DNA of 64,000 bases from an uncultured Litoreibacter sp. GTDB lineage: Bacteria > Pseudomonadota > Alphaproteobacteria > Rhodobacterales > Rhodobacteraceae. How positions within the stretch are numbered: the first letter of the stretch is position 1; each line of letters starts with the position of its first letter. The notes beneath the pieces are model-generated. The model was not told where the DNA came from. It did no database searches and was given only the letters and a program-made list of their open reading frames with translations. Of this stretch, positions 1-64,000 are shown in pieces. The stretch lies in NCBI RefSeq assembly GCF_947501785.1, contig NZ_CANMXB010000001.1, positions 124,001 through 188,000 on the forward strand, in the 5' to 3' direction. Made by a program: the position numbers and the translations under genes.

Positions 1-30
1 TTGGATACGCTGCTGCCGAAGATCGACTAG
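1..30 (+). CDS. 3' end of an unidentified gene (partial)
   Basis: The first ten codons read as an open frame ending LDTLLPKID and a TAG stop, directly followed by a strong terminator. That supports a real plus-strand gene entering from the left. Too little is visible to name it. Confidence 0.55.
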   Translation: MDTLLPKID

Positions 31-37
31 GCTCAAG

Positions 38-69
38 GCGCGCCCGGGGGCATTCCGGGCGCGCGTTTT
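38..69 (+). terminator. Rho-independent terminator
   Basis: A perfect 10-bp GC stem (38-47 paired with 55-64) with a 7-nt loop is followed by G and TTTT. It closes the gene ending at 30. Confidence 0.85.
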
Positions 70-212
70 GCACCTATCACCAAACTTGAGAACTATGCGC
101 TTAGGCCAGTTGTTATCCGGTCGAATCCCGTCCATGATGCACCTAGGAAAGTGAGTTTTGTTGGCGCAATTATTTGGCCAATGCGGTTACCTTGGAAAGG
201 ATTTTGGAACCG

Positions 213-740
213 ATGTTTAAGTATATTCTTTTGTCACTGGCGATGATGACCACTGCGGTTCTCGGCCAGAGTTTCGATAAGCGGTTTTCGGAGGTCGCGG
301 TTGGAACGACGTTTCACTACGAGCGCAACAACGGCCGGGACTACAGCCTTACCTACTTGGGCAAGAGCGGTAAGTATCACCGGGTACGCAAGGAGAGCGT
401 GAAGGAAAACTTCATTCGCACCTATGTTTACAACGCTCAGGGCCGGCTGCATTCGATCAAGTATGACAACAGCTATACCGTGCGGTTCTCCACGAAATGC
501 GGGGACGCGATCGGCGAATGCATCTACACGTATAAGGGTCACCCGAAATACAACGGCAAGTGGAAGAAGCGCTATTGGTATGACGGCGGTAACCTGTTGA
601 CGTCCGACACTCGGATCAACGAGGACTACAACCATGTCTACAAGGTGGAGTTTACCACCGGGAACTTCCTCAAATATGAGGAAAGAGTCAGCGGCGGAAC
701 GCCGCGCTGGACCAAGTTGGTAAGAGTGACCAACAAGTAA
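213..740 (+). CDS. small exported protein of unknown function
   Basis: A 175-residue protein beginning with a clear signal peptide (MFKYILLSLAMMTTAVLGQS), so probably periplasmic. The mature part is rich in Tyr, Lys and Arg, looks beta-rich, and has two cysteines near residues 93 and 99 that could form a disulfide. I chose ATG 213 over an upstream TTG at 174 because only 213 puts the signal peptide at the N-terminus and it has an AAAGGA-like site upstream. No family was recognised. It stands alone between two terminators, so it is probably monocistronic. Base composition is slightly less GC-rich than its neighbours. Confidence 0.7.
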   Translation: MFKYILLSLAMMTTAVLGQSFDKRFSEVAVGTTFHYERNNGRDYSLTYLGKSGKYHRVRKESVKENFIRTYVYNAQGRLHSIKYDNSYTVRFSTKCGDAIGECIYTYKGHPKYNGKWKKRYWYDGGNLLTSDTRINEDYNHVYKVEFTTGNFLKYEERVSGGTPRWTKLVRVTNK

Positions 741-765
741 AGTGCGTCACAACACAACGCCTACG

Positions 766-794
766 CGCCTGCGGCAATAGTCGCAGGCGTTTTT
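766..794 (+). terminator. Rho-independent terminator
   Basis: An 8-bp stem (766-773 with 782-789), 8-nt loop and a run of five T. It ends the exported-protein transcript that stops at 740. Confidence 0.9.
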
Positions 795-848
795 CGTTTG
801 AACATCCAGCGCCGGGGCTATCTGTTAAGGGCAAAGGAGAATTGCGCC

Positions 849-1715
849 ATGAAAGATGAATACACCCCCCCGAAGGTCTGGAAGTGGGAAGCTGAAAACG
901 GCGGCGAATGGGCCAAGCTGAACCGCCCCATTGCGGGCGCCACCCATGACAAGGAATTGCCCGTCGGCAAGCACCCGCTGCAGCTTTACAGCCTTGCCAC
1001 GCCGAACGGCGTCAAAGTCACCGTCATGCTCGAAGAGCTGCTGGCCGCGGGCCACACGGGCGCGGAATATGACGCCTGGCTGATCCGCATCGGCGAGGGG
1101 CATCAATTCGGGTCGGGCTTTGTGGAGATCAACCCGAACTCCAAGATCCCCGCCATGTATGACACCGAAACCAAGACGCGGGTGTTCGAGAGCGCCTCGA
1201 TCCTGTTTTATCTGGCGGAAAAATTCGGCAACGCCTTCCTGCCGACCGACCTGAAGACCCGCACCGAGACCATGAACTGGCTGTTCTGGCTGCAGGGATC
1301 GGCCCCTTATCTGGGCGGCGGCTTCGGCCATTTCTACGCCTACGCGCCCTACAAGATGGAATACCCGATCGACCGTTTCACGATGGAGGCCAAGCGCCAG
1401 CTGGACGTGTTGGATCGGCATCTGGCGGAGAACGAGTATCTGGCGGGCGATACCTACACCATCGCCGACATGGCCACCTGCCCGTGGTACGGACGCACCG
1501 TCGCTGGCGAAAGCTACGATGCGGGGGAGTTCCTCGACGTGGGCATCTACAAGAACGTGTTCCGCTGGTACGAGCTGGTGTCAAACCGCCCTGCCTATAA
1601 GCGCGGAGCCATGGTGAACAAAACCTTCGGCCCGCTTGAAGGTCAGCTGCACGAGCGGCATGACGCGGGTGATTTTGACACCCAGACCCAGGACAAGCTG
1701 CAAGGCGAAACCTGA
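849..1715 (+). CDS. yghU: YghU-type glutathione S-transferase / disulfide-bond oxidoreductase
   Basis: A 288-residue protein, the same length as E. coli YghU. The N-terminal part (about 1-50) is the YghU-type extension. A thioredoxin-like GST domain follows, with the NPNSKIPAM cis-proline motif and the glutathione gamma-Glu contact ESAS. The all-helical C-terminal domain runs from about residue 145. Enzymes of this family bind two glutathiones and reduce disulfide bonds or organic hydroperoxides in the cytoplasm. ATG 849 is chosen because AAAGGAGA lies 8 nt upstream; the longer frame from 798 has no such site. It is monocistronic, with a terminator just upstream. Confidence 0.92.
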   Translation: MKDEYTPPKVWKWEAENGGEWAKLNRPIAGATHDKELPVGKHPLQLYSLATPNGVKVTVMLEELLAAGHTGAEYDAWLIRIGEGHQFGSGFVEINPNSKIPAMYDTETKTRVFESASILFYLAEKFGNAFLPTDLKTRTETMNWLFWLQGSAPYLGGGFGHFYAYAPYKMEYPIDRFTMEAKRQLDVLDRHLAENEYLAGDTYTIADMATCPWYGRTVAGESYDAGEFLDVGIYKNVFRWYELVSNRPAYKRGAMVNKTFGPLEGQLHERHDAGDFDTQTQDKLQGET

Positions 1716-1849
1716 TCTAAGATTAGGGGTCGGCCATGGCGAAAGCAGGATCAACGCGATCTCGAAACATGTGGCCGATCCTGAGAAGGGCGACGGAAAC
1801 CGGCATCCCTCCCGTTTGATAGACACCATCAATCGAGAGGAGACCTGAC

Positions 1850-2137
1850 ATGAAGACCCTGACTTTAATCGCGACGGCCACCACTTTGGCGCTGTCCCAA
1901 GCGGCGCCGGTCTACGCGGCAAAGGGCGACGTGCTTGACCGGATCGAGGACCGTATCGACCGGCGCGAAGACCGGATTGACCGGCAAACCAATAATGGCC
2001 CGCGCGACCTGATCGAGGACCGGATTGACCGCCGCGAAAGCCGACGGGACCGCAGGGGGTTGGACAGCCCCAACTTCGTGAACCGCTGGGAGCGTCGCTC
2101 GTGGCGCCGGATCATTCGTAACAACGCGTCGGAATGA
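1850..2137 (+). CDS. small exported protein with charged DRIEDRIDRRE repeats
   Basis: A 95-residue protein with a signal peptide (about residues 1-24, ending PVYAA). The mature chain is almost entirely Asp, Arg, Glu and Ile in imperfect repeats: RIEDRIDRREDRID, then LIEDRIDRRESRRD. The C-terminus is basic with Trp residues (about 77-88). The repeats would form amphipathic or charged helices outside the cytoplasm. Function is unknown. GAGAGGAG lies 7 nt upstream of the ATG, and a hairpin follows the stop. Short charged-repeat exported proteins occur in other Rhodobacteraceae, but I cannot name a family. Confidence 0.75.
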   Translation: MKTLTLIATATTLALSQAAPVYAAKGDVLDRIEDRIDRREDRIDRQTNNGPRDLIEDRIDRRESRRDRRGLDSPNFVNRWERRSWRRIIRNNASE

Positions 2138-2143
2138 CCCCAG

Positions 2144-2173
2144 CCCAGCGCACCCGCCTCGCGGTGCGCTGGG
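2144..2173 (+). terminator. terminator-like hairpin
   Basis: A perfect 11-bp stem (2144-2154 with 2163-2173), 8-nt loop, starting 7 nt after the stop of the charged-repeat gene. There is no T-run, so Rho-independent action is not certain. Confidence 0.55.
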
Positions 2174-2240
2174 TCGGTATACAATTGCACACCTCTAACT
2201 CACGGATATTATTATATTTTTCTTTACTTTGGGCGAGGCA

Positions 2241-2262
2241 TGACTAGGTTGCCCCTAGGTCA
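2241..2262. promoter_or_regulatory. imperfect inverted repeat before the DUF3422 gene
   Basis: TGACTAGG and CCTAGGTCA face each other over a short spacer, ending 8 nt before the start codon. It could be an operator or a leader hairpin that masks the weak ribosome-binding site. This rests on symmetry alone. Confidence 0.3.
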
Positions 2263-2270
2263 AGAAAGTC

Positions 2271-3569
2271 ATGCCGATGCCACCTGTTGAAGATCACCCG
2301 CTGCGCTATGCTTTGGCGAATGAGCTGCACGCGCGACCGTTCCCCTCCCTGACGGCCCCATGCCACGCCGCTTTTCTGGCGATAAAACAAGAGGTTGACG
2401 CCTCGGCGCGGGACCGGGATCTGGACCGGGCGCATCTGCTGACCCTGCTGGACCGGTACGGCGCGCCGCACCCTCAGCCCGGCGCCACACATTGGTTCGG
2501 CCAGCTGGGCCGGTACGAGCTGAAATGGGAGAGCCATACCGAATTTGTGACCTACACCCTGTTTGGCGACGGCGTGGCGGACCGGCCCTTTGACGGGACA
2601 ACATTTGCCGCGTTCCCCGAAGACTGGCTGGATGACGCGCCGGGCGTGCGGATGACCTCTGCCTTGGTGCGGGTCGAAAAGCACCCGGGCGACGACAAGG
2701 TCTTTGACACGCTGGGCGACTGGTTCGTGCCCGAAAGTCTGGCTTGTAGCCGGGTGCTGGATGACAGCGTCGTCATCGCGGGCGACTTCCGCATTGATGC
2801 AAGCGGGCATATGCGCTTTGCCGTCTTTGTAGGCGACGAGTGTGGCCCGCGCAGGTTGGGCCGCGTCGTGCAGCGCCTGTGCGAGATCGAGACCTACAAG
2901 TCCATGTCCATGCTGGGCCTGAGCCGTGTGCGGTCGATGGGCGGTTCGTTGACGGGCATCGACGAGACGCTGACGCACATTATGGGGCAGATGACCGGTC
3001 AGATGGCAGGGGGCACCGCGCCTGCGGACAACACCCTTGATAGCCTGCTGCAAGTGTCGTCCGAGTTGGAGGCCCTGTCAGCTAAGGCTGCCTACCGCTT
3101 TGCCGCCACCGGGGCGTATGAGACGCTGGTCAACCAGCGCATCGAGATCCTGAGGGAGGAACGCTTTCGCGGCCTGCAGACCTTCGCCGAATTTATGATG
3201 CGCCGCTTTGATCCGGCCATGCGCACCGTGAAGGCCACGGAGCGGCGGATTGCGTCCATGTCGTCGCGGGCGTCGCGCGCAAGCGATTTGCTGCGGACGC
3301 GGGTGGATGTGGAACGCTCCGCCCAGAACCAAAGCCTGCTGGAAAGCATGGACAAACGCGCCGACCTGCAGCTGCGGCTGCAAAAGACGGTCGAGGGGCT
3401 TTCCGTGGTGGCAATCAGCTACTACGCGGTCAACCTGGCGCTCTACATGGCGCAGCCCGTGGGCGACGCGGCGGGTCTGTCCAAGCTGGTGCTGGCGGCA
3501 CTTCTGACGCCGGTGGTGATCCTGGGCGTCTGGTGGATGGTGCGCCGCATCCGCGACAAGATGGAATAG
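2271..3569 (+). CDS. DUF3422 family membrane-anchored protein
   Basis: A 432-residue protein. The N-terminus (DHPLRYALANELHARPF) matches the conserved opening of DUF3422 proteins. The long central part is alpha/beta then helical (about 255-390). The chain ends with two membrane helices (about residues 378-398 and 405-425) and a basic tail RRIRDKME, so the bulk is probably cytoplasmic and tethered to the inner membrane. The biochemical role of the family is unknown. It is followed by a weak terminator and appears monocistronic. Confidence 0.85.
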   Translation: MPMPPVEDHPLRYALANELHARPFPSLTAPCHAAFLAIKQEVDASARDRDLDRAHLLTLLDRYGAPHPQPGATHWFGQLGRYELKWESHTEFVTYTLFGDGVADRPFDGTTFAAFPEDWLDDAPGVRMTSALVRVEKHPGDDKVFDTLGDWFVPESLACSRVLDDSVVIAGDFRIDASGHMRFAVFVGDECGPRRLGRVVQRLCEIETYKSMSMLGLSRVRSMGGSLTGIDETLTHIMGQMTGQMAGGTAPADNTLDSLLQVSSELEALSAKAAYRFAATGAYETLVNQRIEILREERFRGLQTFAEFMMRRFDPAMRTVKATERRIASMSSRASRASDLLRTRVDVERSAQNQSLLESMDKRADLQLRLQKTVEGLSVVAISYYAVNLALYMAQPVGDAAGLSKLVLAALLTPVVILGVWWMVRRIRDKME

Positions 3570-3578
3570 ACCACCAAT

Positions 3579-3612
3579 ATGGGGAGCAAACCCCCCATTT
3601 TCCCCGTTTTTT
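3579..3612 (+). terminator. probable Rho-independent terminator
   Basis: A 6-bp stem ATGGGG/CCCCAT (3579-3584 with 3593-3598), followed by T-rich sequence including six T at 3607-3612. It lies 10 nt after the DUF3422 stop. Confidence 0.5.
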
Positions 3613-3620
3613 CATAGATA

Positions 3621-3655
3621 TTGACAGTAGGGTCCCTAATTGCACAATATTTAGG
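3621..3655 (+). promoter_or_regulatory. sigma70-like promoter with overlapping inverted repeat
   Basis: TTGACA at 3621-3626 and CAATAT at 3645-3650 are spaced by 18 nt, about 45 nt before the gene at 3698. CCTAA (3635-3639) and TTAGG (3651-3655) form a short inverted repeat over the -10 region that could be an operator. Confidence 0.45.
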
Positions 3656-3697
3656 CGGATGTCGGAACAGGCATCCCAACAAGGGACGGAGAGACAC

Positions 3698-3982
3698 ATG
3701 GAAAATATTCTGGCACAGGTGATCGGTGGCGCAATCGGCGGGACCGCCGGCGGCAAGGTTAATCAGGGCTCCAGCATGGGCGGCATTGGCAACCTGATAG
3801 CCGGCGGCGCGGGCGGCGTTGTGGGCGGTCAGTTGCTGGGCGGTTTGCTTGGCGGGGCGGCCGGTGATGCCGGCGCAGGCATGGATATCGGCGCTATGGC
3901 CGGCAATCTGGTTGGCGGCGGCGTGGCCGGCATGGTCGTGCAGATGGTCGTCGGCATGGTCATGAAAAAGATGCGCGGCTGA
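3698..3982 (+). CDS. small glycine-zipper membrane protein
   Basis: A 94-residue protein made mostly of Gly, Ala, Val and Met, with GxxxG-type glycine-zipper runs such as IGGAIGGTAGG and LLGGLLGGAAG. It ends with MVMKKMRG. Such sequences insert in or oligomerise at membranes; the precise role is unknown. ATG 3698 is preceded by GGGACGGAGAG and lies downstream of a good promoter, so I prefer it to longer in-frame starts that would reach into the DUF3422 gene. It converges on the transporter operon across a tandem double hairpin. Confidence 0.7.
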   Translation: MENILAQVIGGAIGGTAGGKVNQGSSMGGIGNLIAGGAGGVVGGQLLGGLLGGAAGDAGAGMDIGAMAGNLVGGGVAGMVVQMVVGMVMKKMRG

Positions 3983-4002
3983 GCGCAAATTTTGCGTGGG
4001 GG

Positions 4003-4050
4003 CCAAACTCTCGAAGAGAGTTTGGAGGCAGAGTTTCGGTGAAACTCTGC
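4003..4050. terminator. tandem double hairpin between convergent genes
   Basis: Two perfect 10-bp stems lie side by side: 4003-4012 with 4016-4025 (loop GAA), then 4028-4037 with 4041-4050 (loop GGT), separated by AG. A CGCAA/TTGCG mini-hairpin precedes them at 3984-3996. The position between two convergent stop codons fits a bidirectional terminator. A second element of the same architecture, with different stem sequences, lies at 26706-26750. Confidence 0.7.
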
Positions 4051-4052
4051 GC

Positions 4053-4973
4053 CTACCGCCCCCGAATGCGCGGGTCCAATGCGTCGCGCAGCCCGTCGCC
4101 CATATAGTTCACCCCCAACACCGTCAGCGAAATCATCAGCCCCGGCCAGATGGCGCGTTCGGGGTATTGCTGCAGGAAGTCGGTGCCGTCGCGCAGCAGG
4201 CGTCCCCAGGTCGGGAAGTCGGGCGGGAAGCCAAGGCCGAGGAAGCTGAGCGCGGATTCCGTGATGATCGCCGTGGCGATGCCCAAAGTGGCCGACACCA
4301 TGATCGGCGACAGCACATTGGGCAGCACGTGGCGCGTGATCATGCGCCGGTTTGGCGTGCCTATGGACCGGGCGGCCAGCACGAATTCGCGTTCTTTCAG
4401 CGACAGCACGTCGCCGCGCACGATGCGCGCCGTCTGCATCCACGAGGTGATGCCGATGGCCGACACCATCAGGATGAAGATGCCGCCCTCGGGGCCAAAT
4501 CTCGCCGACAGCGTTTCCCGGAACAACATGATGATAACCAGCAGAAGGGGCAGCAGCGGCAGCGCCAGAAACAGGTCGGTGGTGCGCATCAGCAGCCCGT
4601 CCAACCGCTTGAAATAGCCAGCCAACACGCCGATCAGCGTGCCCAGTAGCAAGGCGATGAACATCGCCGTCAGCCCCACGGCGAGGGACACGCGACCACC
4701 CTCCATAACGCGGGCAAAGGTGTCGCGGCCCAGCTGGTCGGTGCCCATCGGGTGGCCCCAGCTGGGACCCTGGTTGCGGGATCGGATGTCGATGGTGGTG
4801 GCGTCATAGGGCCACAGCATCGGGCCGAAGATCACCCCGAACAGGATGATGGCAAAGAAGATCGCGCCCAGCATCGCGCCCTTGTGGGACTTGAACTGGT
4901 CCCAGACGTCCCACCATTGGCTGCGGGCGGGTTTGCGAATTTCGGCTGGTGTTTCCGCGGGTGTATCAGTCAT
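4053..4973 (-). CDS. peptide ABC transporter permease (DppC/OppC type)
   Basis: A 306-residue inner-membrane permease with a cytoplasmic N-terminus (about 1-35) and six predicted membrane helices. The EAA-type coupling loop reads FVLAARSIGTPNRRMITRHV, which docks on the ATPase subunits. Start MTDTPAETPAE at 4973 is chosen over a longer frame because it overlaps the stop of the partner permease by 8 bp, the usual pairing. It is the last gene of a five-gene minus-strand transporter operon. Family members import di- or oligopeptides; substrate cannot be fixed from sequence. Confidence 0.92.
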   Translation of the reverse strand: MTDTPAETPAEIRKPARSQWWDVWDQFKSHKGAMLGAIFFAIILFGVIFGPMLWPYDATTIDIRSRNQGPSWGHPMGTDQLGRDTFARVMEGGRVSLAVGLTAMFIALLLGTLIGVLAGYFKRLDGLLMRTTDLFLALPLLPLLLVIIMLFRETLSARFGPEGGIFILMVSAIGITSWMQTARIVRGDVLSLKEREFVLAARSIGTPNRRMITRHVLPNVLSPIMVSATLGIATAIITESALSFLGLGFPPDFPTWGRLLRDGTDFLQQYPERAIWPGLMISLTVLGVNYMGDGLRDALDPRIRGR

Positions 4974-5991
4974 AGCGAATCCTCGGGTCCAGCAGGCCGT
5001 AGAGCACGTCCGCCACAAGGTTGAAGAGCACGATCAGGATGGCGAAGATGAAGGTCAGCGTCTGCACCGTCGGCACGTCGCCGCCCTGAATGGCGATGAT
5101 CAGCAGCTGGCCCAGCCCGTTCACCTTGAACACCTGCTCGGTGATGATGGCGCCGCCGAAAATGCCGGGGATACCCAGCGCGATGACGGTGACAACGGGG
5201 ATCATCGAGTTGCGCAGCACATGCAGCATCACCACCGACCGTTCGCGCACGCCCTTGGCCCGCGCGGTGCGCACATAATCCTGCCCCAGATTGTCCAGCA
5301 TGGAGGCGCGCGCAAAGCGCGAGATCTGCGCGGTGATCTGCAACGCCAGCACCATGACCGGCATGATCATCTGTCGGAACTGGTATTTGAAGCTTTCCCA
5401 ATCCACGACGCGGTGGGTGGTGTCGTAGATCGACGGCAGCCACCAGAAGCTGTCATTGGGGATCATCACCGAGAAGATCACGATCACCAGCACGCCGGAG
5501 AAGAAGGGCGGCACCGAAAAGCCCACCATCGAGATGAACGTGCCGAACTGGTCGAAGATCGAATATTGTTTGTAGGCCGAATAGATGCCGATGGGCACGG
5601 CCAGGAGGATGCCCACGACATAGGCCGTGCCTACCACCCACAAGGTCTGCGGCATGCGCTGCCAGATCAGGTCCATGACGGGGGAGCGGGTCTGGTAGGA
5701 GATCAGGCGCACCTCGCCTTCGGTGCCGAGATCCCAGCCAAACCAGCCCTCCAGCGCGATGCGCGGCTCCAGCCAGAAGAACTGTTTGAGCCAGAGAAAA
5801 TATTGCACCGGCAGCGGTTCGTTGACGCCCAGCGCCTCGCGGATCTTCTCGCGGACGTCCGAGGGGATGGTCAGCGGCAGGTTCGAGGTCGGGTCGGACG
5901 GGCTCAGCTTCACAATCAGGAAGATGATGAAAGAGATGAACAGAAGCGTCGGGATCGTCAGGATCAACCGGCGGATCGTGTAGGTGAGCAT
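4966..5991 (-). CDS. peptide ABC transporter permease (DppB/OppB type)
   Basis: A 341-residue permease starting with the typical first helix (LTYTIRRLILTIPTLLFISF), then a large periplasmic loop to about residue 125 and five further helices. The EAA loop reads YVRTARAKGVRERSVVMLHV. The extended first periplasmic loop (about 75 residues) is longer than in E. coli DppB and is typical of transporters with large peptide-type binding proteins. It forms the channel with the overlapping permease gene and sits 81 bp after the binding-protein gene. Confidence 0.92.
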   Translation of the reverse strand: MLTYTIRRLILTIPTLLFISFIIFLIVKLSPSDPTSNLPLTIPSDVREKIREALGVNEPLPVQYFLWLKQFFWLEPRIALEGWFGWDLGTEGEVRLISYQTRSPVMDLIWQRMPQTLWVVGTAYVVGILLAVPIGIYSAYKQYSIFDQFGTFISMVGFSVPPFFSGVLVIVIFSVMIPNDSFWWLPSIYDTTHRVVDWESFKYQFRQMIMPVMVLALQITAQISRFARASMLDNLGQDYVRTARAKGVRERSVVMLHVLRNSMIPVVTVIALGIPGIFGGAIITEQVFKVNGLGQLLIIAIQGGDVPTVQTLTFIFAILIVLFNLVADVLYGLLDPRIRYD

Positions 5992-6072
5992 GGCAGACGC
6001 CTCGGTTCAGGTCTTTAGATTGAGGGGTAGGGCGGGGTTAACCCCGCCTTACCGGTTGTTTTCAACGCAGGC

Positions 6073-7788
6073 TTATTCGCCGATGCGGTACCAGTCTGCG
6101 ACATTCCACAGCTCGGAATCCCAGACGTTCAGCACCACGCCGCCCAGCGAGTTGGCATGGGCAGACAGACGACCGCGGTGAACCAGCGGGATCATGCCGC
6201 CGTTTTCAACGATGATGTCGTTCAGGCGTTTGCCGATCTCGGCGCGGGCCTCAAGGCCGGCGGTCGATGTCAGCTCTTTGTGCAGCGCATCAAACTCTTC
6301 GTTACAGAAGCGCGAGATGTTTTCACCCTGCCACTGCGTGGCTGGCGAAGGCGCCTTGTCGCACAGGCCGTTGCCCAGATAGGACTGCGGGTCGGTGCCG
6401 TTGAAGGTGTTGGCGTACATTTCCACATCCGCGTAGAACTTCTGGAATGTGTCTGGCGACGCCGCGTCGCCGCCGAAGAAGACCGACGCGTCGATGTTGC
6501 GCAGCTCAGCTTCGATGCCGATTTCCGACCACCACTGCTTGATCAGGGCCTGGAAGTCCTGACGCACCGCGTTGGTGGAGGTCTGGTAGACCACTTTCAA
6601 AGGCACACCGTCCTTCTCACGCACGCCATCACCATTGGTGTCGGTGATGCCCGCTTCGTCCAACATTGCGTTCGCACCGGCGATATCTTGCGTGGCGCAG
6701 TCAAACGTGTCGGATGCGAAAGCCGCAGGCGCAGGCACCCAGTTACAGCCGACCTTGCCGGCTTTGCCGTAGCCGATCTCGACCAGCAGTGGGCGGTCGA
6801 TGGCCAGCGACATGGCTTTGTAGACCGCCGGGTCACCCAGGAACGGGTGCGGGCGCACGACAGAGCGCTCATCCGGGCCAAGCGCCGGATCGGGGTTGGT
6901 GTTGTTGAGCATGATGCGCTCCACCAGCGGGCCGAAGCCTGCAACGGGCGTGCCTTTGCCGCCAGCTTCCATGGACGCGATCACGTCGGGGGCCAGCTGC
7001 AGGTTCCAGGCGTAGTCAAACTCGCCGGTTTCCATCACCGCACGGCCAGCGGCCGTTGCGTCGCCGCCGCCTTTGAACGTCACGGACGCGAAGGCGGGCT
7101 TGCCCTCGTGGCGGAAGTTCTCGTTGGCCGCCATGGTGATAACGTCATTCGGCTTGAACTCGGTCACAGTGAACGGGCCGGTGCCAATTGGGTTGAAGTT
7201 CTGCTCCGTACAGGTGGAGGCCGCGGCACCCACACAATCGGCAAACTGTGCCGCTTGCAGGATCGGGCTCTCGCCGCCGACAAATGGCCCGTATGGGAAC
7301 GGGGTCGGCTTGTCGAAGGTCACTTTGACGGTCAGGTCGTCCACGGCTTCCACATTGGTGACGCCTTCGAACTTGGTCGCCTGCGCGCAGCCGCCTTCGG
7401 GGTTCATGCAATAGTCGGCGGTGAACTTGACGTCGGCTGAGGTGAACGGCGTGCCGTCCGACCAGGTGATGCCCGGCGTGATGTTCCAGGTGATCGAGGT
7501 TAGGTCCTCGGACACGCCGCCATTGTCGACGGTTGGAATGCTGTCGACCAGCCACGCAACCAGTTCGCCATTTTCGTTGTAGCGGGCCAGCGGCTCGATG
7601 ATCATCGAGGCGGATTCAACGTCCTTGGTGCCGCCTGACAGGAACGGGTTCAGGATGGATGGCGCTTGCCAATAGATGATGGAAACGTTGCCGTCACGGC
7701 CGCGTTCGCCTTCATGGCCGTCAGCAAATGCCATTGGCGATGTCGCCAGCAATGCTGCGGCGCCCAGTAGGGCTGTTCTTAGTTTCAT
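6073..7788 (-). CDS. peptide ABC transporter substrate-binding protein (family 5)
   Basis: A 571-residue periplasmic protein with signal peptide MKLRTALLGAAALLATSPMAFA. The extracytoplasmic family 5 fold includes WSDGTPFTSADVKFT near residue 115. It captures peptides or similar solutes and delivers them to the adjacent permeases. Start 7788 has GGGAG 8 nt upstream and gives the signal peptide at the N-terminus; the frame runs open further upstream but without one. Several cysteine pairs (for example in NGDGVREKDG-flanking loops and GLCDKAP) may form disulfides and are not universal in the family. Confidence 0.93.
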   Translation of the reverse strand: MKLRTALLGAAALLATSPMAFADGHEGERGRDGNVSIIYWQAPSILNPFLSGGTKDVESASMIIEPLARYNENGELVAWLVDSIPTVDNGGVSEDLTSITWNITPGITWSDGTPFTSADVKFTADYCMNPEGGCAQATKFEGVTNVEAVDDLTVKVTFDKPTPFPYGPFVGGESPILQAAQFADCVGAAASTCTEQNFNPIGTGPFTVTEFKPNDVITMAANENFRHEGKPAFASVTFKGGGDATAAGRAVMETGEFDYAWNLQLAPDVIASMEAGGKGTPVAGFGPLVERIMLNNTNPDPALGPDERSVVRPHPFLGDPAVYKAMSLAIDRPLLVEIGYGKAGKVGCNWVPAPAAFASDTFDCATQDIAGANAMLDEAGITDTNGDGVREKDGVPLKVVYQTSTNAVRQDFQALIKQWWSEIGIEAELRNIDASVFFGGDAASPDTFQKFYADVEMYANTFNGTDPQSYLGNGLCDKAPSPATQWQGENISRFCNEEFDALHKELTSTAGLEARAEIGKRLNDIIVENGGMIPLVHRGRLSAHANSLGGVVLNVWDSELWNVADWYRIGE

Positions 7789-7811
7789 TGGTAGTCTCCC
7801 AGTTTGGTTGC

Positions 7812-8843
7812 TCATAAGTCCTCGGCTGTCGCCTTGACGGCGCTCTCGTTTACGTTGTCGTAATGGTGGCAGGACACGAAGCGGCCCGGCAGGACCTCCC
7901 GGAATTCCGGCTCTTCGCGTTTGCAAATGTCCATGACCGCCGGGCAGCGGGTGCAGAAGTTGCAGCCCGTGGGCGGGTTCGATGGGGAAGGCACGTCGCC
8001 CGTCAAAATCACCCGTTCCACGGTGCTTTCCACGCTGGGATCGGGTTCCGGCACGGCTGACAGCAGCGCTTTGGTGTAGGGGTGCAGCGGCTCGGCGTAA
8101 ATGTCGTCGCGTGGGGCCAGTTCGACGATGCGGCCCAGATACATGACGGCGACGCGGTCGGCGATGTGGCGCACCATGGACAGGTCATGCGAGATGAACA
8201 GGTAGGTCAGCCCAAGGCTGTCCTGCAGCTCTTCCAGCAGATTCACCACCTGCGCCTGAATGGACACGTCCAACGCGGCAATCGGCTCGTCGCAGACGAT
8301 AAATTTGGGGTTCAGCGCAAGCGCGCGGGCAATCCCGATCCGCTGCCGCTGCCCGCCGGAAAACTCGTGGCTGTACCGTTTCGCAAAGTCGCGGTTCAGC
8401 CCGACCTGGTCCATCAGCTCGGCCACCCGGTCCTCGCGTTGCAGCTTGGTCATTTTCAGATGCTCGCGCAGGGGTTCCGCAATGATCTCGCCCACGGTCA
8501 TGCGCGGATTGAGGGACGCCTGCGGGTCCTGGAAAATCATCTGCATGGTGGGCCGCATCTTGCGCAGCTGCTCGGGGTTGGCATGGGCGATGTCGTAGTC
8601 GTCAATCTTGACGGTGCCGTCGGTCAGCTCGTACAGGCGCAGCAGCGCGCGCCCCACGGTGGATTTGCCGCAGCCGCTTTCGCCCACCAGCCCAAGCGTC
8701 TCGCCTTCCTGAATGTCGAACGAGATGTCGTCCACCGCCTTCACCTCGCCAACCCGCCGCCGCAACAGCCCGCCGTAGATCGGGAAGTGCATCTTCAGCT
8801 GGTCTACCGAGACCAGCGGTTTCTTCGCGTTATCGAGTGGCAT
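7812..8843 (-). CDS. peptide ABC transporter ATP-binding protein (DppF/OppF type)
   Basis: A 343-residue ATPase. Visible motifs are Walker [10 protein letters not shown], signature [15 protein letters not shown], Walker [13 protein letters not shown] and switch His in FISHDLS. The C-terminal oligopeptide-transporter domain has the Cys cluster [14 protein letters not shown] seen in proteins that may bind an iron-sulfur cluster. Start MPLDNAKK at 8843 overlaps the stop of the upstream ATPase gene by 14 bp. It pairs with that ATPase to power the transporter. Confidence 0.94.
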
Positions 8844-9837
8844 GCGGCCCCCCGGTGGTGAAATCAAAATGGCAGGCGGCGTCATGGGATGGGCCAACCT
8901 CGCGGCGCAGCGGGTTTTCGTCGTTGCAGCGGTCAAAGCGGAACGGGCAGCGGTCGCGGAATGGGCAGGCCTCGGGCGCGCCTGCCAAAATCGGCGGCTG
9001 GCCTTCGATGACATTCAGTTTCTCGGCGCGTTCGCCGCGCACCGATGGAATGGTCTGCAAAAGCGCGCGCGTGTAGGGGTGCTGCGGGTTGCCGAACAGT
9101 TCGCGCACGGGGGCCTGTTCGACCACCTGTCCGCCATACATCACCATCACGCGGTCGGCGATGCCGGCGATCACGCCCAGATCATGGGTGATCCAGACAA
9201 TCGCCATGCCCAGCTTTTCACGCAGGTCTTTGACCAGCTCGATGATCTGCGCCTGAATGGTCACGTCCAGCGCCGTTGTCGGCTCGTCTGCAATCAGCAC
9301 CTTGGGGTCGCACGCCAATGCAATCGCGATCATCACCCGCTGTCGCATGCCGCCGGAAAACTGGTGTGGGAAGTCCTTCAGCCGCCGCGCGGCGTCGGGG
9401 ATGCCCACCAATTCAAGCAGCTCAACCGCGCGGGCGCGGGCGTCGGTCTTGTTCATCCCCATATGGATGCGCAGCGGCTCCATGATCTGGTAGCCCACGT
9501 TGAACACCGGGTTCAAAGACGTCATCGGGTCCTGAAACACGAACCCAATCTTGCCGCCGCGCACGTGGCGCAAATCGTTGGGGTTGATCTTCAGCAGGTC
9601 CTCGCCGTCCAGCAAGACCTGCCCTTCACGCACATCGGCGGGCGGCGACGGCAGCAGCCCAATGAGCGACATCATGGTCACCGATTTGCCGGAGCCGGAT
9701 TCGCCGACAACGCCCAAAAGTTCCCCGGGTTTGACGTCAAAGCTGACAGAATTAACGGCGTGAACCTCACCCCCGCGGGTTTTGAACACGGTCTTCAAGT
9801 CTTTCACATCAAGGACTGGCAGAGCCCCGTCTGGCAT
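8830..9837 (-). CDS. peptide ABC transporter ATP-binding protein (DppD/OppD type)
   Basis: A 335-residue ATPase with Walker [10 protein letters not shown], signature [15 protein letters not shown], Walker [13 protein letters not shown] and switch His in VWITHDLG. The C-terminal Cys cluster is [14 protein letters not shown]. It is the first gene of the operon, so the ATPases precede the binding protein and permeases, the reverse of the classic opp order. GGGGGAAC lies just upstream of the ATG. The operon promoter should lie in the 226-bp divergent region shared with the ArgE-like gene. Confidence 0.94.
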
Positions 9838-10063
9838 GTAGTTCCCCCTGTTGGCCCTATATGTAGCGTCGTTATCGCGCGCCAGGTGCCGTTCGTAAGC
9901 CCCGACGTTAACACGGTAAAATGTTTCGGCAACGCCTTTTTCCCGTACCTTGCGTCAGGTCCGGGCATGTGTCTATTTCTTACGCGTTTCGGCGGCTGCT
10001 TGACCTTTTTGGTGCTGCGGCTCACGGTCCGGTATAACATTATTTCGCCCGGGGAGGTACCAC
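9838..10063. promoter_or_regulatory. divergent promoter region, transporter operon / argE-like gene
   Basis: A 226-bp non-coding stretch between two divergent starts, so it must hold both promoters. It is less GC-rich than the flanks in 9910-9935 and 10030-10045. No -35/-10 pair or operator stands out clearly enough to place. The shared region is the basis for inferring co-regulation of the transporter and the deacetylase. Confidence 0.45.
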
Positions 10064-11215
10064 GTGGACGCACGCGCACTCATGGACAAGCTGGTCTCGT
10101 TTCCGACTGTCAGCAATGTCAGCAACCTCGATTTGATCGACTGGGTTGAGGAATATCTAGCTGGGCATGGGGTCAAAGCGACGCGCGTCTACAATGACGA
10201 CCGCACCAAGGCCAATCTCTATGCCAATGTCGGACCCGAGGTTGAGGGCGGGGTGATTCTGTCCGGCCACACCGATGTTGTCCCGGTTGAGGGGCAGGCC
10301 TGGGACACCGATCCATTCGTGGTCACCCAGAAGGGTGACAAGCTGTATGGCCGCGGCACCTGCGACATGAAGGGCTTCGACGCGCTTGCGTTATCCGCTG
10401 TGCCGCTGGCCCTGGAACGTGGTGTCAAACGCCCGATCCAGATCGCCCTGTCCTATGACGAAGAGGTCGGCTGCATCGGCGCGCCCTTCATGATTGCCGA
10501 GATGCGCAAACATATGCCTGCGGCTTCCGCCGCGATCATTGGCGAGCCGTCGATGATGAAAACCGTCTCCGGCCATAAGGGCGGCTACGGGTGGTGGATC
10601 CATATGCACGGGTTCGAGGTGCATTCCTCGCTGATGCACACCGGGGTTAACGCGATCATGGAAGGGGCGCGGTTGATCAGCTGGGCCAATGACCTGAATG
10701 ACGAAATTCGCGCCAGAACCCCCTCCGATGTCGCCGCGCAGTTTGAACCGCCTTTCACCACCGCCCACACCGGAATGATCTCCGGCGGCACGGCGCATAA
10801 CATCACCGCCAAGGATTGCGAGTTCGGCATCGATTTCCGCCTCGTCCCCGGCGACGACATCGCCGACTATCGGGACCGCTTGTTTGCCAAAGTGGCCGAG
10901 GTCGAAGCACAGATGCAGGCCGTTGTGCCGCAAACCCGCATCGAAATCGAACAACGCTTTCAAGTCCCACCCTTGCAGCCGGAAGAAGAGGGCGCAGCCG
11001 AAAGCCTGGTGCGCCAGCTGACTGGCGACAACGGCACCCATGTCGTCAGCTACGGCACCGAGGCCGGGCAGTTTCAGGAAAAAGACTACTCGGCCATCAT
11101 CTGCGGCCCGGGCGACATCGCGCAGGCGCATCAGCCAAATGAGTTTATCTCAGCCGATCAATTCCGGCAGGGTGAAGAGTTTATCTCAAAACTGGTTGAC
11201 CATCTGGTCGATTAA
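10064..11215 (+). CDS. argE: acetylornithine deacetylase (ArgE-type M20 peptidase)
   Basis: A 383-residue M20 zinc enzyme. Metal ligands are visible in LSGHTDVVPV, YGRGTCDMKGF, the catalytic pair SYDEEVG, GEPSMM and, near the C-terminus, the ligand His in QAHQPNEF. The dimerisation lid spans about residues 175-285. The family hydrolyses N-acetyl-L-ornithine to ornithine and acetate, or related N-acyl amino acids. GTG 10064 has GGGGAGG 7 nt upstream; the ATG at 10082 lacks a site. Its place opposite a peptide importer favours a catabolic role on imported acylated amino acids over arginine synthesis, but this is inference. Confidence 0.88.
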   Translation: MDARALMDKLVSFPTVSNVSNLDLIDWVEEYLAGHGVKATRVYNDDRTKANLYANVGPEVEGGVILSGHTDVVPVEGQAWDTDPFVVTQKGDKLYGRGTCDMKGFDALALSAVPLALERGVKRPIQIALSYDEEVGCIGAPFMIAEMRKHMPAASAAIIGEPSMMKTVSGHKGGYGWWIHMHGFEVHSSLMHTGVNAIMEGARLISWANDLNDEIRARTPSDVAAQFEPPFTTAHTGMISGGTAHNITAKDCEFGIDFRLVPGDDIADYRDRLFAKVAEVEAQMQAVVPQTRIEIEQRFQVPPLQPEEEGAAESLVRQLTGDNGTHVVSYGTEAGQFQEKDYSAIICGPGDIAQAHQPNEFISADQFRQGEEFISKLVDHLVD

Positions 11216-11303
11216 CCCATCTTAAAGAAGAACGTATGGACGCGGTCTATACGCTTTCTCTACGAAAACCAGACACCGATTTTGTCCCTGAAAGGACCGC
11301 CAA

Positions 11304-12464
11304 ATGCCCGTCAAAAACCGCTTTTCCGAAATGCTGTCAGAGATCACCGAATGGCGCCGTGACATCCACGAAAATCCGGAAATTCTGTTCGAGACGCACC
11401 GCACCTCCGCGCTGGTGGCCGAGAAGCTGAAAGAGTTCGGCTGCGACGAGATTGCCACCGGCATTGGCCGCACAGGGGTCGTCGGCGTCATCAAGGGCAA
11501 GTCCAATAAGTCAGGCAAAACCATTGGCTTGCGCGCCGACATGGATGCTTTGCCGATCTTCGAAGCGACGGGTCTGGATTACGCCTCCAAGACCCCCGGC
11601 GCGATGCATGCCTGCGGCCATGACGGCCACACCGCGATGCTGTTGGGGGCCGCGAAGTATTTGTCCGAGACCCGCAATTTCGACGGCACCGTGGTGGTGA
11701 TTTTCCAACCCGCCGAAGAAGGCGGCGGCGGCGGCCGCGAGATGTGCGAAGACGGCATGATGGACCGTTTCAAAATCGACGAAGTCTACGGCATGCACAA
11801 CTGGCCCGGCAAACCGGTGGGCAGTTTTGCCATCCGCCCCGGTGCGTTCTTTGCGGCCACAGATACGTTTGAAATCAAGGTGGTAGGCAAGGGCGGCCAT
11901 GCCGCCAAACCGCAGGAAACCATCGACACAACCGTCATGGCTTCGCATTTGGTGATCGCTTTGCAGACGCTTGTGTCGCGCAACTCCGACCCGGTTCAGC
12001 AGATGGTGGTTTCCGTCACATCCTTTGAAACCGAGAGCAAAGCTTTCAACGTCATCCCCGAAACCGTCACGGTCAAAGGCACCGTGCGCACCATGTCCAC
12101 CGAGATGCGCGACCTCGCAGCAAAACGCTTGCCGGAAATCGCCGAAGGCGTCGTCCAGACCTTCGGCGGGACGATGGATGTGAACTACATGATGGGCTAT
12201 CCGGTCATGGTCAACCACGAGGAACAAACAGAATTCGCTGCCTCTGTCGCCTCTAAGGTTTCGGGCAATTGCGAGGATGCACCATTGGTGATGGGCGGCG
12301 AGGATTTCGCCTTCATGCTCGAAGAACGCCCCGGCGCCTACATTCTGGTCGGCAACGGCGACACTGCGCCGGTGCACCACCCCGAATACAATTTCAACGA
12401 CGAGACCATTCCTGCGGGCTGTTCTTGGTGGGCGGGGATTGTGGAGGAGCGGCTGGCAAGCTAG
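11304..12464 (+). CDS. M20 family amidohydrolase (hippurate hydrolase-like)
   Basis: A 386-residue M20D enzyme. The metal site is seen in MHACGHDGHTAMLLG and QPAEEGGGGGREM, with ligand His in YGMHNWPG and, at the C-terminus, VHHPEYNFND. Members cleave N-acyl or aromatic-acyl amino acids (hippurate, IAA-amino acids, N-acetyl-diaminopimelate). It lies 88 bp after the ArgE-like gene on the same strand, with AAAGGA 7 nt before the ATG. The pair and the divergent transporter look like one catabolic module. A strong hairpin follows the stop. Confidence 0.9.
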   Translation: MPVKNRFSEMLSEITEWRRDIHENPEILFETHRTSALVAEKLKEFGCDEIATGIGRTGVVGVIKGKSNKSGKTIGLRADMDALPIFEATGLDYASKTPGAMHACGHDGHTAMLLGAAKYLSETRNFDGTVVVIFQPAEEGGGGGREMCEDGMMDRFKIDEVYGMHNWPGKPVGSFAIRPGAFFAATDTFEIKVVGKGGHAAKPQETIDTTVMASHLVIALQTLVSRNSDPVQQMVVSVTSFETESKAFNVIPETVTVKGTVRTMSTEMRDLAAKRLPEIAEGVVQTFGGTMDVNYMMGYPVMVNHEEQTEFAASVASKVSGNCEDAPLVMGGEDFAFMLEERPGAYILVGNGDTAPVHHPEYNFNDETIPAGCSWWAGIVEERLAS

Positions 12465-12467
12465 TCA

Positions 12468-12517
12468 GTCAGCCCTCTCTTGCCCGGCATCGCTGTGGTG
12501 CGGGCAAGAGGGCTGAC
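12468..12517 (+). terminator. long hairpin, probable terminator
   Basis: A stem of about 15 bp with one 2-nt bulge: GTCAGCCCTCT..TGCCCG pairs with CGGGCAAGAGGGCTGAC. It starts 4 nt after the amidohydrolase stop. There is no T-run, so it may act as an end-stabilising hairpin. Confidence 0.6.
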
Positions 12518-12609
12518 AAAGTTCCTAAAAACGCCCGTTTCGGCGTTGACCTTCGCTACCTTATTGGTACCTATGAGATTGAAAGTTATTTTTATTTCAA
12601 GAGGTTAAG

Positions 12610-13047
12610 ATGAGATTTGGTTATGTTATTGTGGCCGCGCTGATTGCCGCGTTTTTTTCGTCACCGGCCCTAAGCCAGACAAAAGTGTCGCGCTCGGTGA
12701 CGGTCGATGAGGATTTTCAGTCGGCAAACCTGCGGTGGAACAACGCAACTGCTGGTGGGTACGATGCGCTCGTTGCCCTAAAGGGCGATCGCGGCGTAAT
12801 TGAGCTTTGCGGCGTCGGCGTCGTGACAAACATTCAGCTGAGTTCTTCCATCAAAAACAGTCTACGCGGCGGGACCTTGAAGATTAACGGCAAGACCGTG
12901 GTCAAAGACTTTAGTTTCTTTGCAAAAGCCAAGTCAGCTCGTGCGCTCAAAAAGGCGAATGCGAATTGCGTCTCAACCGGCGTGAAGTCATCGACCAAGA
13001 TCAATGACATTAGCCTAGATTACGGTGATGGGACCTTCCGCAACTAA
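12610..13047 (+). CDS. small exported protein of unknown function
   Basis: A 145-residue protein with signal peptide MRFGYVIVAALIAAFFSSPALS. The mature domain looks beta-rich, with two cysteines (near residues 73 and 118) that could pair. GAGGTTAAG precedes the ATG. No family recognised. The gene is clearly lower in GC than both neighbours, and an A/T-rich leader precedes it (12570-12609). It faces moaA with only 6 bp between stops. Confidence 0.65.
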   Translation: MRFGYVIVAALIAAFFSSPALSQTKVSRSVTVDEDFQSANLRWNNATAGGYDALVALKGDRGVIELCGVGVVTNIQLSSSIKNSLRGGTLKINGKTVVKDFSFFAKAKSARALKKANANCVSTGVKSSTKINDISLDYGDGTFRN

Positions 13048-13053
13048 GCGTAA

Positions 13054-14058
13054 TTACCCGCCCGTATGGCTCATATGGCGGGTCATCTGCCCGCCAAGCT
13101 CCTGGCGGGAATAGTCAAAGTCGTGGCCCTTGGGTTTCAGCCCAATGGCCGCGCGAATGGCCTCTTCCAATGGTGCGTCCGCCTCTGAGCTGCGCAAAGG
13201 CGCGCGCAGGTCGGATTTCCCTTCCTGCCCAAGACAAGTGTAAATCTCACCTGTGCAGGTCACTCGCACCCGGTTGCAGCTTTCGCAGAAGTTATGGGTT
13301 AACGGCGTGATCAACCCGATCCGCTGCCCGGTCTCTTCCAGCCGCATATAACGCGCCGGCCCGCCGGTGCGATCGGACAGGTCGGTCAGTGTAAACTCTT
13401 CGGCCAGCTTGGCGCGCAGGTCTTGTAGTGACCAATATTGACCGATGCGGTTCTCGTTGCCGATATCGCCCATCGGCATGACCTCGATAAAGGTCAAATC
13501 CATCCCCAGATCAGCGCACCATGCGGCCAGATCAAACAGCTCGTCCTCGTTGAAATCCTTCAACGCGACCACGTTGATCTTGACCTTCAACCCGGCCTTC
13601 AAAGCCGCGTCGACGCCACGCAACACCTGCGGCAGGCGGCCCCAGCGGGTGATCTCGGCGAATTTATCTTCGTTCAGCGTATCGAGCGAGATGTTCACCC
13701 GCCGCACGCCAGCCGCATAAAGATCATCGGCGAAACGTTCCAGCTGCGAGCCGTTTGTGGTCAGCGTCAGCTCTTTCAAAGCACCGGTTTCCAGATGCCG
13801 CGACATGCTGTCGAAAAATGTCATGATGCCGCGCCGCACCAAAGGCTCACCACCCGTGATCCGTAGCTTCTCAACACCCAGACGGATGAAGCTGGAACAC
13901 AGGCGGTCCAGCTCCTCCAGCGACAACAGCTCCTTCTTGGGAAGGAACGTCATATTCTCCGACATGCAATAGACGCAGCGAAAATCGCAGCGGTCTGTCA
14001 CCGACAGGCGCAGGTAGGTGATGGCACGTTGGAATGGGTCGATCAGCGGCGCAGTCAT
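13054..14058 (-). CDS. moaA: GTP 3',8-cyclase MoaA (molybdenum cofactor synthesis)
   Basis: A 334-residue radical SAM enzyme. The N-terminal [4Fe-4S] motif reads CDFRCVYCM and binds SAM. The C-terminal cluster cysteines are in [10 protein letters not shown] and IYTCLGQEG and bind GTP. The chain ends MSHTGG, with the conserved C-terminal double glycine. With MoaC it converts GTP to cyclic pyranopterin monophosphate. It is divergent from a lipoprotein gene and is not beside other moa genes in this window. Confidence 0.97.
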
Positions 14059-14143
14059 GCGGTGACCCTAGCTGCGGCGAAGAAGCGCCACAAGGCGCAG
14101 TTCGCGCGTTGATGCGTTTGTGAATTCCGCATACGCTGCGCCC

Positions 14144-14665
14144 ATGATGTCCAAAATGCGCTCTTTTGCCCCGCTATCGCTATGTCTGATCCTTGCTGCC
14201 TGTGGCGGCGAATTCAAAAACCCGTTTGATCAAAGCGAAACGCCGGAGCCGATTATCGTCGAAGACGTGCCGTTGGACGCAACAGATGGCGCGATTGAGG
14301 CACCGTCCACCGAAGCAGGCCCGATCGAGGTCGGCACGACGGGGGGCACGGATGCTGCCGCGCTCGACACCGCAACAGAGGCAGAGAAGGAGGCGGTGAC
14401 GAATGTGCCCGCCCCGGTTAGCGGCTTCCTGGGCGAGACGGTCGCGGCTTTGGGCGACCCGACCAAACCCGGCTTCTGGCTGAAAACGCCCTTGGTCACG
14501 GAGGAGCAGGAAGGCCGCATCGAACGTGTCGGCGGCGCGGTCGCACAGGTCACGCTGATCCCACTGGAAGGCGGGGCGGGTGGCAGCCAGATCTCGCTGT
14601 CTGCCATGCGCGCGCTGGATATCGGGCTGACCGATCTGGCCACGCTGAAAGTCTACTCAAACTAG
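14144..14665 (+). CDS. lipoprotein of unknown function
   Basis: A 173-residue protein with a lipobox LILAAC (Cys near residue 21) after a short hydrophobic segment, so it is lipid-anchored. An acidic, Ala/Thr/Pro-rich linker runs to about residue 90. A small folded C-terminal part (about 91-173) contains PVSGFLGETVAALGDP and a region like SH3-type or septal-ring lipoprotein domains, but I cannot name a family. ATG 14144 is chosen to place the signal at the N-terminus; 14147 or 14156 are also possible. The 3' end overlaps the converging alkD-like gene by 9 bp. Confidence 0.75.
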   Translation: MMSKMRSFAPLSLCLILAACGGEFKNPFDQSETPEPIIVEDVPLDATDGAIEAPSTEAGPIEVGTTGGTDAAALDTATEAEKEAVTNVPAPVSGFLGETVAALGDPTKPGFWLKTPLVTEEQEGRIERVGGAVAQVTLIPLEGGAGGSQISLSAMRALDIGLTDLATLKVYSN

Positions 14666-15337
14666 CTTGCGCGCTGCCTCTTTGGCGGCAAAGGGCTTCA
14701 TTTTGTCGCCATACGTATCCAGAAACGCCCGGGCGCGGTCTGGGTCATGTTTGGACAATTCTCGCAGCCACCAGGCCACGGCCTTCTGGATGAACCATTC
14801 GGGGTCATCAACATATGTGGCAGCCCAACCCAGCACGCGGTCGCGTATCTCCAGCTCCTGCGGTTTGGGGTGGTTTTGTTTGGTCCAGGGCAGGGTGATC
14901 ACCAGTGCCGCACGGCGCGTCCACATATGGTCCGAGCGGTGCCACGCCTCGATCTCATCCACCCGCGAAGGGTCCCACACCAGCCGCTTTTGACCTGCCA
15001 TACACGCGTGATCCGCCACGGCCCAGGCGTCAAAATCGGGCACCCACGAGGTGATAAGCGCCCAAGCCGACTGATCCGACGGGCGCAGCCGCGCCTGCGT
15101 CAGCAGCTTTGCAGCCAGAACGCGGGCTTCATGGGTGTTGGTGTCCCAAAGGGCGGCGGACAGTGCCACGCGCTCTTCCACATCCATCAAAGGGCGCCAG
15201 GTTTTGGAAAGCTGGTCCAGGGCCGGGTTGGCCACGCCAAGGTAGCGTCGGTCCACCTTGTGATACGCCGCCATCTCAGCGGCTTTCGCCGCGTCTCCCA
15301 ACGCTTCCAGCTCCGCAATGGCAGCAGCGGGGGTCAT
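14657..15337 (-). CDS. AlkD-like DNA alkylation repair protein (HEAT-like)
   Basis: A 226-residue all-helical protein. HEAT-like helices include YLGVANPALDQLSK at the N-terminus and EWFIQKAVAWWLRELS near the C-terminus, typical of the AlkD/AlkC family that removes N3- and N7-alkylated bases. Trp and Asp in the groove-lining helices (SWVPDFDAWAVADHAC) match AlkD features. Start 15337 overlaps the glmS stop by 4 bp (ATGA), so it is probably translated in the glmU-glmS transcript. Confidence 0.85.
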   Translation of the reverse strand: MTPAAAIAELEALGDAAKAAEMAAYHKVDRRYLGVANPALDQLSKTWRPLMDVEERVALSAALWDTNTHEARVLAAKLLTQARLRPSDQSAWALITSWVPDFDAWAVADHACMAGQKRLVWDPSRVDEIEAWHRSDHMWTRRAALVITLPWTKQNHPKPQELEIRDRVLGWAATYVDDPEWFIQKAVAWWLRELSKHDPDRARAFLDTYGDKMKPFAAKEAARKLV

Positions 15338-17157
15338 TCGACGGTGACGGATTTGGCAAGGTTGCGCGGCTGGTCCACATCCGTGCCCTTGGCCACGGCT
15401 GCGTGGTAGCTCAGCAATTGGGCGGGGACGGCGTACAGGATCGGTGCGAGGAACGGGTCGCAATTGGGCATGACGATGCCTTCCCACACGCCGTCTGATG
15501 CGGTCTTGGCCCCGTCGCTGTCGGTGATCAGTACCACCTTGCCGCCGCGCGCCATGACTTCCTGCATGTTGGAGATGGTCTTGTCGAAAAGCTCGTCCAT
15601 CGGGGCCATGACCACCACCGGCATCTTCTTGTCGATCAGCGCAATGGGGCCGTGCTTCAGCTCGCCTGATGCGTAACCTTCGGCGTGTATGTAGCTGATT
15701 TCTTTCAGCTTCAATGCGCCTTCGAGCGCCAGCGGGTACATCGGCCCGCGCCCAAGATAGATGGCGTCCGTGGCCGTGGCGACCTTGCGGGCCACTGATT
15801 TGATCACCGGCTCCAACGCCAGGGCCTGATTGATCAGGCCCGGCATGTTGCGCAGGTCGGCCAGCTTTTGCGCAAGGCCCGCGTCGTCCAGATGCCCGCG
15901 CTGATGCGCGGCTTTCAGTGCCAGCAGCGCCAACACCGTCAATTGGCAGGTGAACGCTTTGGTGGAGGCCACGCCGATCTCGGTCCCTGCCATGATCGGC
16001 AGGGCCAGATCGCTTTCCCGTGCGATGGAACTTTCCGGCACGTTCACGACGGACAGGATTTTCGCGGCGCGCTCAGTCGCGTAGCGTAGCGCGGCCAGCG
16101 TGTCGGCGGTCTCACCGGATTGGGACACGAATAACGCAAATGATTTGTCCGAGATCGGCGGCTTGCGGTAGCGGAATTCCGAGGCGATATCGACCTCGAC
16201 CGGCAGCTCGGCCAGCTGCTCGAACCAGTATTTGGCGACTTGGCAGGCGATGAAGGCGGTGCCGCAGGCGACCATGGTAATGCGGTCGCAGGCGGTGAAG
16301 TCCAACTCGCCGCCGGGCAAGGTGATCGTGTCGCCTGCGCCGCCCGTGTAGGCGGCAATCGCGTCGGCCAGCACGACCGGCTGCTCGGCAATCTCCTTGG
16401 CCATGAAATGCTTGTGGCCGCCCTTTTCAATCTGCGCATTGTCGAGCCGGATCTTTTTGGCTTTGCGGTTCGCCAGCCGGCCCTCGACATCGTAAATCTC
16501 CACCGAGGTGCGGGTCAGAATGGCGCGGTCGCCTTCCTCCAGATAGGTGACGCGGTCGGTCATGGGGGCAAGCGCAATCGCGTCAGAGCCCACAAACATC
16601 TCGCCCTCGCCATGGCCCACAGCAAGGGGGGAGCCCTTGCGCGCCGCGATCATCAAATCGTCTTCGCCATGAAACAGGAAACACAGCGCAAATGCGCCTT
16701 CCAGCCGGGCAATCGTCTTCTCAGTCGCCACCTGCGGGCTGTCGCCGCCATCCATGTAGTGCCGCGTCAGAAGGGCAATGGTTTCGGTGTCGGTGTCCGT
16801 TTCAAACGAGAAGCCATTTGCGGCAAGTTCTTCGCGTAACTCTTTGAAATTTTCGATAATTCCGTTGTGCACTACGGCGACAGGGCCGGATTGATGCGGG
16901 TGTGCATTCGCCGTGTTCGGCGCGCCATGCGTGGCCCAGCGGGTGTGGCCAATACCGGACTTGCCAGCCAGCGGCTCATGGACCAACAAGTCCGACAGGT
17001 TCACCAGTTTGCCAACGGCGCGGCGGCGATCCAGCACGCCGTTATTGACCGTCGCGATGCCTGCGCTGTCATAGCCGCGATATTCCAGCCGCTTGAGGGA
17101 TTCCACCAGAATGGGGGCGACCTCATGTTTGCCAAGAACTCCAACAATTCCGCACAT
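15334..17157 (-). CDS. glmS: glutamine-fructose-6-phosphate aminotransferase GlmS
   Basis: A 607-residue enzyme of usual length. Cys2 of MCGIVGVLG is the N-terminal glutaminase nucleophile (class II amidotransferase, about 1-240). Two SIS sugar-isomerase domains follow (about 285-425 and 455-595), with SQSGETADTLAALR and the C-terminal KSVTVE motif of the active site. It makes glucosamine-6-phosphate, the entry step to UDP-GlcNAc. The start directly abuts the glmU stop. No glmS riboswitch is expected or seen in this arrangement. Confidence 0.98.
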   Translation of the reverse strand: MCGIVGVLGKHEVAPILVESLKRLEYRGYDSAGIATVNNGVLDRRRAVGKLVNLSDLLVHEPLAGKSGIGHTRWATHGAPNTANAHPHQSGPVAVVHNGIIENFKELREELAANGFSFETDTDTETIALLTRHYMDGGDSPQVATEKTIARLEGAFALCFLFHGEDDLMIAARKGSPLAVGHGEGEMFVGSDAIALAPMTDRVTYLEEGDRAILTRTSVEIYDVEGRLANRKAKKIRLDNAQIEKGGHKHFMAKEIAEQPVVLADAIAAYTGGAGDTITLPGGELDFTACDRITMVACGTAFIACQVAKYWFEQLAELPVEVDIASEFRYRKPPISDKSFALFVSQSGETADTLAALRYATERAAKILSVVNVPESSIARESDLALPIMAGTEIGVASTKAFTCQLTVLALLALKAAHQRGHLDDAGLAQKLADLRNMPGLINQALALEPVIKSVARKVATATDAIYLGRGPMYPLALEGALKLKEISYIHAEGYASGELKHGPIALIDKKMPVVVMAPMDELFDKTISNMQEVMARGGKVVLITDSDGAKTASDGVWEGIVMPNCDPFLAPILYAVPAQLLSYHAAVAKGTDVDQPRNLAKSVTVE

Positions 17158-18498
17158 TTATCTGTCCCTCTTCATCTTCTTGGCGCGCAATACCTGCATC
17201 AGCTTGCGGGCAAATCCGGGTTTGTTTTGGGCCTCGACGCGGCCTATGGCCAAAGCGCCGTCCGGCACGTCCTTGGTCACCACGGTGCCCGACGCGGTCA
17301 TGCTTTCGTCACCCATCTTCACGGGCGCAACCAGCAACGTGTTCGACCCCACGAAGCTCCGCGCCCCGATCTCGGTGCGATGCTTCATAACGCCGTCATA
17401 GTTGCAGGTGATGGTGCCCGCGCCGATATTGGCGGCTTCGCCCACGGATGCGTCGCCCACGTAGGAGAGGTGGTTCACCTTTGCGCCCTCGGCGATGGTG
17501 GCGTTCTTGATTTCCACGAAATTGCCGATGCGCGCTTTGGCCGCGAGATCCGCGCCGGGCCGCAGCCGCGCGAAGGGACCGATTTGCGCGTCAGGGCCGA
17601 CATGGGAGCCTTCCAAATGACAAAATGCGCGTATCTCTGCGCCCGCATCGACAGTGACGCCCGGCCCGAAGACCACGTTCGGCCCCACCCACGCATCCGC
17701 GGCAATCGCGGTGTCATGGCTGAAATAGACCGTCGCAGGCTCTGCCAAGGTCACCCCATTGGTCATTGCTGTGACGCGGGCGTTGCGTTGAAACACCGCC
17801 TCCGCTTCCGCCAGCTGCACCCGGGAATTGATGCCCATCGTTTCTTCTTCAAGGCATGTCACCACCTTGGCGCTCATGCCAGAGGAGGTCGCCAATCCGA
17901 CCACATCCGTCAGGTAGTATTCGCCACTGGCATTGTCGTTGCCAACGTTGGACAGCAAGTTGAATAATGTCGCGCAATCCGCTGAAATCACACCAGAATT
18001 GCAGAGACGTATCTCCAGCTCATCAGGGGAGGCATCTTTCGCCTCCACAATCCGCATCAGCGCGTCGCCTTCAACAACCAACCGACCGTATTTTTCGGGA
18101 TCGGCCGTCTCAAACCCAAGCACGGTGACGTCGGCATCGCTGTCGCTCATGCGCGCCAAGGTCTCCGGCGAAATGAACGGCGTGTCGCCGTATAAAACGA
18201 TGACCTGACCCTCAAAGCCGTCCAAGGCGTCCCGCGCCTGATCGACCGCGTGGCCAGTGCCAAGCTGCTCGGTCTGGCGGACGCAAACGGCAGACGGGTC
18301 CAAACCGGCAACCACCGCTTCCACAGCCTCAGCCCCATGACCCGTCACCACAACGGTGCGGGCAGGCGACAGCGCAGCGCCTGAACGCATGGCATGCCCG
18401 ATCAAAGGCAGCCCGGCCACCTCGTGCAGCACTTTAGGCTTGGAGGATTTCATTCTGCTGCCCATGCCTGCGGCCAGAATGACGAGTGCGGTTTGCAT
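17158..18498 (-). CDS. glmU: bifunctional UDP-GlcNAc pyrophosphorylase / GlcN-1-P acetyltransferase GlmU
   Basis: A 446-residue protein. The N-terminal nucleotidyltransferase domain carries LAAGMGSRMKSSKPKVLHEV. The C-terminal left-handed beta helix (from about residue 245) of hexapeptide repeats includes the acetyltransferase His in VNHLSYVGDASVG and NIGAGTITCNYDG. It makes UDP-GlcNAc for peptidoglycan and LPS. Start MQTALVILAAG at 18498 follows AAGGAAAGC; the longer frame to 18573 has no family support. First gene of glmU-glmS-alkD-like, divergent from the phosphatase gene. Confidence 0.97.
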   Translation of the reverse strand: MQTALVILAAGMGSRMKSSKPKVLHEVAGLPLIGHAMRSGAALSPARTVVVTGHGAEAVEAVVAGLDPSAVCVRQTEQLGTGHAVDQARDALDGFEGQVIVLYGDTPFISPETLARMSDSDADVTVLGFETADPEKYGRLVVEGDALMRIVEAKDASPDELEIRLCNSGVISADCATLFNLLSNVGNDNASGEYYLTDVVGLATSSGMSAKVVTCLEEETMGINSRVQLAEAEAVFQRNARVTAMTNGVTLAEPATVYFSHDTAIAADAWVGPNVVFGPGVTVDAGAEIRAFCHLEGSHVGPDAQIGPFARLRPGADLAAKARIGNFVEIKNATIAEGAKVNHLSYVGDASVGEAANIGAGTITCNYDGVMKHRTEIGARSFVGSNTLLVAPVKMGDESMTASGTVVTKDVPDGALAIGRVEAQNKPGFARKLMQVLRAKKMKRDR

Positions 18499-18612
18499 TG
18501 TTGCTTTCCTTGTCTTTGTGCCCGTTCTACCTTCCACGCAGGGCAACGCAAGCGCGCAGCCCTCAAAACACATTACGCCGCATTACAAGCCGGCGGGGCA
18601 AAGGGCAGGGCA

Positions 18613-19278
18613 ATGCGCACGGTAGTATTCGATTTGGACGGCACCTTGGCCGACACGAGCGGCGATCTTTTGGACGCTGCAAACGCCGTTTTTCGCGCGG
18701 CGGGCCATGGTGATGTGCTGGAACACCCCCGGGACGCCGGAACCGCCTTGCGCGGCGGGCGGGCGATGATGACGCTGGGGTACGAGCGGCTGGGCATCAC
18801 GTTCACCCATGACGACATCGACGCGGGCTACCCGATCTTGCTGGAGGCCTATGACAAGCAGATCGCCGACAAGACAACCCTCTACGATGGCGCGCGTGCG
18901 GTGGTCACACGGCTGAAGCTGGCGGGCTACAAAGTGGCTGTCTGCACCAACAAGCCGATCACACTGGCCGAGAAGCTGCTGAAAGAAATCGACTTCTACG
19001 ACGTCTTCGATGCGGTCGTTGGCGCCAAGACGCTGCCGGTCAGCAAGCCCGATCCCGCGCCCTACATTCTGGCGGTTGAACAAGCGGGCGGCGACGTCTC
19101 GCAGTCGGTGCTCATTGGAGACACGGCAACCGACCGCAAAACCTCGACCGCCGCAGGGGTGCCCAGCATTCTGGTCACCTTCAGCCCCGCTGGAAATTCC
19201 GTGCAAGAACTGTTCCCCGACGAGACCATCGATCATTTCGACCACCTTGATGCGGCCGTCGCCAAGCTGATTGGCTAA
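18613..19278 (+). CDS. gph: HAD-family phosphoglycolate phosphatase-like enzyme
   Basis: A 221-residue HAD hydrolase. Motif I is VVFDLDGTLADTS, motif II CTNKP, the motif III lysine SKPDPAPYI, and motif IV GDTATDRKTS. The cap is a C1-type helical insert (about 15-80). Family members dephosphorylate 2-phosphoglycolate formed by DNA repair or oxygenase activity. Start 18613 gives the short hydrophobic strand before the DxDGT motif. It converges with a 4-bp overlap on the PrpD-like gene and is divergent from glmU. Confidence 0.9.
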   Translation: MRTVVFDLDGTLADTSGDLLDAANAVFRAAGHGDVLEHPRDAGTALRGGRAMMTLGYERLGITFTHDDIDAGYPILLEAYDKQIADKTTLYDGARAVVTRLKLAGYKVAVCTNKPITLAEKLLKEIDFYDVFDAVVGAKTLPVSKPDPAPYILAVEQAGGDVSQSVLIGDTATDRKTSTAAGVPSILVTFSPAGNSVQELFPDETIDHFDHLDAAVAKLIG

Positions 19279-20582
19279 GGCGCGCCGCTCAACCCTTCGA
19301 GCAATGGAGCGATGCCCGCATCTGGCAAAGCCTCAATCGCGTCCGCAATCCGTCCTGCCCGGTCAATACCGGCCACGGGAACCGCGATACTATCATATTT
19401 CTCGCGCAACTCGCCCGCCGTCGGCGGCGCGGTGCTTTCCCATTTTGGCTCCTGCCATTCGCTCTGATGCACGTCGCCGGAGATCAACGATATCCGCACC
19501 CGCGCGATACGCTTGCCGGGATAAACCCGCTCGGCGTCTGCGTGTTCCGACATGGTCATGGCCAGCGACAACCGACGGATTTCGGGGTCGTTTAATGCGT
19601 CCTCATCCAGATCAAACGGCCCGATGCCGCCGCGCGACAACGCGATCGCAACAGGGTAGGAGGTCGAATATTGCGCCTCTTCGGTGGTCTTGGGGTCGTT
19701 GCATGCCAAACGGCAGGCGTTGTGGAACGTCTCCACCTCGATCTTGGCCACATCCGCCGCGCTGAACCCGTGCGCGCGCTGCAACCCCAACGCGGCCTCA
19801 ACTGGCCCATGCGACCAGCGGCAGGTCGGGTAGGGTTTGACGTATTGTTCCAACATGTACCAGCGCGTGCCGAGGTCCTGCCAAACGGGGCCGTCCAACG
19901 TCAACGCAGGGGCGCCGGTGAACCCCTTGGCGGCCAGCCTGACGGCGGACACCCCCGCCATAGCGCCCCAGCCTGAGCCATCCTTTAGCATTGTCGGCGT
20001 GTCGATCACCCGCATCATCTGGCTGCGCGGCCCATGATATTCGGCGATGCCCATTGCATGCGCTGTCTGTACGTCGTTCAGCCCCTGCAGCCGCGCGCCT
20101 ACGGCTGCCACGGCGACGGCCATCCACGCGCCAGAGGTGTGATAATCCGGCGTCGTCGCGTGCAGCACCGTCCCAAGGCGGGTGCCATACTCGTACCCTA
20201 GAATGAGCGCCTCCAGGAACGCGTCACCAGAACAATCTGTTGGCGCAAGCGCCATCATCCCCGGCAGCAGCGCGCAGCCAACATGGCCCTTGGTCGGGTT
20301 GGACCCGTCATGCCCGTCCAGCGCGTCGATGGTCATGCCGCCCGCAAGCGCCACGCCCAGCGGGCTGGCCGTCAGGTCCGAGCAGAGCATCGGCATCTCA
20401 CCCGCGAAATCCTCTGCCGCATGGGCGTTGATAATCCCGGCCAGCTTGGTGCGCGACCCTCCCTGGGCAATGCCGCACAGGTCCAGAAGATGCAGCTTGG
20501 CACGCGCGATCACCTCTGGCGGAGCTTTCTCCAGGGCGAAGTTTCGCAGAAAGTCGGAAGGATCAGGCGCCATATCTTTCAT
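19275..20582 (-). CDS. MmgE/PrpD family protein
   Basis: A 435-residue protein with the MmgE/PrpD fold: helical domain with DALDGHDGSNPTKGHVG and the C-terminal domain from about residue 260 with VKPYPTCRWSHG. PrpD dehydrates 2-methylcitrate; other members epimerise iminodisuccinate or act in unknown pathways. No prpB or prpC is nearby, so a methylcitrate role is not supported by context. It is divergent from an aminotransferase, with 113 bp between starts, which hints at an amino-acid-related substrate. Confidence 0.88.
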   Translation of the reverse strand: MKDMAPDPSDFLRNFALEKAPPEVIARAKLHLLDLCGIAQGGSRTKLAGIINAHAAEDFAGEMPMLCSDLTASPLGVALAGGMTIDALDGHDGSNPTKGHVGCALLPGMMALAPTDCSGDAFLEALILGYEYGTRLGTVLHATTPDYHTSGAWMAVAVAAVGARLQGLNDVQTAHAMGIAEYHGPRSQMMRVIDTPTMLKDGSGWGAMAGVSAVRLAAKGFTGAPALTLDGPVWQDLGTRWYMLEQYVKPYPTCRWSHGPVEAALGLQRAHGFSAADVAKIEVETFHNACRLACNDPKTTEEAQYSTSYPVAIALSRGGIGPFDLDEDALNDPEIRRLSLAMTMSEHADAERVYPGKRIARVRISLISGDVHQSEWQEPKWESTAPPTAGELREKYDSIAVPVAGIDRAGRIADAIEALPDAGIAPLLEGLSGAP

Positions 20583-20695
20583 GTTTCCAGAATGGGCCCG
20601 TCCGCGCTGTCAAAAATGCCTGTTTGCGACATCGCCGCCCGTTGACGCCCGCCGCTGACGCACGCAAAACTGCGCGCAGCAAAAGGATGTCTCCC

Positions 20696-21904
20696 ATGTC
20701 AGAGCGCTTCACCGGGTCCTTCACCCAGCAAGAACCGATCCCCGAGGCGGGCATCAAAGCCGCCCTGGAGGTGCTGCAGCACGGGCGGTTGCACCGCTAC
20801 AACGTGGCTGAGGGCGAGTTGGGCGAAACCGCGCTGCTGGAACAGGAATTTGCCCAGCTGACCGGTGCAAAATATGCGCTCGCCGTGGCATCTGGGGGCT
20901 ACGCGATGGGCTGCGCAATGCGCGCCATCGGTGTCAAGGCGGGCGACAAGGTGCTGTCCAACGGCTTCACGCTGGCCCCCGTGCCGGGTGCAATCGCCTC
21001 GCTCGGGGCAGAGCCGGTTTTTGTGGAAGTCACCGAAAATCTGACCATCGATCTGGACGACCTTGCGGCCAAAATCGATAGCTCCGGCGCAAAGGTGCTG
21101 CTGCTGAGCCACATGCGTGGCCATCTCGTGGATATGGAGGCCCTTATGGCCACTTGCGACGCCGCCAACGTGGCGGTGGTCGAAGATTGCGCCCACACGA
21201 TGGGCGCGGATTGGAAGGGCGTGCATTCGGGTCGTCATGGCATAATCGGCTGTTATTCCTGCCAGACCTACAAGCATATCAATTCTGGCGAGGGTGGTTT
21301 CCTGACTTCTGACGATGACGAGGTCATGGCTCGGGCCATCATGCTGTCAGGCAGCTACATGCTGTTTGAGCGCCACGCGGCAACGCCGCCGGTGGAGGTG
21401 TTCGAGCGGGTGAAATACGACACGCCCAATATCTCGGGCCGCATGGACAACCTGCGTGCCGCGATCCTGCGTCCGCAGCTGCCCATGCTCGAGGCCCAGG
21501 TGGACAAATGGAACGCCCGCTACGCCAAGGTGGAGGAGGGGATACGCAACTGCCCCGGCCTCCACGTGATCGAGCGGGCGCCTGAGGGACGCTTTGTCGG
21601 CTCCTCCATCCAGTTCCTGCTGCCCGGCTACCGGCCAGAGCAGATCGAAAGCTTCGTGCAGGGCTGTGCCGCGCGCGGGGTCGAGCTGAAATGGTTTGGC
21701 GCAGCCGAGCCCAAGGCCTTCACCTCCCGCTATGATAGTTGGAAATACGCCGCAGCCCAAAGCCTGCCGCAGACGGATCGCGTGCTGGCGGGCCTTATCG
21801 ACATGCGCCTGCCGCTGACCTTTACCTTGGAAGATTGCAGCACAATAGCGCGGATCATCACCGACGAGGCAATGACCCTGTCGCAAAGCGTCGCCGCGCA
21901 GTAG
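20696..21904 (+). CDS. DegT/DnrJ/EryC1/StrS-type PLP aminotransferase
   Basis: A 402-residue fold-type I aminotransferase. PLP contacts are seen in VVEDCAHTMGAD, and the Schiff-base lysine in SCQTYKHINSGEGGF. The family transfers amino groups onto keto sugars or cyclic ketones. ATG 20696 has AAAAGGA 9 nt upstream and is preferred over 20687. No sugar-nucleotide or polysaccharide genes flank it, which is odd for the family. The natural substrate is unknown, and the divergent PrpD-like gene is its only apparent partner. Confidence 0.85.
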   Translation: MSERFTGSFTQQEPIPEAGIKAALEVLQHGRLHRYNVAEGELGETALLEQEFAQLTGAKYALAVASGGYAMGCAMRAIGVKAGDKVLSNGFTLAPVPGAIASLGAEPVFVEVTENLTIDLDDLAAKIDSSGAKVLLLSHMRGHLVDMEALMATCDAANVAVVEDCAHTMGADWKGVHSGRHGIIGCYSCQTYKHINSGEGGFLTSDDDEVMARAIMLSGSYMLFERHAATPPVEVFERVKYDTPNISGRMDNLRAAILRPQLPMLEAQVDKWNARYAKVEEGIRNCPGLHVIERAPEGRFVGSSIQFLLPGYRPEQIESFVQGCAARGVELKWFGAAEPKAFTSRYDSWKYAAAQSLPQTDRVLAGLIDMRLPLTFTLEDCSTIARIITDEAMTLSQSVAAQ

Positions 21905-21907
21905 CGG

Positions 21908-22645
21908 CTACTTGGCGATCCGGTCTTGCAACTGGATCACGTTGTTCTCGGACAGGCGCGCGGTGCGCTGCGCTGTGGCCAATCCATGGGACCGGCTGGC
22001 CACGCGTCCGGGTCCGATGGCCCGAACCCCGTCCAAGTCGGCCCCGCCAGAGAGGTTGGCCATGACAGCCTTCGCCCCGCTGCGGGCCGCTAGCATGCCA
22101 CCTGCGAACGTGCCGGATCCTGGGAAGACCGGCGTGCCGCCAAAGACGGTGCGGGGGCGTGCTTTGGACTGTCGCTCCGCCACGACACCTTGCGCGGCAT
22201 AATATGTGCGGTTGTGTTCTTCGACGACGCGCTTCAGGTCGCCCGGCGCATATGTATGCGCATCAGCCAGCCCCATGGCCCGCGCGCATAGCTTCGAGCA
22301 GAACCAGCGGTCCGGCGTGTGGCGGCGCATGTTGACCAGCTGGGTCATCAAGAGCCCCCAATAGTCGTAGCCTTTGCCAAGATGGCGCAGCGCGCGTTCG
22401 AATGTGTCCTGCGGTGCCCATGGCACCGGAACGAACTCGTAAGCTCCGGCTCGGAAGGTGACGTCATGCGTATATACGCCGCCATGTTTTCCGGCGGCGG
22501 AGATGCAACGATATGTGTCTCCGGGGAGGGGCGGTCGGTCACTAATAAATAATTCACAATGCGAAAACTCGGAGCGTGTGATGCGTTGAACGAGCGTATC
22601 GCTTAAAAACCGGCCCTCGCCTCTGTAGAAGGCAAGGTAGATCAT
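21908..22645 (-). CDS. permuted papain-like (YiiX/NlpC-P60 superfamily) protein
   Basis: A 245-residue protein. Its conserved part (1-150) has the circularly permuted papain arrangement: His in SEFSHCELFI near residue 28 and catalytic Cys in WFCSKLCARAMG near 117. Such proteins hydrolyse amide or lipid-ester bonds. The last 90 residues are Gly/Ala/Arg-rich and look disordered. There is no signal peptide, so it should act in the cytoplasm. Its 3' end lies 3 bp from the converging aminotransferase. A second member of the superfamily is cut by the right window edge. Confidence 0.75.
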   Translation of the reverse strand: MIYLAFYRGEGRFLSDTLVQRITRSEFSHCELFISDRPPLPGDTYRCISAAGKHGGVYTHDVTFRAGAYEFVPVPWAPQDTFERALRHLGKGYDYWGLLMTQLVNMRRHTPDRWFCSKLCARAMGLADAHTYAPGDLKRVVEEHNRTYYAAQGVVAERQSKARPRTVFGGTPVFPGSGTFAGGMLAARSGAKAVMANLSGGADLDGVRAIGPGRVASRSHGLATAQRTARLSENNVIQLQDRIAK

Positions 22646-22911
22646 GATTTTGTCGTGGTCCCAGGTGTTAATGTGTCAAAAATGGGGCAGATACTATCCA
22701 CAGGCAAGAAAAAACTAAGAAATTGTTAAGGTTACGCGGAATCGCGTTAACGAAGTAACGGCCATTATTTGGACATAATTCACCGGATGGCTCTCGGCCA
22801 TCGGGCAGAACCGCGCAGATGACGTGCGCGGAACGCTTATTTTGCTGGCTCAAACCGGATTGTCTGGCGATATCAGTGGCTTCGGGGTTTCCGAATGTGG
22901 GCTTCGGGCGA

Positions 22912-22936
22912 GGTTAACATTGGTTAACTGGTTAAC
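22912..22936. repeat. three closely spaced GGTTAAC repeats
   Basis: GGTTAAC starts at 22912, 22922 and 22930, and each copy contains the palindrome GTTAAC. Gaps between TTAA cores are 6 and 4 nt, which do not fit the TTAA-N7-TTAA site of CtrA. It may be a binding array for another regulator. Confidence 0.5.
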
Positions 22937-23017
22937 GGTCTCTTCCCCTGGAATCGCACCCCAAAGGTTAATAGGGCGCATATTGTCGTTGACCTCGGGG
23001 GGGATTCGCATGTTATA

Positions 23018-23031
23018 TGAACGCATGTTCA
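23018..23031. promoter_or_regulatory. palindromic operator candidate upstream of liuA
   Basis: TGAAC-GCAT-GTTCA is a perfect 5-4-5 inverted repeat ending 20 nt before the liuA start codon. Bound protein would block the promoter or early transcription. The liu operon of proteobacteria is often controlled by a MerR or TetR-type regulator; none is encoded in this window, so the cognate protein is unknown. Confidence 0.45.
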
Positions 23032-23051
23032 ATTAATTGGAGCGATCCGCC

Positions 23052-24215
23052 ATGTTCACCGCCTCAATGACGTTCGACCTGGGCGAAGATGTTAATGCGC
23101 TGCGCGATATGGTGCACCGCTGGGCGCAGGATCGCGTCGCTCCCATGGCCGCCGAGATCGACAAAACCAACGCCTTCCCGCCCGAACTGTGGACCGAGAT
23201 GGGCGAGCTGGGCCTGTTGGGCATCACCGTGGATGAGCAATATGGCGGTGCGGGCATGTCCTACCTCGCCCACGTCATCGCGGTCGAAGAAATTGCGCGC
23301 GCCTCCGCCTCGGTATCGCTCAGCTACGGCGCGCATTCCAATCTTTGTGTCAACCAGATCAAGCTGAACGGCACGGAAGAGCAGAAGCAAAAGTACCTCC
23401 CCAAGCTCGTCGCGGGCGCCCATGTTGGGGCGCTTGCGATGAGCGAGGCAGGGGCGGGGTCAGACGTCGTTTCGATGAAGCTGAAGGCTGAGAAACGCAA
23501 CGACCACTTCCGCCTGACCGGCAACAAATATTGGATCACCAACGGCCCAGACGCCTCCACGCTAGTGGTATATGCCAAAACTGACCCGGATGCGGGCAGC
23601 AAAGGCATCACCGCCTTCCTGATCGACAAGGACATGAAGGGGTTCTCCACCTCGCCGCATTTCGACAAGCTCGGCATGCGCGGGTCCAACACGGCCGAGC
23701 TGATCTTTGATGACGTCGAGGTTCCGTTCGAAAATGTGCTGGGCGAGGAGGGCCGCGGCGTGCGCGTGCTGATGTCCGGCCTCGATTATGAACGCGTGGT
23801 GCTTGCGGGCATCGGTACCGGCATCATGGCCGCCTGCATGGACGCGATCATGCCGTACATGGCGGAGCGCAAGCAGTTCGGCGAGCCCATCGGGTCCTTC
23901 CAGCTGATGCAGGGCAAAATCGCAGACATGTACACCGCGATGAACACTGCGCGGGCTTACGTCTACGAGGTCGCCAAGGCCTGCGATGCAGGCACCGTCA
24001 CCCGTCAGGACGCCGCCGCCTGCTGTCTTTATGCGTCCGAGCAAGCCATGGTCCAGGCCCACCAGGCCGTGCAGGCCATGGGCGGCGCGGGATTCCTGAA
24101 CGACGCGCCTGTGGCGCGCCTGTTCCGCGACGCCAAGCTGATGGAGATCGGCGCGGGCACATCTGAAATCAGGCGCATGCTCGTTGGCCGCGAATTGGTG
24201 GGGGCGATGGGGTGA
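23052..24215 (+). CDS. liuA: isovaleryl-CoA dehydrogenase
   Basis: A 387-residue acyl-CoA dehydrogenase. FAD and substrate loops are seen in [17 protein letters not shown] and YWITNGPDA. The catalytic glutamate sits in [11 protein letters not shown], the position special to isovaleryl-CoA dehydrogenases rather than the C-terminal site of most family members. It oxidises isovaleryl-CoA to 3-methylcrotonyl-CoA, the first committed step of the leucine branch. ATG 23052 has GGAG 9 nt upstream. It is the first gene of the liu operon. Confidence 0.96.
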
Positions 24216-24568
24216 GAGCTCGCCTGCGCGCATTCCACTACGCAGGCATCGCGCTGATGGCGCTGTTTGCGCTGTTGGCCGCGTTGCAGTACCAGCGCGC
24301 CGCGCTGCAGATCACGGAAACCCAAATCATCGAAACCTATGCGTCCCAATATCTGGCCACGGCCCCCAAAGGCGCAAAACTGACCGATTGCAAGGCCAAA
24401 CCAGGTCCACAAAGCCACATCCGGATGGTTGTCATTTGCGGCCCCGCCCGATTTGATGCCGACCGACATTACGAATATCACGTCGGCCCGCTGGGCGGGC
24501 TTATTGTCAAACACGGGCCCGGTGACTGGGTCACGCAAGAGCCCGTCGCAGGACGCGACGCGGCCTGA
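24212..24568 (+). CDS. small membrane-anchored protein in the liu operon
   Basis: A 118-residue protein starting at GTG 24212 and overlapping the liuA stop by 4 bp, so translationally coupled. One N-terminal membrane helix (about residues 9-28) is followed by a soluble part of about 85 residues, probably periplasmic, with cysteines near 59 and 75. No family recognised. The coupling to liuA suggests co-expression, but a role in leucine degradation is not evident. Confidence 0.65.
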
Positions 24569-24584
24569 CGGACAAGGAAAAACG

Positions 24585-25082
24585 ATGCTGAAACCCACCC
24601 TGTCGGCGGCCCTGGCTGCCCTGATTTTCACCACCCAGCTGCACGCAGCTGAGGACCCGATCGTGGCCGAGGAAAAGTTGCTCGTTCTGGGCTGCCTTGA
24701 GCAGATGGAGAACGGAACCTCCTGGCCCGAATGTGTAAGCCTGATGTTCCAGCCCTGCGCCGACGAGGCGCCGGGGTCGGACCCGCATGCCGCCTGCCTG
24801 AGCGATGAGCGTGAAGGCTGGTCGATGACCGTGCAGAACCTGCAGGCCAAGCTCATCGAGGGCGTGACGCCGGAGGGCCGTATTCAGATCATCGATCTGA
24901 TGGGGCTATGGGGCAGCTACGTCGTGCAACAATGCAACCAGGTGGCCGCGACCAAGGAAACCGGCGCTGAGAGCGCGCGGCTGGGCTGTGAAATCAGCGA
25001 GTTTGCGGGTCTGGCAGGCGAATTCGCCGCCTGTCTTGAGGGGCGTTCCACCGCTGAATACTGCGAGTTCAAAGAAGAGTAG
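24585..25082 (+). CDS. small exported Cys-rich protein, possibly LprI/DUF1311-like
   Basis: A 165-residue protein with signal peptide [21 protein letters not shown], cleaved near residue 21. The mature part has eight cysteines, spaced in pairs as in disulfide-rich periplasmic proteins. The helical stretch [15 protein letters not shown] resembles the W..yRd..C pattern of LprI/DUF1311 proteins; this assignment is tentative. ATG 24585 has AAGGAAA upstream. It lies 16 bp after the previous gene and 2 bp before liuB, so it is part of the operon. Confidence 0.65.
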
Positions 25083-25084
25083 CC

Positions 25085-26698
25085 ATGAAACTGACCTCCG
25101 CTATATCCCCCTCATCCGAGGAATTCCGCACCAATGAAGCGGCCAATCTGGCCGCATTGGAGGTCGTGCGCGAGGCCGCTGAACATGCGGCGCTGGGCGG
25201 CGGGGAGCGCGCGCGCGACCGGCATCTATCGCGCGGCAAGATGTTGCCGCGCGACCGGGTGGCGAACCTGCTGGATGCGGGCTCGCCCTTCCTGGAGGTC
25301 GGCGCGACGGCGGCGCATGGCATGTATGACGGCGCCGGCCCCTGCGCGGGGGTGATCGCGGGGGTCGGCTATGTCTCCGGCAAAATGGTGATGGTGGTCT
25401 GCAACGATGCCACCGTGAAGGGCGGCACCTACTACCCGATGACCGTCAAAAAGCACCTCCGCGCGCAGGAGATCGCCGAGGAAAATCATCTGCCTTGCAT
25501 CTATCTGGTCGACAGTGGCGGCGCGAACCTGCCCAACCAGGACGAGGTCTTCCCCGACCGCGACCATTTCGGCCGGATATTCTACAATCAGGCCCGCATG
25601 TCGGCCAAAGGCATCGCGCAAATCGCCGTGGTCATGGGGTCATGCACCGCAGGCGGGGCCTATGTGCCGGCCATGTCGGATGTGACGATCATCGTCAAAG
25701 AGCAGGGCACCATTTTTCTTGCAGGCCCTCCTCTTGTGAAGGCCGCGACGGGCGAGGTTGTCAGCTCCGAAGATCTGGGTGGCGGCGACGTGCACACCCG
25801 TTTGTCGGGCGTGGCGGATTACCTGGCGGAGGATGACGCGCATGCTTTGGCTCTCGCTCGGGAAGCGATGAAGTCCGTGCAAGCAGGCGATGGGCCGTCC
25901 AAATCATACAATGCGCCGCAAGGCTTTGATGAACCGGTCTATGACCCCGCCGACCTGCTTGGCGTCGTGCCGGCGGCATTGACCACGCCATATGACATCC
26001 GCGAGGTCATCATGCGCGTCGTCGACGGCTCGCGGTTTGACGAATTCAAGGCCCGGTTTGGCGAGACTTTGGTCACCGGATTTGCCGAGATCTGCGGCAT
26101 GCAGGTGGGCATCATCGCCAATAACGGCGTGCTGTTTTCCGAGGCCGCGCAGAAGGGCGCGCATTTTGTGGAACTGTGTTCCCAGCGTCGTATCCCGCTG
26201 GTTTTCCTGCAAAATATCACGGGCTTCATGGTCGGCCGGAAGTATGAAAACGAAGGCATAGCGCGGCATGGGGCCAAGATGGTGACGGCCGTGGCGACGA
26301 CCTCTGTGCCCAAGATCACCATGGTGGTGGGCGGCTCTTTTGGAGCCGGAAATTATGGCATGTCTGGAAGGGCTTACGGGCCGCGCTTCATGTGGTCCTG
26401 GCCCAATTCCCGCATCTCCGTCATGGGCGGCGAGCAGGCCGCAGGCGTGCTGGCAACTGTGAGGCGCGACGGCATCGAACGCAAAGGCGACAGCTGGTCC
26501 GAGGCCGAAGAAGCCAAGTTCAAACAACCGGTTATCGACCAGTTTGAAAGCCAGTCGCACCCGCTTTACGCCTCGGCGCGGCTTTGGGATGACGGCGTGG
26601 TCGACCCGCGAAAAGCGCGCGACGTCCTGGCCCTGTCATTGAAAGCGGCCCTGTGCGCCCCGATCAAGGAGACACGTTTCGGCGTGTTCCGCATGTGA
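25085..26698 (+). CDS. liuB: methylcrotonyl-CoA carboxylase, carboxyltransferase (beta) subunit
   Basis: A 537-residue carboxyltransferase with two crotonase-like halves. The oxyanion holes are formed around [13 protein letters not shown] (N half) and [20 protein letters not shown] (C half). It transfers carboxyl from biotin to 3-methylcrotonyl-CoA to give 3-methylglutaconyl-CoA. Length and the [19 protein letters not shown] segment match 3-methylcrotonyl-CoA rather than propionyl-CoA carboxylases. It is followed by a 99-bp gap with a double hairpin before the alpha subunit. Confidence 0.96.
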
Positions 26699-26705
26699 GG
26701 GGGGC

Positions 26706-26750
26706 AAAAATCTTGAAGAAAGATTTTTACGAATTTTCGGGGAAAATTCG
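26706..26750 (+). repeat. tandem double hairpin inside the liu operon
   Basis: Stem 1 pairs 26706-26714 with 26720-26728 (9 bp, loop GAAGA). Stem 2 pairs 26730-26738 with 26742-26750 (9 bp, loop GGG). CCTCCGGCGGG follows at 26753-26763. The layout matches the element at 4003-4050: GAA-type loop, 1-2 nt spacer, G-rich triloop, then GCGCCT. The stem sequences differ throughout. Between liuB and liuD it could attenuate or process the transcript. Confidence 0.7.
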
Positions 26751-26797
26751 CGCCTCCGGCGGGCATATTTTTGGCAGAAAGAAGCAGGGCATTCGTG

Positions 26798-28720
26798 ATG
26801 TTTGACAAAATTCTAACCGCCAATCGGGGTGAAATCGCCTGTCGCATCATCGACACCTGCCGCCTGCTTGGCGTGCGCAGCGTTGCGATCCATTCCGACA
26901 TCGACGCGGCGTCCCGCCATGTGGAGATGGCGGATGAGGCCGTGTCTTTGGGCGGCCAGACACCGGCGGAAAGCTACCTGCGCATTGATGCGGTGATTGA
27001 CGCCGCCCGGCGCACAGGGGCGCAGGCCATTCACCCGGGCTACGGCTTCCTGTCGGAGAACCCCGATTTCGTCGAAGCGGTTGAAAAGGCCGGGCTGGTC
27101 TTTATTGGCCCATCTGCCAAGGCGATCCGCGCGATGGGGCTGAAAGATGCGGCCAAGACCCTGATGCATGAGGCAGGCGTGCCCGTCGTGCCCGGCTATC
27201 ACGGCGCGGCGCAGGACAATCTGGCGGCCGAGGCCGACAAGATAGGCTACCCCGTGCTGATCAAGGCCGTGGCGGGCGGCGGCGGCAAGGGGATGCGGCG
27301 CGTCGATGCGCCCTCCGAGTTTGCCGACGCATTGGCTGCCGCGCAGTCAGAAGCCCTGAAAGCCTTTGGCAACGACGTGGTGCTGATCGAGAAATACGTC
27401 TCCAAGCCGCGCCATATCGAGGTGCAGGTCTTCGGCGACGGCACCCGCGCGGTGCATCTGTTTGAACGCGATTGTTCGCTGCAGCGCCGTCATCAGAAGG
27501 TGATCGAGGAAGCCCCGGCGCCCGGCATGACCGCTGATATGCGCGACGCCATGGGGCAGGCCGCGGTGCGCGCGGCGGAAGCCGTGGGATATGCGGGCGC
27601 GGGCACGGTGGAATTCATTGTCGACGCCTCGGACGGGCTGTCGCCGGACAAGTTCTGGTTCATGGAGATGAACACCCGATTGCAGGTGGAACACCCTGTC
27701 TCGGAAGAAATCACCGGCGTCGATCTGGTGGCCTGGCAGCTCCGTGTGGCGGCAGGCGAGGGCCTGCCCGCCAAGCAATCTGACCTGCGGATCAAAGGCC
27801 ACGCATTCGAGGCCCGCATCTATGCCGAGGACGTGCCTGCGGGCTTTCTGCCTGCAACCGGAACGTTGGAGCATCTGAACTTCGCCGACGCGCGCATCGA
27901 CACGGGCGTGCGCCAAGGTGATGAGATCAGCCCGTTTTATGACCCGATGATCGCCAAGCTGACCGTGCATGGCGCTGACCGCGCGCAGGCACTTGCTGCT
28001 TTGGAACGCGCATTGTCCGACACCCAGATCGCGGGAACGGTCACCAATATCGCGTTTCTCAAAGCGCTTGCTCAACATGAGGGCTTCGGCGCGGGTGACG
28101 TGGATACCGGCCTGATCGAGCGGGACCTTGATGCGCTGACAGCGCCTGCCGTGCCGTGCATGCGGTGCCGTTCGGTGGCCGCCGTGGTGGCTTTGGGGGC
28201 TCAGGCCGGCGGGCAGACGGGCTTTTCCCTTTGGGGTCCATTGGAGCAACGGGTCGCGCTTCAATGGGGTGACGACGAGATTGCTGCGCAAGTGGCGACG
28301 CTTGGCGGCGGCACATACCGTGTCTCCCTCGGGGAGACGGGTCATCAGGTTGCCCGCACAAGCAACGGCTGGTCGGTGGACGGGCAAAAGATTGCCGCCA
28401 AGGCCGTGCGCACCAAAGACGGCGTGACCGTGTTCTGGGGCAATACCTACAGCTTCACCGTGGCGGACCCGTTGGACCGCGCATCGGGCCAATTGGCGGG
28501 CGACGCGACGCTGGCCCCCATGCCGGGCCTGGTGAAGGCGGTGTTTGTCGAGGCCGGCCAAGATGTTACCGAGGGCGACAAGCTGGCCGTGCTGGAGGCA
28601 ATGAAGATGGAACATGTGCTGCGCGCCGGGCGCGACGGGGTGGTCGCCTCGGTCCATGTGTCCGAAGGCGCGCAGATCGCGGCGGGCGACCCGATGATCA
28701 TTTTGGAGGAACAGCAATGA
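26798..28720 (+). CDS. liuD: methylcrotonyl-CoA carboxylase, biotin carboxylase (alpha) subunit
   Basis: A 640-residue protein with, in order, a biotin carboxylase domain (about 1-445; ANRGEIACR, GGGGKGMRRV, EMNTRLQVEHPV), a linker or BT domain, and a biotinyl domain at the C-terminus with the acceptor lysine in VLEAMKMEHVL. It carboxylates biotin with ATP and bicarbonate and partners with LiuB. ATG 26798 fits the conserved MFDKILTANRGE start. Biotin would be attached by BirA, encoded at 56.5 kb in this window. Its stop overlaps the next gene by 4 bp. Confidence 0.96.
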   Translation: MFDKILTANRGEIACRIIDTCRLLGVRSVAIHSDIDAASRHVEMADEAVSLGGQTPAESYLRIDAVIDAARRTGAQAIHPGYGFLSENPDFVEAVEKAGLVFIGPSAKAIRAMGLKDAAKTLMHEAGVPVVPGYHGAAQDNLAAEADKIGYPVLIKAVAGGGGKGMRRVDAPSEFADALAAAQSEALKAFGNDVVLIEKYVSKPRHIEVQVFGDGTRAVHLFERDCSLQRRHQKVIEEAPAPGMTADMRDAMGQAAVRAAEAVGYAGAGTVEFIVDASDGLSPDKFWFMEMNTRLQVEHPVSEEITGVDLVAWQLRVAAGEGLPAKQSDLRIKGHAFEARIYAEDVPAGFLPATGTLEHLNFADARIDTGVRQGDEISPFYDPMIAKLTVHGADRAQALAALERALSDTQIAGTVTNIAFLKALAQHEGFGAGDVDTGLIERDLDALTAPAVPCMRCRSVAAVVALGAQAGGQTGFSLWGPLEQRVALQWGDDEIAAQVATLGGGTYRVSLGETGHQVARTSNGWSVDGQKIAAKAVRTKDGVTVFWGNTYSFTVADPLDRASGQLAGDATLAPMPGLVKAVFVEAGQDVTEGDKLAVLEAMKMEHVLRAGRDGVVASVHVSEGAQIAAGDPMIILEEQQ

Positions 28721-29367
28721 TCCGGCTGCACCACGCGCATCAAACCCGGTCCATGCGCAGCCTGTGGCTGCTCAACGAGTTAGGCGTGGAGTTTGAAACG
28801 GTGGTGCATCCTTTTGGCAAAAATCTGCGTGCGCCGGACTATTTGGCAAAGCATCCCGTGGGCCGGGTGCCCGCGTTGGAAATAGACGGCAAGGTGCTGT
28901 TTGAAACCGGGGCGATCGCCGAATATCTGTGCGACCGTTTTCCTCAGGCCGGGTTGGGCCGAGTGGCGGGCGACGAGGACCGCGCGGATTGGCTGATCTG
29001 GCTGCATTTTGCGGAAACCGTCGCGCAGCATTGCGCGTCGCTGACGCAGCAGCATGTGATGCTCTACGAGCCGGAAATGCGCTCGGACATCATCATGAAG
29101 CTGGAGGCCGCGCGTCTGGGCAAATGCTTTGGTGCGTTGGATCAACGGCTGGAGGGGCGCGACTACCTGCTGGACAGCGGGTTTTCGGCGGTAGATATCT
29201 CCTGCGGCTACGCGGTCTATTCCGGCGTGCATTATGTGCGGCCCGATGCCTACCCGAACCTCGTTGCATGGTACGACAGGTTGAGCGCGCGCCCCGGATT
29301 TCAGGCTTCCCTGCCGCCTGAAGGTGAGGGCATCTACCAACAAGACTTCTACCCGGCCCCGCAATGA
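28717..29367 (+). CDS. glutathione S-transferase family protein
   Basis: A 216-residue GST. The N-terminal thioredoxin fold (1-80) has SMRSLWLLNELG and the cis-proline GRVPALEIDG with FETGAIAEYL contacting glutathione. A helical C-terminal domain follows. It overlaps liuD and the HMG-CoA lyase gene by 4 bp each (ATGA), so it is firmly inside the leucine operon. A catalytic role there is not established; it might protect against or process reactive enoyl-CoA intermediates. This is inference from context. Confidence 0.9.
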   Translation: MIRLHHAHQTRSMRSLWLLNELGVEFETVVHPFGKNLRAPDYLAKHPVGRVPALEIDGKVLFETGAIAEYLCDRFPQAGLGRVAGDEDRADWLIWLHFAETVAQHCASLTQQHVMLYEPEMRSDIIMKLEAARLGKCFGALDQRLEGRDYLLDSGFSAVDISCGYAVYSGVHYVRPDAYPNLVAWYDRLSARPGFQASLPPEGEGIYQQDFYPAPQ

Positions 29368-30218
29368 CCAGCTTTGTCGAGATATTCGAGGTCGGCCCGC
29401 GCGACGGGCTGCAAAACGAAAAGGCGCTGATACCAACGACGGCCAAAGTGGCGCTGGTGGATTTGCTGTCCACTGCCGGGTTCCGGCGGATCGAGGTGGC
29501 GAGCTTTGTCTCTCCAAAATGGGTGCCGCAAATGGCCGACAGCGCCGATGTGCTGGCGGGCATCACGCGTGCGTGCGGGGTGTCCTACGCGGCGTTGACC
29601 CCCAACATGCGCGGGTATGAGGGCGCGAAAGCCGCGCGCGCCGACGAGATCGCGATATTTGGCAGCGCGTCGGAGGGGTTTTCCAAAGCCAACCTGAATG
29701 CCTCAATCTCGGAAAGTCTGGACCGGTTCGCGCCGGTGGCCGAGGCCGCTTTGGCTGACGGAATTCCGGTGCGCGGCTACGTATCCTGCGTCACCGACTG
29801 CCCCTATGATGGCCCGACCGCGCCTGCGGACGTGGCGCAGGTTGTGGCGGCTCTGCGGGACATGGGCTGTTACGAGGTGTCGCTGGGCGACACCATTGGC
29901 AAGGGCTTGCCGGAGACGGTGGATGCGATGCTGACGGCGGTACTGGAAGAATTGCCCGCAGGCAAATTGGCAGGCCATTTCCACGACACCGGCGGGCGGG
30001 CGCTCGACAATATCGACGTCTCTCTGGCGCGCGGGCTGCGGGTGTTTGATGCTGCAGTGGGCGGGCTGGGCGGCTGCCCTTACGCGCCGGGCGCGTCGGG
30101 CAATGTGGCCACGGAAGCGGTCGCGGCGCATTTGGCTGTGACGGGCTATGAGACCGGACTGGATTTGGATTTGATCGGGCAGGCGGCCCGCATGGCGAAG
30201 GAGATGCGCGATGTTTGA
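29364..30218 (+). CDS. liuE: hydroxymethylglutaryl-CoA lyase
   Basis: A 284-residue DRE-TIM lyase. The N-terminus EVGPRDGLQNEK holds the catalytic Arg/Asp. Metal ligands are in GHFHDTGGRALDN, and the essential cysteine loop is GGLGGCPYAPGASGN. It cleaves HMG-CoA to acetyl-CoA and acetoacetate, the last step of leucine degradation. ATGA overlap with the GST and an 8-bp overlap with liuC keep it in one transcript. Confidence 0.96.
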   Translation: MTSFVEIFEVGPRDGLQNEKALIPTTAKVALVDLLSTAGFRRIEVASFVSPKWVPQMADSADVLAGITRACGVSYAALTPNMRGYEGAKAARADEIAIFGSASEGFSKANLNASISESLDRFAPVAEAALADGIPVRGYVSCVTDCPYDGPTAPADVAQVVAALRDMGCYEVSLGDTIGKGLPETVDAMLTAVLEELPAGKLAGHFHDTGGRALDNIDVSLARGLRVFDAAVGGLGGCPYAPGASGNVATEAVAAHLAVTGYETGLDLDLIGQAARMAKEMRDV

Positions 30219-30990
30219 GACCCTGCTGTTGGAGACGGATGCGCGCGGCGTGGCCACGTTGACCCTGAACCGGCCCGAAAAGCGCAACGCCATGTCGGGC
30301 GAGATGATCGCAGAGCTGCACAAAGCAGCGGACGTACTGGCTGCTGATGACGCGGTGCGTGTCGTGATCCTGCGCGGCGCGGGGGCGATGTTCTGCGCGG
30401 GCGGGGATTTGAACTGGATGAAGGCGCAGATCAACGCTGACGGGACCACACGCGCCGCCGAGGCGGGTAAGCTGGCTGCAATGCTGGGCGCGCTGAACAC
30501 CTTGCCCAAACCGATCATCGCGCGCATCGAAGGGGCGGCGTTTGGTGGCGGGGTCGGGTTGGCCTCGGTCTGCGATGTTGCCGTTTGCGACCCGCAAGCG
30601 AAGTTCGGCCTCACCGAGACCAAGCTGGGGCTGCTGCCTGCCACCATCGGCCCTTATGTGGTCGCGCGGATGGGCGAAGGCCATGCGCGCCGGGTGTTTA
30701 TGTCCAGCCGGGTATTCGGCGCGGAGGAAGCGCAAGCGCTTGGGCTCATTGCGAAAATCACCGATGATCTGGACGCCGCCGTCGCTGCTGAGGTGGATCC
30801 CTATCTCGCCTGCGCGCCCGGCGCCGTGGCCGAAGCCAAGGCACTTGCGTTGCGGCTTGGCGGGGCACCCGGACCGGCAGAGGTGGAGGCCAGCATCCAG
30901 GCGCTCGTCACCCGCTGGGACCACCCCGAGGCGGGCGAGGGCGTCGACGCCTTCCTGAACAAGCGCAAGCCGGACTGGGCGTCACTATGA
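30211..30990 (+). CDS. liuC: methylglutaconyl-CoA hydratase (enoyl-CoA hydratase family)
   Basis: A 259-residue crotonase-fold enzyme. The oxyanion hole is formed by CAGGDLNWM and EGAAFGGGVGLAS. The acid/base glutamate is in FGLTETKLGLLPATIGPYV, a pattern typical of the LiuC/AUH group. It hydrates 3-methylglutaconyl-CoA to HMG-CoA. Operon position after liuB, liuD and liuE supports this over a general beta-oxidation role. It is the last liu gene. Confidence 0.93.
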   Translation: MFETLLLETDARGVATLTLNRPEKRNAMSGEMIAELHKAADVLAADDAVRVVILRGAGAMFCAGGDLNWMKAQINADGTTRAAEAGKLAAMLGALNTLPKPIIARIEGAAFGGGVGLASVCDVAVCDPQAKFGLTETKLGLLPATIGPYVVARMGEGHARRVFMSSRVFGAEEAQALGLIAKITDDLDAAVAAEVDPYLACAPGAVAEAKALALRLGGAPGPAEVEASIQALVTRWDHPEAGEGVDAFLNKRKPDWASL

Positions 30991-31059
30991 CCAGGGGTCG
31001 CCCCGCAATTTCGTTCATGGTAGGCTTGCTCAAAAGCAAAAGAGCAGCACGAGGCCACC

Positions 31060-32184
31060 ATGTTCACACGACGCGTATTCTTAGCCGCCTCAGGCGCGGC
31101 TGTCTTGCAGGGCTGCAGCAGCGGCACAACGGTTTCGACACCCGGCGCCGCGCAGGCCGCTGACCCGGCGGCCCGGATCGTGCCAAATGCCGGTTGGGAC
31201 GCCTGGGTCGCTGGCTTCATGCCGCGCGCGCGGGCCGCAGGCATCACGGATGCCACGTTGAGCCGCGCGTTTCGCGGCGCGGGATTCCTGCCCGGCGTGA
31301 TCGAACGTGACCGCAACCAGACCGAATTCAAACGCAGCTTTGAGGACTACCTCGCCATCGTCGCCAATGACGACAAGATCGCCCAGGGCCGGGTGGCCTT
31401 CGCGCGGCAGCGGTCGCGATTGAACGCTATTGAGGCCAAATACGGGGTACCGGCAAATGTGGTGGCCGCCATTTGGGGTGTGGAGAGCAATTTCGGCACG
31501 CGGCGGGGCACCATTCCGGTGGTCTCGGCCACATCGACGCTGGCCTATGACGGGCGGCGCGGCGTGTTCTTCGAAAAGCAGCTGATCGCGGCGCTGAAGA
31601 TCCTGCAAACCGGCGACACCACGGCAGACAAGCTGGTGGGGTCCTGGGCGGGGGCCATGGGCCACACCCAGTTTATTCCCACGTCATATCAATTGTTTGC
31701 GGTAGATTTCACCGGTGACGGGCGGCGCGATATCTGGTCGGAGGACCCATCAGATGCACTGGCCTCGACGGCCGCGTATCTGGCGCGCTCCGGCTGGCAG
31801 CGCAGCCAGCCCTGGGGGCGGGAAACCACCTCGGGCGGCTTGCAGCCTGACCCCGGCGGGCCGCGTTTCGCCGTCGGGCAGAACTTCCGCGCCATCAAGC
31901 GCTACAACAATTCCGACAACTATGCGCTTGGGGTGGGCCATCTGGCCGACCGGCTGGCGGGTGGCGGGCCATTGAAGACCCCGTTCGGGCCGGACAAATA
32001 CGGGCTGACCATAGATCAGCGTAAGCTGCTGCAAACGCGGCTGACCGCCAAGGGGTTCGATACCGGCGGGGCGGACGGCGTTCTGGGGCCAAAGTCCAAA
32101 GCGGCGATTGCGGCCTATCAGGCCAGCATCGGCGTGGCAGCAACCGGCAATCCTTCACCTGCATTGCTGGCGCGGCTGGGCTGA
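31060..32184 (+). CDS. lytic murein transglycosylase (MltB-like) with peptidoglycan-binding domain
   Basis: A 374-residue protein. The N-terminus combines a twin-arginine-like motif (TRRVFLA) with a lipobox (VLQGC, Cys near residue 19), so it is probably a membrane-anchored lipoprotein, possibly Tat-exported. The SLT/MltB catalytic domain (about 45-300) has the catalytic Glu in WGVESNFGT and GAMGHTQFIPTSY. A C-terminal PG_binding_1 domain (about 315-374) includes GADGVLGPKSKAAI. It cleaves glycan strands to 1,6-anhydro ends. First gene of a run of four. Confidence 0.93.
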   Translation: MFTRRVFLAASGAAVLQGCSSGTTVSTPGAAQAADPAARIVPNAGWDAWVAGFMPRARAAGITDATLSRAFRGAGFLPGVIERDRNQTEFKRSFEDYLAIVANDDKIAQGRVAFARQRSRLNAIEAKYGVPANVVAAIWGVESNFGTRRGTIPVVSATSTLAYDGRRGVFFEKQLIAALKILQTGDTTADKLVGSWAGAMGHTQFIPTSYQLFAVDFTGDGRRDIWSEDPSDALASTAAYLARSGWQRSQPWGRETTSGGLQPDPGGPRFAVGQNFRAIKRYNNSDNYALGVGHLADRLAGGGPLKTPFGPDKYGLTIDQRKLLQTRLTAKGFDTGGADGVLGPKSKAAIAAYQASIGVAATGNPSPALLARLG

Positions 32185-32190
32185 CGGGCG

Positions 32191-32577
32191 ATGCGCAAGA
32201 CCATTGTTCCATCGGGCATGGAGGGGCTGACGCGCGACTGGAAGATGTCGCCGGGGCACCTTGCAGGCGGGCTGTTGTTTCTGACGGGCTTTAACGGTGC
32301 AGCGCCCGACGGATCAGTCTCAGACGACCCCAAGGTCCAGATCGATGTGGCGTTTGCGCAAGTAGAGGCCGTATTGTCGGAAGCGGGTCTGAGCTTTGCC
32401 AACATTGCCGAAGTCACCAGCTATCATGTCGGATTGCGCGACCATCTGGCCCTGTTCAAAGAGGCATGGGCGCTTAGGATGCGCGATCCGTACCCCGCCT
32501 GGACCGCCATCGACGTAGCGGGCTTTGCGACGGAAGGCGTCATTGTAGAGCTGCGCGTCATTGCAGTGGCACGCTGA
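32191..32577 (+). CDS. RidA family protein
   Basis: A 128-residue protein of the RidA/YjgF/UK114 fold, with GLLFLTGF, SFANIAEVTSYHV and PAWTAIDVAG. Classic RidA enzymes deaminate 2-aminoacrylate using an Arg near residue 105; here the C-terminal segment is VIVELRVIAVAR, in which Arg is shifted. Deaminase activity is therefore uncertain, and it may belong to another Rid subfamily. It starts 6 bp after the transglycosylase stop and overlaps the next gene by one base. Confidence 0.88.
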   Translation: MRKTIVPSGMEGLTRDWKMSPGHLAGGLLFLTGFNGAAPDGSVSDDPKVQIDVAFAQVEAVLSEAGLSFANIAEVTSYHVGLRDHLALFKEAWALRMRDPYPAWTAIDVAGFATEGVIVELRVIAVAR

Positions 32578-33245
32578 TGGGTTGGTTCGGGGGATACGAC
32601 GTCTCGGACGACGTGCAGGACTGGATCGAGGACAGTTTCGACTGGGCCGCGATGAACAAGATCATGACACCCGCCACGCCTTTGGTGCTGCCGACGAAGG
32701 CGTTCTTTCCGGCGCGCAAAGGCGATCCTGACACGGTGGTGGCGGGGCTGGTGGACAACCTCAAAGACATTCTGGGTCTGCAGAGCCTCAAGGTGACTTT
32801 GGCCCCCATCGACGACGTGCCACCAGAGTTACGCCATAACTATCAAAGCCTTGGCGCGGTTGCGGGCACATGGCAAGGCGACGCTATGGGCGGGCATATC
32901 AGGTACGACCCCGCGCTGATCAGCCAGCCGATGACGCTGATCTCCACGCTGGCGCATGAGCTGATGCACCAGCGGCTGGCGCGGTCCACCCGCGACTGGC
33001 CCGGCGGGGCGGAGGCAGAGGAGCTGGCGACCGACCTGCATTGCATCACCGCCGGGCTTGGCGTGATCCAACTGGCCGGATCGGAACAAGCCGGCTGGCA
33101 GGGCTACATGCGCCAACCGTCGCGCGCGCACGCTCTGGCGGTGTTTCTGGCGCGGCAAGACATGGGGCCGGATCAGGCATTGGCCTATCTGCCGTCCCGC
33201 GCGGCAAAGTATTTGAAACGGTCCATCAAGGAATTGGCGCGGTGA
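32577..33245 (+). CDS. putative small zinc metallopeptidase (HExxH)
   Basis: A 222-residue protein of unrecognised family. Residues 122-126 read HELMH, the HExxH zinc-peptidase signature, in a hydrophobic helix (LISTLAHELMHQRL). EAEELATDLHC follows about 20 residues later and could supply the third ligand, as in gluzincins. No signal peptide or membrane helix, so cytoplasmic. Starting at ATG 32577 it overlaps the RidA stop by one base, and the next gene by 4 bp. Peptidase activity is inferred from the motif only. Confidence 0.72.
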   Translation: MGWFGGYDVSDDVQDWIEDSFDWAAMNKIMTPATPLVLPTKAFFPARKGDPDTVVAGLVDNLKDILGLQSLKVTLAPIDDVPPELRHNYQSLGAVAGTWQGDAMGGHIRYDPALISQPMTLISTLAHELMHQRLARSTRDWPGGAEAEELATDLHCITAGLGVIQLAGSEQAGWQGYMRQPSRAHALAVFLARQDMGPDQALAYLPSRAAKYLKRSIKELAR

Positions 33246-33703
33246 CGATCACCTCGCCCATTTGGATGCGCGTGGCGTGGCTGGGGCTGCTGGTCGCCGC
33301 CTTTTTTGTGCCGGTCTTCTTTCTGGCCATAGAGTTCGCAGAGACGGAAAACTGCACGCCCGACATCACTGCGAAAGACTACGCGGGCGCACGCACGATT
33401 GCGCTTTGGACATGGGGGTTGTCGTTCTTGGTGATGGGTCTGCTGCTCGCAGCTGCGGAAAAATGTGCGCCAACGGCGCTCGGCCGGTGGCCGGTTTGGG
33501 CCGCGTTTGGAATTTGGAAGGCCGTGACTTTGGGGTTGGCTTTTGTGACGTCGCCATCTTGTTTCGAATCCTATGCGCCAGAGCTTCTTGACCCGCACCC
33601 GTTGGAAGGCCCGGCGGCGATGGGAAGCGTGTTCGCTTGGGGCATTTTTCTGGCCGTTATTCTGGTTGGATTGATCGCCGGCCCAAAGCGTCACGACGGC
33701 TGA
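33242..33703 (+). CDS. small integral membrane protein of unknown function
   Basis: A 153-residue protein with about four membrane helices (near residues 7-29, 52-74, 84-103 and 127-147). Two cysteine-containing loops lie outside them. GTG 33242 overlaps the metallopeptidase stop by 4 bp (GTGA), so the two are coupled. No family recognised. Being co-translated with a putative metallopeptidase, it may anchor or be a substrate of it; this is speculative. Its 3' end overlaps the converging acetyltransferase gene by 13 bp. Confidence 0.68.
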   Translation: MTITSPIWMRVAWLGLLVAAFFVPVFFLAIEFAETENCTPDITAKDYAGARTIALWTWGLSFLVMGLLLAAAEKCAPTALGRWPVWAAFGIWKAVTLGLAFVTSPSCFESYAPELLDPHPLEGPAAMGSVFAWGIFLAVILVGLIAGPKRHDG

Positions 33704-34347
33704 AGGGCCTCCAGCGCGTCGAGGTCCCGAGCTTGCAACGCGGGCAGGGCGGCTTCGATGGTCTCGGCAGGCCAGTCCCACCATGCAAGCGCCAGCAGGC
33801 GGGCGCGGGTTGCCTCGTCAAAGCGCATCTTCACCACCTTGGCGGGGTTTCCGGCGACCACGGCGTAGTCCGGCACATCGCCGGTGACCACGGCCCGCGC
33901 GGCTACGATCACGCCGTTGCCAATATTGGCCGCAGGCATCAACAGCGCGTCCCGCCCGATCCATACGTCGTGGCCAATGCGGACATCGCGACTGCGCGCC
34001 ACGGAGCTGCGATAGGAGCCGATCTGCGCGGGATCGAATATCGGGAACGGAAAGGTCGTCAGCCCCGACATATCGTGATTGGCGCGGCCTGTGATAATCT
34101 GCACGCCCTGCGCAATCTGGCAAAATTTGCCAATATGGATGTTCTCGGGCGCGCCGGGCCACGTATAAGGCGCCAGCAGCGCGGCGATGTCAGTGTCCGG
34201 GGTCAGCGTTGTGTCGGCATAGTAGCTATAGGCACCGATGTGAAAGTTTTCATGATCAATGGCCTGATCCAGAAATACCGTGCCGGGGTAGCGATCACCA
34301 TTTTCGAATATGATGGGGTTGCGCTTGGTGTGGTCGGGAAATGTCAT
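33691..34347 (-). CDS. CatB-related hexapeptide-repeat O-acetyltransferase
   Basis: A 218-residue protein with left-handed beta-helix hexapeptide repeats (IHIGKFCQIAQGVQII, DVRIGHDVWIGRDALLM, NIGNGVIVAARAVV). The xenobiotic acetyltransferase active-site region is TGRANHDMSGLTTFPF, where the His is the probable catalytic base, and VAGNPAKVV closes the helix. Family members acetylate chloramphenicol, streptogramins or sugars. Natural substrate unknown; antibiotic resistance should not be assumed. It overlaps the desaturase gene by 4 bp. Confidence 0.88.
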   Translation of the reverse strand: MTFPDHTKRNPIIFENGDRYPGTVFLDQAIDHENFHIGAYSYYADTTLTPDTDIAALLAPYTWPGAPENIHIGKFCQIAQGVQIITGRANHDMSGLTTFPFPIFDPAQIGSYRSSVARSRDVRIGHDVWIGRDALLMPAANIGNGVIVAARAVVTGDVPDYAVVAGNPAKVVKMRFDEATRARLLALAWWDWPAETIEAALPALQARDLDALEALQPS

Positions 34348-35342
34348 CTGGCCTCTGATACTCTGGTCAGTCCCTCACGCGGGGCCTCGCTGTTGGGTGT
34401 CTTTATGTTCCATGCCAGCCCGAGGGTTTCCAGCGCTTTGATGAACCAGAAGCCGGGGTCGGTCTGGCCTTGCTCAACGCCCAGCCTGGCGGAATGCGGG
34501 AAGGCGTGGTGATTGCCATGCCAGTTCTCCCCGAAGCTAAGCAGGCCGAGTCCGGGCAGGTTGTAGCCCTGCACCGGCAGCCCCGCGATGCGCCAACCCT
34601 GATGGCCTTGGCGGTGCGCATAGTGGCCCACCATCCAATGACCGGTGAGGGAGACGAAGACGCGGACCGAGACGCCCCAAAGCACCCAAGCCCAGCCGCC
34701 AAGGGCAAACAGGATCAACGCGAGAGGCAGCTGCTGCGCCATCCAAGAGCGCTCCACGAAGCGGTAGAACGGGTCTGATGCGGTCGGTTCCTCGATGGCG
34801 AAACGCGGCGGCACCTCCAGCCGGTACTCGCAATTCATCTGCCACCACGCGTCGCGCCAGAACCCCGCGCCGTGGCTGGGATGGGGCGGGCAATAGGTCT
34901 GCCGTTGGTGCCAGTCGCGCATATCATGTGCGCGGATCATGCCAAAGGGGCCAGCCATTCCGACCAAGGTGCCGAGCCAAACAAGAAGCCGCTCCAGCCA
35001 CAAAGGCGCGGAAAAGCTGCGATGTATCAGAAGGCGGTGCATGCCGACCGAATGCCCGGCGCACAGGGTGATGCCAGACAGCAGGACGAACACCAGAACC
35101 GCGTCCCATGTGATGAAGAACGGGGCCACAACGACAGCCAAAAAAGTATGGCCCAGATACCAAAGCGATTTTCCCCGCGCCCAGACAATGCGCCCCTTCG
35201 ACGTGTCCGTCTCAGCCTGCGCAGTGACGCGCTCCGTTGGTATGAGGTCGCTGCAGTGATGCGCGCAAGGGGGTGTAGCCATAGGCCAAGCGTTGCTCGA
35301 ATTGTCGGGTTTCGCAAGCGGCGTCAGTTGGCTGCTTTGCAT
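34344..35342 (-). CDS. acyl-CoA / fatty acid desaturase
   Basis: A 332-residue membrane di-iron desaturase. Histidine boxes are HRLLIH, then HDMRDWH (unlike the HRAHH form of classic delta-9 enzymes), and ENWHGNHHAFP. Four membrane helices are predicted. It would insert a double bond into acyl-CoA or acyl-lipid chains, affecting membrane fluidity. The start is uncertain: 35342, 10 bp after the GNAT stop, is given, but ATG 35282 (312 residues) is equally plausible. It sits between two acetyltransferase genes in a minus-strand run. Confidence 0.86.
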   Translation of the reverse strand: MQSSQLTPLAKPDNSSNAWPMATPPCAHHCSDLIPTERVTAQAETDTSKGRIVWARGKSLWYLGHTFLAVVVAPFFITWDAVLVFVLLSGITLCAGHSVGMHRLLIHRSFSAPLWLERLLVWLGTLVGMAGPFGMIRAHDMRDWHQRQTYCPPHPSHGAGFWRDAWWQMNCEYRLEVPPRFAIEEPTASDPFYRFVERSWMAQQLPLALILFALGGWAWVLWGVSVRVFVSLTGHWMVGHYAHRQGHQGWRIAGLPVQGYNLPGLGLLSFGENWHGNHHAFPHSARLGVEQGQTDPGFWFIKALETLGLAWNIKTPNSEAPREGLTRVSEAR

Positions 35343-35352
35343 ACCCGGCGGC

Positions 35353-35865
35353 CTACGACAGGTGATGTTCAAGATAGACGAGGTAGGGTTCCAGCTCGGG
35401 CCCGTTGGCGTTCTCCGGGTAACGCGGGATGTAGGTGAAACCGAATTTTTCATACATCGAAAGCATCGCCGCGTTGCCCTTGACCGTGTCGGCATAAAGG
35501 CTTCTGCAACCCATGGCGCGCGCTTCGGCAATCCTCATCTCGAACAGCTGTCGCCCCAAACCTTCTCCTTGTGCGCGGGGCCGGACATACATCCTTTTCA
35601 GTTCGGCCGCGTCGGCCCGAATTTTTCGGATGACGCCGCACCCAACCAGCGTTCCGTCCGGCTCGGTCGCCAACAGCATCCGGCCATCGGGTGGCAACAA
35701 GTCATCCAGATGTGCCATCGTATCACGCGCCATGTCTGACGCGTCGTGCCTTGGCCCACCTGCCGCCACGAGCTTGTCGATCATGACCCCGTAGTATTCG
35801 CGCATGAGCGCTTCAAATGCTGCGGGATCAGGGAGCTCCGAGACGAATTCCAGCTTTAGTGACAT
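35353..35865 (-). CDS. GNAT family N-acetyltransferase
   Basis: A 170-residue protein with the GNAT fold. The acetyl-CoA loop is RPRAQGEGLGRQLF (motif A), followed by GCRSLYADTV and the C-terminal GFTYIPRYPENANGPELEP. The last segment resembles GNATs annotated as acting on small molecules. Substrate unknown. First gene of a three-gene minus-strand group, and divergent from the nuo operon. Confidence 0.88.
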   Translation of the reverse strand: MSLKLEFVSELPDPAAFEALMREYYGVMIDKLVAAGGPRHDASDMARDTMAHLDDLLPPDGRMLLATEPDGTLVGCGVIRKIRADAAELKRMYVRPRAQGEGLGRQLFEMRIAEARAMGCRSLYADTVKGNAAMLSMYEKFGFTYIPRYPENANGPELEPYLVYLEHHLS

Positions 35866-36074
35866 TGCTACAGCACCGCCTTTGTTTGCATTGACAACCG
35901 ATCTTACGTCAGAGCGGTTGTGGTGTCATCGCACCGGTCCCGATTTCATTCTGGCAGCCGCGCCCGTCGGGTCGCGGTATGGAGGTGGCGCGATTGCGGT
36001 AGCTGAAGTTGGAGCGGCGTCCGCCAAGGCTTCAAATTCTAGGGATTGCGTTGATTTTTGCCCCCTCGGTCGCA

Positions 36075-36103
36075 TTGACCCTTCCGACCCGCACGCGTAA
36101 AGA
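36075..36103 (+). promoter_or_regulatory. candidate nuo operon promoter
   Basis: TTGACC (36075-36080) and TAAAGA (36098-36103) are separated by 17 nt, which would start transcription near 36110, about 50 nt before nuoA. It is the best sigma70-like pair in the 296-bp region between the GNAT gene and nuoA. The rest of that region (35866-36074) shows no other clear element. Confidence 0.45.
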
Positions 36104-36161
36104 TCACCGCAAGCCGAAAAGGCCCCGCCAGTCGAGGTGCGGGAATACCAAGGAGACACTC

Positions 36162-36527
36162 GTGGACGAGCTGCTACGCGAATACCTGCCCATCCTTATT
36201 TTGTTGGCGATTGCGATTGGTTTGGGGTTGATCCTCATCCTCGCCGCCGTGGTGCTGGCGGTACGGAATCCCGACCCCGAAAAAGTGTCCGCCTACGAAT
36301 GCGGGTTCAACGCTTTTGATGATGCGCGGATGAAGTTCGATGTGCGCTTCTACCTGGTGTCCATTCTCTTCATCATATTCGACCTCGAGGTTGCCTTCCT
36401 CTTCCCATGGGCCGTGGCCTTCAAGGATGTGGGGCTGCTGGGCTTCTGGTCGATGATGATCTTCTTGGCGGTGCTGACAATCGGCTTCGCCTACGAGTGG
36501 AAAAAAGGAGCTCTCGAATGGGAGTGA
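36162..36527 (+). CDS. nuoA: NADH-quinone oxidoreductase subunit A
   Basis: A 121-residue complex I membrane subunit with three helices. The conserved [20 protein letters not shown] loop follows the first helix and lies near the quinone chamber. GTG 36162 has AAGGAGA 7 nt upstream. First of fourteen nuo genes. It overlaps nuoB by 10 bp. Confidence 0.97.
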
Positions 36528-37051
36528 TGGCTGGCGCAAATACTGCGGGTTGGGACAAGGATGTCGCCACGCAGGAACTGAATGCGGAACTGCAGGACAA
36601 GGGCTTCCTTGTCACCTCGACCGAAGACATCATCAACTGGGCGCGCACAGGGTCCTTGCACTGGATGACCTTCGGGCTTGCCTGCTGCGCGGTTGAGATG
36701 ATGCACACCGCCATGCCGCGCTACGACATGGAACGGTTTGGGACAGCGCCGCGCGCTTCCCCCCGCCAGTCGGACCTGATGATCGTTGCGGGCACCCTGA
36801 CCAACAAAATGGCCCCTGCGCTGCGCAAGGTCTACGACCAGATGCCAGAGCCGCGCTACGTGATCTCCATGGGGTCGTGTGCCAATGGCGGCGGCTATTA
36901 CCACTACAGCTATTCGGTGGTGCGCGGCTGCGACCGCATCGTGCCGGTGGACCTCTACGTGCCGGGCTGCCCGCCCACGGCCGAGGCGCTGCTTTACGGC
37001 ATCCTGCAGCTGCAACGCAAAATCCGCCGGACCGGCACCATTACCCGCTAA
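36518..37051 (+). CDS. nuoB: NADH-quinone oxidoreductase subunit B
   Basis: A 177-residue subunit that carries the terminal [4Fe-4S] cluster N2, with cysteines in [18 protein letters not shown] and PGCPPTAE. It passes electrons to quinone together with NuoD. ATG 36518 has GGAG about 8 nt upstream inside the nuoA end; ATG 36527 is an alternative. Confidence 0.97.
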
Positions 37052-37060
37052 GGACAAGAC

Positions 37061-37672
37061 ATGACCGAAGCCCTGCAAGAGCTGGCCACGTATATCGAAA
37101 CGAAACGCCCCGACTGCGTGCTGGAATGGTCCGTTGCCAATGACGAGCTGACCGTGAATGTGGCGCCTGCCTCGCTGGTGTCTTTCTCGGAGTTTCTGAA
37201 GACCGACGCGACCTGCCGGTTCTCGACCATGATCGATATGACCGCCGTGGACTACCCGACCCGCGACATGCGGTTCGACGTGGTCTACCACTTCCTGTCG
37301 ATGTACCAGAACCACCGCATCCGCATCAAAGTGGCGATCCGGGAAGAGGAAACCGTGGCCTCGCTGGTCGACATCTACCCCGCCGCCAACTGGTTTGAGC
37401 GGGAGATTTTCGACATGTTCGGCATCCTGTTTACAGGTCACCCCGACCTGCGCCGCATCCTGACGGATTACGGATTTCGCGGGCATCCGTTGCGCAAGGA
37501 CTTCCCGACCACAGGCTACGTGGAATTGCGCTACGACGAAGAGCAAAAGCGCGTGGTCTACGAGCCGGTGACGCTTGTGCAGGAATACCGCCAATTCGAC
37601 TTCATGTCCCCCTGGGAAGGCGCGCAATACGTGCTGCCGGGTGACGAGAAGACAGAGGAAGGCAAGGCCTGA
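37061..37672 (+). CDS. nuoC: NADH-quinone oxidoreductase subunit C
   Basis: A 203-residue peripheral-arm subunit. The signature is ERE(I)FDMFGI followed by [14 protein letters not shown] and [12 protein letters not shown]. It packs against NuoD and NuoB and is separate, not fused with NuoD as in E. coli. Its stop shares a base with the start of an inserted sulfotransferase gene. Confidence 0.97.
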
Positions 37673-38532
37673 TGCCGCAAGGCCCCTCAGATATGCCGAC
37701 CGTGATGTACGGGGTGGGCGCGACGAAGGCCGGCACCAGCTGGCTGTACCGCTATTTGGACACGCATCCCGATTGCGCCATGCCAATCCCGAAAGAGCTG
37801 CATTATTTTGACCGCGCGGAGGGGTTCTTCAAACGCGATCTGGCGGCGCTCTATCAGGCGCGGGCGGACAAGCTGAACCCGAACGCGCCGCGCGCAATTG
37901 CGTTTCGGCGCTACATTCTGATGCTGCGCGATCAGGCGGCAAATGACGTGACCTATAAGGATTACGTGCGGGACGTGGCCGGGCCTGCGCCGCTCTTTGG
38001 CGACATCACGCCGTCTTACGCGCTGGTGTCCACCGATATGCTGCGCCGCATGGCGCAGGTCGCCCCGGTGACCAAATTTGTCTACCTGATGCGCGACCCG
38101 GTGGCGCGGCTGTGGTCCAACATCCGCATGCAGGCGTCGATCAAGGCCGAACGCAAGGGCGGCGACGCAGAGCGCTTCGCCACGGAAATCGCGCAGGACT
38201 ATCTGGACGACCGCAGCCAATCGGTCGCCGCGCGATCAGACTATGTTGGCGCGTTGAAGCGACTGGGCGCGGCGGTGCCGGCCAGTGACGTGTTTGTCGA
38301 GTTCTATGAGCGCCTGTTTTCGAACGACACCATAACGCGGCTCTGCGCGTTTCTGGGCATTCGCGACGTGCCGGGCGATTTCGGCAAGATGGTGCATCAA
38401 GGGACGTCCATGACGCTTGCCCCCGATTTGGGCGCGGCGCTTCGGGCAAAGCTGGCCCCGCAATATGCGGGCGTGGCGGAACGATTTAACGACTTGCCCG
38501 ACGCGTGGCAGGCAAAGATGGGAGCGGCCTGA
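37672..38532 (+). CDS. sulfotransferase family protein inserted between nuoC and nuoD
   Basis: A 286-residue cytosolic-type sulfotransferase. The 5'-phosphosulfate loop is [14 protein letters not shown] (near residue 16), and the 3'-phosphate binding strand-helix is [14 protein letters not shown] (near 140). Both are needed to bind [15 protein letters not shown] follows the P-loop, as in heparan-type members. It would sulfate a hydroxyl or amino group of an unknown acceptor. TGATG overlaps at both ends couple it to nuoC and nuoD. Its GC content and codon use look like the neighbours, so transfer is not obvious. Confidence 0.9.
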
Positions 38533-39749
38533 TGGACGGCTCGAAATTCAACGACGCCCTGACGGGCGAGCAGAAGATCCGCAACTTCAACATCAACTTC
38601 GGGCCGCAGCACCCTGCCGCCCACGGCGTGTTGCGCTTGGTGCTGGAGCTGGACGGCGAGATTGTAGAACGCTGCGACCCCCACATTGGCCTGCTGCACC
38701 GTGGCACCGAAAAGCTGATGGAAAGCCGGACCTATCTGCAGAACCTGCCGTATTTTGACCGGCTGGATTACGTCTCGCCGATGAACCAGGAACATGCATG
38801 GTGCCTGGCGATCGAGAAGTTGACGGGGACCGAGGTGCCACGCCGCGCCTCGTTGATCCGGGTGCTGTATTCCGAGATTGGCCGCATCCTGAACCACCTG
38901 CTGAACGTCACCACGCAGGCCTTGGACGTGGGCGCGCTGACCCCGCCGCTTTGGGGCTTCGAGGAACGCGAAAAGCTGATGGTGTTCTATGAACGTGCCT
39001 GTGGCGCGCGCCTGCACGCGGCCTATTTCCGCCCCGGTGGCGTACATCAGGACCTGCCGGAGGACCTGATCGACGATATCGACGAATGGACCGGCGGCTT
39101 CCTGAACACGCTCAGCGACATTGACGGTCTGCTGACCGACAACCGCATCTTCAAGCAGCGCAACGCTGATATCGGCATCATCTCGGAACAGGACATTCTC
39201 GATTACGGCTTCACCGGCGTCATGGTGCGCGGGTCGGGGCTGGCTTGGGATCTGCGCCGGTCGCAGCCCTACGAGTGCTACAACGAATTCGACTTCGAAA
39301 TTCCCGTCGGCAAGAACGGCGACTGCTACGACCGCTACCTGTGCCGGATGGAGGAGATGCGCCAGTCGATCTCGATCATCCGTCAGGCGATTGAAAAGCT
39401 GCGCGCGCCCGAGGGCAAGGGCGATGTCATGGCACGCGGCAAGATGACCCCGCCGCCGCGCGCCGAGATGAAGACCTCGATGGAGGCGCTGATCCACCAC
39501 TTCAAACTCTATACCGAGGGCTTCCACGTGCCTGCGGGCGAGGTTTACGCTGCCGTTGAAGCCCCAAAGGGCGAATTCGGGGTCTACCTTGTCGCCGACG
39601 GCACCAACAAACCCTACCGCGCCAAGATGAAGGCCCCGGGCTTCCTGCATCTGCAGGCGATGGACTACATCTGCAAAGGCCACCAACTGGCGGACGTGGC
39701 CGCGATCATTGGCACCATGGACGTGGTGTTTGGGGAGATTGACCGATGA
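38532..39749 (+). CDS. nuoD: NADH-quinone oxidoreductase subunit D
   Basis: A 405-residue 49-kDa-type subunit. [14 protein letters not shown] forms part of the quinone pocket, with the conserved His and, later, the Tyr in [13 protein letters not shown]. It is related to [NiFe] hydrogenase large subunits but lacks the metal ligands. Start 38532 overlaps the sulfotransferase stop by one base. Confidence 0.97.
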
Positions 39750-40021
39750 AATTTTTGACCTTTGTCGCAGCTGCAACACTCGTCGCCCCCGCTTTTGCCG
39801 ACGGCCACCAGCAGCCGGACCTGTCGGACCTGATCTCCGACACGCTGGGCTATGTGCAGGTGCGTGAGAATGTGGTGATCCTTGAGGGCGAAACCATGGG
39901 GTCGTTCATCTGCCGGTTCGACATTCGCAACGGTGCCTTCGAAAATTACAAAGAAACCGGGGAGCTGGGTGGCGAGCAAGCCGAATACGCCTGCATCCCC
40001 GTCGAGGAGCTTGAGAACTAA
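39746..40021 (+). CDS. small exported protein between nuoD and nuoE
   Basis: A 91-residue protein with signal peptide [18 protein letters not shown]. The mature domain of about 73 residues has two cysteines (SFICRFD and EYACIPV) that probably form a disulfide. ATGA overlap with nuoD, and nuoE follows with no gap, so expression is tied to complex I. No family recognised; a periplasmic role in assembly or stability is a guess from context. Confidence 0.75.
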
Positions 40022-41179
40022 ATGCTACGCCGCCTCCATAAAGAGCAGCCTGACAGCTTCGCCTTCACACCTGACAATCAGGCCTGGGCAGACGCTCAGA
40101 TCACCAAATACCCCGAGGGCCGTCAGGCCTCGGCGATCATTCCGCTGTTGTGGCGCGCGCAGGAACAAGAGGGCTGGCTGACCCGTCCCGCCATCGAAGG
40201 CATCGCGGAGATGTTGGGCATGGCCTATATCCGCGCGTTGGAAGTGGCGTCGTTCTACTTCATGTTCCAATTGCAGCCCGTGGGCAGCGTCGCGCATATC
40301 CAGATTTGCGGCACCACGTCCTGCATGATCTGCGGGGCCGAGGATCTGATCGAGGTCTGCAAACGCAAGATCGCGCCCAACCCGCATGAGCTGTCGCCAG
40401 ATGGCAAATTCAGCTGGGAAGAGGTTGAATGCCTGGGCGCCTGCGCCAATGCGCCGATGGCGCAGATTGGCAAGGATTACTACGAGGACCTAACCGCCAA
40501 ACGCGTGGGCGACCTGATCGACATGTTGGACAAGGGCGAGGTCCCAACCCCTGGGCCGCAGAACGGGCGCTACGCCGCCGAGCCGCTTAAGGGTCTGACA
40601 TCATTGACGGAATATGACAGCGGCAAGACGCAATATAACGCGTCTGTGCAGCTGGCGGCCGATATTGGTGATACGGTAAAGCGCATTGACGGCACCGAAG
40701 TACCGCTGCTGGCCCCTTGGGGGCAGGCCGCGCCAACGCTGGGCGGCACGCCCGCGCCGAAACCCAAGGCGGCAGCGAAACCCGCGCCGAAGACAGACGC
40801 CAAGCCGAAGGCCAAACCCGCTGCGAAACCAGCAGCCAAACCGACCCCCGCCAAGGCAGAGGCCAAACCGGCCAAGAAGCCCGTGGCCAAGGACGGCAAG
40901 CCGGAGATGCTGAAGAAGGCGCGCGCCGGGGGCGCGGATGATCTCAAGATGATCAAAGGCGTCGGCCCCGCATTGGAGAAATTGCTCAACAAGCTGGGCG
41001 TTTATCATTTTGACCAGGTCGCCGGGTGGCGCAAAGCCGAGGTGGCCTGGGTCGACGAAAATCTCGAAGGATTCAAAGGTCGCGTCAGCCGCGACAATTG
41101 GGTGGCTCAGGCCAAGACCCTCGCCAAAGGGGGCAGTACTGAGTTTTCAAGCCGCGTCAAAAAAGGCGGCGTCTACTAA
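40022..41179 (+). CDS. nuoE: NADH-quinone oxidoreductase subunit E with H3TH C-terminal extension
   Basis: A 385-residue protein. Residues 1-180 are the normal NuoE thioredoxin-like domain holding [2Fe-2S] cluster N1a, with cysteines in CGTTSCMIC and [11 protein letters not shown]. Residues about 240-289 are a Pro/Ala/Lys linker. Residues 290-385 are a helix-hairpin-helix (H3TH-type) domain with [19 protein letters not shown] and [10 protein letters not shown]. coli NuoE is about 166 residues, so more than half is extra. The tail is about 75 percent identical, by my count, to that of the next gene's product. Confidence 0.95.
40741..40890 (+). repeat. Ala/Lys/Pro-coding low-complexity tract in nuoE
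   Basis: Repeated AAACCCGC-type units encode [20 protein letters not shown]-like sequence. It links the NuoE core to its H3TH domain, and a similar tract occurs at 41581-41797. Such tracts can change length by slippage. Confidence 0.7.
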
Positions 41180-41210
41180 TGCTAGGGACTAGCGGACAGG
41201 GAGAGACAAA

Positions 41211-42086
41211 ATGACAACCAGTGGTTCAAAGTCGAGCTGTTATCTGTGGTGTGCGATTATCGGGGGGCTGATTGGCCTTCTCGCATTCCTTCTGCTGATG
41301 ATCGTCGGGGATTGGAGCTTCCTGCCCGCGGTGATGATCGGCGCCATAATTGCGGCAATCGGGATTTTCGCGTTTCCGCCGATGTTCTGTAGCGAAAGCA
41401 AGGCCGCGGTCAACACCGGCAATACGGGCGCGTCCGCGCAAGATGGTGGATCCTCTGATGCGACAATTTCCACGCCGCCCGCGGCGTCTGCGCTGAATGC
41501 GGGGTCGGCCACCACCACGTCAACCTCCTCCGCGGCGGCAGCAGCAACAGCTGCGCCTTTGGTGTCTGAGCCACCTAAGGAAGACGCGCCGGCCAAGAAG
41601 CCGGCGGCCAAGAAACCTGCTGCGAAGAAACCCGCGGCTAAGAAAACGGCCGCCAAACCAGCCACCAAGCCAGCCGCCAAAGCGGCAGCTAAACCCAAGG
41701 CGGCTGCCAAGCCTGCAGCCACCAAGCCTGCTGCCACCAAGGCCGCGGCCAAACCCGCAGCGGCGAAAGCGGCCAAGCCGAAGGCTGCGCCGGTTGCCAA
41801 GGACGGCAAGCCGCCGCTTTTGAAAAAGGCACGCGCCGGTGGCGCAGACGATTTGAAGCAGATCAAAGGTGTTGGCCCCGGTCTGGAGAAGACGCTGAAC
41901 GAGCTGGGCTTCTACCATTTCGACCAGATCGCCGCATGGCGCAAAAAGGAAATCGAATGGGTCGATGATCGCCTGAAGTTCAAAGGCCGCATCGTGCGCG
42001 ACGAGTGGACGAAACAAGCCAAAACTCTGGCCAAAGGGGGGACAACCGAGTTCTCCAAGAAGGTCAAAAAGGGCGGCGTGTATTGA
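41211..42086 (+). CDS. membrane protein with NuoE-like H3TH C-terminal domain
   Basis: A 291-residue protein. Two membrane helices lie at about 9-31 and 35-54 (GLIGLLAFLLLMIVGDW, then AVMIGAIIAAIGIFAF). A Ser/Ala/Thr linker and a long Ala/Lys/Pro tract run to about residue 196. Residues 197-291 are an H3TH domain nearly matching the NuoE tail ([28 protein letters not shown] end). It lies 31 bp after nuoE and is probably a duplicate of the tail fused to a membrane anchor. Function unknown; it might tether or compete with the NuoE tail. Confidence 0.85.
   Translation: MTTSGSKSSCYLWCAIIGGLIGLLAFLLLMIVGDWSFLPAVMIGAIIAAIGIFAFPPMFCSESKAAVNTGNTGASAQDGGSSDATISTPPAASALNAGSATTTSTSSAAAAATAAPLVSEPPKEDAPAKKPAAKKPAAKKPAAKKTAAKPATKPAAKAAAKPKAAAKPAATKPAATKAAAKPAAAKAAKPKAAPVAKDGKPPLLKKARAGGADDLKQIKGVGPGLEKTLNELGFYHFDQIAAWRKKEIEWVDDRLKFKGRIVRDEWTKQAKTLAKGGTTEFSKKVKKGGVY
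41581..41797 (+). repeat. Ala/Lys/Pro-coding low-complexity tract
   Basis: Repeated GCCAAGAAACCCGC-like units encode alternating KPAAK blocks between the membrane helices and the H3TH domain of the gene after nuoE. Prone to length change. Confidence 0.7.
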
Positions 42087-42109
42087 AACCGGTCGAGGCC
42101 GGATAAAAC

Positions 42110-42334
42110 ATGACGGGTTCCGACGATAACGGTGCTCGGTCCCGGCGGGGGAGGCAGTTGGCCTTCATCATCGCCGGGACCGCAGTGGCCTATGTCGGGG
42201 TCCAGCTGATCGGAGCCATGAACGGGTGGACCACCCGCACCATGGGCTTCTTCGATCTGGCCGCATTGGCCGTATTTGGATGGGCGCTGGTCAGCGCTTT
42301 TATGATCTGGCGCTCTGGCCAGAACGACAGTTAA
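42110..42334 (+). CDS. small membrane protein, DUF5337-like
   Basis: A 74-residue protein with a basic N-terminus and two membrane helices (about residues 16-36 and 46-66). It resembles the DUF5337 proteins found in rhodobacteral nuo operons, an assignment from memory of context rather than a search. It lies 23 bp after the H3TH membrane protein and 12 bp before nuoF. Its role is unknown, but the size fits an accessory membrane subunit. Confidence 0.72.
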   Translation: MTGSDDNGARSRRGRQLAFIIAGTAVAYVGVQLIGAMNGWTTRTMGFFDLAALAVFGWALVSAFMIWRSGQNDS

Positions 42335-42346
42335 GGGACGCAAGCG

Positions 42347-43645
42347 ATGCTCGCAGATAAAGACCGGATCTTTACCAACCTCTACGGGATGCATGACCGC
42401 ACCCTGAAGGGCGCGAAGGCGCGCGGCCATTGGGACGGCACGGCGAAGATCATCAAACGCGGGCGCGACAAGATCATCGAAGAGATGAAGGCCTCTGGCC
42501 TGCGCGGACGCGGCGGGGCGGGTTTTCCCACGGGGCTGAAATGGTCCTTCATGCCCAAGGAAAGCGACGGCCGCCCGTCCTATCTGGTGGTCAATGCCGA
42601 CGAATCCGAGCCGGGCACCTGCAAAGACCGCGAGATCATGCGCCACGACCCGCATACGCTGATCGAGGGCTGCCTGATCGCGTCCTTCGCGATGAATGCG
42701 AACGCCTGCTACATCTATATCCGCGGCGAATACATCCGCGAGAAAGAGGCGCTGCAAGCTGCCATTGACGAATGCTACGAGGCCGGCCTCGTCGGGCCCA
42801 ACGCCGCGAAATCCGGCTGGGATTTCGACATCTACCTGCACCACGGGGCAGGGGCCTACATCTGCGGCGAAGAAACCGCATTGCTGGAAAGCCTTGAGGG
42901 CAAAAAGGGCATGCCGCGCATGAAGCCGCCATTCCCTGCCGGAGCGGGCCTCTATGGCTGCCCGACCACGGTGAACAACGTGGAATCCATCGCCGTGGTA
43001 CCAACAATCCTGCGCCGTGGCGGCGACTGGTTCGCAGGCTTTGGCCGCCCGAACAACACAGGCACCAAGCTGTTCGCGGTCTCCGGCCATGTAAACAACC
43101 CATGTGTGGTTGAGGAAGCCATGTCCATCAGCTTTGAAGAGCTGATTGAGAAGCATTGCGGCGGTATTCGTGGCGGCTGGGACAACCTGAAAGCGGTAAT
43201 CCCCGGCGGGTCCTCCGTTCCATGTGTGCGCGGCGAGAACATGAAAGACGCGATCATGGATTTCGACTACCTGCGCAACGACCTGCAGTCGGGTCTGGGC
43301 ACGGCGGCGGTGATCGTGATGGACAATGACACCGACATCATCAAAGCCATCTGGCGCTTGGCCAAGTTCTACAAACACGAAAGCTGCGGCCAATGCACAC
43401 CGTGCCGTGAAGGCACCGGCTGGATGATGCGGGTGATGGAACGGCTGGTGAAAGGCGAGGCGGAGGTCGAGGAGATCGACATGCTGCTCGACGTCACCAA
43501 GCAGGTCGAAGGCCACACCATCTGCGCGCTGGGCGACGCGGCGGCTTGGCCCATTCAGGGCCTGATCCGCAACTTCCGCGACGAGATTGAAGACCGCATC
43601 AAGCATAAACGCTCGGGTGCGGCGACGGCGGTTGCGGCGGAATGA
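42347..43645 (+). CDS. nuoF: NADH-quinone oxidoreductase subunit F
   Basis: A 432-residue NADH-binding subunit. FMN and NADH sites are [14 protein letters not shown] and [19 protein letters not shown]. The [4Fe-4S] cluster N3 ligands are [10 protein letters not shown] with a fourth Cys in TICALGD. It accepts the hydride from NADH and works with NuoE and NuoG. Its stop overlaps the following lipoprotein gene by 4 bp. Confidence 0.97.
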
Positions 43646-44034
43646 TGACGCGTCTCGCCATCTTCGTATCTGTTGCCTTGTCGCTAGCAGCTTGCGAAAC
43701 CGAAGCACAGATCGGTAGGAATGCTGTGGTCGTCGAACGCTATGACGCGTTGAACGATGGCGAAAAGCTATTTGTTTTGGGAGCAGTCGGAGATTTGGCA
43801 ATCGGGTGTCGCTCGCTCGATTTCTCCACACTTTTCGGACGAAAAGATGGTCCGCAACGCCCAAATGAGAAGGTCGCCGCAACTGCGCAGGCCCAACGAG
43901 ATTTCGCAGCTGCGGAACGGCGGTTCTTGGCGAAGCACAGGTTTACAGAAGGCCAGAAACTGGACCCTTGCGTCGTGGGAAGAAAAGAAATGCGTGATCA
44001 GACATTGATCGGCCAACTACTGGTAGCGAAGTGA
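43642..44034 (+). CDS. DUF5333-like lipoprotein between nuoF and nuoG
   Basis: A 130-residue protein with lipobox LSLAAC (Cys near residue 18). Its C-terminal pattern RFLAKH...[16 protein letters not shown] matches that of the exported protein at 44728 (RFMDKH...C..GKAEMADETDIGNLL), so the two are paralogues. ATGA overlap with nuoF. It is markedly less GC-rich than the nuo genes around it. Function unknown; a periplasmic accessory role for complex I is inferred from position. Confidence 0.75.
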
Positions 44035-44390
44035 GGTACAGTTTGAATAGACATTTAGTTCTCGGTCTTGGTTTGTTCGTTGCGGCATGCGAGCCGGGGG
44101 CGTTTGACGCCAAACCCGAGGTGCCGAAGGGCCCGCCCATCGAGATCACCAAAGCGGTGCGCGCCGGTGATACGGCAAAGATCACCATGCGCTACAAAGA
44201 CGGCGGCGTGATCCCGCGCGAGGATGAAAGCCGGGCGGTGCTCAAAGCCATGGAAATCTCCTGCCAGGAAGGCGAGTCCGGCATCCCAGACACCCGGACC
44301 CGGGCCGAAGGTCAATTGACGGTCAACATCTTCTGCGTGGGTGTTCTGACCAGCGACGAGGTCATTGACGGCTCAGGGCTGAAATCGTGA
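44031..44390 (+). CDS. small lipoprotein of unknown function
   Basis: A 119-residue protein with lipobox LFVAAC (Cys near residue 20). The mature part has two cysteines (ISCQEG, IFCVGV) that may pair. The start is uncertain. GTG 44031 overlaps the upstream stop (GTGA), but TTG 44043 has GAGG 6 nt upstream and would give a shorter signal peptide. No family recognised. The next gene starts in its stop codon. Confidence 0.7.
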   Translation: MRYSLNRHLVLGLGLFVAACEPGAFDAKPEVPKGPPIEITKAVRAGDTAKITMRYKDGGVIPREDESRAVLKAMEISCQEGESGIPDTRTRAEGQLTVNIFCVGVLTSDEVIDGSGLKS

Positions 44391-44731
44391 TGCTGCGGGG
44401 CCTGCTGATCATATCGCTGGCACTTGCCGTGGCCTCCTGCGGGCGGCTTGGGATTGGCAACGCCTCGAAACGGGCGGAAACCGAGAACACGCTGCCCTTC
44501 AAGGCCAAGCTGAAGAAGGGCGAGGAGCGCGACTTTGCGGTGACCGTGGCCAACAAGGGCGCGGGCGTGGCTGAGGTGCGCGAAAGCGTCCGGTTTGAAG
44601 CCACCAAATACTGCCTGCTGACCTTTGGCGGCTCGGATGTGGAGTGGACCATTAACCCGGCCTCCAAAGACTGGGCATTCAGCCAGGACGGCGACAGCCT
44701 CACCTTCAATGGAAGGTGCTCCGCCCTGTGA
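44390..44731 (+). CDS. small lipoprotein of unknown function
   Basis: A 113-residue protein with lipobox AVASC (Cys near residue 17). The mature part has two further cysteines (KYCLLTF, GRCSAL). ATG 44390 overlaps the preceding stop by one base; GTG 44387 is in frame just upstream. Its end overlaps the DUF5333-like gene by 4 bp. The beta-rich look and paired cysteines resemble the previous lipoprotein, but clear homology between them is not visible by eye. Confidence 0.7.
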   Translation: MLRGLLIISLALAVASCGRLGIGNASKRAETENTLPFKAKLKKGEERDFAVTVANKGAGVAEVRESVRFEATKYCLLTFGGSDVEWTINPASKDWAFSQDGDSLTFNGRCSAL

Positions 44732-45132
44732 ACCGCATCCCGGCATATCTGCTGAGCGCCTCTGTGATGGCGGCGGCAACGCCCGCCATGGCAGAGCTGC
44801 GCCCGGCGCCGGACTATTTCATCGGTGCGTTGATCGCGACCGAAATTGCGCAAGCCATTGCCATCAACTGCCCGGTGCTCAGCGTGAACCCGCACGCGGC
44901 GCAGAAGATGTCCGAGGATGTGATGAACTGGCTGGCGGAGGACGGGTTTGACGAGGCCGACCCGACATCGGAGATGGAAAACCCCAACGACCAGCTGAAC
45001 GCGCTGCAGGCGCGGTTCATGGACAAGCACCAACTGGCAGGCGCGGGGGCCGACAAGGTTTGCGCAGCCGGCAAGGCGGAAATGGCGGATGAGACGGATA
45101 TTGGCAATCTGCTGGTGGAGGTGGCGCAATGA
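44728..45132 (+). CDS. DUF5333-like exported protein
   Basis: A 134-residue protein starting at GTG 44728, with signal peptide NRIPAYLLSASVMAAATPAMA. Two cysteines (INCPVLS and KVCAAGK) probably form a disulfide. It resembles DUF5333 proteins of Rhodobacteraceae, by recall, and is a paralogue of the lipoprotein at 43642. Overlaps of 4 bp at both ends. Periplasmic, function unknown. Confidence 0.75.
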   Translation: MNRIPAYLLSASVMAAATPAMAELRPAPDYFIGALIATEIAQAIAINCPVLSVNPHAAQKMSEDVMNWLAEDGFDEADPTSEMENPNDQLNALQARFMDKHQLAGAGADKVCAAGKAEMADETDIGNLLVEVAQ

Positions 45133-45614
45133 AGGGCCATCATCTGGCAGAGCTGAATATCGGGCGGCTTTTGGCCGGCGTTGACGACCCGCGCGTCGCG
45201 GAATTCATCGACAATATTGACCGCATCAACGGCCTGGGCAAACGCATGCCGGGTTTTGTGTGGATGCTGGAAGGTTCTGGCGGGCCAGGGGCCACGGGTC
45301 ACGCGATAGGCGGCGACGCGTTGCTGGTGCCGAACCTGACGGTCTGGGAAGACGCCGCTAGCCTGGAAACCTTTGTCTGGGGCACCGTGCACAAGCAATT
45401 CTACGAAAAGCGCGCCGAGTGGTTCGAAGTGCTGGGCAAAATGCATTTCGTCATGTGGTGGGTGCCGGAAGGCCATAAGCCAACCCTGGACGAGGCGCTG
45501 GAGAGACTTGAGATGCTGAACGAGAGGGGCGACAGCCCCGACGCGTTCGGTTGGGATTATTTGAAAGAGGCCACCATGTGGAAGACGCATGGCTGCCAAG
45601 TTGCAGCGGAGTAA
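45129..45614 (+). CDS. DUF3291 domain protein (dimeric alpha-beta barrel type)
   Basis: A 161-residue cytoplasmic protein. HHLAELNIGRLLA begins a strand-helix pattern, and FYEKRAEWFEV and MHFVMWWVPEGHKPTLDEA are typical of DUF3291, a family related to ABM monooxygenases and chlorite dismutase-like barrels. No heme ligand or activity can be assigned. ATGA overlap with the preceding gene and 3 bp to nuoG. Confidence 0.85.
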   Translation: MKGHHLAELNIGRLLAGVDDPRVAEFIDNIDRINGLGKRMPGFVWMLEGSGGPGATGHAIGGDALLVPNLTVWEDAASLETFVWGTVHKQFYEKRAEWFEVLGKMHFVMWWVPEGHKPTLDEALERLEMLNERGDSPDAFGWDYLKEATMWKTHGCQVAAE

Positions 45615-45617
45615 CGC

Positions 45618-47636
45618 ATGAGCGACCTACGCAAAATCATCATCGACGACAACGAGGTTGAGGTCGATCCGGCCATGACGCTCATTCAGGCTTGCGAAGT
45701 GGCCGGGATCGAGGTGCCGCGCTTCTGCTACCACGAGCGTCTGACCATCGCGGGCAATTGCCGTATGTGTCTGGTGGAAGTCGTGGGCGGCCCGCCGAAA
45801 CCTGCCGCGTCTTGCGCAATGCAGGTGCGCGACCTGCGTCCCGGGCCGGAAGGGCAGCCGCCGGTGGTCAAGACGAACTCCCCCATGGTCAAGAAAGCCC
45901 GCGAGGGCGTGATGGAATTCCTGCTGATCAACCACCCGCTGGACTGCCCGATCTGCGATCAGGGTGGGGAATGCGATTTGCAAGACCAGGCAATGGCTTA
46001 CGGGGTGGACTTCTCACGGTTCCGCGAACCAAAACGCGCCTCCACCGACTTGGATTTGGGGCCGCTGGTCGAAACCCACATGACGCGCTGCATCTCCTGC
46101 ACCCGCTGCGTGCGGTTCACGTCCGAGGTCGCTGGCATCACGCAGATGGGCCAGACTGGTCGTGGCGAAGATGCGGAGATTACCTCCTATCTGGGCGAGA
46201 CGCTGGATTCGAACCTGCAAGGCAACATCATCGACCTTTGCCCCGTGGGCGCGCTGGTCTCGAAGCCCTACGCTTTCACGGCGCGGCCATGGGAGCTGAC
46301 CAAGACCGAAAGCATCGACGTGATGGACGCGCTGGGGTCCAACATCCGCGTGGACACCAAGGGCCGCGAAGTGATGCGCTTCCTGCCGCGCAACCATGAC
46401 GGCGTGAACGAGGAATGGATTTCCGACAAAACGCGTTTTGTCTGGGATGGCCTGCGCCGCCAGCGGTTGGACACGCCCTACATTCGCGAAAACGGCAAGC
46501 TGCGGAAGGCCTCTTGGCCGGAGGCGCTTTCGGCGGCGGCTACTGCGATGAACGGCAAGAAGGTGGCTGGTCTCGTGGGTGATTTGGCCTCCACCGAAGC
46601 CGCATACGCGTTGAAAACTATGATCGAAGGCATGGGCGGCACCGTCGAATGCCGCACCGATAACGCCAAGCTGCCTGCGGGCGAGCGGGGCGGGTATGTG
46701 GGCAACGCCACGATCGAAGACATTGACGACGCCGAGATGATCATGCTGATCGGCACCAACCCTCGCGAAGAAGCACCGGTGCTGAACGCGCGGATCCGCA
46801 AGGCGTGGACCAAGGGCTGCAAGGTCGCCATGATCGGCGAGAATGTGGACCTGAGCTACGACCATATCCAGATCGGCTCCGACCGTGAGGCTTTGGCCAA
46901 GCTGGCCGAGATGGACCATTCCGACAAACACGGTAAGCGCGGCGTGATGATCATCGGGCAGGGCGCGTTGAATGAAGCTGACGGCGACGCGGTGCTGGCA
47001 ACGGCACTTGCCACGGCGGCGGCTGGTCAGTCCAAGGTGATGATCCTGCACACTGCTGCTGGTCGTGTTGGGGCCATGGATGTGGGTGCCGTGACCGAGG
47101 GCGGCATGAAAGCCGCGACCGAAGGTGCGGACGTGATCTACAACATGGGGGCCGACGAGATTGACATAGCGGCGGGCCCGACCGTGATCTACCAAGGCAG
47201 CCACGGCGACCGCGGGGCGCATCGCGCGGACATCATCCTGCCTTCGGCGGCCTATACCGAAGAGAATGGCGTGTTCGTGAACACCGAAGGGCGGCCTCAG
47301 TTGGCCTTGCGCGCGGGCTTCCCGCCCGGTGAAGCCAAGGAAAACTGGGCGATCCTGCGGGCGTTATCCGCAGAGCTGGGCCAGACCCTGCCATTCGATT
47401 CAATGGCGCAGCTGCGCACCCAGATGATCGAAGCCGTGCCGCATCTGGCAATGATCGACGACGTGCCGGAGAACACCTTGCCCGCGGCCAAGCCCAAGAA
47501 GATGGGCAAGGCGGCGTTCCGCAACGTGGTCTCTGATTTCTACCTGTCCAACCCCATTGCCCGCGCGTCGGAACTGATGGCGGAACTGTCTGCCAATGCC
47601 AAAGCGCGGGCCGGCGAAAAGATTGCGGCGGAATAA
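45618..47636 (+). CDS. nuoG: NADH-quinone oxidoreductase subunit G
   Basis: A 672-residue iron-sulfur subunit. The N-terminal [2Fe-2S] ferredoxin domain has [15 protein letters not shown]. The His-Cys3 cluster follows around [17 protein letters not shown], then [4Fe-4S] site [10 protein letters not shown]. The rest is a molybdopterin-oxidoreductase-like domain without the cofactor. The length is that of the shorter alphaproteobacterial/mitochondrial form, shorter than the E. coli protein. Confidence 0.97.
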
Positions 47637-48035
47637 ATGATGAAACCTCTTCATATCGCGGCATTCGGACTGGCCTTGGCCAGCCTTGCCGCGTGCGAGG
47701 AGGTGGACCCGACAGAGGATTACTTCGCCCCTGAATATATTGGCGTGGAAACCCGCAAGCTGGACAACGAGATCGTCAGCTTTCTGGTCCGCATGAAGGG
47801 CGCGCGCACCAATGCGGACGTGGCCGATTACGGCAAATGCGCTGCGGCGCAATACGCGCTGATCCGCGGCTTCGGATTTGCCCGCCATGTGCGGACAAAT
47901 GTGCAGGAACGGGGTGGCATTTGGGCGGCGGATGCGGTTTACACCATCTCGGCTGCTTTGCCCGAGGGACTACAAACCATCGACGCCGAAGTGGTGGTCG
48001 CAGAATGTGCCGAAAACGGCATACCTACAGTGTGA
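47637..48035 (+). CDS. small lipoprotein between nuoG and nuoH
   Basis: A 132-residue protein with lipobox LASLAAC (Cys near residue 20). The mature chain has two more cysteines (YGKCAAA, VAECAEN). It starts right after the nuoG stop, with ATG 47637 or 47640 possible, and ends 6 bp before nuoH. No family recognised; YGKCAAAQYALIRGFGFARH suggests a small helical domain. It is another lipoprotein tied to complex I expression. Confidence 0.75.
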   Translation: MMKPLHIAAFGLALASLAACEEVDPTEDYFAPEYIGVETRKLDNEIVSFLVRMKGARTNADVADYGKCAAAQYALIRGFGFARHVRTNVQERGGIWAADAVYTISAALPEGLQTIDAEVVVAECAENGIPTV

Positions 48036-48041
48036 GGACGC

Positions 48042-49079
48042 ATGGCTGAATTTCTAACAACCCCGGCCGGAATTGCCCTGATCATCGTGGCGCAATGCCT
48101 TGCGGTGATCGGCTTTGTGATGGTCTCCCTGCTGTTCCTCGTCTACGGCGACCGCAAGATCTGGGCGGCAGTGCAAATGCGCCGTGGCCCGAATGTGGTG
48201 GGCGCGTGGGGCCTGCTGCAAACCGTGGCCGATGCGCTGAAATATGTGGTTAAGGAAATCGTCATTCCGGCGGGCGCCGACAAGACGGTGTTCATGCTCG
48301 CGCCCATGCTGGCCTTCGTCTTGGCCCTTATTTCATGGGCTGTGATCCCGTTTAACGACACATGGGTGCTGGCCGATCTGAACGTGGCGATCCTCTATGT
48401 CTTCGCAATCGGCTCTTTGGAGGTTTACGGCGTGATCATGGGCGGCTGGGCGTCGAACTCCAAATACCCGTTCCTAGGCTCGCTGCGGTCCGCCGCGCAG
48501 ATGATCAGCTACGAGGTGTCGATTGGCCTGATCATCATCGGGGTGATCATCACCACAGGTAGCTTGAATTTCGGCGACATCGTCCGCGCGCAGGACGGCA
48601 ATTACGGCTTCTTCAGCTGGTACTGGCTACCGCATTTGCCGATGGTGTTCCTGTTCTTCATCTCCGCTTTGGCGGAAACCAACCGCCCGCCGTTTGACCT
48701 TCCGGAAGCGGAATCAGAACTCGTCGCGGGCTATCAGGTGGAATATTCCTCCACCCCGTTCCTGCTGTTCATGGCCGGCGAATACATCGCCATCTTCCTG
48801 ATGTGCGCGCTGATCACGCTCTTGTTCTTCGGCGGCTGGCTGTCCCCAATCCCGGGCTTGCCCGATGGGGCGCTTTGGATGGTCGGCAAAATGGCCGTGT
48901 TCTTCTTCTTGTTCGCGATGGTGAAAGCCATCGTGCCGCGCTACCGCTACGACCAGCTGATGCGTCTGGGCTGGAAAGTCTTCCTGCCCTTCTCGCTGGC
49001 ATGGGTCGTGGTCGTGGCGTTCTTCGCTCAATACGGGGCCTTTGGCGGCGCATATGCCCGCTGGGCCGTAGGAGGTTAA
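48042..49079 (+). CDS. nuoH: NADH-quinone oxidoreductase subunit H
   Basis: A 345-residue membrane subunit with eight helices, the junction of the membrane arm with the quinone site. Signatures are [14 protein letters not shown] and [20 protein letters not shown]. It links quinone reduction to proton pumping. Confidence 0.97.
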
Positions 49080-49083
49080 CCGC

Positions 49084-49575
49084 ATGGCAACGTCTCTCGC
49101 CCGCAAGGCCAAGTATTTCCTGCTCTTTGATTTCTTCAAAGGGTTTGGGCTGGGCATGAAATACTTCTTCGCGCCCAAGGCCACGGTGAACTACCCGCAT
49201 GAGAAGGGGCCGCTGTCGCCTCGTTTCCGCGGCGAACACGCGCTGCGCCGCTACCCCAATGGGGAAGAACGCTGTATTGCCTGCAAGCTCTGTGAAGCCG
49301 TGTGCCCTGCGCAAGCGATCACCATTGATGCTGAGCCGCGCGATGACGGCTCCCGCCGCACCACGCGCTATGACATCGACATGACCAAATGCATCTATTG
49401 CGGCTTCTGTCAGGAAGCTTGCCCGGTGGATGCGATTGTCGAAGGCCCGAATTTCGAATTCGCCACCGAAACCCGCGAGGAGCTGTTCTACGACAAAGAC
49501 AAGCTGCTGGCGAATGGTGACCGTTGGGAAGCCGAGATCGCCCGCAATCTGGAAATGGATGCACCTTACCGATGA
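49084..49575 (+). CDS. nuoI: NADH-quinone oxidoreductase subunit I
   Basis: A 163-residue protein with two [4Fe-4S] motifs, [15 protein letters not shown] and [15 protein letters not shown] (clusters N6a and N6b), that carry electrons toward NuoB. An amphipathic N-terminal helix binds the membrane arm. Its stop overlaps the next gene (ATGA). Confidence 0.97.
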
Positions 49576-49973
49576 CCGACGCCAAGAACCCTTTTGAAGC
49601 GATGATGAAGATGGGGCAGGACATGGCCAAGACCATGAATCCTGCGCTTGAGGCGTTCACGCCCAAAGGGTTCGAAAATATGATGCCCACCATGCCAGCC
49701 GACATGATGGAACAGTTCATGGGCAAGGGCGTCAGCCCAGAGGGGTTGGATGCCAAGACACGCCTGCTGCTGACGCTGACCGGGTTGACCATCCAAGGCG
49801 CGCAGGCCGAAAGCCAGATCAGGCTGACCGTGCGCCATCTGGTGGAAGCCGGGGCGACGAAACAAGAAATAGCCGAAACCATCGCGCAGGCCGCGATGTT
49901 TGGCGGCGTACCCGCGATGTCGAAAGCCATGGAGCTGGCGACCGAGGTGTTGGACGGAGAGAAGGAAGACTGA
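49572..49973 (+). CDS. carboxymuconolactone decarboxylase-like protein lacking Cys
   Basis: A 133-residue helical protein. Residues 55-125 match the CMD/AhpD helical core ([40 protein letters not shown] in two parts), but it contains no cysteine, so an AhpD-type CxxC peroxidase activity is excluded. The N-terminal 50 residues are Met- and Pro-rich. It overlaps nuoI by 4 bp and nuoJ by one base. A structural or regulatory role within complex I expression is possible. Confidence 0.82.
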
Positions 49974-50587
49974 TGGGATTTGCAGATTTTGCATTCTACC
50001 TGTTCGCAATCACGGTGGTCACAGCCGGGTTGTTCGTGGTGGTGTCTCGAAACCCCGTGCACTCGGTGCTGTGGCTGATCCTGGCCTTCCTGTCCTCCGC
50101 CGGGTTGTTCGTGCTGCTGGGCGCCGAATTCGTCGCCATGCTGATGATCATCGTCTATGTAGGCGCGGTCGCCGTGCTGTTCCTCTTTGTTGTCATGATG
50201 CTGGACGTGGATTTTGCGGAACTCCGTGGGGAGCTGGCCAAGTTCGTCCCGCTCGCCGGGCTGATCGGCGTTATTTTGTTGATGGAACTGGCGCTAGTCT
50301 TCGGCGTCTGGCAGGGCGCGGAGAATGCGACGGCATTGCGCGATGCGGTCACGCCCGACCTGAACGAGACGCAGAACACCGCCGCCTTGGGCCTGCTGAT
50401 CTACACCAAATACATCTACCTCTTCCAAGCCGCCGGCTTGATCCTGCTGGTCGCCATGATCGGCGCGATTGTCCTGACATTGCGTCACCGCGAGGACGTC
50501 AAACGCCAGAACATCCTCAGCCAGATCTACCGCGATCCAGCCGAGCAGATGGAATTGAAGAACGTTAAACCGGGGCAGGGGCTGTAA
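49973..50587 (+). CDS. nuoJ: NADH-quinone oxidoreductase subunit J
   Basis: A 204-residue membrane subunit with five helices. The helix containing [21 protein letters not shown] has the pi-bulge region that moves during turnover. Followed 3 bp later by an inserted exported-protein gene. Confidence 0.96.
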
Positions 50588-50590
50588 CGC

Positions 50591-51411
<821 letters not shown>

Positions 51412-51417
51412 GTCACA

Positions 51418-53508
51418 ATGGAAATTATCATCCTTTTCGCCCCTCTGATTTGCGCGCTTATCTGCGGGTTCGGGTGGAAGTTCATCGGCGAGCAGGCGGC
51501 TTGCGTTGTTGCCACGGCGGGCCTGTTTCTGTCGGCGATTCTCAGCTGGATCGTGTTCCTGACCTTTGACGGCACCACGCAAAGCATCGAGATTTTGCGC
51601 TGGATCCAGTCGGGTTCCCTCGACACGTCATGGGCCATTCGGATGGACCGTCTGACGGCGATCATGCTGATCGTCATCACCACCGTGTCGAGCCTCGTGC
51701 ACCTTTATTCCTTTGGCTATATGGCGCATGACGACCATTTTGCCGAAGGCGTCAGCTACAAGCCGCGCTTCTTTGCGTATCTGTCGTTCTTTACCTTCGC
51801 CATGCTGATGCTGGTGACCGCAGACAACCTTGTGCAGATGTTCTTTGGCTGGGAAGGCGTGGGCGTGGCCTCGTATCTTTTGATCGGGTTTTACTACAAA
51901 AAGCCGTCGGCCAATGCTGCCGCGATCAAGGCGTTTGTGGTCAACCGTGTGGGTGATTTCGGCTTTGCGCTGGGCATCTTCGGGTTGTTCCTTCTGACGG
52001 ACTCGATCAATTTCGACGACATCTTTGCCGCCGTGCCAACCATCGCCGAGACGCAGATCCGGTTCCTGTGGACAGAGTGGAACGCCGCCAACTTGCTGGC
52101 CTTCCTGCTGTTCGTGGGCGCAATGGGCAAGTCGGCGCAGCTGATCCTGCACACATGGCTGCCGGACGCGATGGAAGGCCCGACGCCTGTGTCGGCGCTG
52201 ATCCACGCCGCGACCATGGTGACGGCGGGGGTCTTCCTTGTCTGCCGCATGTCTCCGCTGATGGAATTTGCACCGCAGGCGCAGACCTTCATCGTTGTGT
52301 TGGGGGCCACCACCGCGTTCTTCGCGGCAACCGTGGGTCTTGTACAAAACGACATCAAACGCGTCATCGCCTATTCGACCTGCTCGCAGCTGGGCTACAT
52401 GTTCGTGGCGGCGGGCGTCGGGGTCTACTCCGTCGCGATGTTCCACCTGCTGACACATGCGTTCTTCAAGGCGATGTTGTTCCTGGGCGCGGGCTCGGTC
52501 ATTCACGCGATGCATCACGAGCAGGACATGCGGAATTACGGCGGCCTGCGCCACAAGATCCCCAAGACGTTCTGGGCGATGATGATCGGCACTTTGGCCA
52601 TCACGGGCGTCGGCATCCCACTTCTTTACGTTGGCTTCCCGATTGGCTTTGCGGGCTTCGTGTCCAAAGACGCGATTATCGAGAGCGCCTATGCGGCAAC
52701 CCCGATGGGCTACGCTTTCTGGCTGCTGGTCGTCGCGGCGCTGTTCACCAGCTTCTACTCGTGGCGTCTGATGTTCATGACCTTCTACGGCGAGCCGCGC
52801 GGCGACAAGCACACGCATGAGCATGCGCATGAAAGCCCCAACACGATGCTGGTGCCTTTGGGCGTGCTGGCAATTGGGGCGATCTTCTCGGGCATGGTGT
52901 TCTACAAACCGTTCTTCGGCTCGGATGAAAGCGTCGACAAATTCTTCGGCATCTCGGGCGAGAAGCACGCGATTGTTCAGATGGTTGAACCCGCATACGC
53001 GGCGACGGACGAGGCCAAGGACGACAAGGATCACGGACCAGCCCAAGTTCCCGGCCAAGGCGCGATTTTCCACGGGCCTGACAACCACGTGCTGCATGAC
53101 GCGCATTACGTGCCCAAATGGGTGAAGGTCTCGCCCTTCGTCGTGATGCTGCTGGGCTTCTTCACGGCATGGCTGTTCTACATCAAGAACCCATCATTGC
53201 CGGGCCGCTTGGCCGCGAACCAACGGCCGCTGTACAACTTCCTGCTGAACAAGTGGTATTTCGACGAGGTCTACGACTTCCTCTTCGTGCGGCCAGCGAA
53301 ATGGCTGGGCAACTTCTTGTGGAAACGTGGCGACGGCGACGTGATTGACGGATCGCTCAACGGCATCGCCATGGGCATCATCCCGTTCTTCACCCGGCTT
53401 GCGGGCCGGGCGCAGTCGGGCTTCATGTTCCATTACGCCTTCGCGATGGTTCTGGGAGTCGTGCTTCTAATTACATACTTCGCCATAACAGGCGGAGGAG
53501 CGGAATAA
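51418..53508 (+). CDS. nuoL: NADH-quinone oxidoreductase subunit L
   Basis: A 696-residue antiporter-like subunit with about 14-16 helices and the long lateral helix near the C-terminus. Signatures are the proton-channel region [19 protein letters not shown] and [21 protein letters not shown] His-rich loop ([10 protein letters not shown], near residue 465) is in a matrix-type loop and may be species-specific. It overlaps nuoM by one base. Confidence 0.97.
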
Positions 53509-55052
53509 TGTTGAACTCACTTCTCTCCATCATCACGTTTATCCCGCTCTTGGGCGCGGTCATTCTGGCCCTGTTCCTGCGGGGCGACGACGAGGCCGCG
53601 CAGCGCAACGCCAAATGGCTGGCGCTGCTCGCAACGACGGCGACCTTCCTTGTGTCGATCTTCCTGTACACTGGGTTCGATCCGGCCAACACGGGCTTCC
53701 AGTTCGTGGAGGAGCGCGAGTGGATCCTGGGCTTCCAATACAAGATGGGCGTTGACGGGATCTCGATCCTGTTTGTGCTGCTGACCACCTTCCTGATGCC
53801 GCTGGTGATTGCGTCCTGCTGGGACGTGAAGCACCGCGTGAAGGACTACATGATCGCGTTCCTGCTGTTGGAAACGCTGATGCTTGGTGTGTTCTGCGCG
53901 CTGGACCTGATCCTGTTTTACCTGTTCTTCGAGGCAGGGCTGATCCCGATGTTCCTGATCATCGGCATCTGGGGCGGGGCGAACCGGATCTATGCGTCGT
54001 TCAAGTTCTTCCTCTACACCCTGCTCGGCTCGGTCCTGATGCTGATCGCGATGATCGGCATGTATGTGGACGCCGGGACCACCGACATCCCAACCTTGCT
54101 GACGCATAACTTCGCCTCTGACAACTTCGAGCTTTTGGGCATCCAGATTGTCGGCGGCATGCAGACGCTGATGTGGCTGGCCTTCTTCGCCTCCTTCGCG
54201 GTGAAGATGCCGATGTGGCCGGTGCACACATGGTTGCCGGATGCACACGTGCAAGCGCCAACGGCGGGTTCCGTGGTGCTGGCGGCGATCTTGCTGAAGA
54301 TGGGCGGCTACGGCTTCCTGCGTTTCTCCCTGCCGATGTTTCCTGTGGGGTCCGAGGTTTTGGGCACCTTCGTGCTGTGGATTTCGGCGATTGCGATTGT
54401 CTACACCTCGCTGGTGGCTTTGGCGCAGTCGGATATGAAGAAGCTGATTGCGTATTCGTCCGTGGCCCACATGGGCTACGTGACGATGGGCATCTTTGCG
54501 GTGAACCAGCAGGGGATTGACGGGGCGATCTTCCAGATGATCAGCCACGGCTTCATCTCCGGCGCGTTGTTCCTGTGTGTGGGCGTGATCTACGATCGGA
54601 TGCACACCCGCGAGATTGACGCTTATGGCGGGCTGGTGAACAAGATGCCGGCCTACGCGCTGATCTTCATGCTGTTCACCATGGCCAATGTCGGCCTCCC
54701 AGGCACGTCGGGCTTCATCGGGGAATTCCTGGTGCTGATGGGCGTGTTCCAGGTGAACACATGGGTCGCGATGATTGCCACCACGGGTGTGATCCTGTCG
54801 GCGGCCTACGCCTTGTGGCTGTACCGCCGCGTGGTGATGGGCGACCTGATCAAGGAGAGCCTGAAGTCGATCACCGACATGACCGGCCGCGAGCGGGCGA
54901 TCTTTGCGCCGCTGGTGGTGATGACGATCCTGCTGGGCGTCTACCCGTCGCTGGTCACCGACATCATCGGCCCGTCCGTGGGCGCATTGATAACCAATTA
55001 TGACACCGCGCTGCTCGATAGCGGCCTTGCCACTTCTGTGGCTGGAAACTGA
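53508..55052 (+). CDS. nuoM: NADH-quinone oxidoreductase subunit M
   Basis: A 514-residue antiporter-like subunit with 14 helices. Conserved regions are [18 protein letters not shown] and [20 protein letters not shown], with lysines for the proton path. It is followed 11 bp later by nuoN. Confidence 0.97.
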
Positions 55053-55063
55053 GAGACTGATCC

Positions 55064-56500
55064 ATGATCCAAGCTGATCTCAACGCTGTTCTGCCCGAGG
55101 TGATCCTCGCGGTTTATGCCATGGCAGCCCTTCTGGCGGGTGTCTACACCGGCAAGGACAAGACCGCGCCGCTGATCCTGTGGGTCACGGCGGGCCTGTT
55201 CGTGGTGCTGGCGGGTGTTATCGGATTTGGCGGCGGCGGGGTGCAGGAGGCATTCGGCGGCGCGTTCATCGACGACGCGTTCTCGCGCTTTGCCAAGGTG
55301 GTGATCTTGCTGTCGGCGGCAGCTATTCTGGTGCTCAGCCAAGACTTCATGGCGCGCCACGACCTGCTGCGGTTCGAATATCCATTGCTGGTGGCCTTGT
55401 CCGTCGTAGGCATGATGATGATGGTCTCCGCCGGGGACCTGATGGCTTTGTATATGGGGCTGGAGTTGCAATCGCTGTCGCTTTACGTGGTCGCCGCGTT
55501 GCGCCGCGATAGCGTGAAATCGACCGAGGCCGGTTTGAAGTATTTTGTGCTGGGGGCGCTGTCTTCGGGCATGCTGCTTTACGGCGCGTCGCTGGTTTAC
55601 GGCTATGCGGGCACCACCTTGTTCAGCGGGATCACCGCAGCTGCTGAGGGCGGCGTTGGTCTTGGGTTGCTGTTCGGGCTGGTCTTTGTGGTCGCCGGTA
55701 TGGCGTTCAAAGTGTCCGCCGCGCCGTTCCACATGTGGACGCCGGATGTGTATGAGGGCTCGCCCACCCCGATCACCGCGTTCTTTGCGACGGCCCCGAA
55801 AGTGGCCGCCATGGGGCTGTTCGCCCGCGTTGTTCACGACGCCTTTGGCGCGGCGGTGTCTGACTGGGCGCAGATCGTGGCGTTCCTGTCGGTCGTGTCG
55901 ATGTTTTTGGGCGCGGTCGCGGCTATCGGGCAGCGCGACATCAAGCGGCTGATGGCGTATTCGTCTATCGCGCATATGGGGTTCGCCCTGATGGGCTTGG
56001 CCGCTGGCACCGCCGAAGGCGTGCAGGCGATGCTGGTCTATATGGCGATCTACGTGGTGATGAACATCGGCACGTTTGCCTTCATCCTGTCGATGGAAAA
56101 AGACGGCCACGCTGTCACCGATATTGACGCGCTGCAGAACTATTCCAAGCACCACCCGGGGCGTGCCCTGGCGATGTTGGTGTTGATGTTCAGCCTAGCG
56201 GGCATCCCGCCTATGCTGGGCTTCTTCGGCAAATACTACGTGCTGCAGGCAGCTGTGGATGGCGGGCTGGCATGGCTGGCGGTTGCGGGCGTGATCGCGT
56301 CTGTCATCGGCGCGTTCTACTACCTGCGCATCATCTACTACATGTATTTCGGCGAGGAGCGCGACGCATTGGACGGCTCCATGCCAATGGTGGGCTGGGC
56401 ATTGCTGATGGGCTGCGCCGCGATCATGGTGCTGGGGGTTGTGAACCTCTTTGGCATCGAGGCACCGGCGCTTGCCGCCGCGCAAGCGCTTGTCAACTAA
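55064..56500 (+). CDS. nuoN: NADH-quinone oxidoreductase subunit N
   Basis: A 478-residue antiporter-like subunit. Conserved regions are [13 protein letters not shown] and [18 protein letters not shown]. Last core nuo gene. Its end overlaps the likely birA start. Confidence 0.97.
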
Positions 56501-57233
56501 ATGGCCTGAAGGCTACGGCCTGATCCTGCTGGATCAAACGGACAGCACCATGTCGGAGGCGCATCGGCGCGCCTCTGACATTTCTGGCCCTACATGGATC
56601 ATGGCAAAGCACCAGACCGCGGCGCATGGGCGGCGCGGCAGGGCTTGGGCCAGCCCGTCGGGCAATTTCGCAGCGACCTTGGTCTTGCGGCCCGCTGAGA
56701 CGCCGGATGTCGTGGCCCTGCGCTCGTTCGTGACGGCATTGGCGCTGTTTGACGCCTTCGTTGCCTTGACCGGCCGCGCAGAGGCTTTTGCATTGAAATG
56801 GCCCAATGACGTGTTGATGCATGGTGGTAAGCTGGCAGGCATTTTGCTGGAAAGCGCAGGCTCCGGCGCGCGGGTGGATATGTTGTCGATTGGTATTGGC
56901 GTGAACCTGGTGGCGGCCCCGGCAGCGGCAGAGGTCGAGCCTGGCGCGGTTGCGCCGGTCAGCCTGGGCGGCGACGTGTCTCAGGAGGACTTTCTAGGCG
57001 AATTGGCCGCGCATTACGCCATATGGGAGACGCGGTTTGTGACCTACGGCTTTGCCCCCATTCGTGAGGCGTGGTTGGCACGGGCGGCCAGGCTGGGCGA
57101 GGTGGTCACGGCGCGTACCATGCAAGAAAGCTTTGTCGGCACGTTTGAAGACGTGGACGCGCAGGGCAACCTGGTTTTGGCCACGGCCAAAGGCCGCTTG
57201 GCGATCCCAGCGGCTGATGTGTTCTTCTCCTGA
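56490..57233 (+). CDS. birA: biotin-[acetyl-CoA-carboxylase] ligase (monofunctional BirA)
   Basis: A 247-residue enzyme. Biotinyl-5'-AMP site [10 protein letters not shown] and [19 protein letters not shown] are visible. There is no N-terminal helix-turn-helix, so it is a ligase without repressor function. It attaches biotin to carboxylases such as LiuD. TTG 56490, overlapping nuoN, is chosen because the family N-terminus ([18 protein letters not shown]) begins there; the start is not certain. Expressed behind nuoN. Confidence 0.92.
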
Positions 57234-57585
57234 GGGGAAGGTGGGTTGGAAACCCACCCTGCAGGTGTCGAATAGGCGGGCCCGCCCTTTGGTGTAGGCG
57301 CGACATGCGAAGCGGGGCTTTTGCCCCCGCAGCCATTCTTTAGTCATCGATGACGGCATTTCCCCCGGGGCGTTAAGCCGAAGGCGCGATGTCACTTTTG
57401 TCGTTGGATATCCGGGGACGGGTTTTATGGGCCTTGCGTTGATAAGATGTAACCGCACCGCACGGTGGGTTGCGGGTATGGCAACGGGTGGGAATTGAGT
57501 ATTTTTGCCAAAACGAAGCCTGTTTTGACCACAGGGGCCGGGCGGTGTAGAGGTTCGCTAGAGTTTTGAGGGAAGGGCCGCGTGC
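57234..57585. other. 352-bp intergenic region between birA and coaX
   Basis: No credible gene. A hairpin at 57240-57258 follows birA. A CG-rich arm pair is seen near 57310-57330 (GCGGGG..CCCCGC). CACCGCACGGTG near 57456-57467 is a short palindrome. A weak TTGACC (57525-57530) with TAGAGG 17 nt later may be the coaX promoter. This would separate coaX and the RNase J gene from the nuo transcript. Confidence 0.45.
57240..57258 (+). terminator. hairpin after birA, possible nuo/birA terminator
   Basis: A perfect 8-bp stem GGTGGGTT/AACCCACC with loop GGA, 6 nt after the birA stop. It has no T-run. Confidence 0.5.
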
Positions 57586-58359
57586 ATGCTGCTGGCGATT
57601 GACTGCGGGAACACAAATACCGTGTTCTCAATCTGGGACGGCGAAACCTTCATCGCCCATTGGCGCACCGCGACCGAGTGGCAGCGCACGGCGGACCAGT
57701 ATTATGTGTGGCTGTCCTCGCTCATGCATTTCCAGAAGATCGAGGCCGATATTGACGAGGTGATCGTGTCTTCCACGGTGCCTCGGGTGGTGTTCAACTT
57801 GCGGGTGTTTGCGGATCGCTATTTCGGATGTCGCCCTCTGGTTGTTGGCAAAGAGGGCTGCGACTTGCCTGTGGATGTGCGCGTGGACGCCGGCACCGCC
57901 GTGGGTCCGGACCGATTGGTCAACACCGTGGCGGGGTATGACCTGCATGGCGGCGATCTGGTGATCGTTGATTTTGGCACGGCCACGACCTTTGATGTGG
58001 TGGACAGCGACGGCGCCTATATCGGCGGCGTGATTGCGCCCGGCGTGAACCTGTCGCTGGAGGCGCTGCATCAGGCGGCGGCCGCCTTGCCCAATGTGGA
58101 TGTGCGCAAGCCCGAACAGGTGATTGGCACCAACACCATCGCCTGCATGGAATCGGGCGTCTTTTGGGGCTATGTCGGCCTGATCAACGGCATTACGCAG
58201 CGTATCATGGAAGAACGCGGGCGGAAGCTGAAGATAATCGGGACCGGGGGGCTTGCGCCTTTGTTCCAGCAGGGTCATGCCCTGTTTGACGTATTCGAGG
58301 ACGAGCTGACCATCCATGGATTGGTGGTCATCAATGCCTTCAACAGAAAGAACGGTTAA
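57586..58359 (+). CDS. coaX: type III pantothenate kinase
   Basis: A 257-residue ASKHA-fold kinase. Asp6-type motif LLAIDCGNTNTVFSIWDG, DAGTAVGPDRLVNTV for pantothenate, and DFGTATTFDVV for the phosphates. It phosphorylates pantothenate, the first step of CoA synthesis, usually with a monovalent cation and without feedback by CoA. GGGAAGGG lies upstream. Its stop overlaps the RNase J gene (TAATG). Confidence 0.96.
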   Translation: MLLAIDCGNTNTVFSIWDGETFIAHWRTATEWQRTADQYYVWLSSLMHFQKIEADIDEVIVSSTVPRVVFNLRVFADRYFGCRPLVVGKEGCDLPVDVRVDAGTAVGPDRLVNTVAGYDLHGGDLVIVDFGTATTFDVVDSDGAYIGGVIAPGVNLSLEALHQAAAALPNVDVRKPEQVIGTNTIACMESGVFWGYVGLINGITQRIMEERGRKLKIIGTGGLAPLFQQGHALFDVFEDELTIHGLVVINAFNRKNG

Positions 58360-60023
58360 TGGCAGCGGATAGGCTGATCTACCTGCCCCTCGGCGGGGCG
58401 GGCGAAGTTGGTATGAACATGTATGTCTACGGCTATGGCCGCCCCGGCAAGGAGCGGTACATTCTCGTGGATATGGGCGTGACCTTCCCCGACATGGACG
58501 GCACGCCGGGGGTGGATCTGATCTTCCCCGATGTGGAGTGGATTGCGGAGCGCGTCGACCGTTTGGATGCGATATTCATCACCCATGCGCATGAAGATCA
58601 TATCGGCGCGTTGGGTCATCTGTATCCGCGTCTGACCGCGGCGGTCTACGCCCGCAAGTTCACCGCCCATATCGGGCGGCTGAAGATGGAGGAGCACGGG
58701 TTTGACGGCTCCGAGATCACGACCGTGGGCGCGATGCCGGAGATGGTGGAGGCGGGGCCGTTTAAGGTGGGGTTCATGCCGATCTCGCATTCCATTCCGG
58801 AAAGCTCCGCTTTGATCATCGACACGCCTGAGGGGCGGGTGGTGCATACCGGTGATTTCAAGATCGACGAGACGCCGGGCCTTGGTGAGCCGTTTGATAT
58901 CAAGGCTTGGGGGTCTTTGGGGCCGGTGAAGGCGTTGGTGTGCGATTCCACCAACGTGTTCTCTCCTGACCCGGGCCGGTCGGAAGCGACAGTCGGCCCT
59001 GAGATCGAGCGCGTGGTGCGCGAGGCCTCGGGCATGGTTGTGGCCACGACCTTTGCGTCCAACATTGCCCGCGTGAAGACGCTGGCGGATGCGGGCGTGG
59101 CGGCGGGGCGCTCGGTCGTGCTGCTGGGGCGTGCGATGAAGAAGATGATCGGGGCGGGGGTTGAGACCGGGCTGATCAAGGACTTCCCGGCGACGATCAC
59201 GCCCGAAGAAGCGCGCGATATTCCGCGCGACCATTTGATGCTGCTGGCGACCGGATCGCAGGGGGAGCGGCGCGCGGCGTCGGCGCAGCTGGCGCGGGGC
59301 AAGTATCTGGGGATTGAGCTGAAGGGCGGGGACACGTTCATCTTCTCGTCAAAGACCATTCCGGGCAATGAGGTGTCTGTGGGCCGGATCACCAATGGGC
59401 TGTCCGAGAAGGATGTCGACGTGATCGACGACAAGATGGCGGCTATTCACGTCTCGGGCCATGCGAACCGGCCAGACCTGCAGCGGATGCATGAGCTGAC
59501 GAAGCCCCAGATTTTGGTGCCGATGCATGGCGAGCACCGGATGCTGCGCGAGCATGCGAAGCTGGGCGAGGCTGGCGGCATTGCGTCCGTGATTGCGCCC
59601 AATGGGACGATGGTGTCGCTGTCGGGGAACCGGCCTGAGGTGGTCGAGTTTGTCGAGACAGGGCGGCTCTACTTGGATGGCTCTATTCAGGTTGGGGCGC
59701 TGGACGGAGTGGTCCGGGATCGTATCCGGATGGCTTTGAATGGTCAGGTCGTGATTGGCATTCTCATTGATGAAGAAGACGAGCCATTGACCGATGCCTG
59801 GGCGGAGATGCGGGGGCTGCCTGAGGTGGGGCAATCCCGGGTGTCTGTGCAGGACATTTTGGAAGAGGAAGTGGGCCAGTTTTTGGGGCGCGCCGATAGC
59901 AAAACCGTGGCGGATGACGGGAAACTGGAGGAGCAGGTGAAGCGGATTGTGCGCAACACATGTTCCAAGGAGATCGGGAAGAAGCCTGAGGTGGTGGTGC
60001 TGATTTCGAGGCTGACGGCCTGA
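58359..60023 (+). CDS. rnj: ribonuclease J
   Basis: A 554-residue metallo-beta-lactamase/beta-CASP nuclease. Zinc ligands are in THAHEDHIGALGH. The beta-CASP region includes ATGSQGERRAASAQLARG, and HVSGHANRPDLQRM is the family signature. A C-terminal domain covers about 460-554. It has 5'-3' exo- and endonuclease activity in RNA maturation. It is coupled to coaX by a one-base overlap, a neighbourhood common in alphaproteobacteria. Confidence 0.95.
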   Translation: MAADRLIYLPLGGAGEVGMNMYVYGYGRPGKERYILVDMGVTFPDMDGTPGVDLIFPDVEWIAERVDRLDAIFITHAHEDHIGALGHLYPRLTAAVYARKFTAHIGRLKMEEHGFDGSEITTVGAMPEMVEAGPFKVGFMPISHSIPESSALIIDTPEGRVVHTGDFKIDETPGLGEPFDIKAWGSLGPVKALVCDSTNVFSPDPGRSEATVGPEIERVVREASGMVVATTFASNIARVKTLADAGVAAGRSVVLLGRAMKKMIGAGVETGLIKDFPATITPEEARDIPRDHLMLLATGSQGERRAASAQLARGKYLGIELKGGDTFIFSSKTIPGNEVSVGRITNGLSEKDVDVIDDKMAAIHVSGHANRPDLQRMHELTKPQILVPMHGEHRMLREHAKLGEAGGIASVIAPNGTMVSLSGNRPEVVEFVETGRLYLDGSIQVGALDGVVRDRIRMALNGQVVIGILIDEEDEPLTDAWAEMRGLPEVGQSRVSVQDILEEEVGQFLGRADSKTVADDGKLEEQVKRIVRNTCSKEIGKKPEVVVLISRLTA

Positions 60024-60198
60024 TCTGCGGCGCGTGCGTCGAAATTGGTAAGGTGTTGTAACCAAAAGACTTCCTTTGTGCCGTCGGCCGCAAATAAATC
60101 CGGAAATTTGCCCCTTAGGGGATGAATTCTGCGGTGCAGCGTTTATGTAAAGGTGGGTCAGCAAGGCCCGTAACATTTGCATAAATGGAGGGCGCGTT

Positions 60199-61470
60199 AT
60201 GCCTCATCCGCTAAAGCATGTTGTGATCGTGGGCGCTGGTTTCGGGGGCCTGTCTGCCGCCAAGGCTCTGGCGAAATCGCCTGTTCAGATCACACTGATT
60301 GACCAACAAAACCACCACCTGTTTCAGCCACTTCTGTACCAAGTCGCGACGGCCTCGCTGACCCCTGCGGAGATCGCGACCCCGATCCGGCATGTACTGC
60401 GCAAGCAGGGCAATGTGCGGGTGGTGATGGACCGCGTGGAGGGTGTGGACCGAGCCGCCAAGGAGGTGCTGTGCGAGAGCGGCGAGCGGGTTGGGTATGA
60501 CGCGCTGATCCTCGCCACCGGCGCGCAGCACAGCTATTTTGGCAATGACGCTTGGGCGGAGCACGCGCCGGGGTTGAAGACCTTGCAGGACGCGCTTGCG
60601 CTGCGCGAGCAGGTGCTGAGCGCCTTTGAGAAGGCGGAATTGCTGGCGGACAGCGACCCGGAAGCGGCCAAGGCCTATCAGAGCTTTGTCGTGATCGGGG
60701 CGGGACCGACCGGGGTTGAGATGGCGGGGGCGATTGGCGAATTGGCGGCGTCGGTGATGCGGGATTTCCGGCGGATTGACCCGGCGGACAACCGTGTGAT
60801 TTTGGTCGAGGGCGGCCCGCGTGTTCTGCCGTCCTTTGCCGAGAAACTGTCGGCGCGGGCGGCCTCTGATCTGAGTGAACTGGGCGTTGAGGTGCGGGTG
60901 GAGACCATGGTCACGGGCGTCTCGGACACTCAGGTCGAGACCAATCAGGGTGTGATCGACGCGCGGACCTGTATTTGGGCGGCGGGTGTGCAGGCCTCGC
61001 CTGCGGCAGACTGGCTTGGGATTGAGACGGGCCGCTCTGGGCATGTTGAGGTGGATAAAACCTTGCGGCCTGAAGGATTTGACGACGTCTACGTGATTGG
61101 CGACACGGCGCGGTTTGCACCGCAGGGTGATGCGCTGCCGGGGATTGCGCCGGTGGCCAAGCAGATGGGGATTTATGTAGGCAAGCGTCTGGACGCAGAA
61201 GCGCGGGGAAAGGGCTTTGATAAGCCCTTCCGCTACGCGGATGCCGGCGCGCTTGCGACCATTGGGCGGAACCGCGCTGTGGCCGATATCTTTGGGCTGA
61301 AAGTGACGGGGTTCATTGGCTGGCTCTTATGGGGTGCCGCGCATGTGTATTTCTTGATTGGGTTCAAGAACCGGCTGTTTGTGGTGCTGCAATGGCTGTG
61401 GGCCTATGTCACCTGGCAGCGTGGCGTGCGGCTGATCATGCATCGGGATCAGGATGGAAACGTGACCTAA
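60199..61470 (+). CDS. ndh: type II NADH dehydrogenase (NDH-2)
   Basis: A 423-residue flavoprotein. The first Rossmann site is VVIVGAGFGGLSAAKAL (FAD), the second VVIGAGPTGVEMAGAI (NADH), and VIGDTARFAPQGD closes the FAD site. The C-terminal region GWLLWGAAHVYFLIG is a membrane-binding helix. It oxidises NADH and reduces quinone without pumping protons, an alternative to the complex I encoded just upstream. GGAGGGCGCG precedes the ATG; the gene has its own 175-bp upstream region. Confidence 0.93.
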   Translation: MPHPLKHVVIVGAGFGGLSAAKALAKSPVQITLIDQQNHHLFQPLLYQVATASLTPAEIATPIRHVLRKQGNVRVVMDRVEGVDRAAKEVLCESGERVGYDALILATGAQHSYFGNDAWAEHAPGLKTLQDALALREQVLSAFEKAELLADSDPEAAKAYQSFVVIGAGPTGVEMAGAIGELAASVMRDFRRIDPADNRVILVEGGPRVLPSFAEKLSARAASDLSELGVEVRVETMVTGVSDTQVETNQGVIDARTCIWAAGVQASPAADWLGIETGRSGHVEVDKTLRPEGFDDVYVIGDTARFAPQGDALPGIAPVAKQMGIYVGKRLDAEARGKGFDKPFRYADAGALATIGRNRAVADIFGLKVTGFIGWLLWGAAHVYFLIGFKNRLFVVLQWLWAYVTWQRGVRLIMHRDQDGNVT

Positions 61471-61514
61471 TTGAGTGGGCTGCGCCCGACGCATGTTTCT
61501 TTATCCGCCCCCCA

Positions 61515-62018
61515 TCAACTGGCGGTGTCTTGTTCCATGCGGGCGGCCCAGCCTTGACCGAGTGTGAACAAGACGGACTTGAACTTTGGCACCGCAACAA
61601 GGCGGATCATGAGTTTGGAGAACCATGACCCTTTTGGGGTGATGTGGATTTCGATTTCAAACCCGGCACCATCGTCGAGATCTACGATGCGCCATTCGCC
61701 GTGGATTGCCGCGAAAGGGTAGGGGTAATCGGGGGCGTCTGTGTGGACGCGAAAGCCGAAGGATTGGCCTTCGACGAAGTGGTCGCAGGTCTCGCCCCAG
61801 CTTTCGCCTTTTGGACCTGCGCAGCGGCGTTGCATGCAGAGCCCCTCGCCGGAGAGCACTTCGACTTTTGACAGATTGTCGGCCACATCCGCGTAACCCG
61901 GGTGGTCGGTCATGACCTGCCAGATCGTGGGTTTGGGCGCGTTCACCGGTTGGGTGAGGATCGCCACCAATTTGTCGTGATGACGAGCGACGGTGACGGT
62001 TGCTTGGGTGGTGGACAT
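61515..62018 (-). CDS. SRPBCC (START-like) domain protein
   Basis: A 167-residue protein of the helix-grip SRPBCC fold: AILTQPVNAPKPTIWQVMTD, VEVLSGEGLCMQRRC, then GEWRIVDLDDGAGFEIEIHI and a long C-terminal helix. The fold binds a hydrophobic ligand in a cavity; the ligand is unknown. The start at 62018 lies right after the helicase terminator, and its only good Shine-Dalgarno (AGAAGG) is inside the 3' arm of that hairpin. Expression may depend on read-through or melting of the hairpin. Confidence 0.85.
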   Translation of the reverse strand: MSTTQATVTVARHHDKLVAILTQPVNAPKPTIWQVMTDHPGYADVADNLSKVEVLSGEGLCMQRRCAGPKGESWGETCDHFVEGQSFGFRVHTDAPDYPYPFAAIHGEWRIVDLDDGAGFEIEIHITPKGSWFSKLMIRLVAVPKFKSVLFTLGQGWAARMEQDTAS

Positions 62019-62019
62019 G

Positions 62020-62064
62020 AAAAAGGCCTTCTCTGCGCGTGGTGTTCAGCGCGGAAAAGGCCTT
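62020..62064 (-). terminator. helicase terminator overlapping the next ribosome-binding site
   Basis: On the minus strand, AAGGCCTT (62064-62057) and its partner (62030-62023), plus inner GCGC pairing, form a stem of about 15 bp with one mismatch. Five T follow at 62024-62020, just before the SRPBCC start codon. The 3' arm contains AGAAGG, the ribosome-binding site of the SRPBCC gene. Confidence 0.75.
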
Positions 62065-62100
62065 AGATTTTTGTACGTCTCAATTACCCGATGGGTAGGT

Positions 62101-63570
62101 TTAATCTGTGCGGCGTTCTTCAAAGCTTTGTGCGATGAAGTCGGGCATGTGATCGCCAAGACCTACGACCTTTGGGCCACGATCTTCGTTGCGGCCGCGT
62201 CCACGACCGCCACGTGTGCGCTTTTCTTCGCGGGGTTTGTCGTCCCGCTTTTCCTCGCGTTTTGGTGCTGGCTTGGCGTCTTGCTCGGTTTCAGGCGCGG
62301 CGTCCTTTGTTTCGGCAGGGGCCTCTTCTTTGGCCTCTTTCGACTTGGAACGCGAGCGCGAGCGGGATTTGGTTGGCTTGTCTTCCTTGGTCTCAGCCTT
62401 TTCGGGCTTGGCCTCGGACGGTTTCACCAGCCCGGTATCGCCACGCGGGATCGTGGATTCGATCAGGCTTTCGATGGCGGCCAGCAGCTTGTCGTCCTTG
62501 GGCGTCGAGATCATCATTGCAGAGCCGGAGCGGCCCGCGCGGCCGGTGCGGCCGATGCGGTGCACATAGTCCTCCGCGTGGCTGGGCACATCGAAGTTGA
62601 ACACGTGGCTTACATTGGGAATGTCGAGCCCGCGCGCCGCGACGTCGGAGGCCACGAGGAACCGGATTTCGCCGTTGCGGAAGCCTTCCAGCGTGCGTGT
62701 GCGGTAGGATTGGTCCAGATCGCCGTGGATCGGCTCGGCGTCATGTTTGTACTTTTTCAACGACTTGGCGACGATATCCACATCAACCTTGCGGTTGCAG
62801 AAGATGATGCCGTTGGTGACCTTTTCGCCTTCGAGGTCAATGAGTTGACGCAGGAAGTCGCGTTTCTTTTTGGAGGTGTCGCGGCCAGCGGAGGGCAGCT
62901 CATAGACCGCTTGGGTGATGGTTTCCGATGTGGTGGCCTGACGCGCAACCTCGATCCGCTCGGGGTTGGAGAGGAACGTGTTGGTGATCCGCTCAATCTC
63001 CGGCGCCATGGTGGCGGAGAAGAACAGGGTTTGGCGGGTGAAGGGCGTCATCTGGAAGATGCGTTCGATGTCGGGGATGAAGCCCATATCCAACATACGG
63101 TCGGCCTCGTCCACCACCATGACTTTGACGTCCGACAGGATCAGCTTGCCGCGTTCGAAATGGTCCAGCAACCGGCCGGGGGTGGCAATCAGCACGTCAA
63201 CGCCACGGTCGATGAGGGCGTCTTGCTCCTTGAAGGAGACGCCGCCGATCAGCAGAGCTTTGGTCAACTTGGTGTATTTTGCATAAAGGTCGAAGTTTTC
63301 GGCGACCTGCGCAGCGAGTTCGCGGGTCGGGGCCAGAACCAGACTGCGCGGCATACGCGCGCGGGCGCGGCCCCGGTTCAAAAGCGTGATCATCGGCAGC
63401 GTGAAGCTGGCGGTTTTGCCGGTGCCGGTCTGCGCAATGCCGAGCACGTCGCGGCCCTCCAGGGCGGGCGGGATAGCGCCGGCCTGGATGGGGGTGGGCG
63501 TTTCATAGCCCACATCGGCAATGGCTTTCAGCACTTTGGTGTGCAGCTTCAGGTCAGTAAATTTAGTCAT
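62101..63570 (-). CDS. DEAD-box RNA helicase (RhlE-like) with RS/charged tail
   Basis: A 489-residue helicase. Q motif (YETPTPIQ), Walker A AQTGTGKT, PTRELAAQV, DEADRMLDMGF, SAT in FFSATMA, and motif VI HRIGRTGRAGRSG are all present in the first 375 residues. The C-terminal 115 residues are Lys/Glu/Arg-rich, with an RS-like segment SRSRSRSKSK and GGRGRGRNEDRG, and are probably disordered and RNA-binding. It remodels RNA, perhaps in ribosome assembly or cold stress, and RNase J is encoded nearby. ATG 63570 is the only sensible start. Confidence 0.95.
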   Translation of the reverse strand: MTKFTDLKLHTKVLKAIADVGYETPTPIQAGAIPPALEGRDVLGIAQTGTGKTASFTLPMITLLNRGRARARMPRSLVLAPTRELAAQVAENFDLYAKYTKLTKALLIGGVSFKEQDALIDRGVDVLIATPGRLLDHFERGKLILSDVKVMVVDEADRMLDMGFIPDIERIFQMTPFTRQTLFFSATMAPEIERITNTFLSNPERIEVARQATTSETITQAVYELPSAGRDTSKKKRDFLRQLIDLEGEKVTNGIIFCNRKVDVDIVAKSLKKYKHDAEPIHGDLDQSYRTRTLEGFRNGEIRFLVASDVAARGLDIPNVSHVFNFDVPSHAEDYVHRIGRTGRAGRSGSAMMISTPKDDKLLAAIESLIESTIPRGDTGLVKPSEAKPEKAETKEDKPTKSRSRSRSKSKEAKEEAPAETKDAAPETEQDAKPAPKREEKRDDKPREEKRTRGGRGRGRNEDRGPKVVGLGDHMPDFIAQSFEERRTD

Positions 63571-63732
63571 AGATTTCCAAATGGTTGCAGTGAGTTTCTG
63601 CAGTGATTTGGGACGCAGGTTCCAACGCGTCCCTGCGTCGCCCCAAGGACGTTTTCCTCAGGTAGGCTGCATGTAGTGCAGTTGAGGGGCGCGGTCAACA
63701 AAACTGGGGGAATGAGGGGCTAAATCGGCGGA

Positions 63733-64000
63733 TTAGCCACTGTTTGGCGACGATAGGTGGTCCCAAGTCAGATTGTGGTGATCAAAGCCGCGTTCGATGG
63801 TGGGCTTGACCACCTTGAAATAGGGCGACAGGTCAAAATCGCGGGGGGTGAACAACGAATGGTGGCGAATGTGCAGAATCTCGTCGGCCTGATCTTTGTC
63901 GGTGCCCGCTTCCACCGTGGGCAGGATCGGGTAGGCCACCTTTTGAAACGCCTCGGCGATCAGCGAGGAACAGATCGCACGGGTCGGATCGCCTGAGCCC
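63733..64000 (-). CDS. YiiX/YebB-like permuted papain hydrolase (partial, cut by window edge)
   Basis: The last 88 codons of a minus-strand gene. The frame stays open to the window edge, beginning GSGDPTRAICSSLIAEAFQ, where Cys in AICSSLIAEAF fits the catalytic cysteine of permuted NlpC/P60-type enzymes. RDFDLSPYFKVVKPTIERGF is typical of lipo-like YiiX proteins. The N-terminal His half lies outside the window. It is divergently unlinked from the helicase, sharing its strand 160 bp upstream. Confidence 0.75.
   Translation of the reverse strand, partial: GSGDPTRAICSSLIAEAFQKVAYPILPTVEAGTDKDQADEILHIRHHSLFTPRDFDLSPYFKVVKPTIERGFDHHNLTWDHLSSPNSG

Follow-up and report, generated by a model that had tools for sequence, protein, structure and literature searches.

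A bacterial sulfotransferase gene is generally expected next to the glycan or metabolite genes that it serves, and the heparan sulfate NDST and 3-O-sulfotransferases are eukaryotic Golgi enzymes. In Rhodobacter capsulatus and Paracoccus denitrificans, the nuo/nqo clusters contain unidentified ORFs between their nuo genes; no sulfotransferase is known to be among them. In this report, we describe a sulfotransferase gene that lies between nuoC and nuoD in an uncultured Litoreibacter sp., within a 64,000-nucleotide stretch of DNA that was analysed as a whole (hereafter, the window). The enzyme family is already known; that its members have stayed for so long between nuoC and nuoD throughout a bacterial family is something we did not find described in the open-access literature searched (subscription journals were mostly outside its scope). 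Passages of PMC4859585 and PMC9696053 hold nothing on a sulfotransferase in this slot, those of PMC12361115 mention no sulfotransferase, and those of PMC6731281 are unrelated.

The locus and its seams

The sulfotransferase ORF is intact, begins with ATG and encodes 286 amino acids. It and the neighboring part of the nuo operon are laid out as follows.

36210–36527, + strand: nuoA (Oxidored_q4, by Pfam), part of a longer open frame
36407–37051, + strand: reading frame that we take to be nuoB from its sequence and position; NuoB proper begins inside it
37061–37672, + strand: nuoC, upstream partner, TGATG overlap (NCBIfam NF004733, 345 bits against a cut-off of 225)
37655–37662, + strand: GAGGAAGG, Shine-Dalgarno-like candidate close to the 3' end of nuoC, read from the sequence
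37672–38532, + strand: slot sulfotransferase (clade A), 286 aa (ORF, Pfam, tree)
38532–39749, + strand: nuoD, downstream partner, TGATG overlap (NCBIfam NF004739, 617 bits against a cut-off of 360)
39746–40021, + strand: accessory ORF of the nuoD-nuoE interval, 91 aa, overlapping the nuoD stop (no Pfam match)
40022–41179, + strand: nuoE (family scan)
41211–42086, + strand: accessory ORF of the nuoE-nuoF interval, resembling the C-terminal part of the NuoE model (NCBIfam)
42110–42334, + strand: accessory ORF of the nuoE-nuoF interval, DUF5337 (Pfam)
42347–43645, + strand: presumably nuoF, from its sequence and position
43642–45614, + strand: five accessory ORFs of the nuoF-nuoG interval (ORF list, Pfam), given in the next five lines
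43642–44034, + strand: accessory ORF, weak DUF5333 (Pfam)
44031–44390, + strand: accessory ORF (no Pfam match)
44387–44731, + strand: accessory ORF (no Pfam match)
44716–45132, + strand: accessory ORF, DUF5333 (Pfam)
45129–45614, + strand: accessory ORF, DUF3291 (Pfam)
45618–47636, + strand: nuoG (family scan)

The TGA of nuoC occupies positions 37670–37672, and its final base is the first of the sulfotransferase ATG at 37672; the sulfotransferase TGA (38530–38532) shares its final base with the nuoD ATG at 38532 in the same manner. A preliminary description of this DNA had reported an intact ORF with two sulfotransferase motifs, joined by TGATG overlaps to nuoC on one side and nuoD on the other; base positions bear out both overlaps, and both motifs are present in 37672–38532. 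The candidate ribosome-binding element GAGGAAGG lies nine bases 5' of the sulfotransferase ATG. Promoter-like sites numbered zero in 36900–39000 against 0.4 expected from shuffles, a count that is uninformative either way, and three terminator-like sites were found against 2.0 expected.

The sulfotransferase is not the only extra gene in this operon. Additional ORFs are also present in the window at the D-E, E-F, F-G, G-H, I-J and J-K junctions. Among the Litoreibacter nuo loci (n = 19, the window's included), junctions longer than 100 bp occur at C-D in 13/19, D-E in 16/19, E-F in 19/19, F-G in 18/18, G-H in 18/18, I-J in 18/18 and J-K in 13/17, and at A-B and B-C in 0/18 and 1/19, respectively; L-M and M-N were left out of these counts because of NuoL/M/N cross-hits. 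An additional gene between nuo genes is thus unremarkable for this lineage, though less so when it encodes a sulfotransferase.

Some of the accessory DNA merits separate mention. The ORF at 41211–42086 matches positions 187–399 of the NuoE model NF009040, below its cut-off, and from this alignment it seems to repeat the C-terminal extension of the neighboring NuoE. Among the accessory ORFs in 42110–51109 are a member of the carboxymuconolactone decarboxylase family (49569–49973) and several further frames without a match. In G015, the nearest to the window's genome among those compared here, nuoB and nuoC stand some 394 bp of additional DNA apart (locus L018, 2909–3305), and the same interval measures –4 to 25 bp in the other 18 loci.

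Distribution of the gene and contents of the slot

Six of the 21 Litoreibacter genomes carry a sulfotransferase in the slot. The copies in the other five are 84% (G015), 56% (G010), 46% (G020), 42% (G017) and 40% (G008) identical to the window protein. Thirteen genomes have a nuoC-nuoD junction without the gene, which is to say that it is absent from 13 of the 19 nuo loci of the genus; nuoD was not found in two incomplete genomes.

Beyond the genus, the order nuoC-sulfotransferase-nuoD recurs widely. Among the best 80 loci from named genomes, which were picked by likeness to six slot sequences (a six-row alignment) and thus favor the slot, the match lies between nuoC and nuoD in 76; two of the others stand beside nuoC at a contig end (L057, L081) and two lie elsewhere (L074, L095). 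We found nuoD in 381 of 394 family genomes, and took the 150 whose NuoD most resembles the window's, one per genus except for two from Litoreibacter. In at least 49 of these 150, a sulfotransferase lies no more than 3 kb from nuoD, and in 44 of those no more than 60 bp away; 49 is a lower bound in that none of the matches listed is weaker than about 1.5e-48. No sulfotransferase was found beside nuoD in the remaining 101, and the slots of 40 of these, an even choice made by hand, were read and hold no intact copy. At E 1e-40, 142 of the 394 family genomes match the sulfotransferase, off-slot copies included. In a class-wide sample, 7 of 289 genomes match at E 1e-30; three belong to the family, the window's own included, and the four outside it show no nuo gene in flanks of about 1.5 kb. 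The arrangement is therefore neither unique to one strain nor decaying, an outcome that the preliminary description had named as fatal to its reading: the ORF is intact and the order recurrent. The gene does reside in the nuo operon, as a subunit or obligate accessory factor of complex I might; such a component would also be present wherever that complex I is in the lineage, and the sulfotransferase is present in only 6 of 19 nuo loci of the genus and at least 49 of 150 family genomes. It is not general to complex I.

Fifty-three loci without the gene (13 from Litoreibacter and 40 from other genera) comprise 19 empty slots, with a gap of at most 20 bp, and 34 with other DNA. The view that nuoC and nuoD are normally adjacent has to be qualified accordingly. 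Other cargo includes an ORF of the GFA family (in L130, and in L027 after the sulfotransferase) and, in the scanned locus L118, one of a lumazine-binding-like family. Eight of the 40 loci from other genera (L117, L120, L122, L124, L135, L138, L144 and L149) encode, as judged by eye, a small hydrophobic protein of about 57 aa; it has no Pfam match in the one example scanned (L120). In L119, which has no intact slot copy, a fragment between nuoC and nuoD aligns to the clade A profile over 67 positions (E 5e-8, 102 frames searched) and, on this match, is likely a relic of gene loss by decay.

A TGATG or TAATG, in which a stop codon runs into the nuoD start, is present in 51 of the 53 loci without the sulfotransferase and in 53 of the 80 scored loci (of 82) with it. 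The preliminary description had argued that coupling so exactly preserved implies selection for co-expression. That argument fails, and coupling as evidence of joint function is ruled out, because the overlap is there in the absence of the gene as well; the 3' seam belongs to nuoD and the slot. Probably, nuoD needs such a stop codon for its translation, and surviving inserts tend to end likewise. The locus is thus a clear case in which tight stop-start coupling can reflect the insertion site and the downstream gene rather than a joint function.

Descent, selection and two kinds of enzyme

Trees were compared over 75 loci (85 loci, reduced to 78 by length filters, minus L075, which comes from the same genome as L023, and the non-clade-A loci L033 and L104). 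FastTree served for the comparisons of splits and distances; quick IQ-TREE runs gave the 110-row tree and the set B tree discussed below, in which 33/105 and 44/110 inner branches are open. The sulfotransferase and NuoC+NuoD trees have 30 of 72 splits in common. Between the NuoC tree and the NuoD tree the figure is 31 of 72, and 500 label permutations gave at most 3. Well-supported NuoC+NuoD splits contradict 12 of the 43 well-supported sulfotransferase splits. With 30/72 splits common but 12/43 in conflict, descent has been mainly, but not wholly, vertical.

The sulfotransferase has diverged much faster than its neighbor, with a mean tree distance of 2.5 vs 0.30 for NuoD. Its dN/dS ranged from 0.08 to 0.35 in 15 pairs, in which distant pairs are near saturation, and was 0.15 between the window and G015; nuoD gave 0 to 0.12 over those 15 pairs, and in one pair nuoC stood above the sulfotransferase. 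These low values indicate purifying selection. On such sequence comparisons, the enzyme is constrained, but loosely.

Slot copies come in two kinds. In the 110-row tree, clade A (SH-aLRT 97) takes in 84 of the 95 slot rows, including the window's, and comes to 86 rows when the off-slot L074 and L095 are added. The remaining slot copies, which we call set B, have their profile scores in common; on the set B tree they need 4 changes, 1 of which is forced by starred branches. Scoring of 91 slot loci, with the window's own locus outside the count, gave nuoC-A-nuoD in 75, nuoC-B-A-nuoD in 8, nuoC-B-nuoD in 5, A-A in 2 and B-B in 1; at least four genomes are counted twice (L024/L036, L023/L075, L088/L168 and L110/L188), and L188–L191 were added since their genomes showed two copies. 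Thirteen further slot loci have no sulfotransferase. The eight B-A loci represent six distinct genomes, in all of which B is upstream of A, and five of the six upstream B copies form a supported group (SH-aLRT 99). Within Litoreibacter, G008 has a B copy only and the other five slot genomes have A only; the six copies do not form one group (3 changes on the 110-row tree).

The label "in slot", set against the off-slot rows, needs at least 3 changes on the 110-row tree. Together with the 12/43 conflicting splits, this makes some replacement likely and more than one entry into the slot possible. An old B-A pair with differential loss is one simple reading of these sequences; repeated entry by related enzymes is a possible alternative. 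A bolder idea is that the slot once held a two-enzyme B-A sulfation module, which supplied the respiratory membrane with a doubly sulfated quinone, glycolipid or complex I lipid at a constant ratio to complex I itself, and of which lineages lost one or both members. We regard this idea as improbable, the more so because the B enzymes do not resolve as one clade.

The protein, its acceptor and rival explanations

The window protein matches Pfam Sulfotransfer_3 (PF13469) at 57.0 bits against a cut-off of 27 (E 4e-15) and, over the cut-off, Sulfotransfer_1 (E 8e-8); an NCBIfam scan at E 0.001 matched no model. Three elements stand out in alignments.

37717–37743, + strand: residues 16–24, GATKAGTSW, presumably the 5'-phosphosulfate-binding (5'-PSB) loop
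37792–37797, + strand: residues K41-E42, invariant in 42 rows
38089–38118, + strand: residues 140–149, which include RDPxxRLWS, presumably the 3'-phosphate-binding (3'-PB) motif

In alignment A2, whose 42 rows include one gene twice (that of G010, as L010 and L024), the non-clade-A row L013 and the off-slot rows L074 and L095, residues E42, R141 and S149 are invariant (42/42), and position 19 is K in 40 rows and R in 2. All 8 rows of alignment A3 have the counterparts of K19, E42, R141 and S149 (K, E, R and S). In heparan 3-O-sulfotransferase-3 (1t8t), the residue aligned with E42 is the Glu of AEPHFFD, which we take to be the catalytic base of that enzyme.

The AlphaFold model (mean pLDDT 92.6, pTM 0.90) is closest to 3rnl (Z 20.9, rmsd 2.7, 227 aligned residues, 25% identity). 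NDST1 follows with Z 20.0–20.9 and the heparan 3-O-sulfotransferases with 19.4–20.2 (3-OST-3, 20.2); sulfotransferase domains of the curacin and olefin synthase pathways give 14.1–14.6, tyrosylprotein sulfotransferases 13.2–13.6 and SULTs about 10–12. Family match, conserved PAPS residues and predicted fold agree in pointing to a PAPS-type sulfotransferase, as had been proposed. Hydropathy over 19 residues peaks at 0.95, a value at which a membrane span is not to be expected, and the enzyme is presumably cytosolic. It is one of seven Sulfotransfer_3 matches in its genome, of which six are over the cut-off. An APS kinase is encoded in this genome and in 20 of the 21 Litoreibacter genomes, the one miss being 57% complete; PAPS should thus be available. 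The kinase is no marker of the slot gene, as it occurs in those 20 genomes with or without it.

Off-slot relatives offer a hint as to the acceptor. L158, L159 and L175 adjoin KpsE/KpsM-like and ABC exporter genes, and L157 adjoins an ABC ATPase; the KpsE and KpsM matches reach E 1e-57 and 1e-22, yet lie below NCBIfam cut-offs. The predicted fold, the conserved Glu and these capsule-export-like neighbors favor a glycan or glycolipid acceptor. The hint is weak, since the relatives with such neighbors form a separate off-slot group, 31–34% identical to the window protein, and visual inspection places another off-slot group (L160 and L162–L165) next to housekeeping genes. Nor, again by eye, does a capsule cluster surround L074 and L095, which are the closest of the off-slot copies and fall inside clade A. 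By fold and analogy, then, a glycan or glycolipid is the probable acceptor, and involvement in complex I or quinone chemistry is a possibility. Separately, we observed an alpha/beta-hydrolase-like stretch and a sulfotransferase in one open frame in L157 (3474–5159), L159 (2388–4772) and L175 (3664–6141), both domains being identified by Pfam in L157 and by eye in the other two.

Taking these lines together, we give about even chances to the following account. The gene encodes a soluble PAPS-dependent sulfotransferase with an NDST/3-OST-like fold, long lodged in a permissive nuoC-nuoD slot. One nuo message would cover it; in the window's strain, ribosomes ending nuoC would restart on it by stop-start coupling, helped by the Shine-Dalgarno-like GAGGAAGG, and nuoD would be restarted from its stop. 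The slot would lend it steady expression tied to respiration. With PAPS from the cell's own APS kinase, it would sulfate a hydroxyl or amine group on an acceptor, such as a glycan or glycolipid, that is synthesized on the inner side of the membrane. It would be dispensable for complex I, and lineages could lose it.

The strict position of the gene over many genera could, alternatively, signify a true tie to complex I. The enzyme might serve respiration by sulfating a complex I subunit, a quinone or a respiratory-membrane lipid, its place in the operon keeping it in step with NuoC and NuoD. A mycobacterial sulfotransferase that reportedly modifies menaquinone furnishes a precedent, and the slot position in 76 of the best 80 named loci, the largely vertical descent and the coupling to both neighbors in the window's strain all suit this idea. 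We nevertheless judge it rather unlikely: no copy was found beside nuoD in 101 of 150 genomes (nor an intact one in the 40 slots read), 13 of 19 nuo loci in the genus lack it, other ORFs occupy the slot elsewhere, and the predicted fold is nearest to carbohydrate sulfotransferases. Should the acceptor indeed be a respiratory lipid or quinone, complex I would be linked to a novel type of chemistry.

Another possibility is a small-metabolite acceptor (phenolic, polyketide-like or other), with the enzyme serving detoxification, secretion or signaling and simply expressed from nuo. Fast divergence would suit changing acceptors, the curacin and olefin synthase domains match too, and the title of the best match, 3rnl, names no acceptor; but the SULT match is the weaker (Z about 10–12 vs 20–21), and the Glu common to 3-OST is invariant, so we hold this unlikely. 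The same invariance, in 42/42 and 8/8 rows, tells against a PAPS or PAP sensor, catalytically dead or regulatory, that acts on nuo expression; conserved nucleotide-site residues would suit such a sensor without directly supporting it, and we think it very improbable. That the gene is a recent insertion peculiar to the strain, with seams kept by chance, is scarcely credible despite a slot copy in only 6 of 21 genus genomes. Its GC content (0.633, vs 0.593 for nuoC, 0.615 for nuoD and 0.611 for the window) and the purifying selection speak against it, and a recent unique insertion is ruled out by recurrence of the slot over many genera with congruent trees.

Here, a sulfotransferase has been kept inside a central respiratory operon across many genera, mostly by descent, while many others do without. 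Sister species with and without the gene at one site offer a natural comparison for finding the acceptor.

Among known systems, the nuo/nqo clusters of R. capsulatus and P. denitrificans are alike in having extra ORFs between nuo genes. The Alicyclobacillus acidocaldarius protein 3RNL is the best PDB match by both sequence and structure, in an entry titled just "sulfotransferase". The heparan sulfate NDST and 3-O-sulfotransferases resemble the slot protein in predicted fold (Z 19.4–20.9, 16–23% identity) and, for 3-OST-3, in the aligned Glu; the slot protein differs from them in being bacterial, in having no expected membrane span and in being encoded in a respiratory operon. Finally, the PAPS-dependent sulfotransferases of PF13469 are alike in profile match, PAPS loop, RDPxxRLWS motif and predicted fold, and the slot proteins are set apart within that family in that most of them make a clade of their own.
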